A stretch of DNA of 53,415 nt from contig JABDDN010000010.1 of NCBI GenBank assembly GCA_013287585.1, positions 1 through 53,415 of the forward strand, written 5' to 3'. This DNA is from Nitrososphaerota archaeon (GTDB lineage: Archaea; Thermoproteota; Nitrososphaeria; Nitrososphaerales; Nitrosopumilaceae). The notes beneath the pieces were generated by a model. That model did not search any database and was not told where the DNA came from. It saw only the letters and a program-made list of their open reading frames with translations. The position numbers and the translations under genes are program-made. Positions 1-53,415 of this stretch are shown here, piece after piece; the stretch's first letter is position 1; the number at the start of each line of letters is the position of its first letter.

Positions 1-148
1 TCATTTCTATTGGTCCAGTAGAGCAATTCAACCCAAAAATATCAATTCCCATATCAGATACGGTTGTATATGCAGCCTGAATGTTTGTACCAAGTAGCAT
101 TTTTCCATATTGGTCTAATGTCACATTTGCAATTAATGGAATTTTTTT
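1..148 (-). CDS. metH: Methionine synthase (MetH) homocysteine-binding domain, partial
   Basis: The reverse strand, read towards position 1, gives a run with the motifs PLIANVTLDQ, GKMLLGTN and GIDIFGLNCSTGP. This is the homocysteine S-methyltransferase domain of cobalamin-dependent methionine synthase; the Cys of GLNC is the first zinc ligand of that family. The reading continues beyond the window edge, so only a slice is visible. Its upstream side does not continue into more MetH sequence: from about position 149 it changes into sequence resembling methylenetetrahydrofolate reductase, so the junction looks chimeric. Family assignment is firm; gene structure is not. Confidence 0.6.
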
Positions 149-361
149 ATCAATTTTTTTTCCAAAACCTTGTTCATTGAATTGTTTTACAATATCGCTT
201 GGTATAAGCTTAGAGTCTTTTGGCCCGACGGGTGGAGTATCCCCTTTGAGAATAAGAACACCATTTAGATCAAGTAAAATTGCATCAGAAATTGTTTGAG
301 TAATGGAGATGAGATTTCTGTCTCTTACTCGTATGCTTGCAGAAATTCTTATTTTTTTATT
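149..361 (-). pseudogene. MTHFR N-terminal/middle fragment, inverted relative to its C-terminal half
   Basis: The reverse-strand reading contains RVRDRNLISI, NGVLILKGDTPP and PKDSKLIPSDIVKQFN. These match the first half of methylenetetrahydrofolate reductase (the CRDRN... and LxGDPP regions of the family). No start codon with a plausible N-terminus precedes it, and the reverse frame is closed by a stop at 419-421. The frame runs without interruption into the MetH slice at 1-148. The matching C-terminal half lies next door on the opposite strand (364-681). It is either a rearranged gene remnant or an assembly chimera. Confidence 0.5.
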
Positions 362-363
362 AG

Positions 364-681
364 AATCCAGATTTTGAAAAGATTCACAAAAAAATTGAAG
401 CCCAACCAAAGGGATTTGTTACTCAGGTCATCAGCTCTGTTGACCAAGTTACAAGAATAGTTGATAAATTAAAGCCAGAAGGGTTCAAGATAATTCCCTG
501 TATTTTGTTAGCTTCCGAAAAAAATTCAAAATCTGCAAAAATGCTCAATCTTGATTGGTCAAATTATAGTAAGGACATGGTTGGTTTCATAAAACAAGTA
601 CACAAGATTTCAGGCAATGTGTTGATAAGCTCACCGAATGATTTCCAAGGTGCCTTAGAGATATTGAAGAAGCTAGTCTAA
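364..681 (+). pseudogene. MTHFR C-terminal fragment
   Basis: The plus-strand frame opens directly after a TAG at 361-363 and reads NPDFEKIHKKIEA, PKGFVTQVISS and GFKIIPCILL, ending at TAA 679-681. The GFVTQ and IIPCILL stretches match the C-terminal half of methylenetetrahydrofolate reductases, which make 5-methyltetrahydrofolate-type methyl donors for methionine synthesis. About 105 codons are present and there is no start. The missing first half appears inverted immediately to the left. It cannot be expressed as a full reductase as it stands. Confidence 0.55.
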
Positions 682-756
682 TTTCTTCCAAACAATAAAT
701 GAAAATTAGCGACTAATTAAAATTAAAGAATGATAAATCATGTTTGTGAATATGAT

Positions 757-1866
757 ATGAATTTATTTAGAATATCAATTTTATTTGCAGGATTGTTTGC
801 GATGGGTTTAATTTCCTTTCAGCATGTAACCGCGGAAGTATGGATTCCCGATAATGAATTTGGAGGATATTTTGATTCAAACGGTGCATATACTGTCATA
901 GGAGCAGTCAAAAATACACAAAATATTGCAATAGTTCCTACAATTACCATAAACATAAAAGATAATGGAAGTATGATTTCTGATTCCTATACTCTATCAA
1001 TAGTGAATGCAGCAAAAGATATACCATTTAAAATAAAAATACCGCAAATAGAGAGTAAAAATGCAATTTTAGAAAAACCAGATGTAAGTTTTGTATCTGC
1101 AAAACATAATGCCACAGATATTCAAGTAATTTACGATACCACTTTAGTTAAACATGCAGACGGTCACACGTCTGGTTTTATCATAAATAACGATACCGTT
1201 ACAGCATATGGGGTCAAAGTATACGCTGTAATTTATGGTAAGAATGGAAAATTTCTTGATACTGGTAAAAGTGTTGAAATCATCACTGAGCTGAAACCCG
1301 GTGAAAAAACAAAGTTTACCATGTATCCTGATCCTTTGCTTGCATCAAAGATAAGTTACTATAGTTGTTTTGCATTAGGTGAAGATCCAACGCTGACGCT
1401 TATTGCACAAAAGGGTGGAGATAGAGTTTCTTTTACTTATGTGACTGCAGCAAATTTAGGTAATGCAAAATTTGATGATTCACAAAATTCACTTTCATTT
1501 ACTGCCAGAAATCCTTGGCCTCAAATAACATATGTAAATTTCATGATTCCCTTACAAGACGATAACCAAAAATTTTCTGTTTCTTTAAATGGTAATCCAG
1601 TTGATGCACTGCAAAGTAAAGACCCAGACGGATATTGGCACGTAGCTTTCAATTTGCCATACAAATCAACTAGTATGGTCTTAATTTCAGGATTCGTGCA
1701 ACAAGGACAACCACTTTTACCGAAGATTAATTTAGGTAGTTCTAATGGTTCTAATGAATTACAAAATTCACTTTCAGTGGGTAATTTTAGAAACTATTTG
1801 TTGGTGATAATACCAACAGTAGCTGTAATTGTTAGTGTTATTATTTGGAAAAAGCGAACAGATTAG
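757..1866 (+). CDS. Secreted or membrane-anchored surface protein
   Basis: A predicted exported protein of about 369 residues. I place the start at the ATG at 757 because it is followed at once by a hydrophobic signal segment (ISILFAGLFAMGLISF) ending near an Ala-rich cleavage region; an in-frame ATG at 730 would add nine polar residues. The body is beta-rich (AYTVIGAVKNT and repeated Ser/Thr/Asn strands), like FxLYD or immunoglobulin-type extracellular modules. One membrane helix (YLLVIIPTVAVIVSVIIW) and a short Lys/Arg tail close it, so it probably sits in the cytoplasmic membrane with its bulk outside. Function unknown. Confidence 0.75.
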   Translation: MNLFRISILFAGLFAMGLISFQHVTAEVWIPDNEFGGYFDSNGAYTVIGAVKNTQNIAIVPTITINIKDNGSMISDSYTLSIVNAAKDIPFKIKIPQIESKNAILEKPDVSFVSAKHNATDIQVIYDTTLVKHADGHTSGFIINNDTVTAYGVKVYAVIYGKNGKFLDTGKSVEIITELKPGEKTKFTMYPDPLLASKISYYSCFALGEDPTLTLIAQKGGDRVSFTYVTAANLGNAKFDDSQNSLSFTARNPWPQITYVNFMIPLQDDNQKFSVSLNGNPVDALQSKDPDGYWHVAFNLPYKSTSMVLISGFVQQGQPLLPKINLGSSNGSNELQNSLSVGNFRNYLLVIIPTVAVIVSVIIWKKRTD

Positions 1867-1890
1867 GAAAAAATGAATAAGAAAGGAAAG

Positions 1891-2946
1891 CTAAGGTATA
1901 GTTGGCAAGTTTTTCTCACCAAGAACTTCATTGAGAAGCGTCAGATCATATATGTTGGATAGGTCTGGTTTTGTATCTCCTAGAAAACCTAACTCAAATG
2001 CATCGTTAGCAGATTTGTAAAGGGATTCTTTTATAGGATCATATGTTATTTCAAGTCTAGAAAATGCATTTTGGAGTTCATCAGCAGGGATTGTCTTACC
2101 TGTAAGTTTTTCTAATTGTGCATTGAATACTTGTACAGCTTGATCTTTATTGTTATTTATCCAAGTAGTTTCATTAACATGCGCTTCTAATAGTTTCTTT
2201 ATAACATCTGGATGGTTTTTCAGGTAATCAGTCCTAACTACTATTTGCGATGTTACAAATTTTCCATTTGGCCATATATCTCTCTCATCGACCAAAATTT
2301 TTCCATTTGCTTCTTTGATGAGTTTTGCTCCCCATGGTTCTGGTACCCATGCTCCATCAATACTCTTCTTTAAAAAGAGTGTCACAATATCAGGATTATT
2401 TGCAGGTATTACTGTCACATTACCACCATTTTCTGTAGTTTTGTATCCATTTTTTAGTAAATAGCTCCGTAATGCTACATCCTGTGTATTTCCAAGTTGA
2501 GGAGACGCAAACTTTTTACCAGCAAAATCAGCAGCTGAATTTATTCCAGCATCATTTCTAACCACAAAAACTGCACCCCCACTTGCTGCACCTGAAATGA
2601 TTCGTAAACCATTTCCATCAGATTTTATATATCCATTGATTGCAGGATTTGAGCCAACGTATGTGACATCAATCCTATCTGCAAATAATGCTTCAATTGC
2701 AGATGGACCGGCATTGAAGACTTGGGTTTCTATTTTAACATCTCCAAGTTCTTTTTGAAAGTCGTCATTTCCAAGACCTATGACTGCTTGTGCATGATTT
2801 ATGTTTGGAAAATATCCAATTCTTAAAACATTAACAGAGCTATCGGTATTATGAGAAAGTTGATTCCCTGAATTTACATTAAAAGAAAGGACAATTACAA
2901 GTGCAATAATTATTCCTGCAATTCCAAATTTAATTTTAGGAGTCAT
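1891..2946 (-). CDS. ABC transporter substrate-binding protein (SsuA/TauA/NrtA-like)
   Basis: The solute receptor of an ABC importer for an anionic or sulfonate-type compound. 351 residues: an N-terminal hydrophobic anchor (about residues 8-25, no lipobox Cys), then a periplasmic-binding-protein type 2 fold of the NMT1/SsuA family, recognisable from LRIGYFPNINHAQAV, FNAGPSAIEALFADRIDVTYVG and DGAWVPEPWGAKL. It is the third gene of a reverse-strand operon behind the permease (18-base gap) and ATPase. The substrate cannot be read from sequence; this family covers nitrate, taurine, alkanesulfonates and thiamine precursors. Confidence 0.88.
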   Translation of the reverse strand: MTPKIKFGIAGIIIALVIVLSFNVNSGNQLSHNTDSSVNVLRIGYFPNINHAQAVIGLGNDDFQKELGDVKIETQVFNAGPSAIEALFADRIDVTYVGSNPAINGYIKSDGNGLRIISGAASGGAVFVVRNDAGINSAADFAGKKFASPQLGNTQDVALRSYLLKNGYKTTENGGNVTVIPANNPDIVTLFLKKSIDGAWVPEPWGAKLIKEANGKILVDERDIWPNGKFVTSQIVVRTDYLKNHPDVIKKLLEAHVNETTWINNNKDQAVQVFNAQLEKLTGKTIPADELQNAFSRLEITYDPIKESLYKSANDAFELGFLGDTKPDLSNIYDLTLLNEVLGEKNLPTIP

Positions 2947-2964
2947 TTGTAATACCTATTACCC

Positions 2965-3768
2965 CTAACGATGGTGATCCAGTCCCCATTTTTTTCTCAC
3001 TCGCTCATCTAGTTTAAACAACAAGAGTCTGTCAACTAACAATCCAATTGCAAATATAGTAATCATGCTTGCAATTACCTGACCCATATCAAGAAAGTCT
3101 CTTCCAACAGATAAAATGTGACCCAATCCAACAATCGACATCAGTATCTCTGCACCAATGATAGCATGCCATGCAAATGACCAAGCTTGTCTGATGCCAA
3201 TGATTAATGAAGGCGTAGCAGCTGGTATGGTAACATGTCTGAACAAGTAAAATCCTTTAGCACCCATGTTTTTTGCTGCATCAAGATAGATTGGCGGTAT
3301 GTTTCTGATGCTACTATATGTTGAAATCATTATTGAAAAAATTGAACTCATGACAACTACAAACAAAATTCCAAAGTCATTGAAACCAATCAATAGAATA
3401 GAGAAAGGCACCCATGCAATACTTGGAAATGACAAAAGACCAGCAGAAAATGAACTTAGTGTCTTTCCAAATCCCTTAAATTTAATCATGGCAAGTCCTA
3501 TGAGGGTACCAAGAGCTATGGAAACAGCAAATGCCGTTACAAGCCTGGCCAAAGTCACACCTATACTCACAGGTAGGGAATGATTCCAAATTATCTTGAC
3601 AAATGATTCTGCAACCATCAATGGTGAAGGCAATGAGATTTTGGGCCATATGCCAAGCATGAACACTATTTGCCATATACCAACAAACACTGCAAGAAAT
3701 AGTGCTGCATTAGCAGCATCATCAAAACTTCCATGTGAAGTTTTCTTTAAGATTATTTTTTCATTCAT
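2965..3768 (-). CDS. ABC transporter permease (SsuC/TauC-like)
   Basis: The membrane subunit of the same importer. 267 residues with about six hydrophobic helices and the BPD_transp_1 EAA loop seen as AAKNMGAKGFYLFRHVTIPAATP, the contact point for the ATPase. Length and loop are typical of SsuC/TauC/NrtB permeases. Its ATG overlaps the stop of the upstream ATPase gene by four bases (ATGA), indicating translational coupling. Confidence 0.9.
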   Translation of the reverse strand: MNEKIILKKTSHGSFDDAANAALFLAVFVGIWQIVFMLGIWPKISLPSPLMVAESFVKIIWNHSLPVSIGVTLARLVTAFAVSIALGTLIGLAMIKFKGFGKTLSSFSAGLLSFPSIAWVPFSILLIGFNDFGILFVVVMSSIFSIMISTYSSIRNIPPIYLDAAKNMGAKGFYLFRHVTIPAATPSLIIGIRQAWSFAWHAIIGAEILMSIVGLGHILSVGRDFLDMGQVIASMITIFAIGLLVDRLLLFKLDERVRKKWGLDHHR

Positions 3769-4541
3769 AGATTCTCATCTTTTATATGTGCCATTACCTC
3801 ACTCTTTAATTCTTCAAGAATTTGATGATAGTATTTTTGAAGATTTTCATCCTCAGCAAGTCTAGGTCGTCTATAATCAATTACAAATTCTTTTTTAATT
3901 TTAGACGGTCTATTTTTGAATACAACAACTCGATTTCCTAAAATTACTGACTCTGAAATATTATGTGTAACAAAAATAATTGTCTTTTTTGTTCTCTCCC
4001 AAATTAATTGCAATTCTACCAACAACAAATCTCTTGTTTGAGAATCTAGTGCCGCAAATGGTTCATCCATCAAAAGAATTTCTGGATCCATAGCAAGAGC
4101 TCTTGCAATTGCAACTCTTTGTTTCATTCCTGTAGATAACTGATAAGTATACGAGTCTGTAAACTTGGCCAGTTGCATCATGTCCAAGTATCGTTCTGAA
4201 ATTTGTCGTCGCTCGTCTTTTGGGATACCAGCCATTTTTAATCCAAACTCTACATTATCAATTACCTTAAGCCATGGAAATAACGCGCCTTCTTGAAAAA
4301 CCATTGTTCTATCAGGACCGGGAGTTGTGATCAGATTTCCATTAAGTAAAATTTCACCAGAATCAGGTTTTTCAAGTCCAGCTACAATATTCAAAAACGT
4401 TGATTTGCCACATCCAGAAGGACCTACAATGCATATGAAATCACCTTCTTCCACATTCAGATTAATTCCATCTAAGGCAAGAATCGAGTTACCATTATGA
4501 TCAAAATGTTTTACAATATTTTTTGCCTGCAGTTTAGTCAT
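3765..4541 (-). CDS. ABC transporter ATPase (SsuB/TauB-like)
   Basis: The energising subunit: Walker A (GPSGCGKST), Q-loop (MVFQEGALFPW), Walker B (ILLMDEPFAALD) and switch His (FVTHN) are all present. The signature is STGMKQRV rather than LSGGQ-type; Met is common in the SsuB/TauB group. I choose the ATG at 4541, giving 258 residues, because a good Shine-Dalgarno (AGGAGG at 4551-4556) lies eight bases upstream and the alternative start 12 codons earlier adds only basic residues. First gene of the transporter operon. Confidence 0.9.
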   Translation of the reverse strand: MTKLQAKNIVKHFDHNGNSILALDGINLNVEEGDFICIVGPSGCGKSTFLNIVAGLEKPDSGEILLNGNLITTPGPDRTMVFQEGALFPWLKVIDNVEFGLKMAGIPKDERRQISERYLDMMQLAKFTDSYTYQLSTGMKQRVAIARALAMDPEILLMDEPFAALDSQTRDLLLVELQLIWERTKKTIIFVTHNISESVILGNRVVVFKNRPSKIKKEFVIDYRRPRLAEDENLQKYYHQILEELKSEVMAHIKDENL

Positions 4542-4550
4542 GAAAAATCG

Positions 4551-4556
4551 CCTCCT
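4551..4556 (-). promoter_or_regulatory. Shine-Dalgarno site of the ABC ATPase gene
   Basis: Read on the reverse strand this is AGGAGG, about eight bases before the ATG at 4541. It decides between two in-frame starts and implies a leadered transcript, unlike many genes here. Confidence 0.65.
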
Positions 4557-4614
4557 TTTGTATCTTATAGATAGCATACACTAGAAATGTCATATTCCAT
4601 GCGATCAATTTCAT

Positions 4615-4627
4615 ATAACAGCGTTAT
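4615..4627. promoter_or_regulatory. Inverted repeat between the ABC operon and argG
   Basis: A perfect 5-base inverted repeat, ATAAC-AGC-GTTAT, in the 241-base gap between two divergent operons, about 75 bases upstream of the transporter ATPase start. It could be a repressor operator for the transporter. The rest of the gap is AT-rich with no gene. Confidence 0.3.
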
Positions 4628-4782
4628 AATAATGCGGTTAAATAGTGTTCGAATTTTAGCTTGGACTAATTTAGTTTGTCTCATTATTTTAAAAATAATT
4701 TTTTGTTTTTTATTATAAAATAAAATCAGAAGATTGCAAAGCACAAAAGATAAATGCTAAAATCTGATCACAGAAAACCTCA

Positions 4783-5970
4783 ATGAAAGGAAAAGCAGTT
4801 CTCGCTTTCTCTGGTGGTTTAGACACATCAGTTGTTGTAAAATATCTTCAAGAAAAACACAACTTGGATGTAGTTACCGTTACAGTGGATGTGGGTCAAG
4901 GTGACGATCAAAAAAAGATTGCGGCAAAGGCAAAAAAACTTGGAGTAATAAAACACTACAACTTAGATGCGCGTGCAGAATTTGTAAATGATTTCATTTT
5001 CCCTTCTATAAAGGCAAACGCACTTTACCAGAAAAAATATTGTCTTGCAACTGCACTAGCAAGACCATTAATTGCACAAAAGGTAGTTGATATTGCAAAA
5101 AAAGAAAATGCCAAAGCACTTGCACATGGTTGTACAGGTAAAGGAAATGATCAAGTAAGATTTGATGTTACAATGCGTTCAGGTACTACTCTTCCTATAA
5201 TTGCCCCAATCAGAGATCTTAATCTTACACGTGATGTTGAACTAAAATTTGCAAAAAAACACGGAATCCAAATAGACAGTGCGGCAAAAAGATTTAGTAT
5301 AGATCAAAACTTGTGGGGTCGAGCTATTGAAGGAGGAGCCATGGAAGACGCATACAAGGAGCCACCAGAAGATGCATTCATCTGGGTAAAAACAAGAAAC
5401 ATGCCAGATAAACCACAATATTTAGAGATAGAATTCAAAGAAGGAGTACCAGTCGCAGTTGATGGCAGGCATCTAAAACCTATTGAACTAATACAATACA
5501 TCAACAAAAAGGCAGGCGCTTGTGGAGTTGGTATTGTAGATCATATAGAAGATCGTGTTGTCGGTATAAAATCACGCGAAGTTTATGAAACTCCTGCAGC
5601 GACTTGTCTCATTGAGGCTCACACCGATCTCGAAAAAATGGTTCTTACAAAACATGAACTCAAATTCAAATCAATGGTAGACTCGGAATGGGCTTGGTTG
5701 GCATATTCAGGATTGTGGCAGGATCCATTAAAATCCGATTTAGATATGTTTATCAATGCCACCCAAAAGAGAGTTAGCGGAACTGTAAAACTAAAGATGT
5801 TAAAAGGAAGTCTAATCGTAGTTGGAAGAAAATCAGAATATTCGTTGTACAGCCATGACTTGGCAACATACGGATCTGGTTCCACATTTGATCAAACTTT
5901 AGCAAAAGGATTTGTAGAATTGTGGGGACTTCAGTCAACAGAAGCTAATAAATTACTAAAAAAGGGGTGA
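4783..5970 (+). CDS. argG: Argininosuccinate synthase
   Basis: Joins citrulline and aspartate with ATP to make argininosuccinate, the penultimate step to arginine. 395 residues, normal for the family. The PP-loop ATP motif FSGGLDTSV is at residues 9-17, and GCTGKGNDQVRF and the C-terminal GSTFDQ region are also typical. It heads the LysW-dependent arginine operon, 11 bases before lysW. A TATA-like stretch (AAAAGATAAATGC) about 25-37 bases before the ATG suggests a leaderless transcript. argH is not in the window. Confidence 0.97.
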   Translation: MKGKAVLAFSGGLDTSVVVKYLQEKHNLDVVTVTVDVGQGDDQKKIAAKAKKLGVIKHYNLDARAEFVNDFIFPSIKANALYQKKYCLATALARPLIAQKVVDIAKKENAKALAHGCTGKGNDQVRFDVTMRSGTTLPIIAPIRDLNLTRDVELKFAKKHGIQIDSAAKRFSIDQNLWGRAIEGGAMEDAYKEPPEDAFIWVKTRNMPDKPQYLEIEFKEGVPVAVDGRHLKPIELIQYINKKAGACGVGIVDHIEDRVVGIKSREVYETPAATCLIEAHTDLEKMVLTKHELKFKSMVDSEWAWLAYSGLWQDPLKSDLDMFINATQKRVSGTVKLKMLKGSLIVVGRKSEYSLYSHDLATYGSGSTFDQTLAKGFVELWGLQSTEANKLLKKG

Positions 5971-5981
5971 AAAAATAAAAT

Positions 5982-6149
5982 ATGAATTGTCCAGAATGCG
6001 ATGCAATGTTAAAAATTCCAGATGATGCAAGTGTTGGAGAAATAGTTTCATGTCCTGACTGCGGAGCAGATTTTGAGATAGCCTCAAAAAATGGCACCAC
6101 TTGTCAACTCAAACACGCTGAAAAAGTCGGCGAAGATTGGGGAGAATAA
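5982..6149 (+). CDS. lysW: LysW/ArgW amino-group carrier protein (first copy)
   Basis: A 55-residue carrier whose C-terminal Glu side chain is ligated to the amino group of glutamate (or aminoadipate), protecting it while it is converted to ornithine (or lysine). A zinc ribbon is formed by C3, C6, C24 and C27, followed by an acidic patch and the hallmark terminus EDWGE. C41 is an extra cysteine. The stop codon directly abuts the ATG of the ATP-grasp ligase gene that loads it. Next to argG and argC/B/D, so arginine synthesis is its likely main role. Confidence 0.93.
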   Translation: MNCPECDAMLKIPDDASVGEIVSCPDCGADFEIASKNGTTCQLKHAEKVGEDWGE

Positions 6150-7007
6150 ATGTCAAAGATTCGTATCGTTTACGATCGAGTCAGAACAGAGGAGAAAATG
6201 CTCGAGGAAAAAGCAATCGAGCTTGGTCACGATACAAAGATGATTGATGCCAAAGTAACTCAGGTAAGTACTGAAAGTAAAAAAAATGATTTTGATTTTG
6301 GGGATGTAGTATTGGAAAGATGCGTAAGCTATTTCCGAGGTCTGCATTTCACTGCATGTTTAGAATTTCTTGACGTGCCAGTCATAAACAAGTATGAAGT
6401 TGCAAACAACTGTGGCAACAAGATGATAACATCGCTTTTGTTAAAAAAACACAATGTACCTACTCCAAAAACATATTTTTCATTCTCACCTGAAGCTGCA
6501 CTTGAGAATCTAGAAAAAGTAGGATATCCATTAGTTATCAAACCCATAGTAGGAAGCTGGGGCAGAGGTGTCATACCTCTCAAGGACCGAGAAACTGCAG
6601 ATGCGATAATCGAAGTAAGAGAACTAAGTGATGGACCACTAGACAGAATCTACTACCTTCAAGAAATGATAAAAAGACCTCCAAGAGATATTCGTGTTAT
6701 TGTAGTAGGAGATCAAGTCATTTCTGCAATGTATAGAACTTCGTCTGGTGGTTTTAAGACGAACATTGCTCTTGGTGCAGAACCAATTTTGTGTGAGATA
6801 ACAAAAGAGTTAGAGGATGTTTGTATGAAGGCATCAAAAGCAGTAGGTGGAGGAATATTGGGAGTAGATGTAATGGAAGATGAAAAGCGAGGACTAGTTG
6901 TACATGAAGTAAACAACACTGTAGAGTTCAAAGGGCTATCAAAAGTTTCAAAAAAGAATATTCCAAAAGAAATGATTGATTTTGCAATCAAGCAAGCTAT
7001 AAAATAA
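6150..7007 (+). CDS. argX: LysX-family ATP-grasp ligase, probably glutamate-LysW ligase ArgX
   Basis: RimK-like ATP-grasp enzyme of 285 residues that ligates an amino acid to the LysW C-terminus. KPIVGSWGRGV is the ATP-grasp glycine-rich loop, RPPRDIRV the middle strand, and VHEVNNTVEF carries the metal-binding Glu/Asn near the C-terminus. Set between lysW and argC in the argG operon, it is best read as the glutamate-specific ArgX; the second copy at 11950 follows homocitrate synthase. This split is inferred from context and from the differing C-terminal motif (EFKGLSKVS here, EYKNTVRVTG there). Confidence 0.88.
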   Translation: MSKIRIVYDRVRTEEKMLEEKAIELGHDTKMIDAKVTQVSTESKKNDFDFGDVVLERCVSYFRGLHFTACLEFLDVPVINKYEVANNCGNKMITSLLLKKHNVPTPKTYFSFSPEAALENLEKVGYPLVIKPIVGSWGRGVIPLKDRETADAIIEVRELSDGPLDRIYYLQEMIKRPPRDIRVIVVGDQVISAMYRTSSGGFKTNIALGAEPILCEITKELEDVCMKASKAVGGGILGVDVMEDEKRGLVVHEVNNTVEFKGLSKVSKKNIPKEMIDFAIKQAIK

Positions 7008-7037
7008 ATTATACCCCTTTATGCTAGGAGTGTATCA

Positions 7038-8090
7038 ATGAAAGTAGGAGTTATCGGCGCATCAGGTTTTGTGGGAGGAGAAATGCTCAGATTACTTGTA
7101 AGTCATCCCAAAGTGGAGATCTCCATGGTAACATCAAGACAATATGTAGGAGAATATGTTTCAAGGATTCAACCAAGCTTGAAAGGGTTTACCGATATTA
7201 CATTTTCCGAATTAGACTATGATAAATTATCAGACAAGTGCGATCTTGTTTTTACTGCAGTACCGCATGGAACAGCAACTGAGATAGTAAAAGCGTTGTA
7301 TGATCGTGGAATGAAAATAATTGATCTAAGTGCAGATTATCGTCTTCACAATGCCCCAGATTATGACAAGTGGTATGGTTGGCAACATCCTTACCCAGAA
7401 TTATTGTCAAAATCAGTTTTTGGCGTTCCAGAAATTCACAGAGAACAAATTAAAAAATCACAACTTGTTTCTTGTCCTGGATGTATGGCAGTAACTTCAA
7501 TACTTGCGTTATATCCACTAGTGAAAAAAAACCTAATTGATACAGAACACATCATTGTTGATTCAAAAATTGGTTCATCTGGTGCAGGTGCAGGTTCTTT
7601 AGCTGGTACCCATCATGCTTTAAGATCAGGAGTAATTAGGCCATACAAGCCTGCAAAGCATAGACATACTGGTGAAATAGAACAGGAATTAACTGAGGTT
7701 GCAGGGAAAAAGATTCATGTTTCTATGAGTCCACATGCAGTAGATATTGTACGGGGAATATTGTGTACAAATCACACTTTCCTTAACAACCCAATGAGTG
7801 AGATGGACATTTGGAAGTTATATCGTGAACAATATGGTAATGAAAAATTTATCAGATTAATTCGTGATAAAAAAGGATTTTACAAGTTTCCTGATCCAAA
7901 GTTTGTAGTGGGATCCAATTTCTGTGATGTAGGATTTGATATAGATGAGGACAATCATAGATTAGTTGTATTGTCAGCATCAGATAATTTGATGAAAGGA
8001 GCAGCTGGTTCTGCCATACAAAACATGAATGTAATGGCGGGTTTTGATGAGATGGAAGGCCTCAGATATTCTCCGTTAACACCTGTGTGA
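7038..8090 (+). CDS. argC: N-acetyl-gamma-glutamyl-phosphate reductase / LysW-acyl phosphate reductase (ArgC/LysY)
   Basis: Reduces LysW-bound gamma-glutamyl phosphate (and the aminoadipyl analogue) to the semialdehyde with NADPH. 350 residues: N-terminal dinucleotide fold GASGFVGGEMLRLL, catalytic Cys in SCPGCMAVTS, and GSSGAGAG plus the conserved His in KPAKHRHTGEIEQEL. Third enzyme of the carrier pathway, in order after the ligase; the downstream kinase gene starts five bases after its stop. With only one copy visible, it probably serves both arginine and lysine. Confidence 0.93.
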   Translation: MKVGVIGASGFVGGEMLRLLVSHPKVEISMVTSRQYVGEYVSRIQPSLKGFTDITFSELDYDKLSDKCDLVFTAVPHGTATEIVKALYDRGMKIIDLSADYRLHNAPDYDKWYGWQHPYPELLSKSVFGVPEIHREQIKKSQLVSCPGCMAVTSILALYPLVKKNLIDTEHIIVDSKIGSSGAGAGSLAGTHHALRSGVIRPYKPAKHRHTGEIEQELTEVAGKKIHVSMSPHAVDIVRGILCTNHTFLNNPMSEMDIWKLYREQYGNEKFIRLIRDKKGFYKFPDPKFVVGSNFCDVGFDIDEDNHRLVVLSASDNLMKGAAGSAIQNMNVMAGFDEMEGLRYSPLTPV

Positions 8091-8094
8091 GAAA

Positions 8095-8895
8095 ATGATT
8101 ACAATCAAGATCGGAGGAAGCGTAGTAGATGGGCTTCATCCGTCAACTATTGCTGATCTAAAAAAAGTTTCAGAACAAGAAAAAGTAATCCTGGTACATG
8201 GTGGAGGAAAAGAGGTAACAAAGATTTCAGAAGCACTAGGAAAAGAACAAAAATTCATTGTTTCTCCCGGTGGAATAAAAAGCAGGTTTACTGATAAGGA
8301 AACCATAGAGATCTTCACTATGGTAATGTCTGGAAAAATAAACAAAATGATAGTAGGAATGCTACAAAAAAATGGTATCAATGCAGTCGGACTGTCAGGT
8401 GTAGATGGCAGAATTATCCAGGCTGAACGCAAAAAAAAATTGATAATAATTAATGAAAAGGGCCGCAAGATGGCAATAGATGGAGGCTATACTGGAAAGA
8501 TAAAGGACGTAAATTCAAGTCTGATAAAATCAATTCTAGACCAAGGCTACGTTCCGGTCATATCACCAATTGCAATAAGTGAAGAATCTGATTTTCTTAA
8601 TGTCGATGGAGACAGAGCTGCAGCATATGTGGCAGGTAAGATGCAGTCTGACACGATATTGTTTTTGACTAATGTGGACGGTTTACTGATGGATGAAAAG
8701 CTTGTAAAGAAACTTTCTTTAGTTGAGGCAAAGGAAATTCTTCCAAAAATAGGCTTTGGTATGGAAAAAAAGATACTTGCTGCAACAGAATCTCTTGAGA
8801 TGGGAGTAAAACAAGCTCTTATCGCAAGCGGTCAACGAGAAAATCCTATATCAGCTGCCATTGCGCATGACAACTGTACGGTGATTACAAAATGA
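8095..8895 (+). CDS. argB: LysW-aminoadipate/LysW-glutamate kinase (LysZ/ArgB)
   Basis: Phosphorylates the side-chain carboxylate of the LysW-bound amino acid. Amino-acid kinase fold, 266 residues: KIGGSVV at the N-terminus, VHGGGKEVT, NVDGDRAAAYVAG and LTNVDGLL. Stop and start overlap by four bases with the aminotransferase gene (ATGA at 8892-8895), indicating coupling. The family has both acetylglutamate and LysW types; the lysW operon makes the latter likely. Confidence 0.92.
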   Translation: MITIKIGGSVVDGLHPSTIADLKKVSEQEKVILVHGGGKEVTKISEALGKEQKFIVSPGGIKSRFTDKETIEIFTMVMSGKINKMIVGMLQKNGINAVGLSGVDGRIIQAERKKKLIIINEKGRKMAIDGGYTGKIKDVNSSLIKSILDQGYVPVISPIAISEESDFLNVDGDRAAAYVAGKMQSDTILFLTNVDGLLMDEKLVKKLSLVEAKEILPKIGFGMEKKILAATESLEMGVKQALIASGQRENPISAAIAHDNCTVITK

Positions 8896-10067
8896 CTGAA
8901 GATCAATTCATGGGAAATATCTATCAGAGATTTCCTGTTACAATAGAACGCGGCCTTGGTTCACATGTGTGGGATACTAGCGGAAAAGAGTACATTGATT
9001 GTATGGGAGGATATGGTGTTGCTCTTGTTGGTCACTGCAATCCACGTGTTGTAAAGGCCATCAAAGAACAACTTGATAAAATAATCACAGTACACAGTTC
9101 ACTTTACAACAAAACACGTGAACGATTCTTAGAGACTTTGATTAAGATATCTCCAAAGAATCTGAATCAAGTTTACCTAAACAACAGTGGAACTGAGGCA
9201 GTAGAAGCAGCAATGAAATTTGCAAGAAAATTCACTGGTAAAACAGGAATGGTAGCAATGAATGGCTCATACCATGGAAAAACATTTGGATCTCTTTCAA
9301 TAACATTTAGTCAAAAATACAGAAAACCGTTTGAACCACTAGTAGAAAAAGTTTCATTCTCTCCATTTGGAGATATAGAAGCTTTAAGATCTACAATAAA
9401 TTCCGATACTGCATTTGTCATAATGGAACCAATACAGGGAGAAAGTGGAATCCATGTTGCGCCAGATGGATTCTTACAGGATGTTAGAAAATTATGTAAT
9501 GAAAAAAATATTCTTTTGATCTTCGATGAAATTCAGGCTGGACTTGGTAGAACTGGCAAGATGTGGGCAGGCCAACACTGGGATACTACTCCAGACATCA
9601 TGTGCCTAGCAAAGGGAATTGCCGGAGGAATCCCCATGGGAGCTACACTTGTACGAGAAGACATTCTCGCGTGTATAAGTAAAGGCGAACAATCATCTAC
9701 TTTTGGAGGAAATCCTATCTCATGTGCAGCTGGTATTGCTTCAATTGAAGCTTTGACACAAGATGGATTAGTTGAAAATGCGGTAAAAATGGGAAAATTA
9801 TTCCGAGAAGGATTAGAAAGACTAAAGGAAAAACACAAAATAATCAGAGAAATTAGAGGCAAGGGTTTGATGATTGGAGTAGAAATGAAATTTGAGGTAA
9901 AAGATATTTTGTTTGATGGAATAGCAAACAACCTTTTACTTTTATATTCTGGAAAGAACATATTACGATTACTACCACCGCTTGTCATTTCTGAATCAGA
10001 TATAACCAAAGCTTTAGAAACATTAGATGTTATATTAGGAAAAGAGGAAAAAAGAAGAAATGTCTAA
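8892..10067 (+). CDS. argD: LysW-semialdehyde aminotransferase (LysJ/ArgD)
   Basis: PLP-dependent class III aminotransferase, 391 residues, converting the LysW-bound semialdehyde to the amine using glutamate as donor. Diagnostic stretches are NNSGTEAVEAAMK, EPIQGESG, IFDEIQAGLGRTG and the PLP lysine in CLAKGIAGGIPMGA, followed by STFGGNP. Probably bifunctional for ornithine and lysine. Overlaps the regulator gene downstream by eight bases. Confidence 0.93.
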   Translation: MTEDQFMGNIYQRFPVTIERGLGSHVWDTSGKEYIDCMGGYGVALVGHCNPRVVKAIKEQLDKIITVHSSLYNKTRERFLETLIKISPKNLNQVYLNNSGTEAVEAAMKFARKFTGKTGMVAMNGSYHGKTFGSLSITFSQKYRKPFEPLVEKVSFSPFGDIEALRSTINSDTAFVIMEPIQGESGIHVAPDGFLQDVRKLCNEKNILLIFDEIQAGLGRTGKMWAGQHWDTTPDIMCLAKGIAGGIPMGATLVREDILACISKGEQSSTFGGNPISCAAGIASIEALTQDGLVENAVKMGKLFREGLERLKEKHKIIREIRGKGLMIGVEMKFEVKDILFDGIANNLLLLYSGKNILRLLPPLVISESDITKALETLDVILGKEEKRRNV

Positions 10068-10479
10068 AGATAAAACAGATGATTCAATCATTGAAATATT
10101 AAAAAAAGATTCTAGAGAATCTTTTGTAGTAATTGGACAAAAGCTAGGTCTTTCTGAATCTGCAGTAAGAAGAAGAGTAAAAAATCTTACTGATGGAGGA
10201 ATCATAAAAAAATTCACAGTAGAAACAGGAGATGCAAACGCAACGAGCGCAATCATTTTGATTTCTGTGGATTCTGCAACTGATACATCTAAAGTTTCAG
10301 CAAAATTAACAAAGCTACAAGGTGTTCACACTGTTTATGAAATTACTGGACAGTATGATATTGCAGTTATAATCAGAGCACCTACCATTACAGACATCAA
10401 TGTGTGCATAGATTCTTTACGCAAAGTTCCTGGTGTGTTTGATACCAACACAGTCATCATATTACGTACTGTAACCTAA
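10060..10479 (+). CDS. Lrp/AsnC-family regulator, LysM-like
   Basis: 139 residues: N-terminal winged helix (LGLSESAVRRRVKNLTDGGII, about residues 28-48) and C-terminal RAM ligand-binding beta-alpha-beta fold (about 65-139, with ITGQYDIAVII). It closes the arginine/carrier operon. In Sulfolobus the Lrp-like LysM controls lysWXJK in response to lysine, so this protein may sense lysine or arginine and act on the operon at 10597, whose promoter carries a palindrome. Confidence 0.88.
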   Translation: MSKDKTDDSIIEILKKDSRESFVVIGQKLGLSESAVRRRVKNLTDGGIIKKFTVETGDANATSAIILISVDSATDTSKVSAKLTKLQGVHTVYEITGQYDIAVIIRAPTITDINVCIDSLRKVPGVFDTNTVIILRTVT

Positions 10480-10555
10480 AAACGAAGTTCGGATCTTTTT
10501 TATCCATAATGCCGAAAAGCGGCGCAGATATTCTAAAAACAGCCGATTTCTGTAC

Positions 10556-10571
10556 GAATATGTTTATATTC
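10556..10571 (+). promoter_or_regulatory. Promoter/operator of the homocitrate synthase operon
   Basis: A perfect 6-base inverted repeat GAATAT-GTTT-ATATTC with the TATA-like core TTTATATT (10563-10570) inside it, about 30 bases before the ATG at 10597. Spacing fits a TATA box for a leaderless mRNA. A dimeric regulator bound here would block TBP, and the Lrp-type protein encoded just upstream is an obvious candidate. The 117-base gap holds no gene. Confidence 0.5.
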
Positions 10572-10596
10572 ATCAGTTTTTTGTACTAGATCAGCA

Positions 10597-11787
10597 ATGG
10601 ATGATCCGAATTACTACGCATACAAATATAATGAAATTGGAGTAAAACCAAAGAAAATTCATGTCCTAGATAGCACTCTAAGAGAAGGAGAACAACATCC
10701 AGGAGTTACATTTTCAAACAAACAACGAATCCAAATTGCATGGATGCTTGATTATTTTGGTGTTGATCAAATTGAAATTTCTCCAGTTGTATCAAGCGAT
10801 CATAAAGAAGCAACAAAAACAATAATCAAACAAGGATTAAGAGCAGATATTGTAGCACATGTACGCGCCTTGAAGGAAGATGTCGATATAGCTCTTGATT
10901 GCGATGCAACTTGGATGGCCACATATCTTGGAATGTCAGATATACATCTAAAGGATAAATTAAGAATAACTAGAGAGGAGGCATTACGCAGAGCAGTTGA
11001 TACTGTAGAATATGCAAAATCACATGGACTTAAGATGAGATTTACAATGGAAGATGCCAGTAGAGCAGAGCCCGCATTTTTGATAAAGATGTGTAAGGCA
11101 ATTGAAGAAGTTGGCGTTGATAGAATAAGCATTCCAGACACAGTAGGAATAATGCGTCCAAATGGAATGTATAATCTAGTAAAAACAGTTCGTGATCAAA
11201 TAAAAATACCGTTGGATGTACACTGTCACAATGATATTGGATTAGCATTAGCAAATGCATTTGCTGGTTGTGATGCCGGAGCAGATCAAATTCACACTAC
11301 AATAGATGGAATTGGGGAAAGAACTGGAATTCCAGCATTAGCAGAAACTGCAATTTCATTATCTTATCTTTACAAATCTCCAAACAGTTTCAGATTGGAC
11401 ATGTTAATGGATCTCTCAAGACTAATCGAACAATATACTACTATCAGACCATATGATTCCAAGCCAATTGTTGGGGCTACTGCCTACAAACACAAAGCAG
11501 GAACTCACTTGGCAGCAATTCTTAGAAATCCTGCTGCGTACGAGCCAATTGACCCCAAAGTAGTAGGAAATAGGAGAAGAATAGTATTTGGAGAATTGGC
11601 AGGTAAAAACGGTGCAGCATACCTAATGTCACTTTTAGGTTTAGAACAAAATGATGAACACGCCAAAGCTGTCGCAGCTGGTCTTAAGAACTTGCGAATG
11701 GGAGACCTGCTTGAAATTCCACTAGATGACAGACTGGAAAGAAAGATAATTAATGACACCCAAGGAAAGGTAAAAACAGGAAAATAA
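10597..11787 (+). CDS. Homocitrate synthase (isopropylmalate/homocitrate synthase family)
   Basis: Condenses 2-oxoglutarate with acetyl-CoA, the first step of the aminoadipate route to lysine. 396 residues, TIM-barrel DRE family: LDSTLREGEQHPGVTF (metal-binding Asp and Arg), HCHNDIGLA (metal His pair), GIGERTG and HKAGTHLAAI. There is no large C-terminal LeuA regulatory domain, consistent with homocitrate synthase rather than isopropylmalate synthase. It opens the operon with the second lysW, lysX and lysK. Citramalate or isopropylmalate specificity cannot be excluded by eye. Confidence 0.82.
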   Translation: MDDPNYYAYKYNEIGVKPKKIHVLDSTLREGEQHPGVTFSNKQRIQIAWMLDYFGVDQIEISPVVSSDHKEATKTIIKQGLRADIVAHVRALKEDVDIALDCDATWMATYLGMSDIHLKDKLRITREEALRRAVDTVEYAKSHGLKMRFTMEDASRAEPAFLIKMCKAIEEVGVDRISIPDTVGIMRPNGMYNLVKTVRDQIKIPLDVHCHNDIGLALANAFAGCDAGADQIHTTIDGIGERTGIPALAETAISLSYLYKSPNSFRLDMLMDLSRLIEQYTTIRPYDSKPIVGATAYKHKAGTHLAAILRNPAAYEPIDPKVVGNRRRIVFGELAGKNGAAYLMSLLGLEQNDEHAKAVAAGLKNLRMGDLLEIPLDDRLERKIINDTQGKVKTGK

Positions 11788-11788
11788 T

Positions 11789-11953
11789 ATGAAATGTTTA
11801 GAATGTGATGCAAACATCTCCCCTCCAAAAGATGCAATGGAAGGAGAAATAATAACATGCCCAGATTGTGGCTCAAGCTTTGAACTCGTAAAAGGATCTA
11901 CCGGCTTTGAGTTGAAACCAGCACAAACTGTTGGTGAGGACTGGGGCCAGTGA
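11789..11953 (+). CDS. lysW: LysW carrier protein, second copy, with C-terminal Gln
   Basis: 54 residues; the ATG follows the homocitrate synthase stop by one base. Zinc-ribbon cysteines C3, C6, C24 and C27 are present, and the terminus is GEDWGQ. The family hallmark is EDWGE, in which the side-chain carboxylate of the final Glu takes the amide bond to the amino acid. Here the codon is CAG (Gln) directly before TGA, so that carboxylate is absent as encoded. The stop overlaps the GTG start of lysX (11950). It is a functional carrier using another chemistry, a decayed copy, or a base error (GAG to CAG). Confidence 0.88.
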   Translation: MKCLECDANISPPKDAMEGEIITCPDCGSSFELVKGSTGFELKPAQTVGEDWGQ

Positions 11954-12798
11954 GTTCAGGTTTATCGATTCTTTACGACACCATCCGGTGGGAAGAAAAA
12001 GCGCTCTTTGATGAAGGCAAGAAAAAAGGCATCGACATAAAGATGGTGGACTGCAAGAATTTATTTTTAGATTTAGACAAAGGAAAAGATAATTTCGATA
12101 CAGTATTACAAAGATGTGTTAGTTACTATCGTAGTCTTCACTCAACAGCAGCACTAGAAGGAAAAGGGGTAAATGTGATAAATTCTTTAAACACCAGCAT
12201 CTTTGCCGGAAACAAATTGTTCACACATATGCTTTTGCAAAAACAAAACATACCAACACCATTTAGCGCAGTTGCCTTTTCTGAAGAAGCTGCATTAGAA
12301 GCTCTAGAAAAGAATGGTTACCCAATGGTGCTCAAACCAACTGTAGGCAGTTGGGGAAGAATGATTGCACTGTTAAAGGATCGCGATTCTGCTGAAGGAA
12401 TAATGGAGAGCCGAGAGAGGATGTACCCAATTTACCAAGTATATTATTTAGAAGAATTTGTACAAAGACCGCCTAGAGACATCAGAGCGATCACAATAGG
12501 AGACAAGGTAGTTGCAGCCATATATCGATACTCTGGAGATGGACAATGGAAAACAAATATGGCACTTGGCGGAAGAGCCGAAGTGTGCGAGGTGACAAAA
12601 GAATTGGAAGATATTTGTATCAAGGCAAAAAATGCTGTATATGGTCAGATAGTAGGGGTAGATCTAATGGAAAGTAAAGAAAAAGGCCTTGTTGTACATG
12701 AAGTAAACAACACAACAGAATACAAAAATACCGTCAGAGTTACTGGTGTAGATATTCCAGCAATGATGATAGATTACGCACTACAGTCGAGAAAATAA
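11950..12798 (+). CDS. lysX: LysX-family ATP-grasp ligase, probably aminoadipate-LysW ligase
   Basis: 282 residues starting at a GTG that overlaps the lysW stop. Same architecture as the copy at 6150: KPTVGSWGRM, RPPRDIRAIT and VHEVNNTTEYKNT followed by VTGVDIP. As I recall it, this last motif resembles Thermus LysX more than the first copy does. Position between homocitrate synthase and lysK supports aminoadipate as substrate. Its own lysW ends in Gln, so it may instead load the EDWGE carrier from the neighbouring operon. Confidence 0.88.
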   Translation: MSSGLSILYDTIRWEEKALFDEGKKKGIDIKMVDCKNLFLDLDKGKDNFDTVLQRCVSYYRSLHSTAALEGKGVNVINSLNTSIFAGNKLFTHMLLQKQNIPTPFSAVAFSEEAALEALEKNGYPMVLKPTVGSWGRMIALLKDRDSAEGIMESRERMYPIYQVYYLEEFVQRPPRDIRAITIGDKVVAAIYRYSGDGQWKTNMALGGRAEVCEVTKELEDICIKAKNAVYGQIVGVDLMESKEKGLVVHEVNNTTEYKNTVRVTGVDIPAMMIDYALQSRK

Positions 12799-12801
12799 GA
12801 A

Positions 12802-13920
12802 TTGGACTCTTCAATTACAGTAACACCAAGGTTTTCAGTAAAGATGCTTGAGAAAGCGCTTAGGCTTTACACTCCTTCACTTGCAGAAAAACCTCTTGCA
12901 GAATTTTTAGCAGACAAGTGTGATGATTTGGGATTTGAAAACATTCACATCGATGAGGTTGGAAATCTTATTGCAACAAAAGGAGCTGGCTCTCCAAAAA
13001 TTCTTTTGTGTGGGCATATGGATACAGTGCCAGGTAAAATAAAAGTAAAAAATGACAACGGGTACATTTACGGACGCGGAGCTTCTGATGCAAAGGCTCC
13101 ACTTATGGCAATGCTTCTTGCCGCAGCTTCAATTCAAAACAATAGTGGAACTGTAGTATTTGCTGCAGTAGTAGATGAAGAAGGAAATGCAACAGGAATC
13201 AAAAGTTTGGTTAAACAAAAACTCGATATTGATTATGCCATTTTTGGTGAACCAAGCGGAATTAGAAATATAACAATAGCATACAAGGGGAGAATTGCTA
13301 TTAATCTCAAAGTAAATGTAGGAAATAGTGCACATGCTAGCGCTCCTTGGCTTGCAAAAAATGCAATAGACGAGTCATATGTGTTCATTAAAGAACTCAA
13401 AGATGCACTAGAGGCAAACCAATCTGATAAACCAAAGGGTATGATCCTAACTGCTACTTTAACTGAGATAAAGGGAGGAACTAGTCACAATGTAACAGCA
13501 CTAGAATGTGATGCAATAATGGACATCAGGATTCCAGTAAACATGAACTGCAAAACAGTTGGAGAAAAAATAGCAACTACAGTACAAGAGGTTGCAAAAA
13601 AACAAGGAGTTAATGCATTTTATTCTGTACTTGATGAAACAGAACCATTTGAGGCACCACATAATTCTCCACTTGTAAGGGCATTAACTTTGGGAGTACT
13701 AGATGTTGAAAAAGCAAGGCCTCAGTTAATTCGAAAAACTGGAACTGGTGATATGAACATAATTGGAAATGCATTGAATATACCTGTTGTTACATATGGT
13801 CCAGGAGATCCACATGCATCTCACACCATTGACGAACGGGTTTCCGTAGATGAATTTCTTAGAAGCATTGAAGTTTTCAAGCAAATGCTTTATCATCTAA
13901 AAAGACTACATGGTAAATAA
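12802..13920 (+). CDS. lysK: LysW-lysine/ornithine hydrolase (LysK, M20 peptidase)
   Basis: Zinc-dependent M20 amidohydrolase of 372 residues that releases lysine or ornithine from LysW. CGHMDTVPG holds the first zinc His and Asp, GRGASDAKAP the bridging Asp, FAAVVDEEGN the catalytic and zinc Glu residues, and GPGDPHASHTIDE the last zinc His. TTG start, three bases after lysX. It completes the carrier cycle for both amino acids; no other deacylase is in the window. Confidence 0.92.
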   Translation: MDSSITVTPRFSVKMLEKALRLYTPSLAEKPLAEFLADKCDDLGFENIHIDEVGNLIATKGAGSPKILLCGHMDTVPGKIKVKNDNGYIYGRGASDAKAPLMAMLLAAASIQNNSGTVVFAAVVDEEGNATGIKSLVKQKLDIDYAIFGEPSGIRNITIAYKGRIAINLKVNVGNSAHASAPWLAKNAIDESYVFIKELKDALEANQSDKPKGMILTATLTEIKGGTSHNVTALECDAIMDIRIPVNMNCKTVGEKIATTVQEVAKKQGVNAFYSVLDETEPFEAPHNSPLVRALTLGVLDVEKARPQLIRKTGTGDMNIIGNALNIPVVTYGPGDPHASHTIDERVSVDEFLRSIEVFKQMLYHLKRLHGK

Positions 13921-13957
13921 TACGAAGCTCAAAATAGCCAAAATCTGAAATTTGATT

Positions 13958-14995
13958 ATGCTTTGGTTTGTAGGTCTGGGAATTTCTGGTCCTGATGGAA
14001 TAGGTCTTGATACATTGAAAATACTAAAGAGTGCAGACGTAGTGTTTTTTGAAATATTTACGAGCCCTATTCCAAAGTCAGAAATGCTAAAAATAAAAAA
14101 GATGGTAAAAGGGGAGTTCAAAACTGCACCAAGATGGATGGTAGAGGACGGAAAGACAATTCTCAGAGAGGCAAAAAAGAAAAACGTTGTACTTGTCTCA
14201 TATGGAGACCCCTACATAGCAACAACTCACATAGAATTGAGAACAAGAGCTATTTTGGAAAAAATTAAAACAAAAACAATCCATGCCGCATCTGCCATCA
14301 CTTCATTAGTTGGAGAATGCGGTTTACATTATTACAAATTGGGAAAGCCGGTAACTATGATGAATGAGAAGCAATCAATCCCTAGCGTATATTATACAAT
14401 TTATCAAAATCTCATAGCTGGAAGCCACACTATAATAATATTAGAATATAATAATGATAAAAAATTCTTCTTGGATCCAAAAGATGCATTAACGAATCTA
14501 CTTTTGGTTGAAAATGAACAAAAAAGAAATGTTGTTGATGAATCAAGTTTTGCAATAGTGGCATCAAGGATTGGTGCAAAAAGTCAAAACATAGTAGCAG
14601 GAAAATTAGCTACACTTAAAAAAACAAGTTTCGGTAAGCCACCACACACAATTATAATACCAGGGAAGATGCATTTTACAGAATATGATGCACTAAAAGT
14701 TCTTGCAAAATGTCTTGATGAACCATTCGATAATTCTTCAAAGATTAAAAAAATTTCAGATCAAATGCTCCAGAAATACATTCCAAAAGCTAGAAAAGCA
14801 TTAGACGAAGTAACAAAACAATTCAAGGATGATAAATCGCTTCAATCTGTTTTAGAAAATGCTGATCTTTACTTGGAAGATGCTGAAAAGTTTCAAAGTG
14901 AAGGAAGGGAGGAGCTTGCAGTACTAAGCATAGGATATGCAGAGGGACTGATAGATGCCTTGAGATTTTCAAAAGGAATGGACCCGTGGGCATAG
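13958..14995 (+). CDS. dph5: Diphthine synthase fused to a DUF357 domain
   Basis: The N-terminal part (about residues 1-260) is the tetrapyrrole-methylase-like SAM methyltransferase that methylates elongation factor 2 on the way to diphthamide: FVGLGISGPDGIGLDTL, VSYGDPYIATTH, ASAITSLVGECGLHYYK and KMHFTEYDAL. The C-terminal 80-85 residues (from YIPKARKALDEV to SIGYAEGLIDALRF) are a helical DUF357 domain, normally a separate protein. At 345 residues it is much longer than ordinary Dph5 (about 260). I prefer the ATG at 13958 to a TTG two codons earlier. Confidence 0.85.
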   Translation: MLWFVGLGISGPDGIGLDTLKILKSADVVFFEIFTSPIPKSEMLKIKKMVKGEFKTAPRWMVEDGKTILREAKKKNVVLVSYGDPYIATTHIELRTRAILEKIKTKTIHAASAITSLVGECGLHYYKLGKPVTMMNEKQSIPSVYYTIYQNLIAGSHTIIILEYNNDKKFFLDPKDALTNLLLVENEQKRNVVDESSFAIVASRIGAKSQNIVAGKLATLKKTSFGKPPHTIIIPGKMHFTEYDALKVLAKCLDEPFDNSSKIKKISDQMLQKYIPKARKALDEVTKQFKDDKSLQSVLENADLYLEDAEKFQSEGREELAVLSIGYAEGLIDALRFSKGMDPWA

Positions 14996-15041
14996 AGTTT
15001 ATAGATGAATCAAGAGTAGGAATCTTGTTTTAGTGATATAG

Positions 15042-15659
15042 TTGGATGCACTTGATAAGGAAATAATTTCAGCATTATTCGTAGCCGCACTTTCAAAAGA
15101 TGATCCTATTTCAATAATTCGAAGGAAGCTTCCTGTAAATCCTGATCATCTCAAAGCAAAGATAGAGTCATTTGTAAAACATGGAATAGTCGAGTCGGAT
15201 AAAAAAACGCTTACAGAGTTGGGTAGATCTTCGCTAAGAGTTGTTTTGGCAGGCGGAGTCTTTGATATAATACATCCTGGTCATTTACACACGTTACGAG
15301 CTGCAAAGGCTCTTGGAGATGTATTGGTTGTTGTGATAGCAACAGATCAGACAGCACAAAAAATGAAGAGTAGGATACCTCTTCACAACATGGAGTTAAG
15401 ACGTGATTTGGTAAGTTCACTTTCAATGGTGGATTATGCAGTAGTTGGATATGAAGGAGATATTTTCAAGACAGTAGCACATGTAAAACCTGATATCATA
15501 GCACTAGGATACGATCAAGTTCACCAAGAGAAATTCATAACTGATGGATGCCGGAAAATTAATGTTAATGTAAGCATTGCAAGATTACAATCCCCCATAC
15601 CAGACATTAAAAGCTCTAAAATAGAAAATGAGTATGGTAGTTCTATTTACAGAACATAA
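15042..15659 (+). CDS. ribL: FAD synthetase RibL with N-terminal winged-helix extension
   Basis: Adenylylates FMN to FAD. The nucleotidyltransferase core starts near residue 65 with VVLAGGVFDIIHPGHLHTL (HxGH ATP motif), then VVVIATDQTAQK; the ISSSK-like site appears as the SSK near the C-terminus (DIKSSKIENEYGSS). The first 60-65 residues form a helix-rich, winged-helix-like segment ending in ESDKKTLTELGRSSL, absent from the usual 150-residue archaeal RibL. TTG start. Convergent with ribK across a 124-base AT-rich gap that holds no gene. Confidence 0.85.
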   Translation: MDALDKEIISALFVAALSKDDPISIIRRKLPVNPDHLKAKIESFVKHGIVESDKKTLTELGRSSLRVVLAGGVFDIIHPGHLHTLRAAKALGDVLVVVIATDQTAQKMKSRIPLHNMELRRDLVSSLSMVDYAVVGYEGDIFKTVAHVKPDIIALGYDQVHQEKFITDGCRKINVNVSIARLQSPIPDIKSSKIENEYGSSIYRT

Positions 15660-15783
15660 TTATGTGAAAGTTTTAATTTATTTTTAATGCCAAAACTGTG
15701 GCTGCTAAAATTTCTATCCCAATGCTAAACCTAAACAAATACCATTAGTTCCCTTGACAGGTGTCAATAACTAGTTCAGTATA

Positions 15784-16470
15784 TTATTTTGAACGAATAG
15801 GTACTCTGATTGAGATCTGTGAGCCAGTTGATAGCTTTGTTGTTTTTTTGATATTTTCTTTTGAAATTAATTCTATAACAGAGTCATCATGATGCGTCCT
15901 CTCCAAAGTAATCAATGCAGCATCAATTGAATTGTTGATTTTTGAAGGATAGCATTTTACCCAACCATATGTTCTCTTGCCATCAGAAAATCCATTTATC
16001 ATTATTCCAGGATGTGCGTCAAGAGTACGTTTTGCTTCGATGAATTCTTTATCTTTTAGTTTAACATTTAGTGTTCCAGGAAATGGGATGTAACCAAGTT
16101 TTGATTTAAACTGTTTTTCATACCCTTTCATTGACATATAGTATGCACCCTCTCCCATGCCAGAAACTATCGTGCCTTTAAATTCTATATAAGATGGAGA
16201 AGATTCCAAGCTTGATTTTAAAATTGTAGATATTCTTGCCATTTCAGTATGTCCTTTAGTTGTTATTCTAACAGAGACTCGTTGTCCACTTCGCATCCTC
16301 TCAACATACCCATCTCTTTCTAATTCTAAAAGATGTTTTGATGCAGCTTGTTGTGATTTGTTTATACTTTTTCCTAGTGACAGTGTTGTGATTGTAACAA
16401 AGTTATGTCTGGCACCTTTTGCTAAAAGTTCTGCTAGTGTAAGGATGTGTTGAACTTTGAGTTCTGGCAT
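15784..16470 (-). CDS. ribK: CTP-dependent riboflavin kinase with HTH domain (RibK/RbkR-like)
   Basis: The C-terminal part (from about residue 95) is the DUF120 kinase that makes FMN from riboflavin with CTP: GTIVSGMGEGAYYM, GYIPFPGTLNVKL and RTYGWVKCYP. The first 85 or so residues are a MarR-like winged helix (LGKSINKSQQAASKHLLELERDGYV). Archaeal HTH-DUF120 fusions include RbkR, a kinase that also regulates riboflavin genes. ATG six bases after the dnaG stop, so co-transcribed with dnaG. Confidence 0.9.
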   Translation of the reverse strand: MPELKVQHILTLAELLAKGARHNFVTITTLSLGKSINKSQQAASKHLLELERDGYVERMRSGQRVSVRITTKGHTEMARISTILKSSLESSPSYIEFKGTIVSGMGEGAYYMSMKGYEKQFKSKLGYIPFPGTLNVKLKDKEFIEAKRTLDAHPGIMINGFSDGKRTYGWVKCYPSKINNSIDAALITLERTHHDDSVIELISKENIKKTTKLSTGSQISIRVPIRSK

Positions 16471-16476
16471 TAAAAT

Positions 16477-17619
16477 TTAGGCTATGCCCAGCTCTGTAAA
16501 TGTTTTTAGTACCATACCGTCAGCAGATTTTAGGTTAGCCATCCTATGACCTATAACGCACTCTATTCCCGCTTGTTTTGCAGCATCAATCAGTCTTTGT
16601 GTAATGATTCCATCTAAAACTAGATATTTTATACCAGATCCGGGAGAAAGTTTTCCTACAACTTCACTTACTGGAACCTTGAAAAGTTCACCAAGGTCTT
16701 CATTTAGTGCTACTGCCTCAAGTGATTCATTAAGATCTGGATAGACTTTTTTTGCAATGTTTGCAATTGATTCATCTTTTGGATCTTGTAACTTTGGTTT
16801 TACCGTCTCTTTTTTCATATCCTCTGCAGTATCCTTTAAAATTTCCACAATCTGTATTGGCGTTAGTTCTTCAACTTCAACTCCCTCAGGTGCGCGGTGA
16901 ACCACATCAACGTTAACTAGAGCTTTGAGTTCTTTTAGTATAAATCCACCAGCTCTGTCACCATCTAAAAATGCAACAACTTTTGATTTTGAATTACATA
17001 GTTCTTTAATGGATTCGTCTATTCTTGCACCTTCAATTCCAAGTGCATTATCATATCCTGCTCTTAGTAAATTAATTACATCAGCCCTTCCTTCAACTAA
17101 AATTATCCATGGAGAATCAAAAACACCAGAACCACATGCCAGTTTTTCTCTTCCAAATGTAGTTAGTTTTCCGCCTCCACCTTCTGATACATCTTTTAGC
17201 ATCTCATCTCCTTCGCTAATTGTTTTAGTAGACCATTTTTGGACGATATCTTTTGCCCTGTCAACGATCTCTTTTTTCTTTGCAGAGCGAACATCATCTA
17301 TTGCTTCTAGTTTGAAATGAGCTACAAATGGTCCAACTTTGTCAATGCTTTCAATAGCTGCTGCAATCAAAGCAGCCGTGTTGATATCAGTACTCATAGG
17401 CAACAAGGCATCACCTTTTGTTTGAGTAGACGATGCCGTAGTGTTGACTTCTATCCTACCGACCTTCGATACTTTTTGAAGTTCGTTTAGGTTCATCTCT
17501 GGTCCAAGCAGTCCTTCTGTTTGGCCAAAAATTGCGCCTATTATGTCGGCCTTTTCAACCAATCCATCGACGTCAAAGCTGAGCTTAACGTGATACTTGA
17601 CAATTCCTGTAGGTGGCAA
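16477..17619 (-). CDS. dnaG: Archaeal DnaG-like primase (TOPRIM)
   Basis: 380 residues, TTG start. Central TOPRIM domain with the Glu motif WIILVEGRADVINLL (about residues 171-186) and the DxD motif VVAFLDGDRAGGFIL; conserved archaeal N-terminal segment beginning TGIVKYHVKL. Archaeal DnaG can make short RNA primers and is also a subunit of the RNA exosome that favours A-rich tails, so its role may be RNA decay as much as replication. Followed directly by ribK. Confidence 0.93.
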   Translation of the reverse strand: MPPTGIVKYHVKLSFDVDGLVEKADIIGAIFGQTEGLLGPEMNLNELQKVSKVGRIEVNTTASSTQTKGDALLPMSTDINTAALIAAAIESIDKVGPFVAHFKLEAIDDVRSAKKKEIVDRAKDIVQKWSTKTISEGDEMLKDVSEGGGGKLTTFGREKLACGSGVFDSPWIILVEGRADVINLLRAGYDNALGIEGARIDESIKELCNSKSKVVAFLDGDRAGGFILKELKALVNVDVVHRAPEGVEVEELTPIQIVEILKDTAEDMKKETVKPKLQDPKDESIANIAKKVYPDLNESLEAVALNEDLGELFKVPVSEVVGKLSPGSGIKYLVLDGIITQRLIDAAKQAGIECVIGHRMANLKSADGMVLKTFTELGIA

Positions 17620-17681
17620 TTCATAATCCTCTTAATTTTTGATCAATTTATTTTCGTACGAGTCGGATATAAGTGCTATTG

Positions 17682-18074
17682 CTATAATACGTCTGTAAAC
17701 CGATCATGTGTCACGTATTTTGAGAGATCCTCAATATGTCTGACTTTGCCCTTTGTTATGGATACAAGTTTTTTCTTAAATGAGAGATCTATTTTGACAC
17801 GGTGTTCTAGTTGAGATATTATCCTGCTTGTCAGGTATTTGCCTTTTCTATCACCATCAAACAATACTATCAGATTTTTGTGGCATGATACAGAATCAGC
17901 AAATCTTGCCAGCCCTTTGAAGCTGTGAAACTCACAGATATTACCAGAATATCCTAATTTTCGTAATGCAGATGTGTCCCGTTTTCCTTCAACTACCACT
18001 ATGCTGTCTTTTTTTGAGTTTAATGAATGAATCAAATTTTTAAGTTGTAATATTTCAGATTCGTGGAAATTCAC
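17682..18074 (-). CDS. Small stand-alone TOPRIM-domain protein
   Basis: 130 residues, essentially one TOPRIM fold: SIVVVEGKRDTSAL carries the catalytic Glu and LIVLFDGDRKGKYL the DxD metal motif. This is the layout of small archaeal and RNase M5-like TOPRIM proteins. It lies 62 bases upstream of dnaG on the same strand, so the two TOPRIM proteins may be co-expressed. Substrate unknown; a nuclease acting on structured RNA is a reasonable guess. Confidence 0.8.
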   Translation of the reverse strand: MNFHESEILQLKNLIHSLNSKKDSIVVVEGKRDTSALRKLGYSGNICEFHSFKGLARFADSVSCHKNLIVLFDGDRKGKYLTSRIISQLEHRVKIDLSFKKKLVSITKGKVRHIEDLSKYVTHDRFTDVL

Positions 18075-18116
18075 AAAATCATTTAGTATTTAACATATTA
18101 AGCACTTTTCAAAATT

Positions 18117-18803
18117 ATGTCTGACATACTTGTGATACAAAACGCAAAGTATGAAGGATTATCAAATCTAGGCAAACTCCTAAAAGAAGACGGATTTAAA
18201 ACTAGTATCATTTTTGCCAAAAAAGAAAAAATTCCAGAGGTAAAACACTCTGGAGTTGTAATTTTAGGTGCCCCCGAAAGCGCAAATGATGATCTTTCGC
18301 ATCTAAAAGAAGAGATAATATTGATAAGAAATGCGGTAAAAAAAGAGATCCCACTACTTGGCATTTGTCTTGGCTCGCAGCTTATTGCCAAATCATTTGG
18401 TGCCAAAGTGTACCCTGGAAATAAAAAAGAAATAGGAATCTACCATGACATAGAGTTTGATAATATAGCATCAGACCTGTTTTCTGGGATTAAGAGTCCT
18501 GCCACAGTGTTTCATTGGCATGGAGACACATTTGATCTGCCCCCAAATTCCACAAGACTAGCACATTCTAAAGATTATCAAAATCAGGCATTTCAGATAG
18601 GCAGTGCGGTAGGAGTACAGTTTCACCTAGAAGTTGATGAAGAAACAATCAAACTATGGCTAGAAAAATCAAAAGACGAGCTAAGTAAGACACCATATAT
18701 TGATCCAGAAGAGATAATCAGAAAGTTACCTGAAAACATGGAAACAATACAAAACAACATGAAAATCTTTTATCAAAATTTTAAGTCAAAATTCAATCTA
18801 TGA
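18117..18803 (+). CDS. Class I glutamine amidotransferase-like protein
   Basis: 228 residues. Triad: C84 in LLGICLGSQLIAKSFGAK and the His/Glu pair in VQFHLEVDE; the oxyanion-side stretch is FHWHGDTFDLP. It is a free-standing GATase1 domain of the GMP-synthase-like type, with no synthetase partner beside it, so the ammonia acceptor is unknown; a gamma-glutamyl hydrolase role is also possible. Divergent from the TOPRIM gene with 42 bases between starts. Confidence 0.82.
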   Translation: MSDILVIQNAKYEGLSNLGKLLKEDGFKTSIIFAKKEKIPEVKHSGVVILGAPESANDDLSHLKEEIILIRNAVKKEIPLLGICLGSQLIAKSFGAKVYPGNKKEIGIYHDIEFDNIASDLFSGIKSPATVFHWHGDTFDLPPNSTRLAHSKDYQNQAFQIGSAVGVQFHLEVDEETIKLWLEKSKDELSKTPYIDPEEIIRKLPENMETIQNNMKIFYQNFKSKFNL

Positions 18804-18880
18804 CAAAAGTTTAATATAATGACGATAAGACTTTCGGATCTGGTCATGAAAAATTTATCAAAAATTGTCAATTTACAAAA

Positions 18881-18893
18881 ATTTTTAAAATAC
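18881..18893 (+). promoter_or_regulatory. TATA-like promoter element of the acyl-CoA synthetase gene
   Basis: ATTTTTAAAATAC, centred about 33 bases before the TTG start at 18920, in a 116-base gap. Spacing fits a leaderless or nearly leaderless transcript. Confidence 0.4.
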
Positions 18894-18919
18894 ATTAGTG
18901 GAGTAATGGAGTTTTCAAA

Positions 18920-21046
18920 TTGAGCGCAGTCACCAAAGTTTTTGAAGAAACAATTGCTACAGATCACAAGGTAATCACAGAAGATCTTTCAAAGGCAGTT
19001 TTGAAAAAATATGGAATCAAAGTACCTGGATATGCACTAGTAAACTCTACCAAAGAAGCTACAAAGGCAGCAAAGAGGCTTGGCTATCCTCTTGTAATGA
19101 AGGTTGTTTCTCCACAAATCCTTCACAAAACAGATGTTGGTGGAGTCAAGGTGGGATTACAAAATGAAAAAGATGTAAAACAGGCTTTCAATGACATGTA
19201 CAAAAGACTTTCAAAGAAAAGAGGTGTCCATCTAAAAGGAATTCTTCTTGAGAAGATGGTTCCACAAGGAGTAGAGCTTATTGTTGGTCTTCAAAACGAT
19301 CCACAGTTTGGTCCAGTGATAATGGTAGGCCTTGGCGGTGTATTAACTGAAATATTCAAAGATGTCGCGTTTAGGATGCTTCCAATTACAATTTCAGATG
19401 CAAAGTCTATGCTTGAGGAGCTAAAAGGTGCAAAAATATTGCAAGGATATAGGGGAAGCAAGCCAATAGACCAAAACATGCTTGCAAAGGCACTAGTTCA
19501 GATAGGAAAGATTGGAACAGACAATGCAGGTTACTTTGACAGCATTGATTTTAACCCAATTGTGGTGTATCCAAAATCATACTATGTTGTTGATGCAAAG
19601 ATACTTTTAAGAAAAGAATTCAAAAAAGATGCAATTTCCAAAGTACAACCAAATGCAGAATTTATGGAGACATTTTTCACGCCACAATCAGTTGCATTGG
19701 TTGGAGCATCTGCAACTCCAGGAAAAATTGGCAATTCTGTTTTGGACAGTATTGCAAAACATGATTACAAAGGAAAAGTATATCCAATAAATCCAAAGTC
19801 AGAAGAAATTTTGGGACTCAAATGCTATCCATCATTATCTGCAATTCCAGATAAGATAGACTTGGTAGTAGTTTGTGTAGATCTCTCCATTACAGCACCA
19901 GTTTTAGAAGAGTGTGCAAAAAAAGGAATCCATAATGTTGTAATCGTATCAGGAGGCGGAAAAGAACTTGGTGGCGATAGAGCAGCAATGGAAGCAGAAA
20001 TAAAACGTTTATCTGAATTGCACAAAATTAGAATAATTGGTCCAAATTGCATCGGCATGTTCAATGCTGCAAATAGACTAGATTGCGCATTCCAAGGACA
20101 GGAAAGAATGGTAAGAGCTAAACTAGGACCTGTTGCATTATTATCTCAAAGCGGAACTATGGGAATCAGCTTTTTAGAAACTGCAGATACTTTTGGTCTT
20201 TCAAAGATGGTAAGCTATGGAAACAGATCAGATGTAGACGAAGCAGATATGATTTGGTATCTAGCAAATGATCCTCAGACCAAAGTAATTGCACTATATG
20301 TAGAAGGATTTGGAGATGGTCGTAAATTCATAGAGACTGCAAAGCATGTAATGGCAGAAAAACACAAACCAGTTGTAATTTGGAAGAGCGGTAGAACAAC
20401 ACTAGGAGCAAAACAGGCAGCATCACATACCGGATCATTGGGAGGCTCTAACGCAATAATCATGGGAGCATTCAAACAAGCTGGAATAATTTCAGTTGAT
20501 AGTTATCAGGAACTTGCAGGAGTAGTAAAGGCACTTGCATGGCAGCCAGCTGCAAAAGGCGGCAGAATTGGTCTTGTAAGTAATGGTGCAGGACCTATGA
20601 TTGGAGCAATAGATCACTTTGAAAGATTTGGATTAGAACTTGCCAAAGTAACAGAAAATACTGTAAAAGAAATGAAAGCGCATTATCCTGCAACATATGT
20701 TATTGGAAGTGGAAACCCAGTAGATGTAACTGGTGGAGCAAACGCAGATGATTATAGGTATACAATTCAAAAATTCATGGAAGATCCTAATGTGGATATC
20801 ATCATGCCATGGTTTGTATTTCAAGATGACCCATTAGAAGAAACAATCATTGATTATCTTGGTGAGTTTTCAAAACAGCAAAAGAAGCCAATCATAGTAG
20901 GTGGAAATGGAGGGCCTTATACAAAAAAGGTTTCAGACTTGATTGAAAAACACAATGTTCCAGTATATGATGACATTAGAACATGGGTAGCAGTTGCATC
21001 CGCATTACATCAATGGGGAAAACACAAACCTTCTGACAACGTTTAA
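18920..21046 (+). CDS. ADP-forming acyl-CoA synthetase, probably 3-hydroxypropionyl-CoA synthetase
   Basis: 708 residues fusing the beta (ATP-grasp, about 1-230) and alpha (CoA-binding Rossmann from [17 protein letters not shown], then two ligase domains) parts of an NDP-forming acyl-CoA synthetase. The phosphohistidine is H503 in [10 protein letters not shown]. In Nitrosopumilus maritimus the energy-saving ADP-forming 3-hydroxypropionyl-CoA synthetase of the HP/HB carbon-fixation cycle is encoded next to the crotonyl-CoA hydratase, as here, so I infer the same job. A 4-hydroxybutyryl- or acetyl-CoA synthetase role is possible. TTG start. Confidence 0.88.
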
Positions 21047-21070
21047 TTTCCTGTAAATTGGAGTTTTTTC

Positions 21071-21832
21071 ATGTCACTAGTTAACGTCTCAAAATCAGAT
21101 GGAATTGCTACTGTAAAGATAAACCGTCCTGACAAATATAATGCAATGAATACTGAAGTTGCTAAAGAACTAATTACAGTTTTCAACGAGATTGACAAAG
21201 ACGATGCTGTCAAGGTAATCATACTTACAGGAGAAGGTGACAAGGCATTTTCTGCAGGTGCAGATATTGCATACATGTCTACCATCACACCAATTGAATC
21301 AGAAACATATGCAAAGACAGGACATCTTTTAACTTTCACAGTTGAAAATTGCAGCAAGCCAACAATTGCGGCAGTAAATGGATTTGCATTAGGTGGAGGA
21401 TGCGAACTTGCTCTGGCATGCGATATTAGAATTGCTGCAGATACTGCAAAGATGGGTCAACCCGAAGTGACCATAGGAGTTTGTCCAGGATGGGGTGGAA
21501 CGCAAAGATTGCAAAGAATTGTTGGAATAGCAAAAGCAAAAGAATTGATCTATACTGGACGACCGGTAAAAGCAGATGAAGCAAAAGAAATAGGTCTTGT
21601 AAACCAAGTAGTTGAATTGTCAAAGCTTGCTGAGGAAGCAAACAACATGGCAAAGATGATAGTACAAAACTCTGCAATGGCAGTAAGAATGTCAAAGATT
21701 GCCATTAACAAAGGCAGAAACTCGGACATTGACACGGGACTTGCCTTGGAGTTATACACTTGGGGATTATGTTTTACTCATCCAGACAGAGCAGAAAGAA
21801 TGACTGCTTTTGTAAACAAGTCAAAGAAATAG
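21071..21832 (+). CDS. Enoyl-CoA hydratase: crotonyl-CoA hydratase/3-hydroxypropionyl-CoA dehydratase
   Basis: 253-residue crotonase. [11 protein letters not shown] forms the oxyanion hole, [17 protein letters not shown] and [19 protein letters not shown] contain the two catalytic Glu positions. It follows the synthetase by 24 bases. The thaumarchaeal enzyme in this context has been shown to handle both crotonyl-CoA and 3-hydroxypropionyl-CoA in the HP/HB cycle; I assign it by context and family. Confidence 0.9.
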
Positions 21833-21848
21833 AAAAAACCCGTTTTTT
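21833..21848 (+). terminator. Candidate terminator after the hydratase gene
   Basis: Directly after the TAG stop the sequence reads AAAAAAC-CC-GTTTTTT, an inverted repeat ending in six T. Archaeal termination relies mainly on the T run. Confidence 0.5.
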
Positions 21849-21880
21849 ACGAGATTCCTAATATGTCAAGTATGAAAAGC

Positions 21881-21895
21881 TTATTATAATTTAAA
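21881..21895 (+). promoter_or_regulatory. TATA-like promoter element of the A-type carrier gene
   Basis: TTATTATAATTTAAA lies 16-30 bases before the ATG at 21911, suggesting an independent promoter after the preceding terminator. Confidence 0.4.
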
Positions 21896-21910
21896 AGACT
21901 CACATTAGTC

Positions 21911-22261
21911 ATGAGTAACACACAGACTACCAAACTGCTTACAATTACTCCTAAAGCAGCAGAAAAAGTAATTGCCTTTATGAAAGAGGAAGCAGACAAG
22001 CCAGAATTTCTTAGAGTGTATGTTCAAGGCGGCGGTTGTTCGGGCCTTTCATATGGAATGGGTTTTGAGCAAAAGGCTGAAGAGGACGACCTTGTAATAG
22101 AAGAAAATGGTGTAAAGATGGTAATAGACAGCTATAGTGCTGACTATCTTAAAGGTGCAAATGTTGACTATATTGAAAGTCTGATGGGCGCTGGATTTAA
22201 AATCAACAATCCAAACGTAACAAAGAGCTGCTCCTGTGGAAGTTCTTTTAGCACATCCTAA
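21911..22261 (+). CDS. HesB/IscA-type iron-sulfur cluster carrier
   Basis: 116 residues of the A-type carrier family that delivers Fe-S clusters to target enzymes. The three ligand cysteines are in GGGCSGLSYGM and in the C-terminal SCSCGSSF. Single gene with its own promoter-like element. Confidence 0.92.
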   Translation: MSNTQTTKLLTITPKAAEKVIAFMKEEADKPEFLRVYVQGGGCSGLSYGMGFEQKAEEDDLVIEENGVKMVIDSYSADYLKGANVDYIESLMGAGFKINNPNVTKSCSCGSSFSTS

Positions 22262-22316
22262 ACCAGACTAAAATCACTTTTTATTTTATAATCTAGTCAA
22301 TACATTGTAGAATTTT

Positions 22317-22544
22317 TTACATGACAACTAGTGTCATGGTTGTAAGAATATGAGGTACAGTTCTTACTTTCTTTGTAATAATTTCTTCAAGTTTCATGGT
22401 GTCGTCTGACTCTATCTTTATTATGACATCGTACAGTCCAAGAACACCTGTAACTTCTGAGATTCCTTTTATTTCCATCAATGCCCTAATTACCTGATTT
22501 TCCTTTCCTGTGTTACAATGAACTGCGACAAATGCTTTGGCCAT
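22317..22544 (-). CDS. Stand-alone RAM (Lrp/AsnC ligand-binding) domain protein
   Basis: 75 residues, only the effector-binding beta-alpha-beta-beta-alpha-beta fold of Lrp regulators (KAFVAVHCNTGKENQVIRAL, GVLGLYDVIIKIE), with no DNA-binding helix. Such proteins assemble into rings or join full-length Lrp proteins to modulate them. Sits 35 bases downstream of the glutamate dehydrogenase start, divergent from the Fe-S carrier's terminator region, on the same strand as and after no other gene. Confidence 0.82.
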   Translation of the reverse strand: MAKAFVAVHCNTGKENQVIRALMEIKGISEVTGVLGLYDVIIKIESDDTMKLEEIITKKVRTVPHILTTMTLVVM

Positions 22545-22579
22545 AATCTAACTTGACTTTCCTTGCTATTGAAGATATC

Positions 22580-23827
22580 CTAAGGCCACAGGCCACGTGC
22601 TTCAAACGATTCCAGTACTCGGCTAACTGCTAAAACCATGCTGCCTTTTCGCATGTCTACTTTGTGTTTTTGTGCCAAGTGGTATGTGTCGTTAAAGCCT
22701 TTGACAATATGTTTTTCCATAGTTTTTGCCACTTCGTCAAATGTCCAGTAATATCGCTGCAGGTTCTGTACCCATTCTAAATAGGATATGCACACTCCAC
22801 CTGAATTTGCCAAAATGTCAGGTATTACCATTATTTTTTTCTTGAATAAAACGACATCAGCCTCAGGTGTTGTTGGTCCATTTGCTGCTTCAGCTATAAT
22901 CTTACACTTGATATTTTTTGCAATCTCTGGTGTTATTTGATTTTCTAAAGCTGCTGGAACAAGTATATCACATGGTGTGGTTAGAAGTTGTTCTGTTGTT
23001 ATTTTTTTGCTTCCTGGATATCCAATAACTGAACCATGTTTGTTTTTGTAATCAAGAACTTTTTTTGAATCTAGTCCCTTTGGATTTATTATAGAGCCTT
23101 TTGAATCACTAACCGCAATAACTTTTGCACCCATTTTTTCTATGTATTCTGCCGCAAATGTTCCTGCATTTCCAAATCCTTGTATGACTACTCTAGCGCC
23201 CTTTAGTTTTAGTTTGAGTTTTTTTGCTCCCTCTCTCACACAGTATGCTACACCCAAACCAGTTGCAACGTTTCTAGCAAGAGAGCCTCCTACAGAAAGT
23301 GGTTTTCCTGTTATAACAGCTGGTTCGCCTTGTCCATGCATTACACTATATACATCCATAATCTGAGCCATTTCTTTTCCAGTAGTGTAAACATCAGGAG
23401 CTGGAATGTCTTTTCCCGGTCCAATAATTTCAGAAATTGCATATGCATATCTTCTTGTCATTCGTTCTTTTTCTCCAGCTGACAATTTCTTTGGATCACA
23501 AATGATTCCACCTTTTCCTCCACCAAATGGAACATCAACTATGGCACACTTCCATGTCATCCACATTGAGAGTGCCTTTACTTCTTCTAGTGTAACACCT
23601 GGGTGATATCTAATTCCTCCTTTGTGGGGACCTCGAAAATCATTATGCTGTGATCTATATCCGGTGAAGACTCTGATCTTTCCGTTGTCCATTTTAACTG
23701 GAATGGATACTGTAAGAATTTTTTTTGGCGTTGCAAGCATCTCGTGTATGCCTGGATCAAGTTTTAGAATTTTTGCTGCGTCATCAAGTTGTTTTAATGC
23801 ATTCTGCCAAGGATCTATCTTTACCAA
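22580..23827 (-). CDS. gdhA: Glutamate dehydrogenase
   Basis: Interconverts 2-oxoglutarate plus ammonia and glutamate with NAD(P)H, a main route of ammonia assimilation. 415 residues: GPHKGGIRYHPG and KCAIVDVPFGGGKGGI hold the catalytic lysines, ARVVIQGFGNAGTFAAEYI is the Rossmann dinucleotide fold, and EAANGPTTPEAD is the C-terminal signature. TTG start. The RAM-domain gene follows 35 bases downstream, so the pair may share a transcript and the RAM protein may sense an amino acid made from this step. Confidence 0.96.
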   Translation of the reverse strand: MVKIDPWQNALKQLDDAAKILKLDPGIHEMLATPKKILTVSIPVKMDNGKIRVFTGYRSQHNDFRGPHKGGIRYHPGVTLEEVKALSMWMTWKCAIVDVPFGGGKGGIICDPKKLSAGEKERMTRRYAYAISEIIGPGKDIPAPDVYTTGKEMAQIMDVYSVMHGQGEPAVITGKPLSVGGSLARNVATGLGVAYCVREGAKKLKLKLKGARVVIQGFGNAGTFAAEYIEKMGAKVIAVSDSKGSIINPKGLDSKKVLDYKNKHGSVIGYPGSKKITTEQLLTTPCDILVPAALENQITPEIAKNIKCKIIAEAANGPTTPEADVVLFKKKIMVIPDILANSGGVCISYLEWVQNLQRYYWTFDEVAKTMEKHIVKGFNDTYHLAQKHKVDMRKGSMVLAVSRVLESFEARGLWP

Positions 23828-23876
23828 ACTATACCATCTTGAGTGACGAGATATTCTATTTAAATTTGTTGAGAAT

Positions 23877-24233
23877 TTACGGTGTGGAGTTATCGGTGCC
23901 TTGTGATGACGGTGACGTACCCATCTTTGATGCGATCAAATCCTTTAGTTCATCATCTGTTTTATTGATATAATCAATTCCAAGTGACTTTGCAATTGTT
24001 TCAAGCTTTTGTCTTTCTGTTGCCACTGGTCCTTGTATTGAAAGATTATAGCTTGTAGTTGCCTTTTGTAATTCGTTTTGTACCATGTTTTTTGTCTTGT
24101 TGTATTCGCCCATAATCTTTCCAATCTTTCGTGATGCCTCAGGAAGACGTTTTGTTCCTAAAAATAGAACTATAGCAACAAAGGCAATGATTATCCACTC
24201 ATTACCAATAATATCAAGCGAAAAATCTAACAC
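23877..24233 (-). CDS. tatA: Twin-arginine translocase subunit TatA/TatB-like
   Basis: 118 residues: short N-terminal membrane helix (WIIIAFVAIVLFLG, about 13-26), the Gly hinge and basic amphipathic helix LGTKRLPEASRKIGKIMGEY, then an acidic, Ser-rich tail (about 95-118). Forms the pore-side subunit of the Tat system that exports folded proteins. tatC is not in the window. Third gene of a reverse-strand run after the epimerase and methyltransferase. Confidence 0.85.
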   Translation of the reverse strand: MLDFSLDIIGNEWIIIAFVAIVLFLGTKRLPEASRKIGKIMGEYNKTKNMVQNELQKATTSYNLSIQGPVATERQKLETIAKSLGIDYINKTDDELKDLIASKMGTSPSSQGTDNSTP

Positions 24234-24272
24234 GCTACAAATTGTACTGTTCCGAAATTAAAGTTTTGGAAG

Positions 24273-24962
24273 CTACTTGTATGCAGCAACCATTATTGCT
24301 CCACCCATCATTCCCTTTTCAAATTCTACTTTGGAGAATTTATCAAGTAGTAGAGATTCAAGCTTTTTGTTTTTCGGCCACAACTTGTATGTTCCATAAA
24401 GAGTTCCAAATTTGAAGCCAAGTTTGCCTGCCGCCATAGTTGCTATGATTGGCAATATCATTCTAAGATAAAATGAGACGCCAAATCTTAAAAACGAATT
24501 ATCTGGCTTTCCCAAATCTACAATGACAAATCTTCCGCCTTTTTTTAGTACACGATGAATTTCTGATATCGCAGTTTTAAGACTGATTGCATCACGTAAT
24601 GAATAACCACACATTACAGCATCAAATTTTTCATCCTGAAATGGAATGTGTTCAAACACTCCGCAAGCTAGACTTGGAGTGTTTGTAAATAATCTTTTTG
24701 TATTTTTTAGCATTGGCTGTAGTGGATCATAAAGTGTAATTTGCAAATCATCATTACAAATCTTTAATGCAGTTTTTGACATGTTACCAAACCCAGAACC
24801 TGCATCAAGTACCATATCCCCTTGTCCTACTCTTCCAGAAATTCCTTTGGTGCGAAAATCTTCATCTTTGCCAAGAGATATTACAGAATTAACTTTATCG
24901 TAAACAGGAATTACATCCTCTAGAACATCCAAAACTTCGCCCCAATAGCTTCCTAAACCCAC
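24273..24962 (-). CDS. UbiE/MenG-like SAM-dependent methyltransferase
   Basis: 229 residues, GTG start. Class I methyltransferase: LDAGSGFGNMSKTAL is motif I, DAVMCGYSLRDAI and HRVLKKGGRFVIVDLGKP match the UbiE/COQ5 post-motifs. A quinone methylase is plausible because archaea of this group have menaquinone- or plastoquinone-like quinones, but the substrate is not proven. Follows the epimerase by 35 bases. Confidence 0.8.
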   Translation of the reverse strand: MGLGSYWGEVLDVLEDVIPVYDKVNSVISLGKDEDFRTKGISGRVGQGDMVLDAGSGFGNMSKTALKICNDDLQITLYDPLQPMLKNTKRLFTNTPSLACGVFEHIPFQDEKFDAVMCGYSLRDAISLKTAISEIHRVLKKGGRFVIVDLGKPDNSFLRFGVSFYLRMILPIIATMAAGKLGFKFGTLYGTYKLWPKNKKLESLLLDKFSKVEFEKGMMGGAIMVAAYK

Positions 24963-24997
24963 ACAAAATTTAGAATGTTTGGATATTATATGTCAAT

Positions 24998-25903
24998 TCA
25001 GGATTTCATTTCAGAAATTGTTGCAGGTATTCCTTCACTATACGATTTATACGCAAAGTCACATAGCTTTGCAATTTTCTCGTTTGATGTCTTTGTTGAT
25101 GTGGTCAAAAGATTTACGAAATCACCACCCATAACAGCTTTTGCCAAAATTATCGGAATGGTTCCTGGCGCCTTTAGTCCAAGTTCTTTGCAAACCAGAC
25201 TAACAAAATTCTTGAATGTGACAGGCATAGAATCAGTGACAATAAAGGATTGGTTTATGGCATTTTTTTCTATCATAGATTCAAGAGCAGAGACAACATC
25301 ATCCACATGTACAAAGCTTCTATAATATTCTCCAGAACCAGGCATTCTAAACGAGCCTTTCTTTAATCTCTCCACCAAGATTTTTTTGAACCAACCACCG
25401 TTTCCATAAACGTCTCCAAGATACGCCACACTAAATGCGATTTTATGTTCTTTACAGTTTGATTCTAGAAATTTTTGAGCTTCTAGTCTTAGTTTAGCAT
25501 ATTCAGTATGCGGTTTTATTGGTGAGTTTTCATCCACAACATTATTTCCAGGATTACCAAATACGCCTAGACCTGACACGTACACAATAAATTTGGCTTT
25601 ATCTTTTAGCAGACTAAATAAATTTACAGTGCCATCATAGTTTACTGCTCTTAGAATTTTCTTGTCTTTTTCTCCAGGCCATGCAGCAGCGAGGTGGTAA
25701 ACTACATCATACTCATCATCAGGCAGTATGAAATCAGGATAAGTAAGATCTCCTGTCACTGTTTTTGCAGAAGGATTCGAAATTCCTCCTTGTCTGACAA
25801 GACAAGTAACTGTAGCTCCTCTATTGACTAGCTTATCGACAAGCTTTGAACCAATAAACCCTGTTCCACCAGTAACAAGGACTTTCAATGGTTTGAGATC
25901 CAA
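24998..25903 (-). CDS. NAD-dependent epimerase/dehydratase (extended SDR)
   Basis: 301 residues, TTG start. VTGGTGFIGSKLVDKL is the dinucleotide motif and HLAAAWPGEKD follows; the usual YxxxK is seen as HTEYAKLRLEAQKFL. The family acts on nucleotide sugars or on lipids and flavonoid-like substrates; the true substrate is unknown. First gene of the epimerase-methyltransferase-tatA run. Confidence 0.82.
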   Translation of the reverse strand: MDLKPLKVLVTGGTGFIGSKLVDKLVNRGATVTCLVRQGGISNPSAKTVTGDLTYPDFILPDDEYDVVYHLAAAWPGEKDKKILRAVNYDGTVNLFSLLKDKAKFIVYVSGLGVFGNPGNNVVDENSPIKPHTEYAKLRLEAQKFLESNCKEHKIAFSVAYLGDVYGNGGWFKKILVERLKKGSFRMPGSGEYYRSFVHVDDVVSALESMIEKNAINQSFIVTDSMPVTFKNFVSLVCKELGLKAPGTIPIILAKAVMGGDFVNLLTTSTKTSNEKIAKLCDFAYKSYSEGIPATISEMKS

Positions 25904-25920
25904 CTTGTTACTTATAGGAG

Positions 25921-25985
25921 TATGTTATACAAAACATATGATAAACAACTAAAAGCATATTTTCAATAGCTATGTTTACAACATA
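25921..25985. promoter_or_regulatory. Paired TATGTT...AACATA inverted repeats upstream of the epimerase operon
   Basis: Two perfect 6-base inverted repeats share the same half site: TATGTT-6 bases-AACATA at 25921-25938 and TATGTT-3 bases-AACATA at 25971-25985, starting 50 bases apart. They lie 18 and 68 bases upstream of the epimerase start. Candidate operator pair. The rest of the gap to 26076 is AT-rich without a gene. Confidence 0.4.
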
Positions 25986-26076
25986 CAATCAAACAAATTA
26001 AAAAATAATTAAAAATAGAGAATTAGGTGAATGAAAAACTTCCTTGAGTTATCTCAATTTAGTTTAACATTAACAA

Positions 26077-26307
26077 CTATTTGTGTATATGATATTGGCA
26101 ATATGTTGTATCTGTTGCTACATGATAGATCTGAGATGATTTAGAAGTTCCCTTGAGCATTTCAAGGTATTTTCCTTTCACTGTACCATCAGCATTCAGC
26201 CAACACGATGGCATTCCTTTTGCCTCTGCTTGATGATAAAGTACGTTACTACCTATACCTACCACCAAAACAAGGATGGAAAGACCCGCCACTAGTGTTT
26301 TGTTCAT
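26077..26307 (-). CDS. Small secreted protein
   Basis: 76 residues from the ATG at 26307; an upstream in-frame ATG would add three residues. A signal peptide (KTLVAGLSILVLVVGIG) is followed by QAEA and a short mature region with two cysteines (SCWLN, TTYCQYHIHK) that could form a disulfide outside the cell. No known family recognised. Confidence 0.6.
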   Translation of the reverse strand: MNKTLVAGLSILVLVVGIGSNVLYHQAEAKGMPSCWLNADGTVKGKYLEMLKGTSKSSQIYHVATDTTYCQYHIHK

Positions 26308-26435
26308 TAAACACATTGTAATACAGTGTAGTACATATCAGTCAGTATGTGTAGAAAAAAGACACGTGGTAAATTTTATCAATAAATATCACATTTCAAT
26401 TAATGATTATAACAGACATTTGTGATGAAAAAAGG

Positions 26436-26951
26436 ATGACGCTGGATAAGATTTCTAGCTTTAGGATAAACAGTAAGAATCTTGATAAATTAAAGACTCA
26501 GGCAAAAAGTAATGGAGTTAGCCTAAATACACTTGTAAATGAGATATTTGCCAGTTATCTCCAATGGGACATGACCGCAACAAAAGCTGGATGGGTTGTA
26601 GTTCTCTCAGAAGTACTCAAGAGCCTTATGAATGAGCTTGATGACAAAATCCTTCACAATATAGCTATACGTACTGCTGATTCAACAAAAGATGTAAGGT
26701 TGATGATGACAGGTGATGATACCGTCGATGGATTCCTCTCAATTTTGAGAAATAGATTAAGAAAATCAGGTATCAGCTATACAGAGTCCTCTGAGAATAA
26801 AATGATTAAATTCATAATACATCACAACATGGGAAAAAAGTGGTCATATTTTTATAAAATACAGCACGAAAGAATGTTGCAGAATCTTGGACAATCAGCG
26901 AAGTTAGAATTTACGGATAATAGCTTGATAATTCATATAAAACAACATTAG
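26436..26951 (+). CDS. Ribbon-helix-helix protein with an unknown C-terminal domain
   Basis: 171 residues if the ATG at 26436 is used, which puts the predicted ribbon strand (ISSFRINSKNLDKLKTQAKS) and two helices (SLNTLVNEIFASYLQWD) at the N-terminus. The rest (about 55-171) is a mixed alpha/beta region of unknown function with no recognised motif. Probably DNA-binding. Divergent from the secreted protein gene. Confidence 0.65.
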   Translation: MTLDKISSFRINSKNLDKLKTQAKSNGVSLNTLVNEIFASYLQWDMTATKAGWVVVLSEVLKSLMNELDDKILHNIAIRTADSTKDVRLMMTGDDTVDGFLSILRNRLRKSGISYTESSENKMIKFIIHHNMGKKWSYFYKIQHERMLQNLGQSAKLEFTDNSLIIHIKQH

Positions 26952-26998
26952 ATCTGCAAAAATCAAAAATTAAATCACCATACACATTTGATAAAGTA

Positions 26999-29506
26999 GT
27001 GTACTTTTGTCCTAAATGTAAATCAAAGATGGAGATGCAGAAAACATTCAACCAGAAAATTGTATTCACTTGTACATCATGTAAATTAGAAGACATTGTA
27101 AACTATGCCAAAAATGCAGATGAGGCATATCTAGATTTCCTTAACAGGTTTGATTCAGGAGAGATCCCAAACAAGAAAAAATCAGCCGCAATGCTTGAAA
27201 AAGAAGGAATAGTTCAAAGCGAAGACGAGATAAAAAAAATGATAGGCAACGCTAAACTCGATGAGATTACCAACTCTATTTTGTTTGCAAGAAAATATTA
27301 CGTGTCATATTTTAGAACAATAATTGAGCCAGATCCTGAGATGGGAAATACTGTATCAGAATCTGGATTGAATGAGAAGATAACCAGTGTTTTAGAGTCA
27401 AAAAAGATAGAAAAATTCTACAAGTTCCAAGAAGACGCAATACGGAATATCATGATGGGAAATAATGTAATAATTAGTGCGCCAACAGCTTCTGGAAAAA
27501 CAGAAGCGTTTGTAATCCCTATTTTACAAAAAATTCTTGAAAATGGTCAAAGTAATACCATTCAGGCCCTTTTTGTTTACCCAACTAAATCTCTATCAAA
27601 AGATCAACTGCCAAAAATAAAAGAAATTGCAGATGAGCTTGGCATCAGGGTAGAAATATTTGATGGAGATACAAAAGAACTAGACAGAAAGAAAATTTTA
27701 GAAAATCCCCCGCAAGTAGTCATAACAAACTTTGATGTGCTACACTATCACATGTGGCATCGAAGTAGATTTGCTGCATTGTTAAATATGGTAAGATTTT
27801 TGATAGTTGATGAAGCTCATGTATATTCTGGAATATTTGGCTCTAATGTTCACTATATAATAAAGAGACTAAAAAGAATCACCCCAAATTTACAAATCGT
27901 AGCTTCTTCTGCAACACTTGAAAATGCATTATCATTTTGTGAGCAGTTATTTGGAGTCAAAATGAAATTAGTAACAGGATCTGGAAAAAAAGGAAAGACA
28001 GATTTTAGCATGCTCTTTCCATCTCTTAGAACACAACGAGCATTAATGATTGAAATTTTAAAAAAACTTACAACAAAAAAACACAAGACGTTGGTCTTTA
28101 ACAATTCTCATCTAAACTCGGAGCTTTTAGCAATGCAAGCAAGAAGACAAAAAATTGACATCAAAGTGCACAGAGCAGGATTGATGGCAAACTACAGAAG
28201 ATCAGTTGAAAATTCTTTTAAAAATGATACCCTCATGGCAATTTCTGCTACTCCTACTCTTGAATTAGGAATAGATGTTGGCAATGTAGACGGAGTAATC
28301 TCATCTACCATACCAGTCAATAGATTGGTTCAGAGAATAGGAAGAGCGGCAAGGAAGGGACAAAATGGTTATGCATTTTTGGTTCTTGGCAATGACCCAA
28401 TATCACAATACTACAAGAATCACCCAACTGACTATTTTGAAGATATTGAAAAAATCTACATTGACCCTAAGAATCCGTTTGTTGAAGAATTTCAAGTATT
28501 AGCAATGGCTTGTGACAAACCTATTGCAAAACATGAGTTAGCTGAACATGGTGAAACAATTGCAAGACATGTATCTGTTGGTAATCTTGTACTAATTGAG
28601 AATAGATATGTTCCAAATCATGAGCAGATCAAGTCCTTACTTGAAGATTATAGTATCAGAGGGATTGGTAAGTCAATTGACATATTTTTAAATGGCAAAA
28701 AAGTTGGAGAGCGAAATCTTCCGATAGCACTAGAAGAGCTACACCAGTCAGCAGTTTATTTTCTTGCAGGAACAAGATACAAGGTAAAGGAATTAGAATA
28801 TCCTGGAAAGATGAATGTCAAAATTGAACTTCTTAGAAAGGACTATCCGTATTATACCAAAGCGTTGACTGAAGAATGGCCAACTATAGAAACAATTTTT
28901 GAGAAAAGAAATGCAAATGGAATCGAGGTTGCATTTTGCAAATTACATATTCAAAAAAGAGTTTATGGTTATGCAAATATAGAAATCGGTCATGAGGTAA
29001 CACAAGGCCAGCGCGTATTATTAGAAAAACCACTAGAATTTGATTTTGTCACAAAAGGAATTGTGTTTAAAGCACCAAGACCAATCAACGAAATAGGAAA
29101 AACTGAAAATGAAGAATATGTAGAAGCTAGTGGATATCATGCTACAGAACACGTTGTAATAGAAGGAAGCAATATGATAACAGGCGGAGTCTCACAAGAT
29201 CTTGGCGGTATATCGTTGGGTTCATCTGGGCTTATCTTCATCTACGACTCTGCAATAGGAGGAAATGGTGCAAGTAAGGCACTATACGATAGACTGGAAA
29301 AGGCATTCGAGCGGAGTTTACACATTGTAAAAGAATGTCCCTGCAAAAGTGAGTCAGGATGTCCAAGATGTACATTTTCTTACAGATGCGGAAACAACAA
29401 CGAATATCTTCACAAGCTTGCTGCTGGAGAGATCTTGCAAAGAATTATCGATGGTGAAACAACCGAAGTTTCTGAACCTGTTGAAGGTGACAAACCACTA
29501 GTATAG
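26999..29506 (+). CDS. DEAD/DEAH helicase with N-terminal zinc ribbon and DUF1998 (MrfA/Hrq1-like)
   Basis: 835 residues, GTG start. N-terminal zinc ribbon (C4, C7, C25, C28). Superfamily 2 motor: Walker A APTASGKTEA near 161-170, DEAH at 271-274, SSATL motif III and IGRAARKG motif VI. The C-terminal DUF1998 has the four-cysteine cluster in CPCKSESGCPRCTFSYRCG. This fits the MrfA/Hrq1 branch of DNA-repair helicases. The zinc ribbon in front resembles the one in RpoM/TFS-type transcription proteins and is an unusual addition. Confidence 0.88.
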   Translation: MYFCPKCKSKMEMQKTFNQKIVFTCTSCKLEDIVNYAKNADEAYLDFLNRFDSGEIPNKKKSAAMLEKEGIVQSEDEIKKMIGNAKLDEITNSILFARKYYVSYFRTIIEPDPEMGNTVSESGLNEKITSVLESKKIEKFYKFQEDAIRNIMMGNNVIISAPTASGKTEAFVIPILQKILENGQSNTIQALFVYPTKSLSKDQLPKIKEIADELGIRVEIFDGDTKELDRKKILENPPQVVITNFDVLHYHMWHRSRFAALLNMVRFLIVDEAHVYSGIFGSNVHYIIKRLKRITPNLQIVASSATLENALSFCEQLFGVKMKLVTGSGKKGKTDFSMLFPSLRTQRALMIEILKKLTTKKHKTLVFNNSHLNSELLAMQARRQKIDIKVHRAGLMANYRRSVENSFKNDTLMAISATPTLELGIDVGNVDGVISSTIPVNRLVQRIGRAARKGQNGYAFLVLGNDPISQYYKNHPTDYFEDIEKIYIDPKNPFVEEFQVLAMACDKPIAKHELAEHGETIARHVSVGNLVLIENRYVPNHEQIKSLLEDYSIRGIGKSIDIFLNGKKVGERNLPIALEELHQSAVYFLAGTRYKVKELEYPGKMNVKIELLRKDYPYYTKALTEEWPTIETIFEKRNANGIEVAFCKLHIQKRVYGYANIEIGHEVTQGQRVLLEKPLEFDFVTKGIVFKAPRPINEIGKTENEEYVEASGYHATEHVVIEGSNMITGGVSQDLGGISLGSSGLIFIYDSAIGGNGASKALYDRLEKAFERSLHIVKECPCKSESGCPRCTFSYRCGNNNEYLHKLAAGEILQRIIDGETTEVSEPVEGDKPLV

Positions 29507-29556
29507 ATGATGACATTAACAAAACAAATTATTAACACCACTATAGACTGGCAAAT

Positions 29557-30381
29557 ATGGAAAAAGTTGCAATAGTAACAGGCAGTTCAAGTGGTATTGG
29601 CTTTGAGACAGCATTAGATTTAGCACGAGAAGGCTACTTCACATATGCCACTATGCGAAATACAAAGAAAGGAGACACTATCAAAGAAATTACGAAAAAA
29701 GAAAATTTGAAACTTGAAACACTTGAGCTTGATGTTGACAAGGAAAATAGTGTAAAAAATACTATAAACAAAATTGTTAAAGAAAAAGGTAGAATTGATA
29801 TTTTGGTAAATAATGCAGGCTATGGGCTCTTTGGATGCCTTGAGGACATTTCTATGGAAGAGTTAAAGGCACAATTTGAGACAAACTTTTTTGGCGTAGT
29901 TAGAGTATCGCAAGCAGTCATACCAATAATGAGAAAGCAAAAGTCTGGAACCATAGTAAATGTAAGCTCTGTTGCGGGAAGAATAGGCTTTCCCGTTTCT
30001 CCAGGATATATCAGCTCAAAATTTGCAATAGAAGGATTAAGCGAATCAATGAGGTATGAACTTTCTCCGTTTGGAATTAATGTTATAATTATTGAACCCG
30101 GAGTCATAAAGACGAATTTCATGTCATCAACAAAAAAATCTCTAAAATCAGATTCTGCGTACAAAGACATTACAAACAAAGTGATCACGGGAATAACCAT
30201 GATGTCAGAAATGGGCACGCCAGCCAAAGAAGTGGCAAGTACAATTATCAAGGCAATAAAATCGGAAACCCCGTTACCTCGATATGTAGTTGGAAATGAT
30301 GCCATAATGTTTCTTGAGGCAAAAAAGAACAAGACGGATCTAGAGTTTGAAAATTACATCAAAAAAGAGCTCTTTTCCTAA
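29557..30381 (+). CDS. Short-chain dehydrogenase/reductase
   Basis: 274 residues, classical SDR: VTGSSSGIGFETA cofactor motif, NNAGYGLFG, catalytic Ser in VNVSSVAGRIG and YISSK (Tyr and Lys). Thr/Arg after the first strand (TMRNTKK) suggests NADP. Substrate unknown. Starts 50 bases after the helicase. Confidence 0.88.
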   Translation: MEKVAIVTGSSSGIGFETALDLAREGYFTYATMRNTKKGDTIKEITKKENLKLETLELDVDKENSVKNTINKIVKEKGRIDILVNNAGYGLFGCLEDISMEELKAQFETNFFGVVRVSQAVIPIMRKQKSGTIVNVSSVAGRIGFPVSPGYISSKFAIEGLSESMRYELSPFGINVIIIEPGVIKTNFMSSTKKSLKSDSAYKDITNKVITGITMMSEMGTPAKEVASTIIKAIKSETPLPRYVVGNDAIMFLEAKKNKTDLEFENYIKKELFS

Positions 30382-30532
30382 AGTAACAAAATCTTAATCT
30401 AGATATTCTAGAATTTAGTTAATTTTTAGAAAGAATCAGTCTACAAACTAGATTGGTTAGATTGATATACGTCGCTAAGTCAATTTTTATCAAAGTCAAC
30501 AGATTTAGGCACAGATTTGGTGATAATTTAAA

Positions 30533-32098
30533 ATGAAATGGAAAACTTTACAACACAATGGCATAGCATTTCCGCCTCCCTTTGAATCAAAAGGGATAAC
30601 GATCAAGATCAAAGGCGAGAAGGTACCCCTAAATTTAGATCAAGAGGAAATGGTCTATCAATGGGCAAAGAAAAAAGACACTCCATATGTTCAAGACAAA
30701 ACCTTTTGCAAAAATTTTCTAGACGATTTCATAAAGGTACTACCACCAAAATTTAAGGGCATAGCATTATCAGATATTGATTTTTCTGCAGCATTCAAGG
30801 TTGTTGATCTGGAAAAAGACTCCAAACTAATACTAGATAAGGATCAAAAAAAGAAAATCGCATCTTCAAGAAAAGAGATCAAGGAAAAAATGAAGGCAAA
30901 ATATGGAGTTGCAATAATTGATGGAAAACAAGTCGATGTTGCCAACTGGATGGCAGAGCCCCCAGGGCTTTTCATTGGAAGAGGAGATCACCCATTACGT
31001 GGAAAATGGAAGCCAAGAATTTCAGAAAAAAATGTCACGCTAAATCTTGGAAAGGATGCCAAAGTACCACCTGGAAACTGGGGAAAAATTATTCACGAGT
31101 CAGATTTCATGTGGCTTGCAAGCTGGGAAGATTATCTTACAGAAAAACGCAAATATGTTTGGCTTTCTGACACTTCTGATTTAAAACAAGAGCGCGACCA
31201 GATGAAGTATGACAAAGCAATAAAGCTATCCGAGCACGTTAACAAGGTACTAGAAAACGTGGTTAAAAAAATGACAGACCGTGATGAAAAAGTAAGAAGG
31301 GTTGCAACTGTGTGTTATTTGATATTCAAAACAGCCATGAGAGTAGGAGATGAAAAAGATCCTGATGAGGCAGATACTGTAGGTGCAACCACACTAAGAG
31401 TTGAACACATCAAGCTAAAACCTGATGCAATAGAGTTTGATTTTTTAGGAAAAGATAGTGTAAGATGGCAAAAATCACTTCCAATTAGCAGCCAAGATAA
31501 AACACTATATGATAATTTCAAGAAATTTACAGAAAAGAAAAAACCAGATGAACTAATTTTTGATGGAATCACATCAAGACATGTAAACGAGTTTCTAGGA
31601 CAGATAGTAAAAGGGCTTACTGCAAAAGTTTTCAGGACATATCTTGCTACAACTGTAGTGAAAAATTATCTCAAAAATGTGGATAAACTAGATTCAAAAA
31701 CGGAAAATATCAAGATATATCATGCCAAACTAGCAAATCTTGAAGCTGCAATCACATGTAATCACAAAAGAACTATTCCAAAGACTTTCAATGAATCCTT
31801 ACAAAAAAAGAGAGAAGCATTAGAAAAACTAAAGCATACTCCACCAAAGACAGAGAAACAGCGTGAAAAACAAAAGATTCGGGAGGAAAAGATGAAATTG
31901 ACAATAGAGCTTACTGAGAAAACAAAAGACTACAATCTTGGAACATCACTTCGCAATTATATTGACCCGAGAGTGTTCAAAGCATGGACTGATAATGTAG
32001 GATTAGAATGGGAAAAACTGTACACATCTGCACTACAAAAGAAATTCCAGTGGGTTACAAAGGTGGAAACAGACTGGAAAAAAATTGCATCCCAGTGA
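30533..32098 (+). CDS. topIB: DNA topoisomerase IB, eukaryote-like
   Basis: 521 residues. Relaxes supercoils through a 3'-phosphotyrosyl nick. N-terminal DNA clamp (FPPPFESKGITIKIKGEKV), WMAEPPGLFIGRGDHPLRG, active-site Arg/Lys in TAMRVGDEKD, and the catalytic Tyr in LGTSLRNYIDPRV. A coiled-coil linker (about 410-470, rich in EKQREKQK) precedes it. Topoisomerase IB is rare in archaea and is a classic mark of Thaumarchaeota. Confidence 0.95.
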   Translation: MKWKTLQHNGIAFPPPFESKGITIKIKGEKVPLNLDQEEMVYQWAKKKDTPYVQDKTFCKNFLDDFIKVLPPKFKGIALSDIDFSAAFKVVDLEKDSKLILDKDQKKKIASSRKEIKEKMKAKYGVAIIDGKQVDVANWMAEPPGLFIGRGDHPLRGKWKPRISEKNVTLNLGKDAKVPPGNWGKIIHESDFMWLASWEDYLTEKRKYVWLSDTSDLKQERDQMKYDKAIKLSEHVNKVLENVVKKMTDRDEKVRRVATVCYLIFKTAMRVGDEKDPDEADTVGATTLRVEHIKLKPDAIEFDFLGKDSVRWQKSLPISSQDKTLYDNFKKFTEKKKPDELIFDGITSRHVNEFLGQIVKGLTAKVFRTYLATTVVKNYLKNVDKLDSKTENIKIYHAKLANLEAAITCNHKRTIPKTFNESLQKKREALEKLKHTPPKTEKQREKQKIREEKMKLTIELTEKTKDYNLGTSLRNYIDPRVFKAWTDNVGLEWEKLYTSALQKKFQWVTKVETDWKKIASQ

Positions 32099-32177
32099 TT
32101 CTAGATCAGATTTGTTTTAAAATAATTAAAGATAAATAAAAATTGGGAAAAATTAGTTTTTTGGATAAGATAAAATC

Positions 32178-32498
32178 TTATTCGGCTGCGGGTTCTGCTG
32201 CTGCGGATTGAGAACCTACTATTTCGGCTGAAGCAAATCGTCCACCTACTTGGGTGATCTTTATTTTTGCATTCTGACCTGCCTTACCATCTTTAACAAA
32301 TATCACAAAGCCTTCTACTCTTGCGATACCGTCTCCTTTTCTACTAATTTCCGTTATGGTAACGTCGTATTCTTTTCCTGTTTCGACTGGTTTTGGTCCG
32401 TCGTTGAATCGTCTGTTGCCTCCATATCCTCTATCTCTATCTCGGCCGCCTCCGTATCCTCGGTTAGATCTTCCAAAACCGCCGTCGTTATAACTCAT
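32178..32498 (-). CDS. TRAM-domain RNA-binding protein with Arg/Gly-rich N-terminus
   Basis: 106 residues from the ATG at 32498, fixed by a full-strength Shine-Dalgarno (AAAGGAGGTG at 32504-32513). Residues 1-35 are RG/YGG-rich, a disordered RNA-binding tail; residues 40-92 are a TRAM beta-barrel (GKEYDVTITEISRKGDGIAR, GFVIFVKDGKAG), ending in an Ala/Glu tail. Small archaeal TRAM proteins act as cold-shock-like RNA chaperones. Confidence 0.88.
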   Translation of the reverse strand: MSYNDGGFGRSNRGYGGGRDRDRGYGGNRRFNDGPKPVETGKEYDVTITEISRKGDGIARVEGFVIFVKDGKAGQNAKIKITQVGGRFASAEIVGSQSAAAEPAAE

Positions 32499-32503
32499 CG
32501 TTG

Positions 32504-32513
32504 CACCTCCTTT
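32504..32513 (-). promoter_or_regulatory. Strong Shine-Dalgarno site of the TRAM protein gene
   Basis: AAAGGAGGTG on the reverse strand, five bases before the ATG at 32498. It settles the start against an in-frame ATG 14 codons upstream and suggests high expression. Confidence 0.75.
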
Positions 32514-32643
32514 CTTGTTTGTTGGTATAATTTCGTCCAATAAAAAGTGATGTAATTTATCAAATTATCAAAAATTTTACTCTCTCATTTTGATAATTAA
32601 CGCATTTCATAGCACTTAATAGCGATGTAAAGAGAGACTTTAC

Positions 32644-32697
32644 ATGGCAAAAGCCAAAGCAAAATCTAAATCAAAAGCAAAAGCAAAAAAAAGATAA
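32644..32697 (+). CDS. Very small Lys/Ala/Ser peptide
   Basis: A 17-residue ORF, MAKAKAKSKSKAKAKKR. Alternating Lys and small residues resemble histone-tail or poly-AK peptides that bind nucleic acid. It starts 146 bases after the TRAM gene's divergent start. No clear Shine-Dalgarno precedes it. It may be a real micro-peptide or a low-complexity accident; the regular alternation over the whole length is the argument for it. Confidence 0.35.
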   Translation: MAKAKAKSKSKAKAKKR

Positions 32698-32817
32698 AAA
32701 ATCCTGACCTGAGAAGGTCCAATCCTTTTTCCAACAAAAATTAAAACTACCCGTATTTTGAATCTGCTTGTACCTAACAATTACATTTAATTGCATAAAA
32801 AATCAGGCGTAATCTGT

Positions 32818-32911
32818 GCCGGGGTAGCTCAGCCTGGCCTAGAGTGCCAGTCCACACAAAAGGGTAATACTCATAATCTGGAGGTCGTGGGTTCGAAACC
32901 CACCCCCGGTA
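32818..32911 (+). tRNA. Elongator tRNA-Met (CAT) with an intron before the anticodon
   Basis: Acceptor GCCGGGG pairs with CCCCGGT, discriminator A at 32911; T arm GTGGG-TTCGAAA-CCCAC. The anticodon loop CTCATAA and stem half TCTGG pair with CCAG (32847-32850) plus A (32869) only if 18 bases (32851-32868) are removed. That puts the intron at position 30/31, not the common 37/38. G1:U72 and the stem mark it as elongator, not initiator. CCA is not encoded. Confidence 0.88.
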
Positions 32912-32980
32912 CTCCCTAAATCTAGTTTAACATATTCAATGCTACGAGATAATTAAAACAAGAGGGAAAGTTTAGAGATT

Positions 32981-33184
32981 TTATTTGAACCAAGAAAAGT
33001 CTTCCCTTTTTGCTTCCTTTGGGAAATCTTTGACTATTGCTTGCACTATCTCGCTGTGATTGTATGTGATGTGTCGTAAAAATTTTTTAGAGTCTTCATG
33101 TATTTGAGTTTCATCAGAGTTTTCAAATTCTCTAATCAGATCTTTGCATTCTTTACATGGCTCAAATTCAATATAGAATTTCAA
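32981..33184 (-). CDS. Small conserved-looking protein with CxxC
   Basis: 67 residues. One CKEC pair (C10, C13) near the N-terminus and a His pair in RHITYNHSEIVQAI could bind a metal; the rest is charged and helical. No family recognised. Single gene between tRNA-Met and a zinc-finger gene. Confidence 0.55.
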   Translation of the reverse strand: MKFYIEFEPCKECKDLIREFENSDETQIHEDSKKFLRHITYNHSEIVQAIVKDFPKEAKREDFSWFK

Positions 33185-33325
33185 ATTTTCTTATCACTAC
33201 TTACTGGTAATATGAAATCTAGTATATTAGTTGACTGCGAATTGCATAGGTTGGTCACATATATATGAAATTTTTACAATCTATAAAACATTCTTATCTG
33301 TGAGTTCATTATAGATTTGATAAGC

Positions 33326-33616
33326 ATGGATCTTTTTAAAAAGAAATTTAGCTGCGATCAGTGCAAAATGAAATTTTCTGTATACGAAGATCTGATAAAA
33401 CATGCACATCATGAGCATCATCATGTTATAGTCAAATGTGCTGAATGTGGAAAAGAGTTCATCCACGAAAGTGATAGACTGCATCATTCAAGAGAGGAAC
33501 ATGAGAAAAAAATGGCACAGCGTAGTCATAAAACTGAGCATAAACATGAGGCAGAATCACCATCTCCACAAGACGAAGTTGATAAACATACAAGAAATTT
33601 TGGCGATAATCTTTGA
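33326..33616 (+). CDS. Double C2H2 zinc-finger protein
   Basis: 96 residues from the ATG at 33326. Two fingers: FSCDQCKMKFSVYEDLIKHA followed by His residues, and KCAECGKEFIHESDRLHHSR then EEH. The C-terminal tail is hydrophilic and His/Glu-rich. Could bind DNA, RNA or a partner protein. Single gene with an AT-rich upstream region. Confidence 0.75.
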   Translation: MDLFKKKFSCDQCKMKFSVYEDLIKHAHHEHHHVIVKCAECGKEFIHESDRLHHSREEHEKKMAQRSHKTEHKHEAESPSPQDEVDKHTRNFGDNL

Positions 33617-33707
33617 TTGTTAAAATCGCATTTGAACCAACCAAGTCCCATACTGCATCATTATCTTTATCCACAAAATCTATCTAATTGCAGATACTAA
33701 CAATTTT

Positions 33708-33812
33708 ATGAGTTCTGATCATTTTTGGCGACAAAACATTTGCTCTGATTGTAAACGAATGAAATGCCAAAAGGGATGCAACTGCGATTGTCATTGGGAC
33801 AGAGACAGATAA
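33708..33812 (+). CDS. Cys-rich micro-protein
   Basis: 34 residues with six cysteines in a tight cluster (ICSDCKRMKCQKGCNCDCHWD). It reads cleanly from ATG to TAA. The pattern suggests a zinc-binding or metallothionein-like knot. Not matched to a family by eye. Confidence 0.5.
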   Translation: MSSDHFWRQNICSDCKRMKCQKGCNCDCHWDRDR

Positions 33813-33840
33813 ATCAGATTACAAGACTTGTCAGACGTGT

Positions 33841-33975
33841 TTAATCCTGAGATTCTTCGTATTTTTCGTCTTGTTCGTAACCTTCCGCTAATTCTGCCTG
33901 ATGAAGTTCTTCTTTTGCTGCTTCATGTTCTGATTCTATTTTTTCTTCTTCGATCTTTGGTTTTTTACCTTTCAT
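33841..33975 (-). CDS. Acidic small helical protein
   Basis: 44 residues from ATG 33975 to TAA: a basic start (MKGKKPKIEE) then a highly acidic helix rich in Glu, Ala and Gln, ending SQD. Predicted single amphipathic helix. Function unknown; low complexity makes the call uncertain. Confidence 0.45.
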   Translation of the reverse strand: MKGKKPKIEEEKIESEHEAAKEELHQAELAEGYEQDEKYEESQD

Positions 33976-34114
33976 GATATCATACATACATTTGTTTAAT
34001 ATTAGAACAATCTAGATTATCAGATCTGAAAATCACCATATAACGTCTGTATCAAGCAACTACTTTGAAATCTCAAAGTTAATGTTAAATTGGTTCACAT
34101 TTATCACGAGTAAG

Positions 34115-35305
34115 ATGGAAGAATTTGACGAGTTTGCACTAGCATTATTGGATCAGCTCTCAGTTGAAATAAACGAGGAAAAAGACATTACAAAGTCCCT
34201 TTCAAAGGCTATCCAAGCACTACCAACAACAATCAAGTTTGAAGATATAGATATGCTATCAAGGAGTATTTTCCCAAAGTTGGCAGAAAAAGTTTTCCAG
34301 TTTACCGGTATTTCTGTTCCATCAGAAACAAAATTAGAATTTTTGGATTTAATTGAATTAAAACAATTAAAGGGAAAAAAAGTATTTCCTACAAAAGATT
34401 CTGTTGAATTTGTTAACGAACTTTTTACCGCTATAGCTCATGAAAATAGCGACAAGATGGCACAGCTCATGAAAAAAGATCCTATAAAATTTCTTGTCTA
34501 TTCCACATATGCAAAGTCATACATCTCAAAGATATCTACAACTTATGGTGACTATCTAGATTCAACAATATTTTTGAACAAGTTTGTGCTCTCTAGTTAT
34601 CCCCAGATCATACTACAAAAACAAGGAGAACCGTATGAGGTCAAATTTGCATATGTAAATTCTGGATATGTTGGCGCATTAAAGATGACCATACTTGAGG
34701 AACAAATTCATGCAATTCAAGGCAATTTACATGATATTAACAAAAAGGCAGTCATGGAAGTAAATGCCATAAATGAAGAGCTTGCAAAAATAATTCTATC
34801 ATTAGATGACAGTACAGTCAACAAGCTTTCTGAGTATTTGCAGTTACCTCCTGTGCCAGAAGAATTTCCAATAGCAAGAAGAGCAAATCTATTTTTCATG
34901 TTAAATCCGGATACTTTTATCGTAGGAGTACTTGGTCCTGACGTGATGACTTTTACCAAGGTTACCATAGATCCTAAAATTTCAGAGATGTTACCACAGC
35001 TTTTAGATATTTATCAACGATGGTTAAAGCCAATCCAAATTCATCATGCTGCGTTTTCCACAATGGAGGGAATGGCAGAGTTTGCAGTTCAAAACATATT
35101 AAAAAACGACAAGGAGTTTCAGGATTATCTTGTAACCTTTGCAAATACAGACATTTCCTCATACCAAGTAAGAAAGAGCATGGGAATGGATTTCACATCA
35201 ACTGTATTTTCAAAGATTGGTAAAGATACCTACCGAACATTAATTGATAATCCGCCAACAACTAGAGAGTTAAAAAATCCAGAAACATACCTGAAAAGAT
35301 TATGA
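34115..35305 (+). CDS. Unknown protein with a degenerate zincin-like motif pair
   Basis: 396 residues from the ATG at 34115; an in-frame ATG 11 codons earlier is possible. I see no signal peptide. TILEEQIHAIQ has EExxH (E195-H199) where gluzincins have HExxH, and 118 residues later TMEGMAEF (E318) looks like the third-ligand Glu motif of gluzincins (NEGxAEY). With the first His replaced by Glu, zinc binding would be changed or lost. The start of the SirB1-like gene overlaps its stop by four bases, so the two are coupled. Confidence 0.75.
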   Translation: MEEFDEFALALLDQLSVEINEEKDITKSLSKAIQALPTTIKFEDIDMLSRSIFPKLAEKVFQFTGISVPSETKLEFLDLIELKQLKGKKVFPTKDSVEFVNELFTAIAHENSDKMAQLMKKDPIKFLVYSTYAKSYISKISTTYGDYLDSTIFLNKFVLSSYPQIILQKQGEPYEVKFAYVNSGYVGALKMTILEEQIHAIQGNLHDINKKAVMEVNAINEELAKIILSLDDSTVNKLSEYLQLPPVPEEFPIARRANLFFMLNPDTFIVGVLGPDVMTFTKVTIDPKISEMLPQLLDIYQRWLKPIQIHHAAFSTMEGMAEFAVQNILKNDKEFQDYLVTFANTDISSYQVRKSMGMDFTSTVFSKIGKDTYRTLIDNPPTTRELKNPETYLKRL

Positions 35306-36129
35306 GTCAAGATTTTGATCCACTTGTTGCAGACTGGATAGCTTTTGCTAAAAATTCCAGATATACATTGGTTGAAAAATGTCTAAAATTATCCCAGACT
35401 CTGGAATACTCAGATCTTAACATAACTGATTATATTCAAAAATTACATGCCATGGGAGAAGATCTGAAAAACTCTCTTTCTGAAGTAAAGAATCCTACCT
35501 ATCTTGTTTCTATGTTAAACGAATACATGTTTGATGGATTAGGGTTTGTTGGTAACAATGATGATTACTACAATCCAAAAAATAATTTTCTAAATGTCGT
35601 ACTGGATAAAAAAAGTGGAATACCAATAACACTCTCCATCATATACATACAACTTGCAAACCACATAGGATTGGATTTACGTCCTGTGGGTTTTCCTAGC
35701 CATTTTCTTGTAAAATATTCCGAGGAATTAATTTTAGATCCTTTCAACAGAGGTAGACTGCTTTCTATTGAGGATTTGCAAGAAATGCTAGATAGGAACT
35801 ATGGTGGAAATGTGGAGTTTTTGCCAGATTTTTTAAATGAAATTAGACCAGAACAAATTCTTATTAGAATAGGCAGGAATTTGAAGAACTCTTACACCCA
35901 GTCATTTAACTATACCATGGCACTGCACTGCATAAACATGATACTGGGTATCGAAGCAGAATCACCAGAAGAAATAAGGGACAAAGGAATTTTGGAATCA
36001 AGACAATTAAAGTATGAACTTGCATTAAGATCTTTGAACAGGTATCTTGAGATTGCACCAGAAGCTGATGATGTTGACTATGTTTTGAATTTAATAAGAA
36101 ACATCAAAGAAAAATTTAATCAACAATAG
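35302..36129 (+). CDS. SirB1-family transglutaminase-like protein with TPR-like tail
   Basis: 275 residues. Transglutaminase-like core (Transglut_core2): KKSGIPITLSIIYIQLANHIG, VGFPSHFLVKY (His) and LILDPFNRG (Asp). The position expected for the catalytic Cys reads as Thr/Ile, as usual in the SirB1 group, so it is probably not a protease. A helical TPR-like region (about 195-275) may bind a partner. Translationally coupled to the preceding zincin-like protein. Confidence 0.85.
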   Translation: MSQDFDPLVADWIAFAKNSRYTLVEKCLKLSQTLEYSDLNITDYIQKLHAMGEDLKNSLSEVKNPTYLVSMLNEYMFDGLGFVGNNDDYYNPKNNFLNVVLDKKSGIPITLSIIYIQLANHIGLDLRPVGFPSHFLVKYSEELILDPFNRGRLLSIEDLQEMLDRNYGGNVEFLPDFLNEIRPEQILIRIGRNLKNSYTQSFNYTMALHCINMILGIEAESPEEIRDKGILESRQLKYELALRSLNRYLEIAPEADDVDYVLNLIRNIKEKFNQQ

Positions 36130-36292
36130 ATTCAACGTCAGTACCTTGTTTTATCAACTTATGCTCATATCGAATTATTTTGTTGCGTAATGTACCTTTT
36201 AGAACGTCCATTTCGCTTCTTAAAGTAGCAATTTCATCCTCAAGTCTTGCCACTCGTTCATAAATTGACTCCTCGTTCTCTGTCATACCCAT
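36116..36292 (-). CDS. Small coiled-coil protein
   Basis: 58 residues (MGMTENEESIYERV... ending SIVD). Residues 9-45 form one long heptad helix (YERVARLEDEIATLRSEMDV, then LKGTLRNKIIRYEH). Its last 14 bases overlap the end of the convergent SirB1-like gene. No family recognised; a dimer or adaptor helix is likely. Confidence 0.6.
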   Translation of the reverse strand: MGMTENEESIYERVARLEDEIATLRSEMDVLKGTLRNKIIRYEHKLIKQGTDVESIVD

Positions 36293-36357
36293 TTTAGGGT
36301 TGGAAATTGATCTTAAAAATTTATGGTTTATTTTATTGAGGTAATTGTCAGTTTTTG

Positions 36358-36522
36358 CTATAATACAAATTCAGCGTTACAGGCTTGACATTTACCCTTC
36401 TCACTACCAGTCAGACCTATAATCAAAATCTTGCCAATTGTTCCGCATTTTGGACATAAACCGGTGGTAACGTTTCTTGGGCCGCTTGACTTTGGTTTTA
36501 CAGTTTTGCGCCTTACCATCAT
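36358..36522 (-). CDS. Small zinc-ribbon protein
   Basis: About 54 residues if started at one of the paired ATG codons (36522/36519). A basic N-terminus (MVRRKTVKPKSSG) precedes a two-CxxC ribbon (LCPKCGTIGK, GKCQACNAEF). This resembles small archaeal ribbon proteins that bind RNA or the ribosome. Sits between the coiled-coil gene and tRNA-Ser. Confidence 0.65.
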   Translation of the reverse strand: MMVRRKTVKPKSSGPRNVTTGLCPKCGTIGKILIIGLTGSEKGKCQACNAEFVL

Positions 36523-36573
36523 TTTTGATTCTTGAAACCGCATTATTAAGTCTAAGTGTTTGATCGCAAAAAG

Positions 36574-36657
36574 CGCGGGGAGTGGGATTCGAACCCACGG
36601 GTCCTTACGGACATGGGATTAGCAATCCCACGCCCTACCAGGCTAGGCGACCCCCGC
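36574..36657 (-). tRNA. tRNA-Ser (GCT)
   Basis: Reverse strand: acceptor GCGGGGG pairs with TCCCCGC, discriminator G; anticodon arm TGGGATT-GCT-AATCCCA; a long type II variable arm (GTCCGTAAGGAC); T arm GTGGG-TTCGAAT-CCCAC. 84 bases, no intron, CCA not encoded. Confidence 0.95.
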
Positions 36658-36695
36658 ATACAGGTGCTGAAATTAGATCTGTTAATTAATCTAGC

Positions 36696-37442
36696 TTACT
36701 CTTCGCCAAAACGCTTGTAGTGTGCAACAAGATCTTGCATTGGAATTTGTTTTCCTCCTACAATTTTTAAATCAATTTTGATTTTATTTTTTTCAATTGT
36801 TATAATATTGTATGTGTTCTCAAACAATCCCCTCATTCTTTCCGATGAAGCAGTTCCTGCATTTGCAATCAAAAGATTTCCAAAATTCCAAATCCAAGGC
36901 CTGTGTTTATGACCACATAAAATAAGATCAACTTTTCCTGAAAGTACAGTTCTTAATACATCACCAGCGTCAATTACTGTCACTCTATCAGTTCCAGTAT
37001 CAGGTACACCCACAAGATGGTGATGCATAGCAACAATCTTGTTCTTTTTCTCATATTTTTTCAACGTACGTTCCAGCCACAAATTTTGTCTGTATCCAAC
37101 CTCACCTTCATCCCTGTCTGGTCTTGCCGTACCCAAAGTTATCAGGACGGTATTATCATCAAGCTCGTTTACTGCATCAAATGGAAAGTATTTTTTGAAT
37201 AATAGATATCCAGTGTTTCTATAGTCGTGATTGCCACTAATTGTAATAATTTTTTCTGTTTCAAACTTTGAGAATTTTACTTTGCATTTTTCATATTCTT
37301 TGAGTAGTCCCTCATTGGTAAGATCTCCAGTTACAAGTATAGCAGAAGGCGCTAGTTCATTTACCTCATCTACCACAGTATCAAAAATTTCTTCTTGAAA
37401 TTGGGATCCAACATGGATGTCTGAAATTTGTACTATTTTCAT
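36696..37442 (-). CDS. Calcineurin-like metallophosphoesterase
   Basis: 248 residues. The full metal-site series is visible: QISDIHVG, LVTGDLTNEG, SGNHDYRN, AMHHHLVG and LCGHKHRPW. It resembles CpdA/MPE family phosphodiesterases. No signal peptide, so cytoplasmic. Substrate (cyclic nucleotide, nucleic acid or phosphoprotein) unknown. Confidence 0.88.
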   Translation of the reverse strand: MKIVQISDIHVGSQFQEEIFDTVVDEVNELAPSAILVTGDLTNEGLLKEYEKCKVKFSKFETEKIITISGNHDYRNTGYLLFKKYFPFDAVNELDDNTVLITLGTARPDRDEGEVGYRQNLWLERTLKKYEKKNKIVAMHHHLVGVPDTGTDRVTVIDAGDVLRTVLSGKVDLILCGHKHRPWIWNFGNLLIANAGTASSERMRGLFENTYNIITIEKNKIKIDLKIVGGKQIPMQDLVAHYKRFGEE

Positions 37443-37571
37443 ATTGAATTTATCAATGTCAAATCATCGTTTAAGGATTGGGTTTTTGTTTTGAAATCAG
37501 TTGTTTCGTGTAATGTTATGAAAATTTCTTAGTTAGAGTTAAATATACTGGTTCGACCACGTTGGAATGTT

Positions 37572-38600
37572 TTGGGGAAAAAAGCTGCAATAATTAAAGG
37601 AGACGGTACAGGTCCAGAACTTGTAAATGCAGTGTTACATGTACTAAGATCCTGTAATTCCCAAACAGAAATGATCTTGTGCGAAGCTGGTTCAGAACAA
37701 TGGGAAAAACATGGTGGCGCCACATACATTCCTGATTCTACAATGAAACTACTAGAAGAAAGCGATGCATGTTACAAAGGTCCAACAACTACAATTCCCC
37801 GTCCAAATGCGCCTCGAAGTGTTGCCGTTACAATTCGACAGAAATTTGAGCTTTATAGTAACATAAGACCGATCAAGACTTATGACAGATTATCACCAAA
37901 CAAAAAGCTTGATTTTGTGTGTTTTCGAGAAGCCACTGAGGGCCTTTATTCAGGAATTGAGTTTAAGATATCAGACGATGCTGCAATAGCAATAAGAAAA
38001 ACTACACGTAAAGGTTGTCAAAGAATAGTAAGATCATCGTTTGCATGGGCAAAGAAATATGGCTTGAAAAAGATCTTTGCCATTACAAAGAGAAACATAC
38101 TCAAAGAAACTGATGGCATATTCTGGTCTGAAGTTGAAAAAGCAATACTAGAGAATCCGGGGATGGAGGTAGAAGAATATTATATTGATAATATGACTCA
38201 GCAACTTGTTAAAAATCCAGAGAGATTTAATAATTCAGTATTATTGAGTACAAATCTGTTTATGGATATAATATCAGAGTGTGCATCTGGCAATATTGGC
38301 TCAATAGGTAACGTATACTCTGCTAACATTGGAGACAAATATGCAATGTTTGAACCCGCTCATGGCAGTTCGCCAAAATATACAGGTTTGGACAAAGTCA
38401 ATCCTACTGCAGCGATATTGTCTGGAGCTTGGATGGTCGAATATCTTGGAGAATCTCAAATAAGAAATGCAATATTTGCAGCTACAGAACAAGTGATCAA
38501 CGAAGGAAAATATGTTACCTATGATATTGGTGGCAATGCTACAACCTCAAAGATGGCAGAAGTTATAGCACAAACAGCATCACAAAAACTGAGAAAATAA
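37572..38600 (+). CDS. Isocitrate/homoisocitrate/isopropylmalate dehydrogenase family
   Basis: 342 residues, TTG start. Decarboxylating beta-hydroxyacid dehydrogenase: IKGDGTGPELV at the N-terminus, ELYSNIRPIKTYDRL (substrate Arg), EATEGLYSG, active Tyr/Lys in the conserved mid-region and EPAHGSSPKYTGLDKVNPTA (cofactor loop). It could be the TCA isocitrate dehydrogenase or the homoisocitrate dehydrogenase that the homocitrate route at 10597 needs. Family certain, substrate not. Confidence 0.85.
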   Translation: MGKKAAIIKGDGTGPELVNAVLHVLRSCNSQTEMILCEAGSEQWEKHGGATYIPDSTMKLLEESDACYKGPTTTIPRPNAPRSVAVTIRQKFELYSNIRPIKTYDRLSPNKKLDFVCFREATEGLYSGIEFKISDDAAIAIRKTTRKGCQRIVRSSFAWAKKYGLKKIFAITKRNILKETDGIFWSEVEKAILENPGMEVEEYYIDNMTQQLVKNPERFNNSVLLSTNLFMDIISECASGNIGSIGNVYSANIGDKYAMFEPAHGSSPKYTGLDKVNPTAAILSGAWMVEYLGESQIRNAIFAATEQVINEGKYVTYDIGGNATTSKMAEVIAQTASQKLRK

Positions 38601-38630
38601 GATAGTATCAATAATGAAAATCGAGTTTGT

Positions 38631-39089
38631 TTAATGTAGTCCGCACTTTTCAAAATATTGCTGATGATAATCTTCCGCTTTGTAAAACGAAGATGCAGGT
38701 ATGATTTCAGTAACAATTTTCCTACCCTTAAATTTGTCAGAGTTTTGTAATTTTTCCTTTGAAATTTTTGCAGTTGCTTCTTGTTCTGCATCATGGAAAA
38801 ATATAGCAGATCTGTATTGATCTCCTACATCTGGACCTTGTCTGTTCAGTGTAGTTGGGTCATGGTTATTCCAAAACACTGTAAGAAGATCATCATACGA
38901 TACCATGTTTGGGTCATATTCTACTTGAACTACTTCAGCATGTCCAGTTTGTCCAGAGCACACATCTTCATAGGTTGGATCTTTGAGAGAACCTCCAAGA
39001 TACCCCACTGTTGTGGATTTTACTCCTTTTGCTTGTCGAAATAATGCCTCAACATGCCAAAAGCAGCCTGCACCAAAAGTAGCTTTCAT
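38631..39089 (-). CDS. msrA: Peptide methionine sulfoxide reductase A
   Basis: 152 residues. The catalytic Cys is in [13 protein letters not shown] (C9), with the substrate Glu in the same stretch and [12 protein letters not shown] downstream. Repairs oxidised methionine (S-sulfoxide). C-terminal [10 protein letters not shown] is typical. Convergent with the dehydrogenase gene 30 bases away; no MsrB in the window. Confidence 0.95.
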
Positions 39090-39152
39090 GATATCATTTG
39101 ATGTAAAGTCTCATTAAAATGCTATCATGATTTAATGGAATAATTATAATTC

Positions 39153-39689
39153 TCATTTTAAAACAGCTTCAACTAGGATCAATTCCTCAAAAAACATTTT
39201 CTTTGTTGCTATTATCTTTGTATGAAATCCTAGACGTGTAATCTCTTCCAATAGCTTTTTGTGATTTGCAAGTGATGACGTCAAGTATATCATTTTGCCT
39301 CCTTTTTTTATGACATTTTTTGCTGATTTTATTATTTGAAGTGGGACTACTAATCCCTCATCTAGACCATCAACTGCTGGATCAATAATTTTGTCAGAAG
39401 GCAGGTAAGGCATGTTGCAAATGACAAGATCAAATTTCATAGCAAGCGGATCTGCAGCATTACAACAGATGCAATTTTGGATTAAATGGTAAGCTTTCTT
39501 TGTTGCATCAAAGCTAATGTCAGTTGCTATTACAACCTCAAAGTTTGGCAATAAAACATTTGCAAGATATCCAGAACCAGTGCCAATGTCAAGGGCAGAT
39601 TTTCCTTTTTCATTTTGAATGTGATTTGCAAAAAATAACGTATCCTCTGCAGGAGAATAATATTTAGTTTTTATTGATTTGTTTTGCAA
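39153..39689 (-). CDS. HemK2/PrmC-like methyltransferase
   Basis: 178 residues, without the N-terminal helical domain of bacterial PrmC, matching the archaeal/eukaryotic HemK2 type that methylates the Gln of the aRF1/eRF1 GGQ loop. Motif I is LDIGTGSGYLANVL; the substrate-binding NPPY appears as NMPY (residues 92-95, ICNMPYLP), with DGLDEGL following. It overlaps the rsmA stop by 26 bases, last gene of the L21e cluster. Confidence 0.85.
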   Translation of the reverse strand: MQNKSIKTKYYSPAEDTLFFANHIQNEKGKSALDIGTGSGYLANVLLPNFEVVIATDISFDATKKAYHLIQNCICCNAADPLAMKFDLVICNMPYLPSDKIIDPAVDGLDEGLVVPLQIIKSAKNVIKKGGKMIYLTSSLANHKKLLEEITRLGFHTKIIATKKMFFEELILVEAVLK

Positions 39690-40374
39690 GATTAATTATT
39701 TCACCATTTGTCAAGTCTTCAAATCTTTTGTCAGAGTCAACCAAAATTCCAAATTGTTTAGCAACATTATGAAGTGTCTTTCTCCTGTATGAAAAAAGCT
39801 TGTTTACTGTATGTATGAGATCTTTTGAGATCTGTTGTTTTTTAGTCAATTTTAGTATAACAGACTCTACCTTTGGCGGAGGGGAAAAATCGGATCTTTT
39901 TACATCCATCATGTGTTTAATTTCTGCACAATGATTTGCAATCACGGTTATTGCCTTGTGGTTTTTGCTTCCTGGCTTTGCTACGAGTTTTTCAGCAAAT
40001 TCCTTTTGTACCATAATTATTCCATGAGAGAATTTTTTTTGAGCTAACCATTCTATGGCATTTCTGCTCTCAGAATATGGAAGATTTGATACAAAAATTG
40101 TAAAATCAAGATCCATCTTAAAACCATCTCCTTGTTTTAGTGTCAGATTAGGAAAATTCTCAAACTTTTCCAATGCTTGTGAGTATAATTCCTTGTCTTT
40201 TTCCACAGATATCACTTTTTTTGCCACATGACACAAGTATGGAATCATGATTCCTCTACCAGTACCAATTTCAAGAACTGTATCTTTTTTTGTTATTTCT
40301 GCAGAATCAACAATAGATTTTGTAGTTGATTGTGAAACTAGAAAATGTTGTCCAAGTAATTGTCGCTTTTTCAT
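39664..40374 (-). CDS. rsmA: 16S rRNA dimethyladenosine transferase RsmA/KsgA
   Basis: 236 residues; dimethylates two adjacent adenosines near the 3' end of 16S rRNA. GQHFLVSQSTTKSIV, motif I VLEIGTGRGIMIPYL, VEKDKEL and the catalytic VSNLPYSESR are all present. Four-base overlap with the DUF655 gene before it. Confidence 0.95.
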   Translation of the reverse strand: MKKRQLLGQHFLVSQSTTKSIVDSAEITKKDTVLEIGTGRGIMIPYLCHVAKKVISVEKDKELYSQALEKFENFPNLTLKQGDGFKMDLDFTIFVSNLPYSESRNAIEWLAQKKFSHGIIMVQKEFAEKLVAKPGSKNHKAITVIANHCAEIKHMMDVKRSDFSPPPKVESVILKLTKKQQISKDLIHTVNKLFSYRRKTLHNVAKQFGILVDSDKRFEDLTNGEIINLAKQINKN

Positions 40375-40937
40375 CGTCTCACAAAGAGATTCATTCTGGT
40401 CTCGCCAGTAATTTCTTCAAGTATTCTCTTTGCGATTTGCTTTATTGGTTCTTTTAGTCCTACTCTGTCTTGTAAGTCCTTAAAGTCAGTAAACTTTTTC
40501 TTTTCTCTTTCTGTAAGCATTGTTTTCATGTACGTCTTTCCTACTCCTGGGATCAATTCTAGCGCATGAATTCTTGGAGTAAGTGGTTGTGCATTATTTA
40601 GATAGTCTATGAATCGTTGTTCATTTTGTAAGACAATTTTTTCTACCACACCTGAAAGCTCACTTTGTGCGGCTGATGATATTTCATTATACTCTAACCT
40701 ACCCAAAACTGATAGTATTTTTGTTCGTCCCTCTTTTCCAATGTACACTCTTTCCCCAATCTCAAACGTAGAGTTGGGCAATGCAAGTAATTCCAGAATT
40801 GTTAATCTTTCTTCGCCTAGTGCAGTTACTATGATTCCGTCTCGTCCTCGCACTGTAGAAGATTTGCCTCGTATTACAAAATCTAAAACGTATGCGTACT
40901 CTTCGTATTTTCTAGGTTGAGTTCTTTCCAAGAACAT
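40371..40937 (-). CDS. DUF655 RNA/DNA-binding protein
   Basis: 188 residues of the archaeal DUF655 family: an OB-like N-terminal part (YAYVLDFVIRG) and a C-terminal helix-hairpin-helix (ALELIPGVGKTYMKTMLTER). Always near rpo4 and rsmA in archaea, so an rRNA or ribosome-assembly role is inferred. Confidence 0.88.
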   Translation of the reverse strand: MFLERTQPRKYEEYAYVLDFVIRGKSSTVRGRDGIIVTALGEERLTILELLALPNSTFEIGERVYIGKEGRTKILSVLGRLEYNEISSAAQSELSGVVEKIVLQNEQRFIDYLNNAQPLTPRIHALELIPGVGKTYMKTMLTEREKKKFTDFKDLQDRVGLKEPIKQIAKRILEEITGETRMNLFVRR

Positions 40938-40953
40938 CTACTCCTTAGTGGAC

Positions 40954-41280
40954 TTACACGTTCTCCTTGATAATTTTTAACATTTTTTCTAGCGTTTCTG
41001 CTAGGATTAGTTTTTTCCAGCCAAAGGTAAATGCGCGTAACTCTGCCTCTGTACTTGGGAGGTTATTTACAATTTCTACTGCTTCCTCTTCTGTAATTCC
41101 GCATTCTTTAACAAGCTGTTGCTTTAGTTTTTTTGCAGCCTTTCCGTCAATTTTTGCAAATTTGGATACATAATCAAATGTCCATCTTTGTATTTGATCC
41201 ATAGATTCTGGATCAGATTTTTCCATAATTTCTTTAACTTCAGATACAGAAATTGGTTGTTTCTTTTTTATCTCTTCCAT
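40954..41280 (-). CDS. rpo4: RNA polymerase subunit Rpo4 (RpoF)
   Basis: 108 residues. Rpb4-like helical subunit that forms the stalk with Rpo7: ISVSEVKEIMEK, then CGITEEEAVEIVNNLPSTEAEL. Between L21e (two-base gap) and DUF655 in the usual archaeal order. Confidence 0.93.
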   Translation of the reverse strand: MEEIKKKQPISVSEVKEIMEKSDPESMDQIQRWTFDYVSKFAKIDGKAAKKLKQQLVKECGITEEEAVEIVNNLPSTEAELRAFTFGWKKLILAETLEKMLKIIKENV

Positions 41281-41282
41281 GT

Positions 41283-41582
41283 TTATACACCAAATGGTTT
41301 GATATGATCTAATCTTGTTATGAGAGTTTTTGTTTTATTACCTAGCTTAACATCCATTGTTACAACTCTACGTCCAACACTTGTTATAGTTCCAACTTTG
41401 CCATGGTATCTTCTATGTGGCAATGCTTTGTGTTGTGAAGGATCTATGATTACAAGAGCCTTGTCTCCTTTGACAAATGTTCTCATTAGGAAAGATACTC
41501 CTCTTATCCTGTCTTTGGTCATGACAGAACGTGACTTGTGCATGAATCCATGAGAACGACCATGTGGTTTCTTTGTAGTCAT
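41283..41582 (-). CDS. rpl21e: Large ribosomal subunit protein eL21
   Basis: 99 residues of the archaeal-eukaryotic L21e family: KPHGRSHGFMHKSRSVMTK, FVKGDKALVIIDPSQHKALPHRRYHGKVGT. Heads the rpo4-DUF655-rsmA-hemK cluster. Confidence 0.96.
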   Translation of the reverse strand: MTTKKPHGRSHGFMHKSRSVMTKDRIRGVSFLMRTFVKGDKALVIIDPSQHKALPHRRYHGKVGTITSVGRRVVTMDVKLGNKTKTLITRLDHIKPFGV

Positions 41583-41702
41583 ATTCGTAAAGACTTGAGT
41601 TGTCCATAATTTAACACTTACTAGTTATTTTGGCATGCTTGGATCCTAATTATAGATAATCAATGGTTCTATTCCTTGAAACAAGTAAAAATAAGGGTGT
41701 GT

Positions 41703-42701
41703 TTATTCCTCAGACTCGTCTTTCTTTTTCTTCTTTGATTCTTCTTCTGGATCTGATACACCGGCTTCGGTCAGAGTGAATATTACTTCTTGTTCTGGAT
41801 GATGTGGACTGTCAACCATTCTTGCAATCCTCTTCTTTCCAGATTTCTTAAAGTACACCCTGTATGTGCTTGAATGTGCAACAACGTTTCCTCCAATTGG
41901 GCGTGTTGGGTCACCAAAGAACGTATCTGGAGATGACATTACTTGGTTTGTTGCAATGGCAGCAACATTGTATGTTTCAGCAGTTCGTGTAAGAAGATGC
42001 ATGAATTTGTTCAATCTTTGCTGTCTAATAGAAAGCGTTCCTCTTCCTAGATATTCCGATCTAAACAATCCTACTGCGGAATCAACTACAATTAGTTTAA
42101 TTTTATTTTCTTCTATTACCATGCCTGCTTCTTGCATTATTAGCTCTTGGTGTGAGCTATTGTATGCTTTGGCAACAATAATTCTATCTAATGCTTTTGC
42201 TGGATCAAGACCTTTTGCTTTTGCTATAGAAACAATTCTTTCAGGTCTGAATGTATTTTCAGTATCAATATACAAAACTCCTCCATCTAGACCACCTTCT
42301 TCTTTTGGTTTTTGAACATTCACACACATTGTATGACAAAACTGTGTTTTTCCAGAACCAAATTCACCATAAACTTCTGTGACAGCTTGTGTTTCAATTC
42401 CACCGTCAAATAACATATCTAATGCATTTGTATCAGTCGAGATCTTTCCAATATCCTGTCTTCTTTTATAAATTTCAGTAGCACTGACAAATTCTTTTTG
42501 AAGTTGACCAGATTCAATAAGAGATTCTCTTGCTTTGGTTACTAGTTTTGCCGCAGTATCAAATTCCATTCCAGTGATCTCTGCTATATCCACTGGACCT
42601 CTCACTAGCAGATCCATTATGTTATGAATACCTGCATCATTTAGCTTCTTGGTAGTTACTGGGCCGACCCCATCGAGACTGTCTAATCTTACTTCGTCCA
42701 T
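41703..42701 (-). CDS. radA: DNA repair and recombination protein RadA
   Basis: 332 residues. Archaeal RecA/Rad51 recombinase: N-terminal helix-hairpin-helix (SLDGVGPVTTKKLNDAGI), Walker A GEFGSGKTQF, Walker B LIVVDSAVGLF, and the ATNQVMSSPDTFFGDP DNA loop. Promotes strand exchange on single-stranded DNA. Acidic, Lys-rich tail (EEESKKKKKDESEE) is longer than usual. A palindrome sits just before the start. Confidence 0.96.
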   Translation of the reverse strand: MDEVRLDSLDGVGPVTTKKLNDAGIHNIMDLLVRGPVDIAEITGMEFDTAAKLVTKARESLIESGQLQKEFVSATEIYKRRQDIGKISTDTNALDMLFDGGIETQAVTEVYGEFGSGKTQFCHTMCVNVQKPKEEGGLDGGVLYIDTENTFRPERIVSIAKAKGLDPAKALDRIIVAKAYNSSHQELIMQEAGMVIEENKIKLIVVDSAVGLFRSEYLGRGTLSIRQQRLNKFMHLLTRTAETYNVAAIATNQVMSSPDTFFGDPTRPIGGNVVAHSSTYRVYFKKSGKKRIARMVDSPHHPEQEVIFTLTEAGVSDPEEESKKKKKDESEE

Positions 42702-42703
42702 CT

Positions 42704-42720
42704 TACCGTATGGTACGGTA
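42704..42720. promoter_or_regulatory. Palindrome in the radA promoter/leader
   Basis: Perfect 7-base inverted repeat TACCGTA-TGG-TACGGTA beginning three bases upstream of the radA ATG, followed by GGTAC repeats to 42728. A TATA-like ATGTTTAATAG (reverse strand, about 42728-42738) lies just beyond. It would cover the transcription start, so an operator or leader hairpin is likely. Confidence 0.5.
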
Positions 42721-42873
42721 CGGGTACCTATTAAACATATTGTTTTACGGTTCTGTCAACTTGACAGCACATCCCTTGATTTTTTTATCGCTGTCAACTG
42801 TAGGCTCATTTGGAGTTCTTCATGAAAAATTCTGAAAAGGTTTCTTATACTATGAAGTGAGATCGATTGAATA

Positions 42874-43095
42874 ATGGTTAAAGGATTGAAACGAGTAATT
42901 ATTGGATTGATACTTGTTGGAATAGGAATTTTTGGTTGGTATGAAACACTAATGGAATCTGTAACACCGCCTAGTGGACTGCCAATAGAACCAACCCATA
43001 CATTTGATTCAGTTCCAGTGATAATTGTGCATTCAATAATTGCTGGAATCGGTGCTGTAATTCTAGTTAGTGGAATCAAAGCTTATCGTTCCTGA
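42874..43095 (+). CDS. Small two-helix membrane protein
   Basis: 73 residues: membrane helix 1 (VIIGLILVGIGIFGWYE, about 8-24), a Pro-rich outer loop (SVTPPSGLPIEPT) and helix 2 (VIIVHSIIAGIGAVILVSG). Hairpin membrane protein of unknown function. The end overlaps a decayed transposase tail on the other strand. Confidence 0.65.
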   Translation: MVKGLKRVIIGLILVGIGIFGWYETLMESVTPPSGLPIEPTHTFDSVPVIIVHSIIAGIGAVILVSGIKAYRS

Positions 43096-43274
43096 CTAGC
43101 CCTCTGAATCAATGTTTTCCATTTGTTATCTCCTTGAATTGTAATTCCGCAAGCTTCACTAGGCGTTTTACCATCTAGTGCCATGTGAGGTCGAATGTAG
43201 TTATGATATATTTGATAACCTGAGAGAAGAGGAGTGTTTTTCGTTAACTTTCCATAATTTTCAAAAAATCGACT
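43083..43274 (-). pseudogene. Transposase remnant 1 (C-terminal DDE/IS6-like tail)
   Basis: The reverse strand reads RFFENYGKL, then SGYQIYHNYIRPHMALDGKT, PSEACGI and GDNKWKTLIQRA before a TAA. The YHNYIRPHM-LDGKTP-GI pattern is the conserved C-terminus of IS6-like DDE transposases, holding the catalytic-Glu region's tail. Only the last 60 or so codons remain and no inverted repeat is visible. Its upstream edge runs into the 94-residue ORF that shares the DNA. Confidence 0.65.
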
Positions 43275-43528
43275 ATGTCTTTTTCATTAACTAAATCCTC
43301 TAAATGTAATTTGATCTCTTCCATGATGGAATTATAATCTTCCTTATACACATCTTTGAGTACGGTTTTCAAATATTCAGGTTTTTCATAACAATCTCTG
43401 ATTGAACAATCATAAAGAGAATTAAGTTTGCATACTAGTAAATTATACTTGATATTTCCCCTACTCATCAAGACTGTTTCCAAGATTGATATTAGAGCAA
43501 TTTTGTGTTGTTCATCAAATTGCATCAT
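43244..43528 (-). CDS. Small helical protein of unknown function
   Basis: 94 residues, mostly charged helices (HKIALISILETVLMSRGNIK, CSIRDCYEKPEYLKTVLKDV) with two Cys pairs in the middle. No family recognised. It sits between two transposase remnants, and its last 30 bases overlap remnant 1 in another frame. Confidence 0.5.
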   Translation of the reverse strand: MMQFDEQHKIALISILETVLMSRGNIKYNLLVCKLNSLYDCSIRDCYEKPEYLKTVLKDVYKEDYNSIMEEIKLHLEDLVNEKDIVDFLKIMES

Positions 43529-43596
43529 TATATAATATCGATTGTAGTATTAACTATTTCCAAAATTAGAATCAATCAGAATTTTCTAAAATTATG

Positions 43597-43790
43597 TTAG
43601 AAAACTATTTTTACATGGATTTTTTTCTTAGCATTTTGAATTAAAGTGATCCACTTGTTATCTCCATTAATCTGAATACCGCATTTCTCTGCTGATGTTT
43701 TTCCATCCAAACCCATATGAGGTCTAAGATAGTTGTGATACATCTGATACCCGTCAAACATTACTGAAGAAACTGTACCTTACAAGTTGA
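43597..43790 (-). pseudogene. Transposase remnant 2 (C-terminal DDE/IS6-like tail)
   Basis: Reverse strand: FDGYQMYHNYLRPHMGLDGK, then TSAEKCGIQINGDNKWITLIQ and a TAA. It is clearly homologous to remnant 1 but diverged (for example TSAEKCGI against TPSEACGI), so these are two old copies, not a recent duplication. No upstream transposase or end repeats are visible. Confidence 0.6.
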
Positions 43791-43801
43791 CTGTTTCTGT
43801 T

Positions 43802-43915
43802 CTAGGTTAACTCATTATTACATTTTGGACAAACTGGTGCGTCCATATCAACATGATAATCTCTTCTAGGCCTTGCTTGATATCCACATTTTTTACACGA
43901 TCCAGTTGTTGACAT
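43802..43915 (-). CDS. Zinc-ribbon micro-protein
   Basis: 37 residues, two CxxC pairs: MSTTGSCKKCGYQARP and PVCPKCNNELT. It is the compact two-pair ribbon common as tiny ORFs in thaumarchaeal genomes. Read cleanly from ATG to TAG. Function unknown; a nucleic-acid or protein-contact role is usual. Confidence 0.6.
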   Translation of the reverse strand: MSTTGSCKKCGYQARPRRDYHVDMDAPVCPKCNNELT

Positions 43916-43995
43916 TATAGATACAATGAGAATTGTACTTAATGATATAAGAGTATGATGTATGAAGGATCATATGATCTGCAGTTGTAGAATTT

Positions 43996-44340
43996 TTATT
44001 TATTTACAGGTGGATCTTTCATTAAACCAACCTTAGAAAGTTGTTTGTAAGCCAAGAAAACTACAACCGCAATTATTAAGAAGTTTATTACATTTGAAAT
44101 AAGATCACCATATGAAAATGTGGATTTGCCAAAGGTAATTCCTATTTTGTTCAAATCTCCAACATCGGGTGTAAGTAATCCTATGAATGGAGTTATGATA
44201 TCATTTACAAATGAACTAATTAACTTGGAAGCTGCCTGACCAATAACAAAAGCAATTGCAAGTCCAATTACCGAAAACTTTTGTAAAAACTCCATAAATT
44301 CCTGAATGAATGATTTTTTTACTGGAGTTTCTTCTGCCAT
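43996..44340 (-). CDS. mscL: Large-conductance mechanosensitive channel MscL
   Basis: 114 residues from the ATG at 44340 (MAEETPVKKSF); an upstream ATG would add 18 hydrophilic residues. The MscL signature appears as the first helix with AIAFVIGQAASKLISSFVND and IITPFIG, then a second helix (NVINFLIIAVVVFLAYKQL). Opens under membrane tension to relieve osmotic shock. Confidence 0.9.
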   Translation of the reverse strand: MAEETPVKKSFIQEFMEFLQKFSVIGLAIAFVIGQAASKLISSFVNDIITPFIGLLTPDVGDLNKIGITFGKSTFSYGDLISNVINFLIIAVVVFLAYKQLSKVGLMKDPPVNK

Positions 44341-44468
44341 GTTTGTTGCCTGAATTGCTAACATAACTATTCTTTTATCAATGTCTTTACGCAATCAACT
44401 AAATTGATTTCCATGGTTTTGTATAATTTGTAGTTTAGTTGAACTGAAAATTCAGTTTGATGATTCTA

Positions 44469-44609
44469 TTATTTTTTGCTTTTTATCGACTGATATAGAT
44501 CCTTGATTTTCTGATTACTTGGGTTTGTTCTTTCTAACATTCTACGATCAATACCAAAACTTTCAATTACTTTCCACATTTCCTCTACGGATATTTCCTC
44601 GTAGCTCAT
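44469..44609 (-). CDS. Small acidic-basic helical protein
   Basis: 46 residues, MSYEEISVEEMWKVIESFGI followed by DRRMLERTNPSNQKIKDLYQ and a Lys-rich end. Two predicted helices. No motif recognised. Single gene between mscL and S30e. Confidence 0.45.
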   Translation of the reverse strand: MSYEEISVEEMWKVIESFGIDRRMLERTNPSNQKIKDLYQSIKSKK

Positions 44610-44729
44610 TGCAACCGCTATCTTATGATAAAAAAACTATAATGTATCATTGTATGTACTAAAAAATTACACTTTATTGTAAAAAACCAGTTTACAGATA
44701 TGATTATAATTTTAACAGAATTTGTTATG

Positions 44730-44912
44730 CTACTTTCTCTTTCTTCGTTGTCCTGGTTTGTTTTGACCAGGAACTCTTTTTAATTGAAATCTTTTTCTAA
44801 AATTTTCTCTATTTCTCATGCTGGAAATAATTCCATGTCTTTCTCTTGCTGGGACCTTTGGTGTTTGGCCTCTAACTTTTCCTGCTTTTGTAAGCGAACC
44901 GTGGGTTGGCAC
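44730..44912 (-). CDS. rps30e: Small ribosomal subunit protein eS30
   Basis: 60 residues, GTG start. The archaeal-eukaryotic S30e family: THGSLTKAGKVRGQTPKVP, then a very basic tail rich in Arg/Lys (GQNKPGQRRKRK). Single gene followed by the radical SAM gene on the same strand. Confidence 0.9.
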   Translation of the reverse strand: MPTHGSLTKAGKVRGQTPKVPARERHGIISSMRNRENFRKRFQLKRVPGQNKPGQRRKRK

Positions 44913-44950
44913 GAATCAATTTTTCCCTAATTCAATTTATGTATTTGGAT

Positions 44951-46675
44951 CTACCAGTATTTCGCTTTGATTTTTTCAATAACTTGCTCGTGTTCTCTGC
45001 CTTTTCGTCTTGCGTATTTTTCCATTGCGCTTAGTGGCACTCCACCCAATGTTCTTGCTAAACCGGTAAATGCCTTTTTCCTAAATGAGCTGTTAGGTCC
45101 AGTCTTGTTCATGAATTTTTGAATTCCATATTTGAAGTTGTGTTGCCAAGTCTTGTACATGACACCAAGTTGTGCTGCATCCATTTCATTTCCTATATCA
45201 AAGAACTGTGATTTTTCTAACAACCCAATTGGAACAAATGTTAACGGAGTTGCGGTAAACATGGATTCTGGCTGTTCTTGCTCTAATTCACTGATTATTC
45301 TAATTGTCTCCCACGCATCATCTTCGGTTTCATCGTTATCTAATCCCATAATCAATGTAAATGCAGGAATCCAGTGATTTTCATTAAGTGTTTTTACTCC
45401 TTCTTTTACAACCCAGTGCCATTCTTCTGGTTTGTATGGCGAAAGTTTTCTATCTGCATATTTACCAATTAATCTAAGACTTCCTGTTTCAAACCCACAC
45501 TGAATTCCTATCAGATTATCTGCACTTGCTTTGATAATTTTTGAAATGTTTGGAACCAGTTTTTCATCTGCAATTGCGCCTGCTAGTGTGCCATGTGTTG
45601 GGTTTGTATGTCCAATTCCAGTTGACATCACTACCGTGAAAAGCTCTTCCAGAGCATCTCTGTTAGGAGCCATGTTCTTGGTTTTTCTTGGATCCAATCC
45701 ATAAACAAAAATATCATCACTATGAAGCCATGCAGATTTTGCACCACCTTTTTTCATGTTGACTTCTATTTCCTGTTTGACTTTCTCTGGAGGATAGTAT
45801 CGTAATGGTCTTAGTGTCACATCACAAAACTTGCAGCCTCTTCCACAGCCTCGCATTACCTCAACCATTCCGTGCATACTTGGCTCAACTATGTTAGGAA
45901 TTTCATCAATCTCAGGCTCGTCCCAGTAATGGACAAATCTTCCATGATATTTGTTTTCATCTTTTCCAAATTCTTTAATGTCAACTTTAAAATCGCTTTT
46001 TGCAAAAGGATTCATGTTTTCAAAATCGCCGTTCATTAGGTGATTGAAAAATTCTCCTGCGTGTCCATCAATTTCTGGACCAATACCTCCCAACTCACCT
46101 TCTAGAACTGCATATAGTCCGTATTCTTGAATTTTTTTTGGATCATAATTATACTGCCAAGTGCCAGATGCGCCAGCAATAACTTTGGCGTTGCTACCAT
46201 TTTTTTTCTTTGCAGCATTAATTCGTAGGTGCAAGTCTCTGTTGTAAAATTCATCATAGGACATTTGTTTACGACCATATGTGAAGGTCATAGTTACCGG
46301 TCCCATTCCCAGAGGATCCATTTCGTAGGTTCCTACTACCTGGGTTTCTGGACCAATGAATTTCTCTACATGATCTGGATGTGCGATAACTACATCTTCG
46401 CGCTTAAAGCCATCTCGCAAAAGTGCGGCCTCTACTTTTCTTAATCCATACGGTGCAAAATCAGCAATACCATTTTTGTGACCAATTGGGTTACATATAA
46501 AATCAAATAGAACCTTTGGAGTCACCTGATCTTTGAGGATATAATACCAAAAGCTATTTTTTGGCCTATGAGGATCGATAGCTGGCGCACAGCCAAAGAA
46601 AGTAGCTAGCGAAATTCCACGGTAAGGCGACATTAGTGTACGATCAGCTGTCAAAACAATTTTCGGATGAGCCAA
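44951..46675 (-). CDS. Radical SAM protein with cobalamin-binding-like N-terminus
   Basis: 574 residues. Radical SAM cluster ligands C277, C281 and C284 in RGCGRGCKFCDVT. The first 200 residues look like the B12-binding-like domain of YgiQ/MiaB-type proteins (AHPDHVEKFIGPE), but no DxHxxG motif was seen. The C-terminal part ends in a basic ARRKGREHEQVI tail. Its reaction is unknown. Confidence 0.82.
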   Translation of the reverse strand: MAHPKIVLTADRTLMSPYRGISLATFFGCAPAIDPHRPKNSFWYYILKDQVTPKVLFDFICNPIGHKNGIADFAPYGLRKVEAALLRDGFKREDVVIAHPDHVEKFIGPETQVVGTYEMDPLGMGPVTMTFTYGRKQMSYDEFYNRDLHLRINAAKKKNGSNAKVIAGASGTWQYNYDPKKIQEYGLYAVLEGELGGIGPEIDGHAGEFFNHLMNGDFENMNPFAKSDFKVDIKEFGKDENKYHGRFVHYWDEPEIDEIPNIVEPSMHGMVEVMRGCGRGCKFCDVTLRPLRYYPPEKVKQEIEVNMKKGGAKSAWLHSDDIFVYGLDPRKTKNMAPNRDALEELFTVVMSTGIGHTNPTHGTLAGAIADEKLVPNISKIIKASADNLIGIQCGFETGSLRLIGKYADRKLSPYKPEEWHWVVKEGVKTLNENHWIPAFTLIMGLDNDETEDDAWETIRIISELEQEQPESMFTATPLTFVPIGLLEKSQFFDIGNEMDAAQLGVMYKTWQHNFKYGIQKFMNKTGPNSSFRKKAFTGLARTLGGVPLSAMEKYARRKGREHEQVIEKIKAKYW

Positions 46676-46734
46676 TTTTCAGATTTTGAGTGATTCTTAA
46701 GGCTTTTTAACCTTTCCAGTATTTACAAACAAGG

Positions 46735-47554
46735 CTAATAGTCTTCAAGCATTCCTGCCTTATTTCTATGAGTAAAACCAAATTCTTTGTTTGTCAGGAG
46801 ATATTTACCATCAAAGACAGTACCGTCTCTACATGCCAGAACTTCACCAAAACAACAGCTTCCACATATACCCATGCCACATTTCATCATTCTTTCAATG
46901 CTTGCTTGAACATGGATATTTTTTGACGATGCTAGTTGTACTACTTTGTGCATCATTTTTTCCGGTCCGCAGGTATAAACTGCATCAAATTTTGTTTCAG
47001 AGAGTAGATTTTCCATGACGTGTGTTACAAGTCCAGATTTTCCATATGAACCGTCTTCTGTAGCTACAATTACCTGATGTTTATTATGTTCAAGAATTTG
47101 ATTTGCCATTTTTTTCAAAAAATACTTCATTTTTTGTTTTTGAACCAATAAGTAATGTAACGTCATCTGTTTTTTTAAGAAATGTTAGTAGGCGAATCAA
47201 CGGAACTAAACCCGTACCCCCTCCCACAAGCAGAATCTTGCCTTGTTTTATGGTAAAAGAATTCCCGTAAGGACCTCTAACTCCAATTTGTTCTCCTGCT
47301 TTTAGTGAATAAAGTTCAGTTGATGCTATACCATGTTTTCTTACAGTAAATGCAGCCTTTCCTTTTTCCTGTGATATCATTACGCTCATAGGAAGTTCAT
47401 TTATTCCAAGAATCCAAACCATAGCAAATTGTCCAGGTAAAACATTAGAAAGAACTTCGTCTGAGAAGACTAGTGTTCGCACAGTGGGAGTTTCATCTAT
47501 TATTTTTTCTATCTTTACAATTGTTGGTGCATCAGAATTTCTTTGCAATTCCAA
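46735..47554 (-). CDS. pyrK: Dihydroorotate dehydrogenase electron-transfer subunit PyrK, frameshifted
   Basis: Two overlapping reading frames together make one PyrK. The first (47554-47090) gives the FAD domain (RGPYGNSFTIKQGKILLVGGGTGLVPLIR) and runs out at FEKNGKSNS*. The second (to 46735) continues MANQILEHNKHQ and carries the 2Fe-2S cysteines in MKCGMGICGSCCFGEVLAC. The break is in a run of seven A on the reverse strand (47109-47115); deleting one A joins them. It overlaps pyrD by 23 bases. Confidence 0.85.
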
Positions 47555-48440
47555 CCATCTCCTTTATCTTTGAAAAATTTTTCTTTTCCATGTATTTTGA
47601 TATGCCGCTATTAATTTCTGAAAATACACCAACCCATTTGTCTACTAGTGCGCTACCAATCTGTACTGCACTAGCACCAGCAAATATGAATTCAGTTGCA
47701 TCTTCCCAGCTTGATACTCCTCCACACCCAATAATAGGAATATCAAACTTTGAGGAAATCTCATAAACACATCTTACTGCAATTGGTTTTATTGCAGGGC
47801 CAGACAGACCTCCTATTTTGTGACTAAGAATTGGTCTAGTTGTTTCTACATCTATTGCCATGGCACGAACCGTATTAATTGCAGTAATTGCATCAACACC
47901 AGACTCGCAAGCTATTCTGACGGTTTCCAAATAGTCTGAAGAACCCAATCCTACTTTTGCTATTACCGGAACTTGCGATTGTGATTTTACAGATTTTACT
48001 ATTTTATGTACAAGTTCAGGATCATCTCCTACTTCTAGTCCTACTTTTTCCACATGAGGACATGACAAGTTAAGCTCGTATCCAAGAATTTTGACATTTT
48101 CAAATTGTTTAATCATAAAAACAAAATCTTCAGGAATTGAACCAACAAGACTTACAATTATTGGAACTGTTTTGTTTAATGAAATCATTTTTGCAAAATA
48201 TGGAGCCCCTGGATTTGAAAGACCTACAGCGTTAAGATAACCTGTTTTTACACCAACAACAGTAGGGTTGGGATAACCTTCCCAAGGTTCTTTGCTTAGT
48301 GATTTTGTAACTACTGCCCCTGCTCCGTCTTTATATAGCCGATCAAAAACATCAAGAGAGATACCCAGAATTCCCGAGGCAAGCATTGCTGGTCGTTCAA
48401 TCTTAATCGTACCCACTTCAGTTGAGATATCAGGCTTCAC
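47532..48440 (-). CDS. pyrD: Dihydroorotate dehydrogenase, catalytic subunit (class 1B)
   Basis: 302 residues; oxidises dihydroorotate to orotate in pyrimidine synthesis, passing electrons to NAD through PyrK. The catalytic Cys is in ELNLSCPHVEK, FMN loops in VIAKVGLG and PIIGCGGVSSWEDATEFIFA. Lies directly upstream of pyrK. Confidence 0.95.
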   Translation of the reverse strand: MKPDISTEVGTIKIERPAMLASGILGISLDVFDRLYKDGAGAVVTKSLSKEPWEGYPNPTVVGVKTGYLNAVGLSNPGAPYFAKMISLNKTVPIIVSLVGSIPEDFVFMIKQFENVKILGYELNLSCPHVEKVGLEVGDDPELVHKIVKSVKSQSQVPVIAKVGLGSSDYLETVRIACESGVDAITAINTVRAMAIDVETTRPILSHKIGGLSGPAIKPIAVRCVYEISSKFDIPIIGCGGVSSWEDATEFIFAGASAVQIGSALVDKWVGVFSEINSGISKYMEKKNFSKIKEMVGIAKKF

Positions 48441-48533
48441 TTCTAATTATAAAAAATTGTTCTCTTATAACAGTTAATGTAGAGCCCGGCTAGAATGTTA
48501 CCTTTTTTAGTAAGGCGTTGGAAAACTGTGAAT

Positions 48534-49853
48534 ATGCATTTTGTTATTTTAACAGAATTAGGAATTGCAGTATTTGATGAAAATACATGTGTAAAATCCA
48601 TTCCATTTTTAAACCCTGCAAAAGAATATGTTGAAATAAAAAATGAAAAATCAGACATTACTCAATTACAAGAAGCTCTTTCAAAAATTATTTCTGGAAT
48701 TTTTGTTAATGATTCTTCATTGTTAAAGATTTTGAAAAAAAATTCAATAGATACTGAATTGATGGAAGAGTCCAAGATAGACCATATACAATCATCAAAG
48801 CTAAGAGTTCTTGTTGATTCTGGTTTTGCAAAAGATGAGTCAGATGCAAGAGCGAAGCTAAGAGATTTTGCTATTCAGCTTTCTTCATCTAGAGTGACTG
48901 AAACTTCAGAAAGTCCTGATTTGCACATAATTCAGGCAATAAACACATTGGATGAAATTGACAAGATAATAAATGCACTTAGTTCTAGGCTCCGAGAGTG
49001 GTACGGATTACATTTTCCAGAGCTTGACAATATTATTGATAGCATAATAGGCTACTCAAAAATTGTTCTAGCTGGTAAAAGAGATAACATTACTCAAAGT
49101 GTTTACACAGATGCGGGATTTCCAGAAACAAAAGTGGAAATGCTTTCTCTCTTACAAAATAAAAGTAAGGGTGGACAGATTTCAGATGAAAATCTAGCCA
49201 TTGTTCAAGCAATCGCAAAACAGATTTTGGAACTTTTTGAATTGCGTAATAATTTAGAAAAACATGTAGAAACTCAAATGGAAGCTGTAGCTCCAAACAT
49301 TGCTGGCATACTTGGAACTGCAGTTGGAGCAAGAATTCTTGCAAGAGCTGGAAGTCTTAAAAGACTATCATCAATGCCTGCAAGCACCATACAGATTCTT
49401 GGAGCTGAGAAAGCACTTTTCCGCTCTCTTAAAACCGGAGCACAGCCCCCAAAACATGGACTGCTTTTTCAGCATACTTTGGTACACGCTGCACCAAGAT
49501 GGCAGCGCGGTAAGATTGCAAGGGCAATTGCAGCCAAGGCAGCTATTGCTGCTCGTGTAGATGTTTATGGTGCTGGAAAGAATCAGATGTTATTTGAGAA
49601 GTTAAATGTAAGAATTACCGAGATAGGTGAAAAATACAAAGAGCCAAGTGAGAAAGAGACTCTCAGAGCCAAACAATATGATAGTGGTTATTCAAGAGGG
49701 CAAAGGGGATTTGGTGGAGATCGTCCACAGGGTGGAAGAAGATTTGGTGGAGATCGTCCACAAGGTGGAAGAAGATTTGGTGGAGAACAAGGTAAGCAAA
49801 GGGACGATTGGAAGAAAGGAAAAAAGAGAAAGTTTGGAAAACGAAGAAGATAA
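48534..49853 (+). CDS. nop5: Nop5/Nop56-type C/D-box RNP protein
   Basis: 439 residues from the ATG at 48534 (an ATG 13 codons earlier is possible). Bridges L7Ae, guide RNA and fibrillarin in the C/D RNP that 2'-O-methylates rRNA. N-terminal fibrillarin-binding part, coiled coil, then the Nop domain (GAQPPKHGLLFQHTLVH). The tail has two repeats of FGGDRPQGGRR and a Lys/Arg end. Overlaps flpA by 20 bases. Confidence 0.95.
   Translation: MHFVILTELGIAVFDENTCVKSIPFLNPAKEYVEIKNEKSDITQLQEALSKIISGIFVNDSSLLKILKKNSIDTELMEESKIDHIQSSKLRVLVDSGFAKDESDARAKLRDFAIQLSSSRVTETSESPDLHIIQAINTLDEIDKIINALSSRLREWYGLHFPELDNIIDSIIGYSKIVLAGKRDNITQSVYTDAGFPETKVEMLSLLQNKSKGGQISDENLAIVQAIAKQILELFELRNNLEKHVETQMEAVAPNIAGILGTAVGARILARAGSLKRLSSMPASTIQILGAEKALFRSLKTGAQPPKHGLLFQHTLVHAAPRWQRGKIARAIAAKAAIAARVDVYGAGKNQMLFEKLNVRITEIGEKYKEPSEKETLRAKQYDSGYSRGQRGFGGDRPQGGRRFGGDRPQGGRRFGGEQGKQRDDWKKGKKRKFGKRRR
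49710..49775 (+). repeat. 33-base tandem repeat in the nop5 tail
   Basis: Two near-identical 33-base units (49710-49742 and 49743-49775), plus a partial third, each encoding FGGDRPQGGRR. They differ by a single base. A sign of recent duplication in the disordered tail. Confidence 0.85.
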
Positions 49854-50508
49854 TATTTTTTGGGTCAAAATAGATGGTGAAAAAAGACTCGCTACAATAA
49901 ATCTAGTTCCTGGGAACCAAGTCTATAAAGAAAAGTTAGTAAAAATTAAAGACGAAGAGTTTAGGGCATGGGATCCCTTCCGAAGTAAGCTTGCAGCAGC
50001 AATCATGAATGGTCTTGAAAGTTTACCAATTGTTAGAAAATCAAGAGTTCTTTATCTTGGAGTTTCAACTGGAACTACTGCAAGCCATGTTTCAGATATT
50101 GTAGGACCAAGTGGCATTGTCTTTTGTGTAGAGCATGCAAGCAGAGTTGCACGAGACTTTTTGGACAGAGTAGCATCATTTAGATCAAATATTGTTCCCA
50201 TTTTACAAGATGCGAGACAACCAAAAGAATACTTTTCTGTTTATGGAACAGTAGATGTTGTCTATGTTGATATTGCACAACCAGATCAAACCGAAATAGC
50301 CATTCTTAATTGTAAAACGTATCTAAAAAAAGGCGGTTATTTGATGCTTGTAATTAAAACAAGAAGTATAGATGTAACACAAGAACCTGCTCAGATAATA
50401 CGAAATGAAATTAAAAAACTAGGTCCCAATTTTGAGATGGTTCAAGAAATAAACCTAGATCCCTACGAAAAAGATCATGGAATGGCAATTGCAAGATACG
50501 TGGGCTAG
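49834..50508 (+). CDS. flpA: Fibrillarin-like rRNA 2'-O-methyltransferase
   Basis: 224 residues from a TTG at 49834 inside the end of nop5. Earlier codons in this frame are just the nop5 tail in another frame. AWDPFRSKLAAAI, motif I VLYLGVSTGTTASHVSDIVG, VYVDIAQPDQ and the K-D-K-E active set (LVIKTRS, then EINLDPYEKDH) are present. The catalytic subunit of the C/D RNP, paired with Nop5. Confidence 0.93.
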   Translation: MENEEDNIFWVKIDGEKRLATINLVPGNQVYKEKLVKIKDEEFRAWDPFRSKLAAAIMNGLESLPIVRKSRVLYLGVSTGTTASHVSDIVGPSGIVFCVEHASRVARDFLDRVASFRSNIVPILQDARQPKEYFSVYGTVDVVYVDIAQPDQTEIAILNCKTYLKKGGYLMLVIKTRSIDVTQEPAQIIRNEIKKLGPNFEMVQEINLDPYEKDHGMAIARYVG

Positions 50509-51125
50509 ATTTGAGTCATCATTATTTTCACTGGCTTCCAGCTTTTACGCACAAATTCTGGCGTTTTATTATGATCCAAGATCCAATCCTTGATGAATTT
50601 CATAGTTTTAGAATCAGATGGGTATCCACTTCCTAGATCATATTTTTTTCGAAGTTTTTCAATTTCCCTATCTCTATTTACTTTTGCCACAATAGAGGCC
50701 GCAGAAACTACAGCAAATCTACTATCTGCATGATGTCTTGAAAAAATTTTACCAGAATTAGCAAGCTTTGAAATTTCTTTACCAAACCTAGATGGATTTA
50801 CATCACATGAATCAACATAGGAAGAATCCGGTCGTAATTTTGCAATTACTTTGGCCATGTATTTTGCTTCCAAGTGGTTTAGTCGGTTCTTGCGAACGCT
50901 TTCATCTATTATTTTAGGAGAAATTTTTGCAACATAATAATCATCCACAATAGCAATGATTTTTTTATACAGTATTTCTCGTACTTTGGGACTGAGCTGT
51001 TTTGAATCTTTGACTCCAATTTCTGATAGGTATTTTATCTTTGTACGTTCAATAGATACTCCTGCTATAACAAGTGGACCTAATACGGATCCCCTTCCTG
51101 CATCATCCACACCGCAAATTATCAT
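50505..51125 (-). CDS. rnhB: Ribonuclease HII
   Basis: 206 residues; removes RNA from RNA-DNA hybrids. GVDDAGRGSVLGPLV is the N-terminal active-site motif, with D7 and D8 where the family usually has Asp-Glu. The remaining catalytic Asp residues are in SYVDSCDVN and RHHADSRFAVVSAASIVAKV. Stop meets flpA's stop convergently (four-base overlap). Confidence 0.93.
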   Translation of the reverse strand: MIICGVDDAGRGSVLGPLVIAGVSIERTKIKYLSEIGVKDSKQLSPKVREILYKKIIAIVDDYYVAKISPKIIDESVRKNRLNHLEAKYMAKVIAKLRPDSSYVDSCDVNPSRFGKEISKLANSGKIFSRHHADSRFAVVSAASIVAKVNRDREIEKLRKKYDLGSGYPSDSKTMKFIKDWILDHNKTPEFVRKSWKPVKIMMTQI

Positions 51126-51184
51126 TTGTGTTTTTGTTGCGCTAGATGTATTAAATCATTTTAGAATAGCAATTGTGAAAGAAA

Positions 51185-52318
51185 TTGGAAATTGATGATC
51201 TTGTAGAAACTGTAGAGGGAAAGACCAAACTTTTGGTTCCAAAAGATTCACTTTTAGTAAATGCACCGCCTAAACAACCAGCATTTTTTAATCCCAGAGC
51301 AAGAATAAGCAGAGATTTTTCCATAATAGCATATTCAACATTTTTACAAAATTTTAAGGGTCCAAAAATTTTTCTTGATTCTCTTGCAGGGATTGGTGCC
51401 AGAAGTATTCGAGTAGCAAATGAAATAGAGTGCATCGAAAAAGTTTTTGTTAATGACATTAATCCAAAGGCTATTGAAATTGCTATGAGAGCAGCAAAGT
51501 TAAACAATGTTACAAAATGTGATTTTTCGGAAAACGAGGCATGTAGATTTCTTAGCTTACATTCTAAAAGAGACACACGCGGTGCTGTAGTAGATATCGA
51601 TCCATTTGGTTCTCCTACAAGATTTCTTGATTGTGGTATACGTGCCACATCTCATGGAGGTCTTCTTTCAGTTACTGCCACTGATCTACCAGTTTTACAT
51701 GGATTATACCAAGAAGCATGTCAGAGAAAGTATTACGGAATTCCTGTAAGAACAGAATATGGAAATGAAATTGCAATACGGTTGATTCTAGGATGTATTC
51801 ACCTGGTTGCTGGAAGATTAGATGTTCAAGTTGTTCCACTTTTTGTACAAACCAACATGCATTACTACAAGGTCTATGTCAAAGTGTTAGTAAGAACAGA
51901 TTCTCAGGAAAACATGGGATATATTGTACATTGTAAAAGTTGCGGTCACAGAAAAGTTCAAAATGAAAAAGGTGCCTCTTGCGAAGTTTGCGGTACAAAA
52001 CTAGAATCTGCCGGGCCTCTTTGGATTGGTGAGTTATACGACAAAGTATTTGTTGACATGATGCTCAAAGAGCAAAAAAAATTTCTAATTGACAAGTCTT
52101 GTGAGAAAACATTACTCAAATGCCAGAACGAAATGGGTATGTCGGCCACTTATTTTACTCTCGACGAGATTGCACGAAAAAAACAATGTGCTCCTTCATC
52201 CCTATCAAATATAATAGAAAAGCTTCAAAATGAGGGATATGAGGTTAGTCAGACCTCTTTAAACCCCTCAGGGTTTAGGACAAACGCGAGAATAGACAAA
52301 ATATTACAAATTTTTTAA
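51185..52318 (+). CDS. trm1: tRNA (guanine26-N2)-dimethyltransferase Trm1
   Basis: 377 residues, TTG start. Dimethylates G26 of tRNA. LDSLAGIGARSIRVANEI is motif I, DIDPFGSPTRFLDCGI the catalytic DPFG, and the C-terminal zinc part has two CxxC pairs (HCKSCGHRK, SCEVCGTK). Divergent from rnhB. Confidence 0.94.
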   Translation: MEIDDLVETVEGKTKLLVPKDSLLVNAPPKQPAFFNPRARISRDFSIIAYSTFLQNFKGPKIFLDSLAGIGARSIRVANEIECIEKVFVNDINPKAIEIAMRAAKLNNVTKCDFSENEACRFLSLHSKRDTRGAVVDIDPFGSPTRFLDCGIRATSHGGLLSVTATDLPVLHGLYQEACQRKYYGIPVRTEYGNEIAIRLILGCIHLVAGRLDVQVVPLFVQTNMHYYKVYVKVLVRTDSQENMGYIVHCKSCGHRKVQNEKGASCEVCGTKLESAGPLWIGELYDKVFVDMMLKEQKKFLIDKSCEKTLLKCQNEMGMSATYFTLDEIARKKQCAPSSLSNIIEKLQNEGYEVSQTSLNPSGFRTNARIDKILQIF

Positions 52319-52321
52319 AAA

Positions 52322-52915
52322 TTAAGAAAGGTACCCAAGACAGACAAAATAGAGCTCACTACTTGTTTTCCTGCTTGCTTTTGGCTTTCTTAACTGCACT
52401 TTGGTAAATTTCTTTTTTACATAATCCCGAAATTCGTTAGAATATTCTCCATCAAATACCTTAAACAACGCATTTCCCTTGTAAGCCAATACATGATCCA
52501 TTATTTTAATCGCCGCATAGTTTAGTGCAATCTGCTTAGCATGATCAATTGACCATGTTCCACTTACTTGTGGAGACAAATCACAGATTACTGCATTTAC
52601 TTTTCTTCCAAAATATGAAAAAACTTCTTCAACGATTGATTCATCTTCAATATTTCCTCTTATGATATGAGCATTTGGAATTTCTTCTACAAAAGACGTA
52701 TCAACACCCAATACTTTGCCCTTGTTTCCTGCAAGTTCAGTGGCAACTTGTGTCCATCCTCCAGGTGAACATCCAAGATCAAGAACGTAAAAACCCGGGC
52801 CAATTATTCTGTATGATTTGTTTAATTCTTTTAGTTTGTATGCAGCTCTGCTTCGATATCCTTCTTGATGAGCTAATTTTCTGTAAAAATCTCGCCGTGC
52901 ATCAATTAATTTCAT
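52322..52915 (-). CDS. rlmE: 23S rRNA 2'-O-methyltransferase RlmE (FtsJ family)
   Basis: 197 residues. RSRAAYKLKELN, motif I VLDLGCSPGGWTQVA (SAM), catalytic Asp in VICDLSPQVSG and Lys in LFKVFDGEYS, Glu in SSELYFVC complete the K-D-K-E tetrad. Methylates a 2'-hydroxyl of rRNA or tRNA. Overlaps the preceding gene by four bases. Confidence 0.94.
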   Translation of the reverse strand: MKLIDARRDFYRKLAHQEGYRSRAAYKLKELNKSYRIIGPGFYVLDLGCSPGGWTQVATELAGNKGKVLGVDTSFVEEIPNAHIIRGNIEDESIVEEVFSYFGRKVNAVICDLSPQVSGTWSIDHAKQIALNYAAIKIMDHVLAYKGNALFKVFDGEYSNEFRDYVKKKFTKVQLRKPKASRKTSSELYFVCLGYLS

Positions 52916-53394
52916 TTCTTTGGCTTTTTGACATTAATAAATTCGGTTATAACCCATTGTTCAATTAATGGACAAGTTCTTGGACTTATTTCTCCCTCCA
53001 AAGTACATTTTGATTCCACTGGACAGATCAAACATGGTGCGGCTTCAATTGATTCTGTAGTTACTGGCGCATGGGCAATTTTCAATTTGTATGTCCAACG
53101 ACCATTTTCTAAAACTTTTTCTCGTTTTATCATATTTTGTCTCTCAAGTTTCAGAGCCAATCTAGAACCATCTCTGCTAGTCAGTTTCATCTTTTTCCAC
53201 AGATCACTTTGGAATATTCCTTCATCTCCGCTTTTTGTTACAATATTACGAACATTAGCAGTAAGCTTTTCCATATCCAGTCCTTCAATCTCAAAGTTTT
53301 CTAGTTCCTTATCTGAGATTTCTTCAAATTCGTCTTCTTCAGGTTCTTTTTTAGCTACTGTTTTCTTTTCAGTTAATTGTTTCTTGACTGTCAA
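52912..53394 (-). CDS. TFE-beta/RPC39-like iron-sulfur winged-helix protein
   Basis: 160 residues. An acidic N-terminus, a winged helix (GIFQSDLWKKMKLTSRDGSR... about 58-95), then a cysteine cluster C121-x2-C124-x5-C130-x10-C141 in CLICPVESKCTLEGEISPRT. This pattern matches the C-terminal Fe-S motif of RNA polymerase III subunit RPC39 and of archaeal TFE-beta, which with TFE-alpha helps open promoters. Coupled to rlmE. Confidence 0.82.
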   Translation of the reverse strand: MTVKKQLTEKKTVAKKEPEEDEFEEISDKELENFEIEGLDMEKLTANVRNIVTKSGDEGIFQSDLWKKMKLTSRDGSRLALKLERQNMIKREKVLENGRWTYKLKIAHAPVTTESIEAAPCLICPVESKCTLEGEISPRTCPLIEQWVITEFINVKKPKK

Positions 53395-53415
53395 TTTTTT
53401 CTTTTCAATGGTTTT

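Follow-up and report, generated by a model that had tools for sequence, protein, structure and literature searches.

The chemistry of the LysW system centres on the C-terminal Glu of LysW, where the precursors of lysine and arginine are held during synthesis. In Natrinema ArgW this residue, Glu54, is essential, and its replacement by Ala abolishes arginine synthesis (PMC10433800). In the window, by which we mean the whole 53,415-nucleotide stretch of archaeal DNA analysed here, a lysW gene flanked by homocitrate synthase, lysX and lysK encodes Gln at the same position. This raises the question of whether a carrier ending in Gln is functional and, if so, how its last residue could accept a substrate.

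A LysW homologue ending in glutamine

The lysine-side lysW gene (11789–11953) translates to MKCLECDANISPPKDAMEGEIITCPDCGSSFELVKGSTGFELKPAQTVGEDWGQ, 54 residues followed by a stop. Its last codons, GGC CAG TGA, give the end ...VGEDWGQ, and the zinc-ribbon cysteines are all present (4/4) as two CxxC pairs. Translation confirms the preliminary description of this gene as an EDWGQ-ended LysW with intact zinc cysteines, and of the copy at 5982 as ending in EDWGE. The EDWGQ protein scores 81.5 bits against the archaeal LysW model NF041070 (cut-off 75; model positions 3–57 of 57) and 43.6 bits against PF21344, the Pfam LysW zinc-ribbon domain (cut-off 27). The lysW equivalog TIGR01206 (cut-off 53.2 bits) does not return the EDWGQ copy at E ≤ 1e-5 and gives the EDWGE copy only 41.9 bits; because both lie below its cut-off, this mostly bacterial-type model fits neither LysW of the window.

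The genomic context is that of the LysW/ArgW class, with a linked LysX, shared LysY, LysZ and LysJ, and LysK. The LysW/AmCP carriers of Thermus thermophilus, Sulfolobus, Thermococcus and Natrinema (PDB 3vpb, 3wwl, 5k2m) share with the present protein the zinc ribbon, the acidic tail, the EDWG motif, the linked LysX and LysK, and the pathway. The difference lies in the final, substrate-bearing residue: Glu is the last residue in all three solved LysW structures, whereas the CAG codon at 11948–11950 encodes no free γ-carboxylate. As encoded, the EDWGQ protein thus departs from canonical LysW: it is a homologue whose attachment residue has changed.

The operon runs in the order argG (4783), lysW-EDWGE, argX, lysY, lysZ, lysJ, an Lrp-like regulator gene, homocitrate synthase, lysW-EDWGQ, lysX and lysK (Table 1). 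Upstream of argG, at 1891–4577 on the minus strand, lies an ABC transporter set (periplasmic binding protein, permease and ATPase) that on reading resembles the nitrate/sulfonate/taurine type.

Table 1. Lysine and arginine biosynthesis features of the window
Feature	Position	Strand	Evidence or remark
lysW/argW (arginine side), C-terminus EDWGE	5982..6149	+	
argX-type ATP-grasp ligase	6150..7007	+	groups with ArgX-type rows in tree
lysY/argC reductase, common to both branches	7038..8090	+	
lysZ/argB kinase, common to both branches; sole copy detected in genome assembly	8095..8895	+	
lysJ/argD aminotransferase, common to both branches	8892..10067	+	
Lrp/AsnC-like regulator, LysM-like by position and sequence	10060..10479	+	read from sequence; kept in operon of relatives
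homocitrate synthase-like gene	10597..11787	+	TIGR02146 381.5 bits, slightly below curated 413.55
lysW (lysine side), zinc-ribbon amino-group carrier ending EDWGQ	11789..11953	+	translation; NF041070; PF21344
CAG codon, C-terminal Gln replacing substrate-bearing Glu	11948..11950	+	80/80 named orthologues; first base unchanged in 109 sequences
lysX, AAA-type ATP-grasp ligase, GSWGR motif intact	11950..12798	+	GTG start overlaps lysW TGA stop
lysK, M20 [LysW]-amino-acid hydrolase; candidate LysW deamidase	12802..13920	+	

Conservation and recurrence of the glutamine end

A genome scan of named public genomes found EDWGQ at every orthologous locus (80/80), including those of Candidatus Nitrosotalea devanaterra (LN890280.1) and many Nitrosopumilus, and Gln is likewise present at the orthologous lysW of four out of four genomes from the same genus. 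The neighbouring ammonia-oxidiser family f3 has EDWGE at the corresponding locus. In 109 family-f1 sequences, pre-selected for VGEDWGQ ends (other ends were absent from the f1 locus in the orthologue survey), the C-terminal tail of LysW is fully conserved; on the tree, the first base of the Gln codon requires 0 changes and the third base of the preceding Gly codon 20. The fourfold sites of the adjacent lysX, for which Glu ends were also admitted and the identical 109 sequences returned, change on average 25 times per site (49 sites). About 4 of these changes per site are between C and G, a lower bound counted on rows bearing C or G only, and 1 of the 49 sites has none. Because the first base is invariant while neighbouring silent sites change some 25 times each, we conclude that the Gln end is kept by purifying selection and not by drift. 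The preliminary description held that the gene is not a random relic and named Glu at all orthologous loci as the outcome that would speak against its reading; the first point is borne out, and the alignment gave the reverse of the second.

Several simpler accounts were considered and rejected. Conservation of the Gln end rejects a sequencing error or a pseudogene, and neutral toggling between Glu and Gln inside family f1 does not fit the absence of first-base changes beside fast silent sites. The overlap of lysW and lysX does not force the Gln: a C-to-G change in this codon would restore Glu and leave the GTG start of lysX intact, and Gln also precedes TAA or TAG stops where there is no overlap.

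Selection on the codon also bears on mistranslation as the source of a usable carrier. Gln-tRNA(Gln) is generally made indirectly in archaea, through Glu-tRNA(Gln), and a small fraction of LysW might receive Glu at the Gln codon by this route. A recycled, catalytic carrier could function in small amounts. Glu-tRNA(Gln) is, however, normally kept out of translation, and misincorporation offers no advantage of Gln over Glu that would explain the purifying selection seen. We regard this explanation as extremely improbable.

Gln ends recur in other families, of which f2 is labelled Nitrosocaldaceae-like and f8 Nitrososphaeraceae-like from their relatives and gene content. In f2, genus g23 has a lysine-side Gln followed by TAA or TAG without overlap. 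The pattern varies by genus among the 70 genomes of f8: Gln is found on both LysW copies in g41, g51, g62, g63 and g65, on the arginine side with a lysine-side Glu in g53 and g57, on the lysine side with an arginine-side Glu in g44, and on the only LysW of g29. Both copies end in Gln in genus g15 of f1 (G018 and G035), and the other families sampled from the same order (f3–f7, f9–f17) have Glu ends only. Across the phylum, 398 genomes were scanned, and genuine EDWGQ LysW proteins appeared in f25, f30, f48 and f51 as well, each adjoined by LysX. When each of 114 LysX/ArgX proteins is assigned the terminal residue of its LysW, the tree requires at least 8 switches between Glu and Gln, and branches with strong support force 5 of these. 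Gln in place of the reactive Glu is a real, conserved feature in ammonia-oxidising and some other archaea; neither its occurrence on the arginine side nor its recurrence across the phylum had been foreseen in the preliminary description.

Ammonia oxidation is rejected as a rule for the Gln end: AmoA-positive f3 and G079 have Glu at the loci seen, and the AmoA-negative families f25, f30, f48 and f51 carry Gln. Some pattern matches in the phylum (e.g. L212–L215 and L263) were also set aside, as there is no LysW at these loci and the matches are probably due to chance. In the Gln-ended LysW proteins of f25 and f30 (L243–L246) the second zinc pair is HxxC instead of CxxC, which resembles the Sulfolobus tokodaii LysW of 3vpb. 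The Nitrosocaldaceae-like genome G086 has two near-identical Gln-ended lysW–lysX loci on separate contigs (L169 and L170), a duplication or an assembly artefact.

Sole carriers and partner enzymes

Profile search detected only one LysW in each of three closed genomes (G043, G074 and G081), and it ends in EDWGQ. Their operons (L301, L302 and L303) read argG-argX-lysY-lysZ-lysJ-lysM-homocitrate synthase-lysW-lysX-lysK, the arginine-side lysW being missing. ArgJ was not found in these three genomes; ArgX and LysX must therefore both use the single carrier, provided that ornithine is made by the organisms themselves. Each has a LysA-like protein that scores below the family cut-off, and a diaminopimelate route to lysine is unlikely in them. 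The closed genomes G113 and G087 have two LysW copies, both Gln-ended, and closed G277 and G380 have one each, also ending in Gln. In G026 the lysine-side LysW has been lost and the sole recognisable LysW ends in Glu, with LysX, LysZ, LysJ and LysK retained. Apparently the whole job can be done by a Gln-ended carrier alone, as the sole-carrier genomes G043, G074 and G081 and those with two Gln ends indicate, and likewise by a Glu-ended carrier alone. Covalent loading of the Gln-ended carrier with α-aminoadipate or glutamate is predicted, with indirect support from the sole-carrier genomes.

These genomes address the suggestion that in the window lineage the Gln copy is a decoy, a regulator or an inert partner, with the EDWGE copy carrying both substrates. 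An EDWGE copy is present in the window genome, and G026 has kept only its Glu copy along with the pathway enzymes. Relatives with a Gln-ended sole carrier or with two Gln ends exclude such a role in their own case, if not strictly in the window species, and the conserved LysW tail also argues against it; we find it highly doubtful for the window lineage. As general readings, two roles offered in the preliminary description fail. Neither a decoy or regulator nor loss of the role to the EDWGE copy fits G043, G074 and G081, where ArgX and LysX accompany a Gln-ended sole LysW, or G113, G087, G018 and G035, where both copies end in Gln.

We observed several local rearrangements at these loci. In G043, G074 and G081, argX is left without a carrier of its own, and the operon holds the single Gln-ended lysW. 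In G026, a 3.2-Mb ammonia oxidiser, homocitrate synthase bears a GC-rich Ala/Arg/Gly repeat tail (L300, G026:C1:1771500-1779500, about 4090–4320, minus strand) that occupies the exact site of lysW, between homocitrate synthase and lysX. In G005 (L173) and G018 (L176; see also L304 and L305) the arginine-side copy of lysW no longer adjoins argG-argX; it has moved elsewhere in the genome and is an orphan, with no adjacent ligase found.

ATP-grasp enzymes of the LysX/ArgX kind activate carboxylates. The side chain of Gln offers no carboxylate; either residue 54 must acquire one or the α-carboxylate must serve. The LysX/ArgX enzymes paired with Gln-ended carriers keep the GSWGR motif (133–137), which recognises the LysW tail (PMC10433800), at 99–100%. 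They also retain K89, K129, R179, R193, N203, D238, E251 and N253, which are invariant in the enzymes paired with Glu-ended carriers. An inactive LysX partner is rejected, as the catalytic residues and GSWGR are intact. LysZ is single-copy in 18/18 genomes, including those with one Glu-ended and one Gln-ended carrier, and each of 17 genomes has one LysK above the curated cut-off. The M20-type residues of LysK (H72, D74, D96, E126, E127, E150 and H341) are kept in essentially all lineages. Since one LysZ and one LysK handle both carriers, the same linkage, γ-Glu, is favoured on both. Columns covarying with Gln or Glu in LysX, LysK, LysZ, LysY and LysJ were only phylogenetically confounded ones, and no LysK residue clearly separates Gln from Glu lineages beyond phylogeny.

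Attachment to the C-terminal α-carboxylate of Gln, with the side-chain amide merely a recognition element, would use the only carboxylate that residue 54 has as encoded. PEARL-type pathways extend the C-terminus of a carrier peptide. These pathways have been compared with AmCPs (PMC9303977). Against this arrangement, a single LysZ and LysK, with one linked LysY and LysJ, must process Glu- and Gln-ended carriers alike, and the site residues of LysX/ArgX are unchanged. The LysW proteins of Thermus, Sulfolobus and Natrinema use the γ-carboxylate, and in Natrinema the E54A replacement abolishes function (PMC10433800). The α-carboxylate, put forward in the preliminary description, is disfavoured by the shared LysZ and LysK of genomes with both carriers, and we consider its use quite improbable.

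A proposed maturation and its parallel in Pup

We propose, with a probability of about 0.55, that the EDWGQ LysW is a functional, selected variant whose Gln-ended proform undergoes a single deamidation to Glu, most likely by LysK. LysW would be translated as an amidated proform, whose γ-carboxamide LysX and ArgX could not activate, and the terminal Gln would be hydrolysed once to γ-Glu before any loading. The ordinary cycle would follow: LysX would load α-aminoadipate, LysZ, LysY and LysJ would convert the substrate, and LysK would release lysine and regenerate the Glu carboxylate. The need for a deamidase suggested in the preliminary description is supported in this sense, and a measurable maturation reaction is predicted.

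LysK is the leading candidate deamidase, as it already binds LysW and cuts a γ-glutamyl amide at its last residue. The [LysW]-lysine hydrolase LysK (PDB 5xoy) hydrolyses this bond, and its homologue lies directly downstream of lysX here. LysK normally hydrolyses the amide between LysW and lysine or ornithine, and a primary amide, as in Gln, is the smallest bond of this type, which favours this enzyme; the open-access literature yielded no report of LysK acting on a primary amide. We infer both the deamidation itself and LysK as its agent. The lack of a Gln-specific LysK residue means that the sequences point to LysK in no specific way and that a separate, unlinked amidase is possible.

A dedicated amidase of this kind would account for the limitation of EDWGQ to certain lineages. 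Among order-level relatives, Gln was seen only in f1, f2 and f8, families that include ammonia oxidisers, and not in f4–f7 and f9–f17, and LysK is present in Gln and Glu genomes alike, without a Gln-specific signature. However, Gln also occurs in the AmoA-negative families, and no conserved extra operon gene was seen in a survey aimed at known pathway genes only. We consider a separate amidase rather unlikely. If LysK is the agent, its mere tolerance of the amide does not explain why Gln is conserved instead of drifting back to Glu. Possible selective reasons are that the amide blocks use of the carrier before LysK is present, or that it shields the end from other glutamate ligases.

Ammonia oxidisers are among the most abundant archaea on Earth, and the Gln end across them implies that their lysine pathway, and in some the arginine pathway too, either includes an activation step so far unrecognised or links the substrate differently. 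Genome annotation and metabolic models take for granted a reactive Glu, which these genomes do not encode at this position. For Nitrosopumilus maritimus, a metabolic model assigns LysW-mediated arginine and lysine synthesis, in passages that leave the end residue unmentioned (PMC6038301). A search of the open-access literature, with subscription journals outside its scope, found no paper containing 'EDWGQ' and no discussion of LysW deamidation. The only LysW paper naming deamidation is a modification-site survey whose LysW passage concerns another matter.

The proposed maturation resembles that of Pup, a small protein that some species encode with a C-terminal Gln and others with Glu, the Glu form being required for ligation (PMC8599861). 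In actinobacteria, Dop cleaves the isopeptide bonds of Pup and also deamidates PupQ to PupE (PMC8599861); by analogy, LysK may likewise be an isopeptide-cleaving enzyme that doubles as a deamidase. It is possible, and we suggest it tentatively, that archaea independently evolved a Pup/Dop-like maturation in which an amide-capped LysW is licensed by the product-releasing LysK, tying activation to a complete pathway. LysW would then show the PupQ/PupE pattern for a second time, in an unrelated protein. The two systems differ in fold and in use, LysW being a metabolic carrier and Pup a degradation tag. The Pup-side ligase is glutamine-synthetase-like, whereas LysX is an ATP-grasp enzyme, and LysK is an M20 metallohydrolase. 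In place of the Pup fold and its C-terminal Gly-Gly-Gln/Glu, the present protein has a zinc ribbon ending in Trp-Gly-Gln, and the likeness is confined to the Gln/Glu end.
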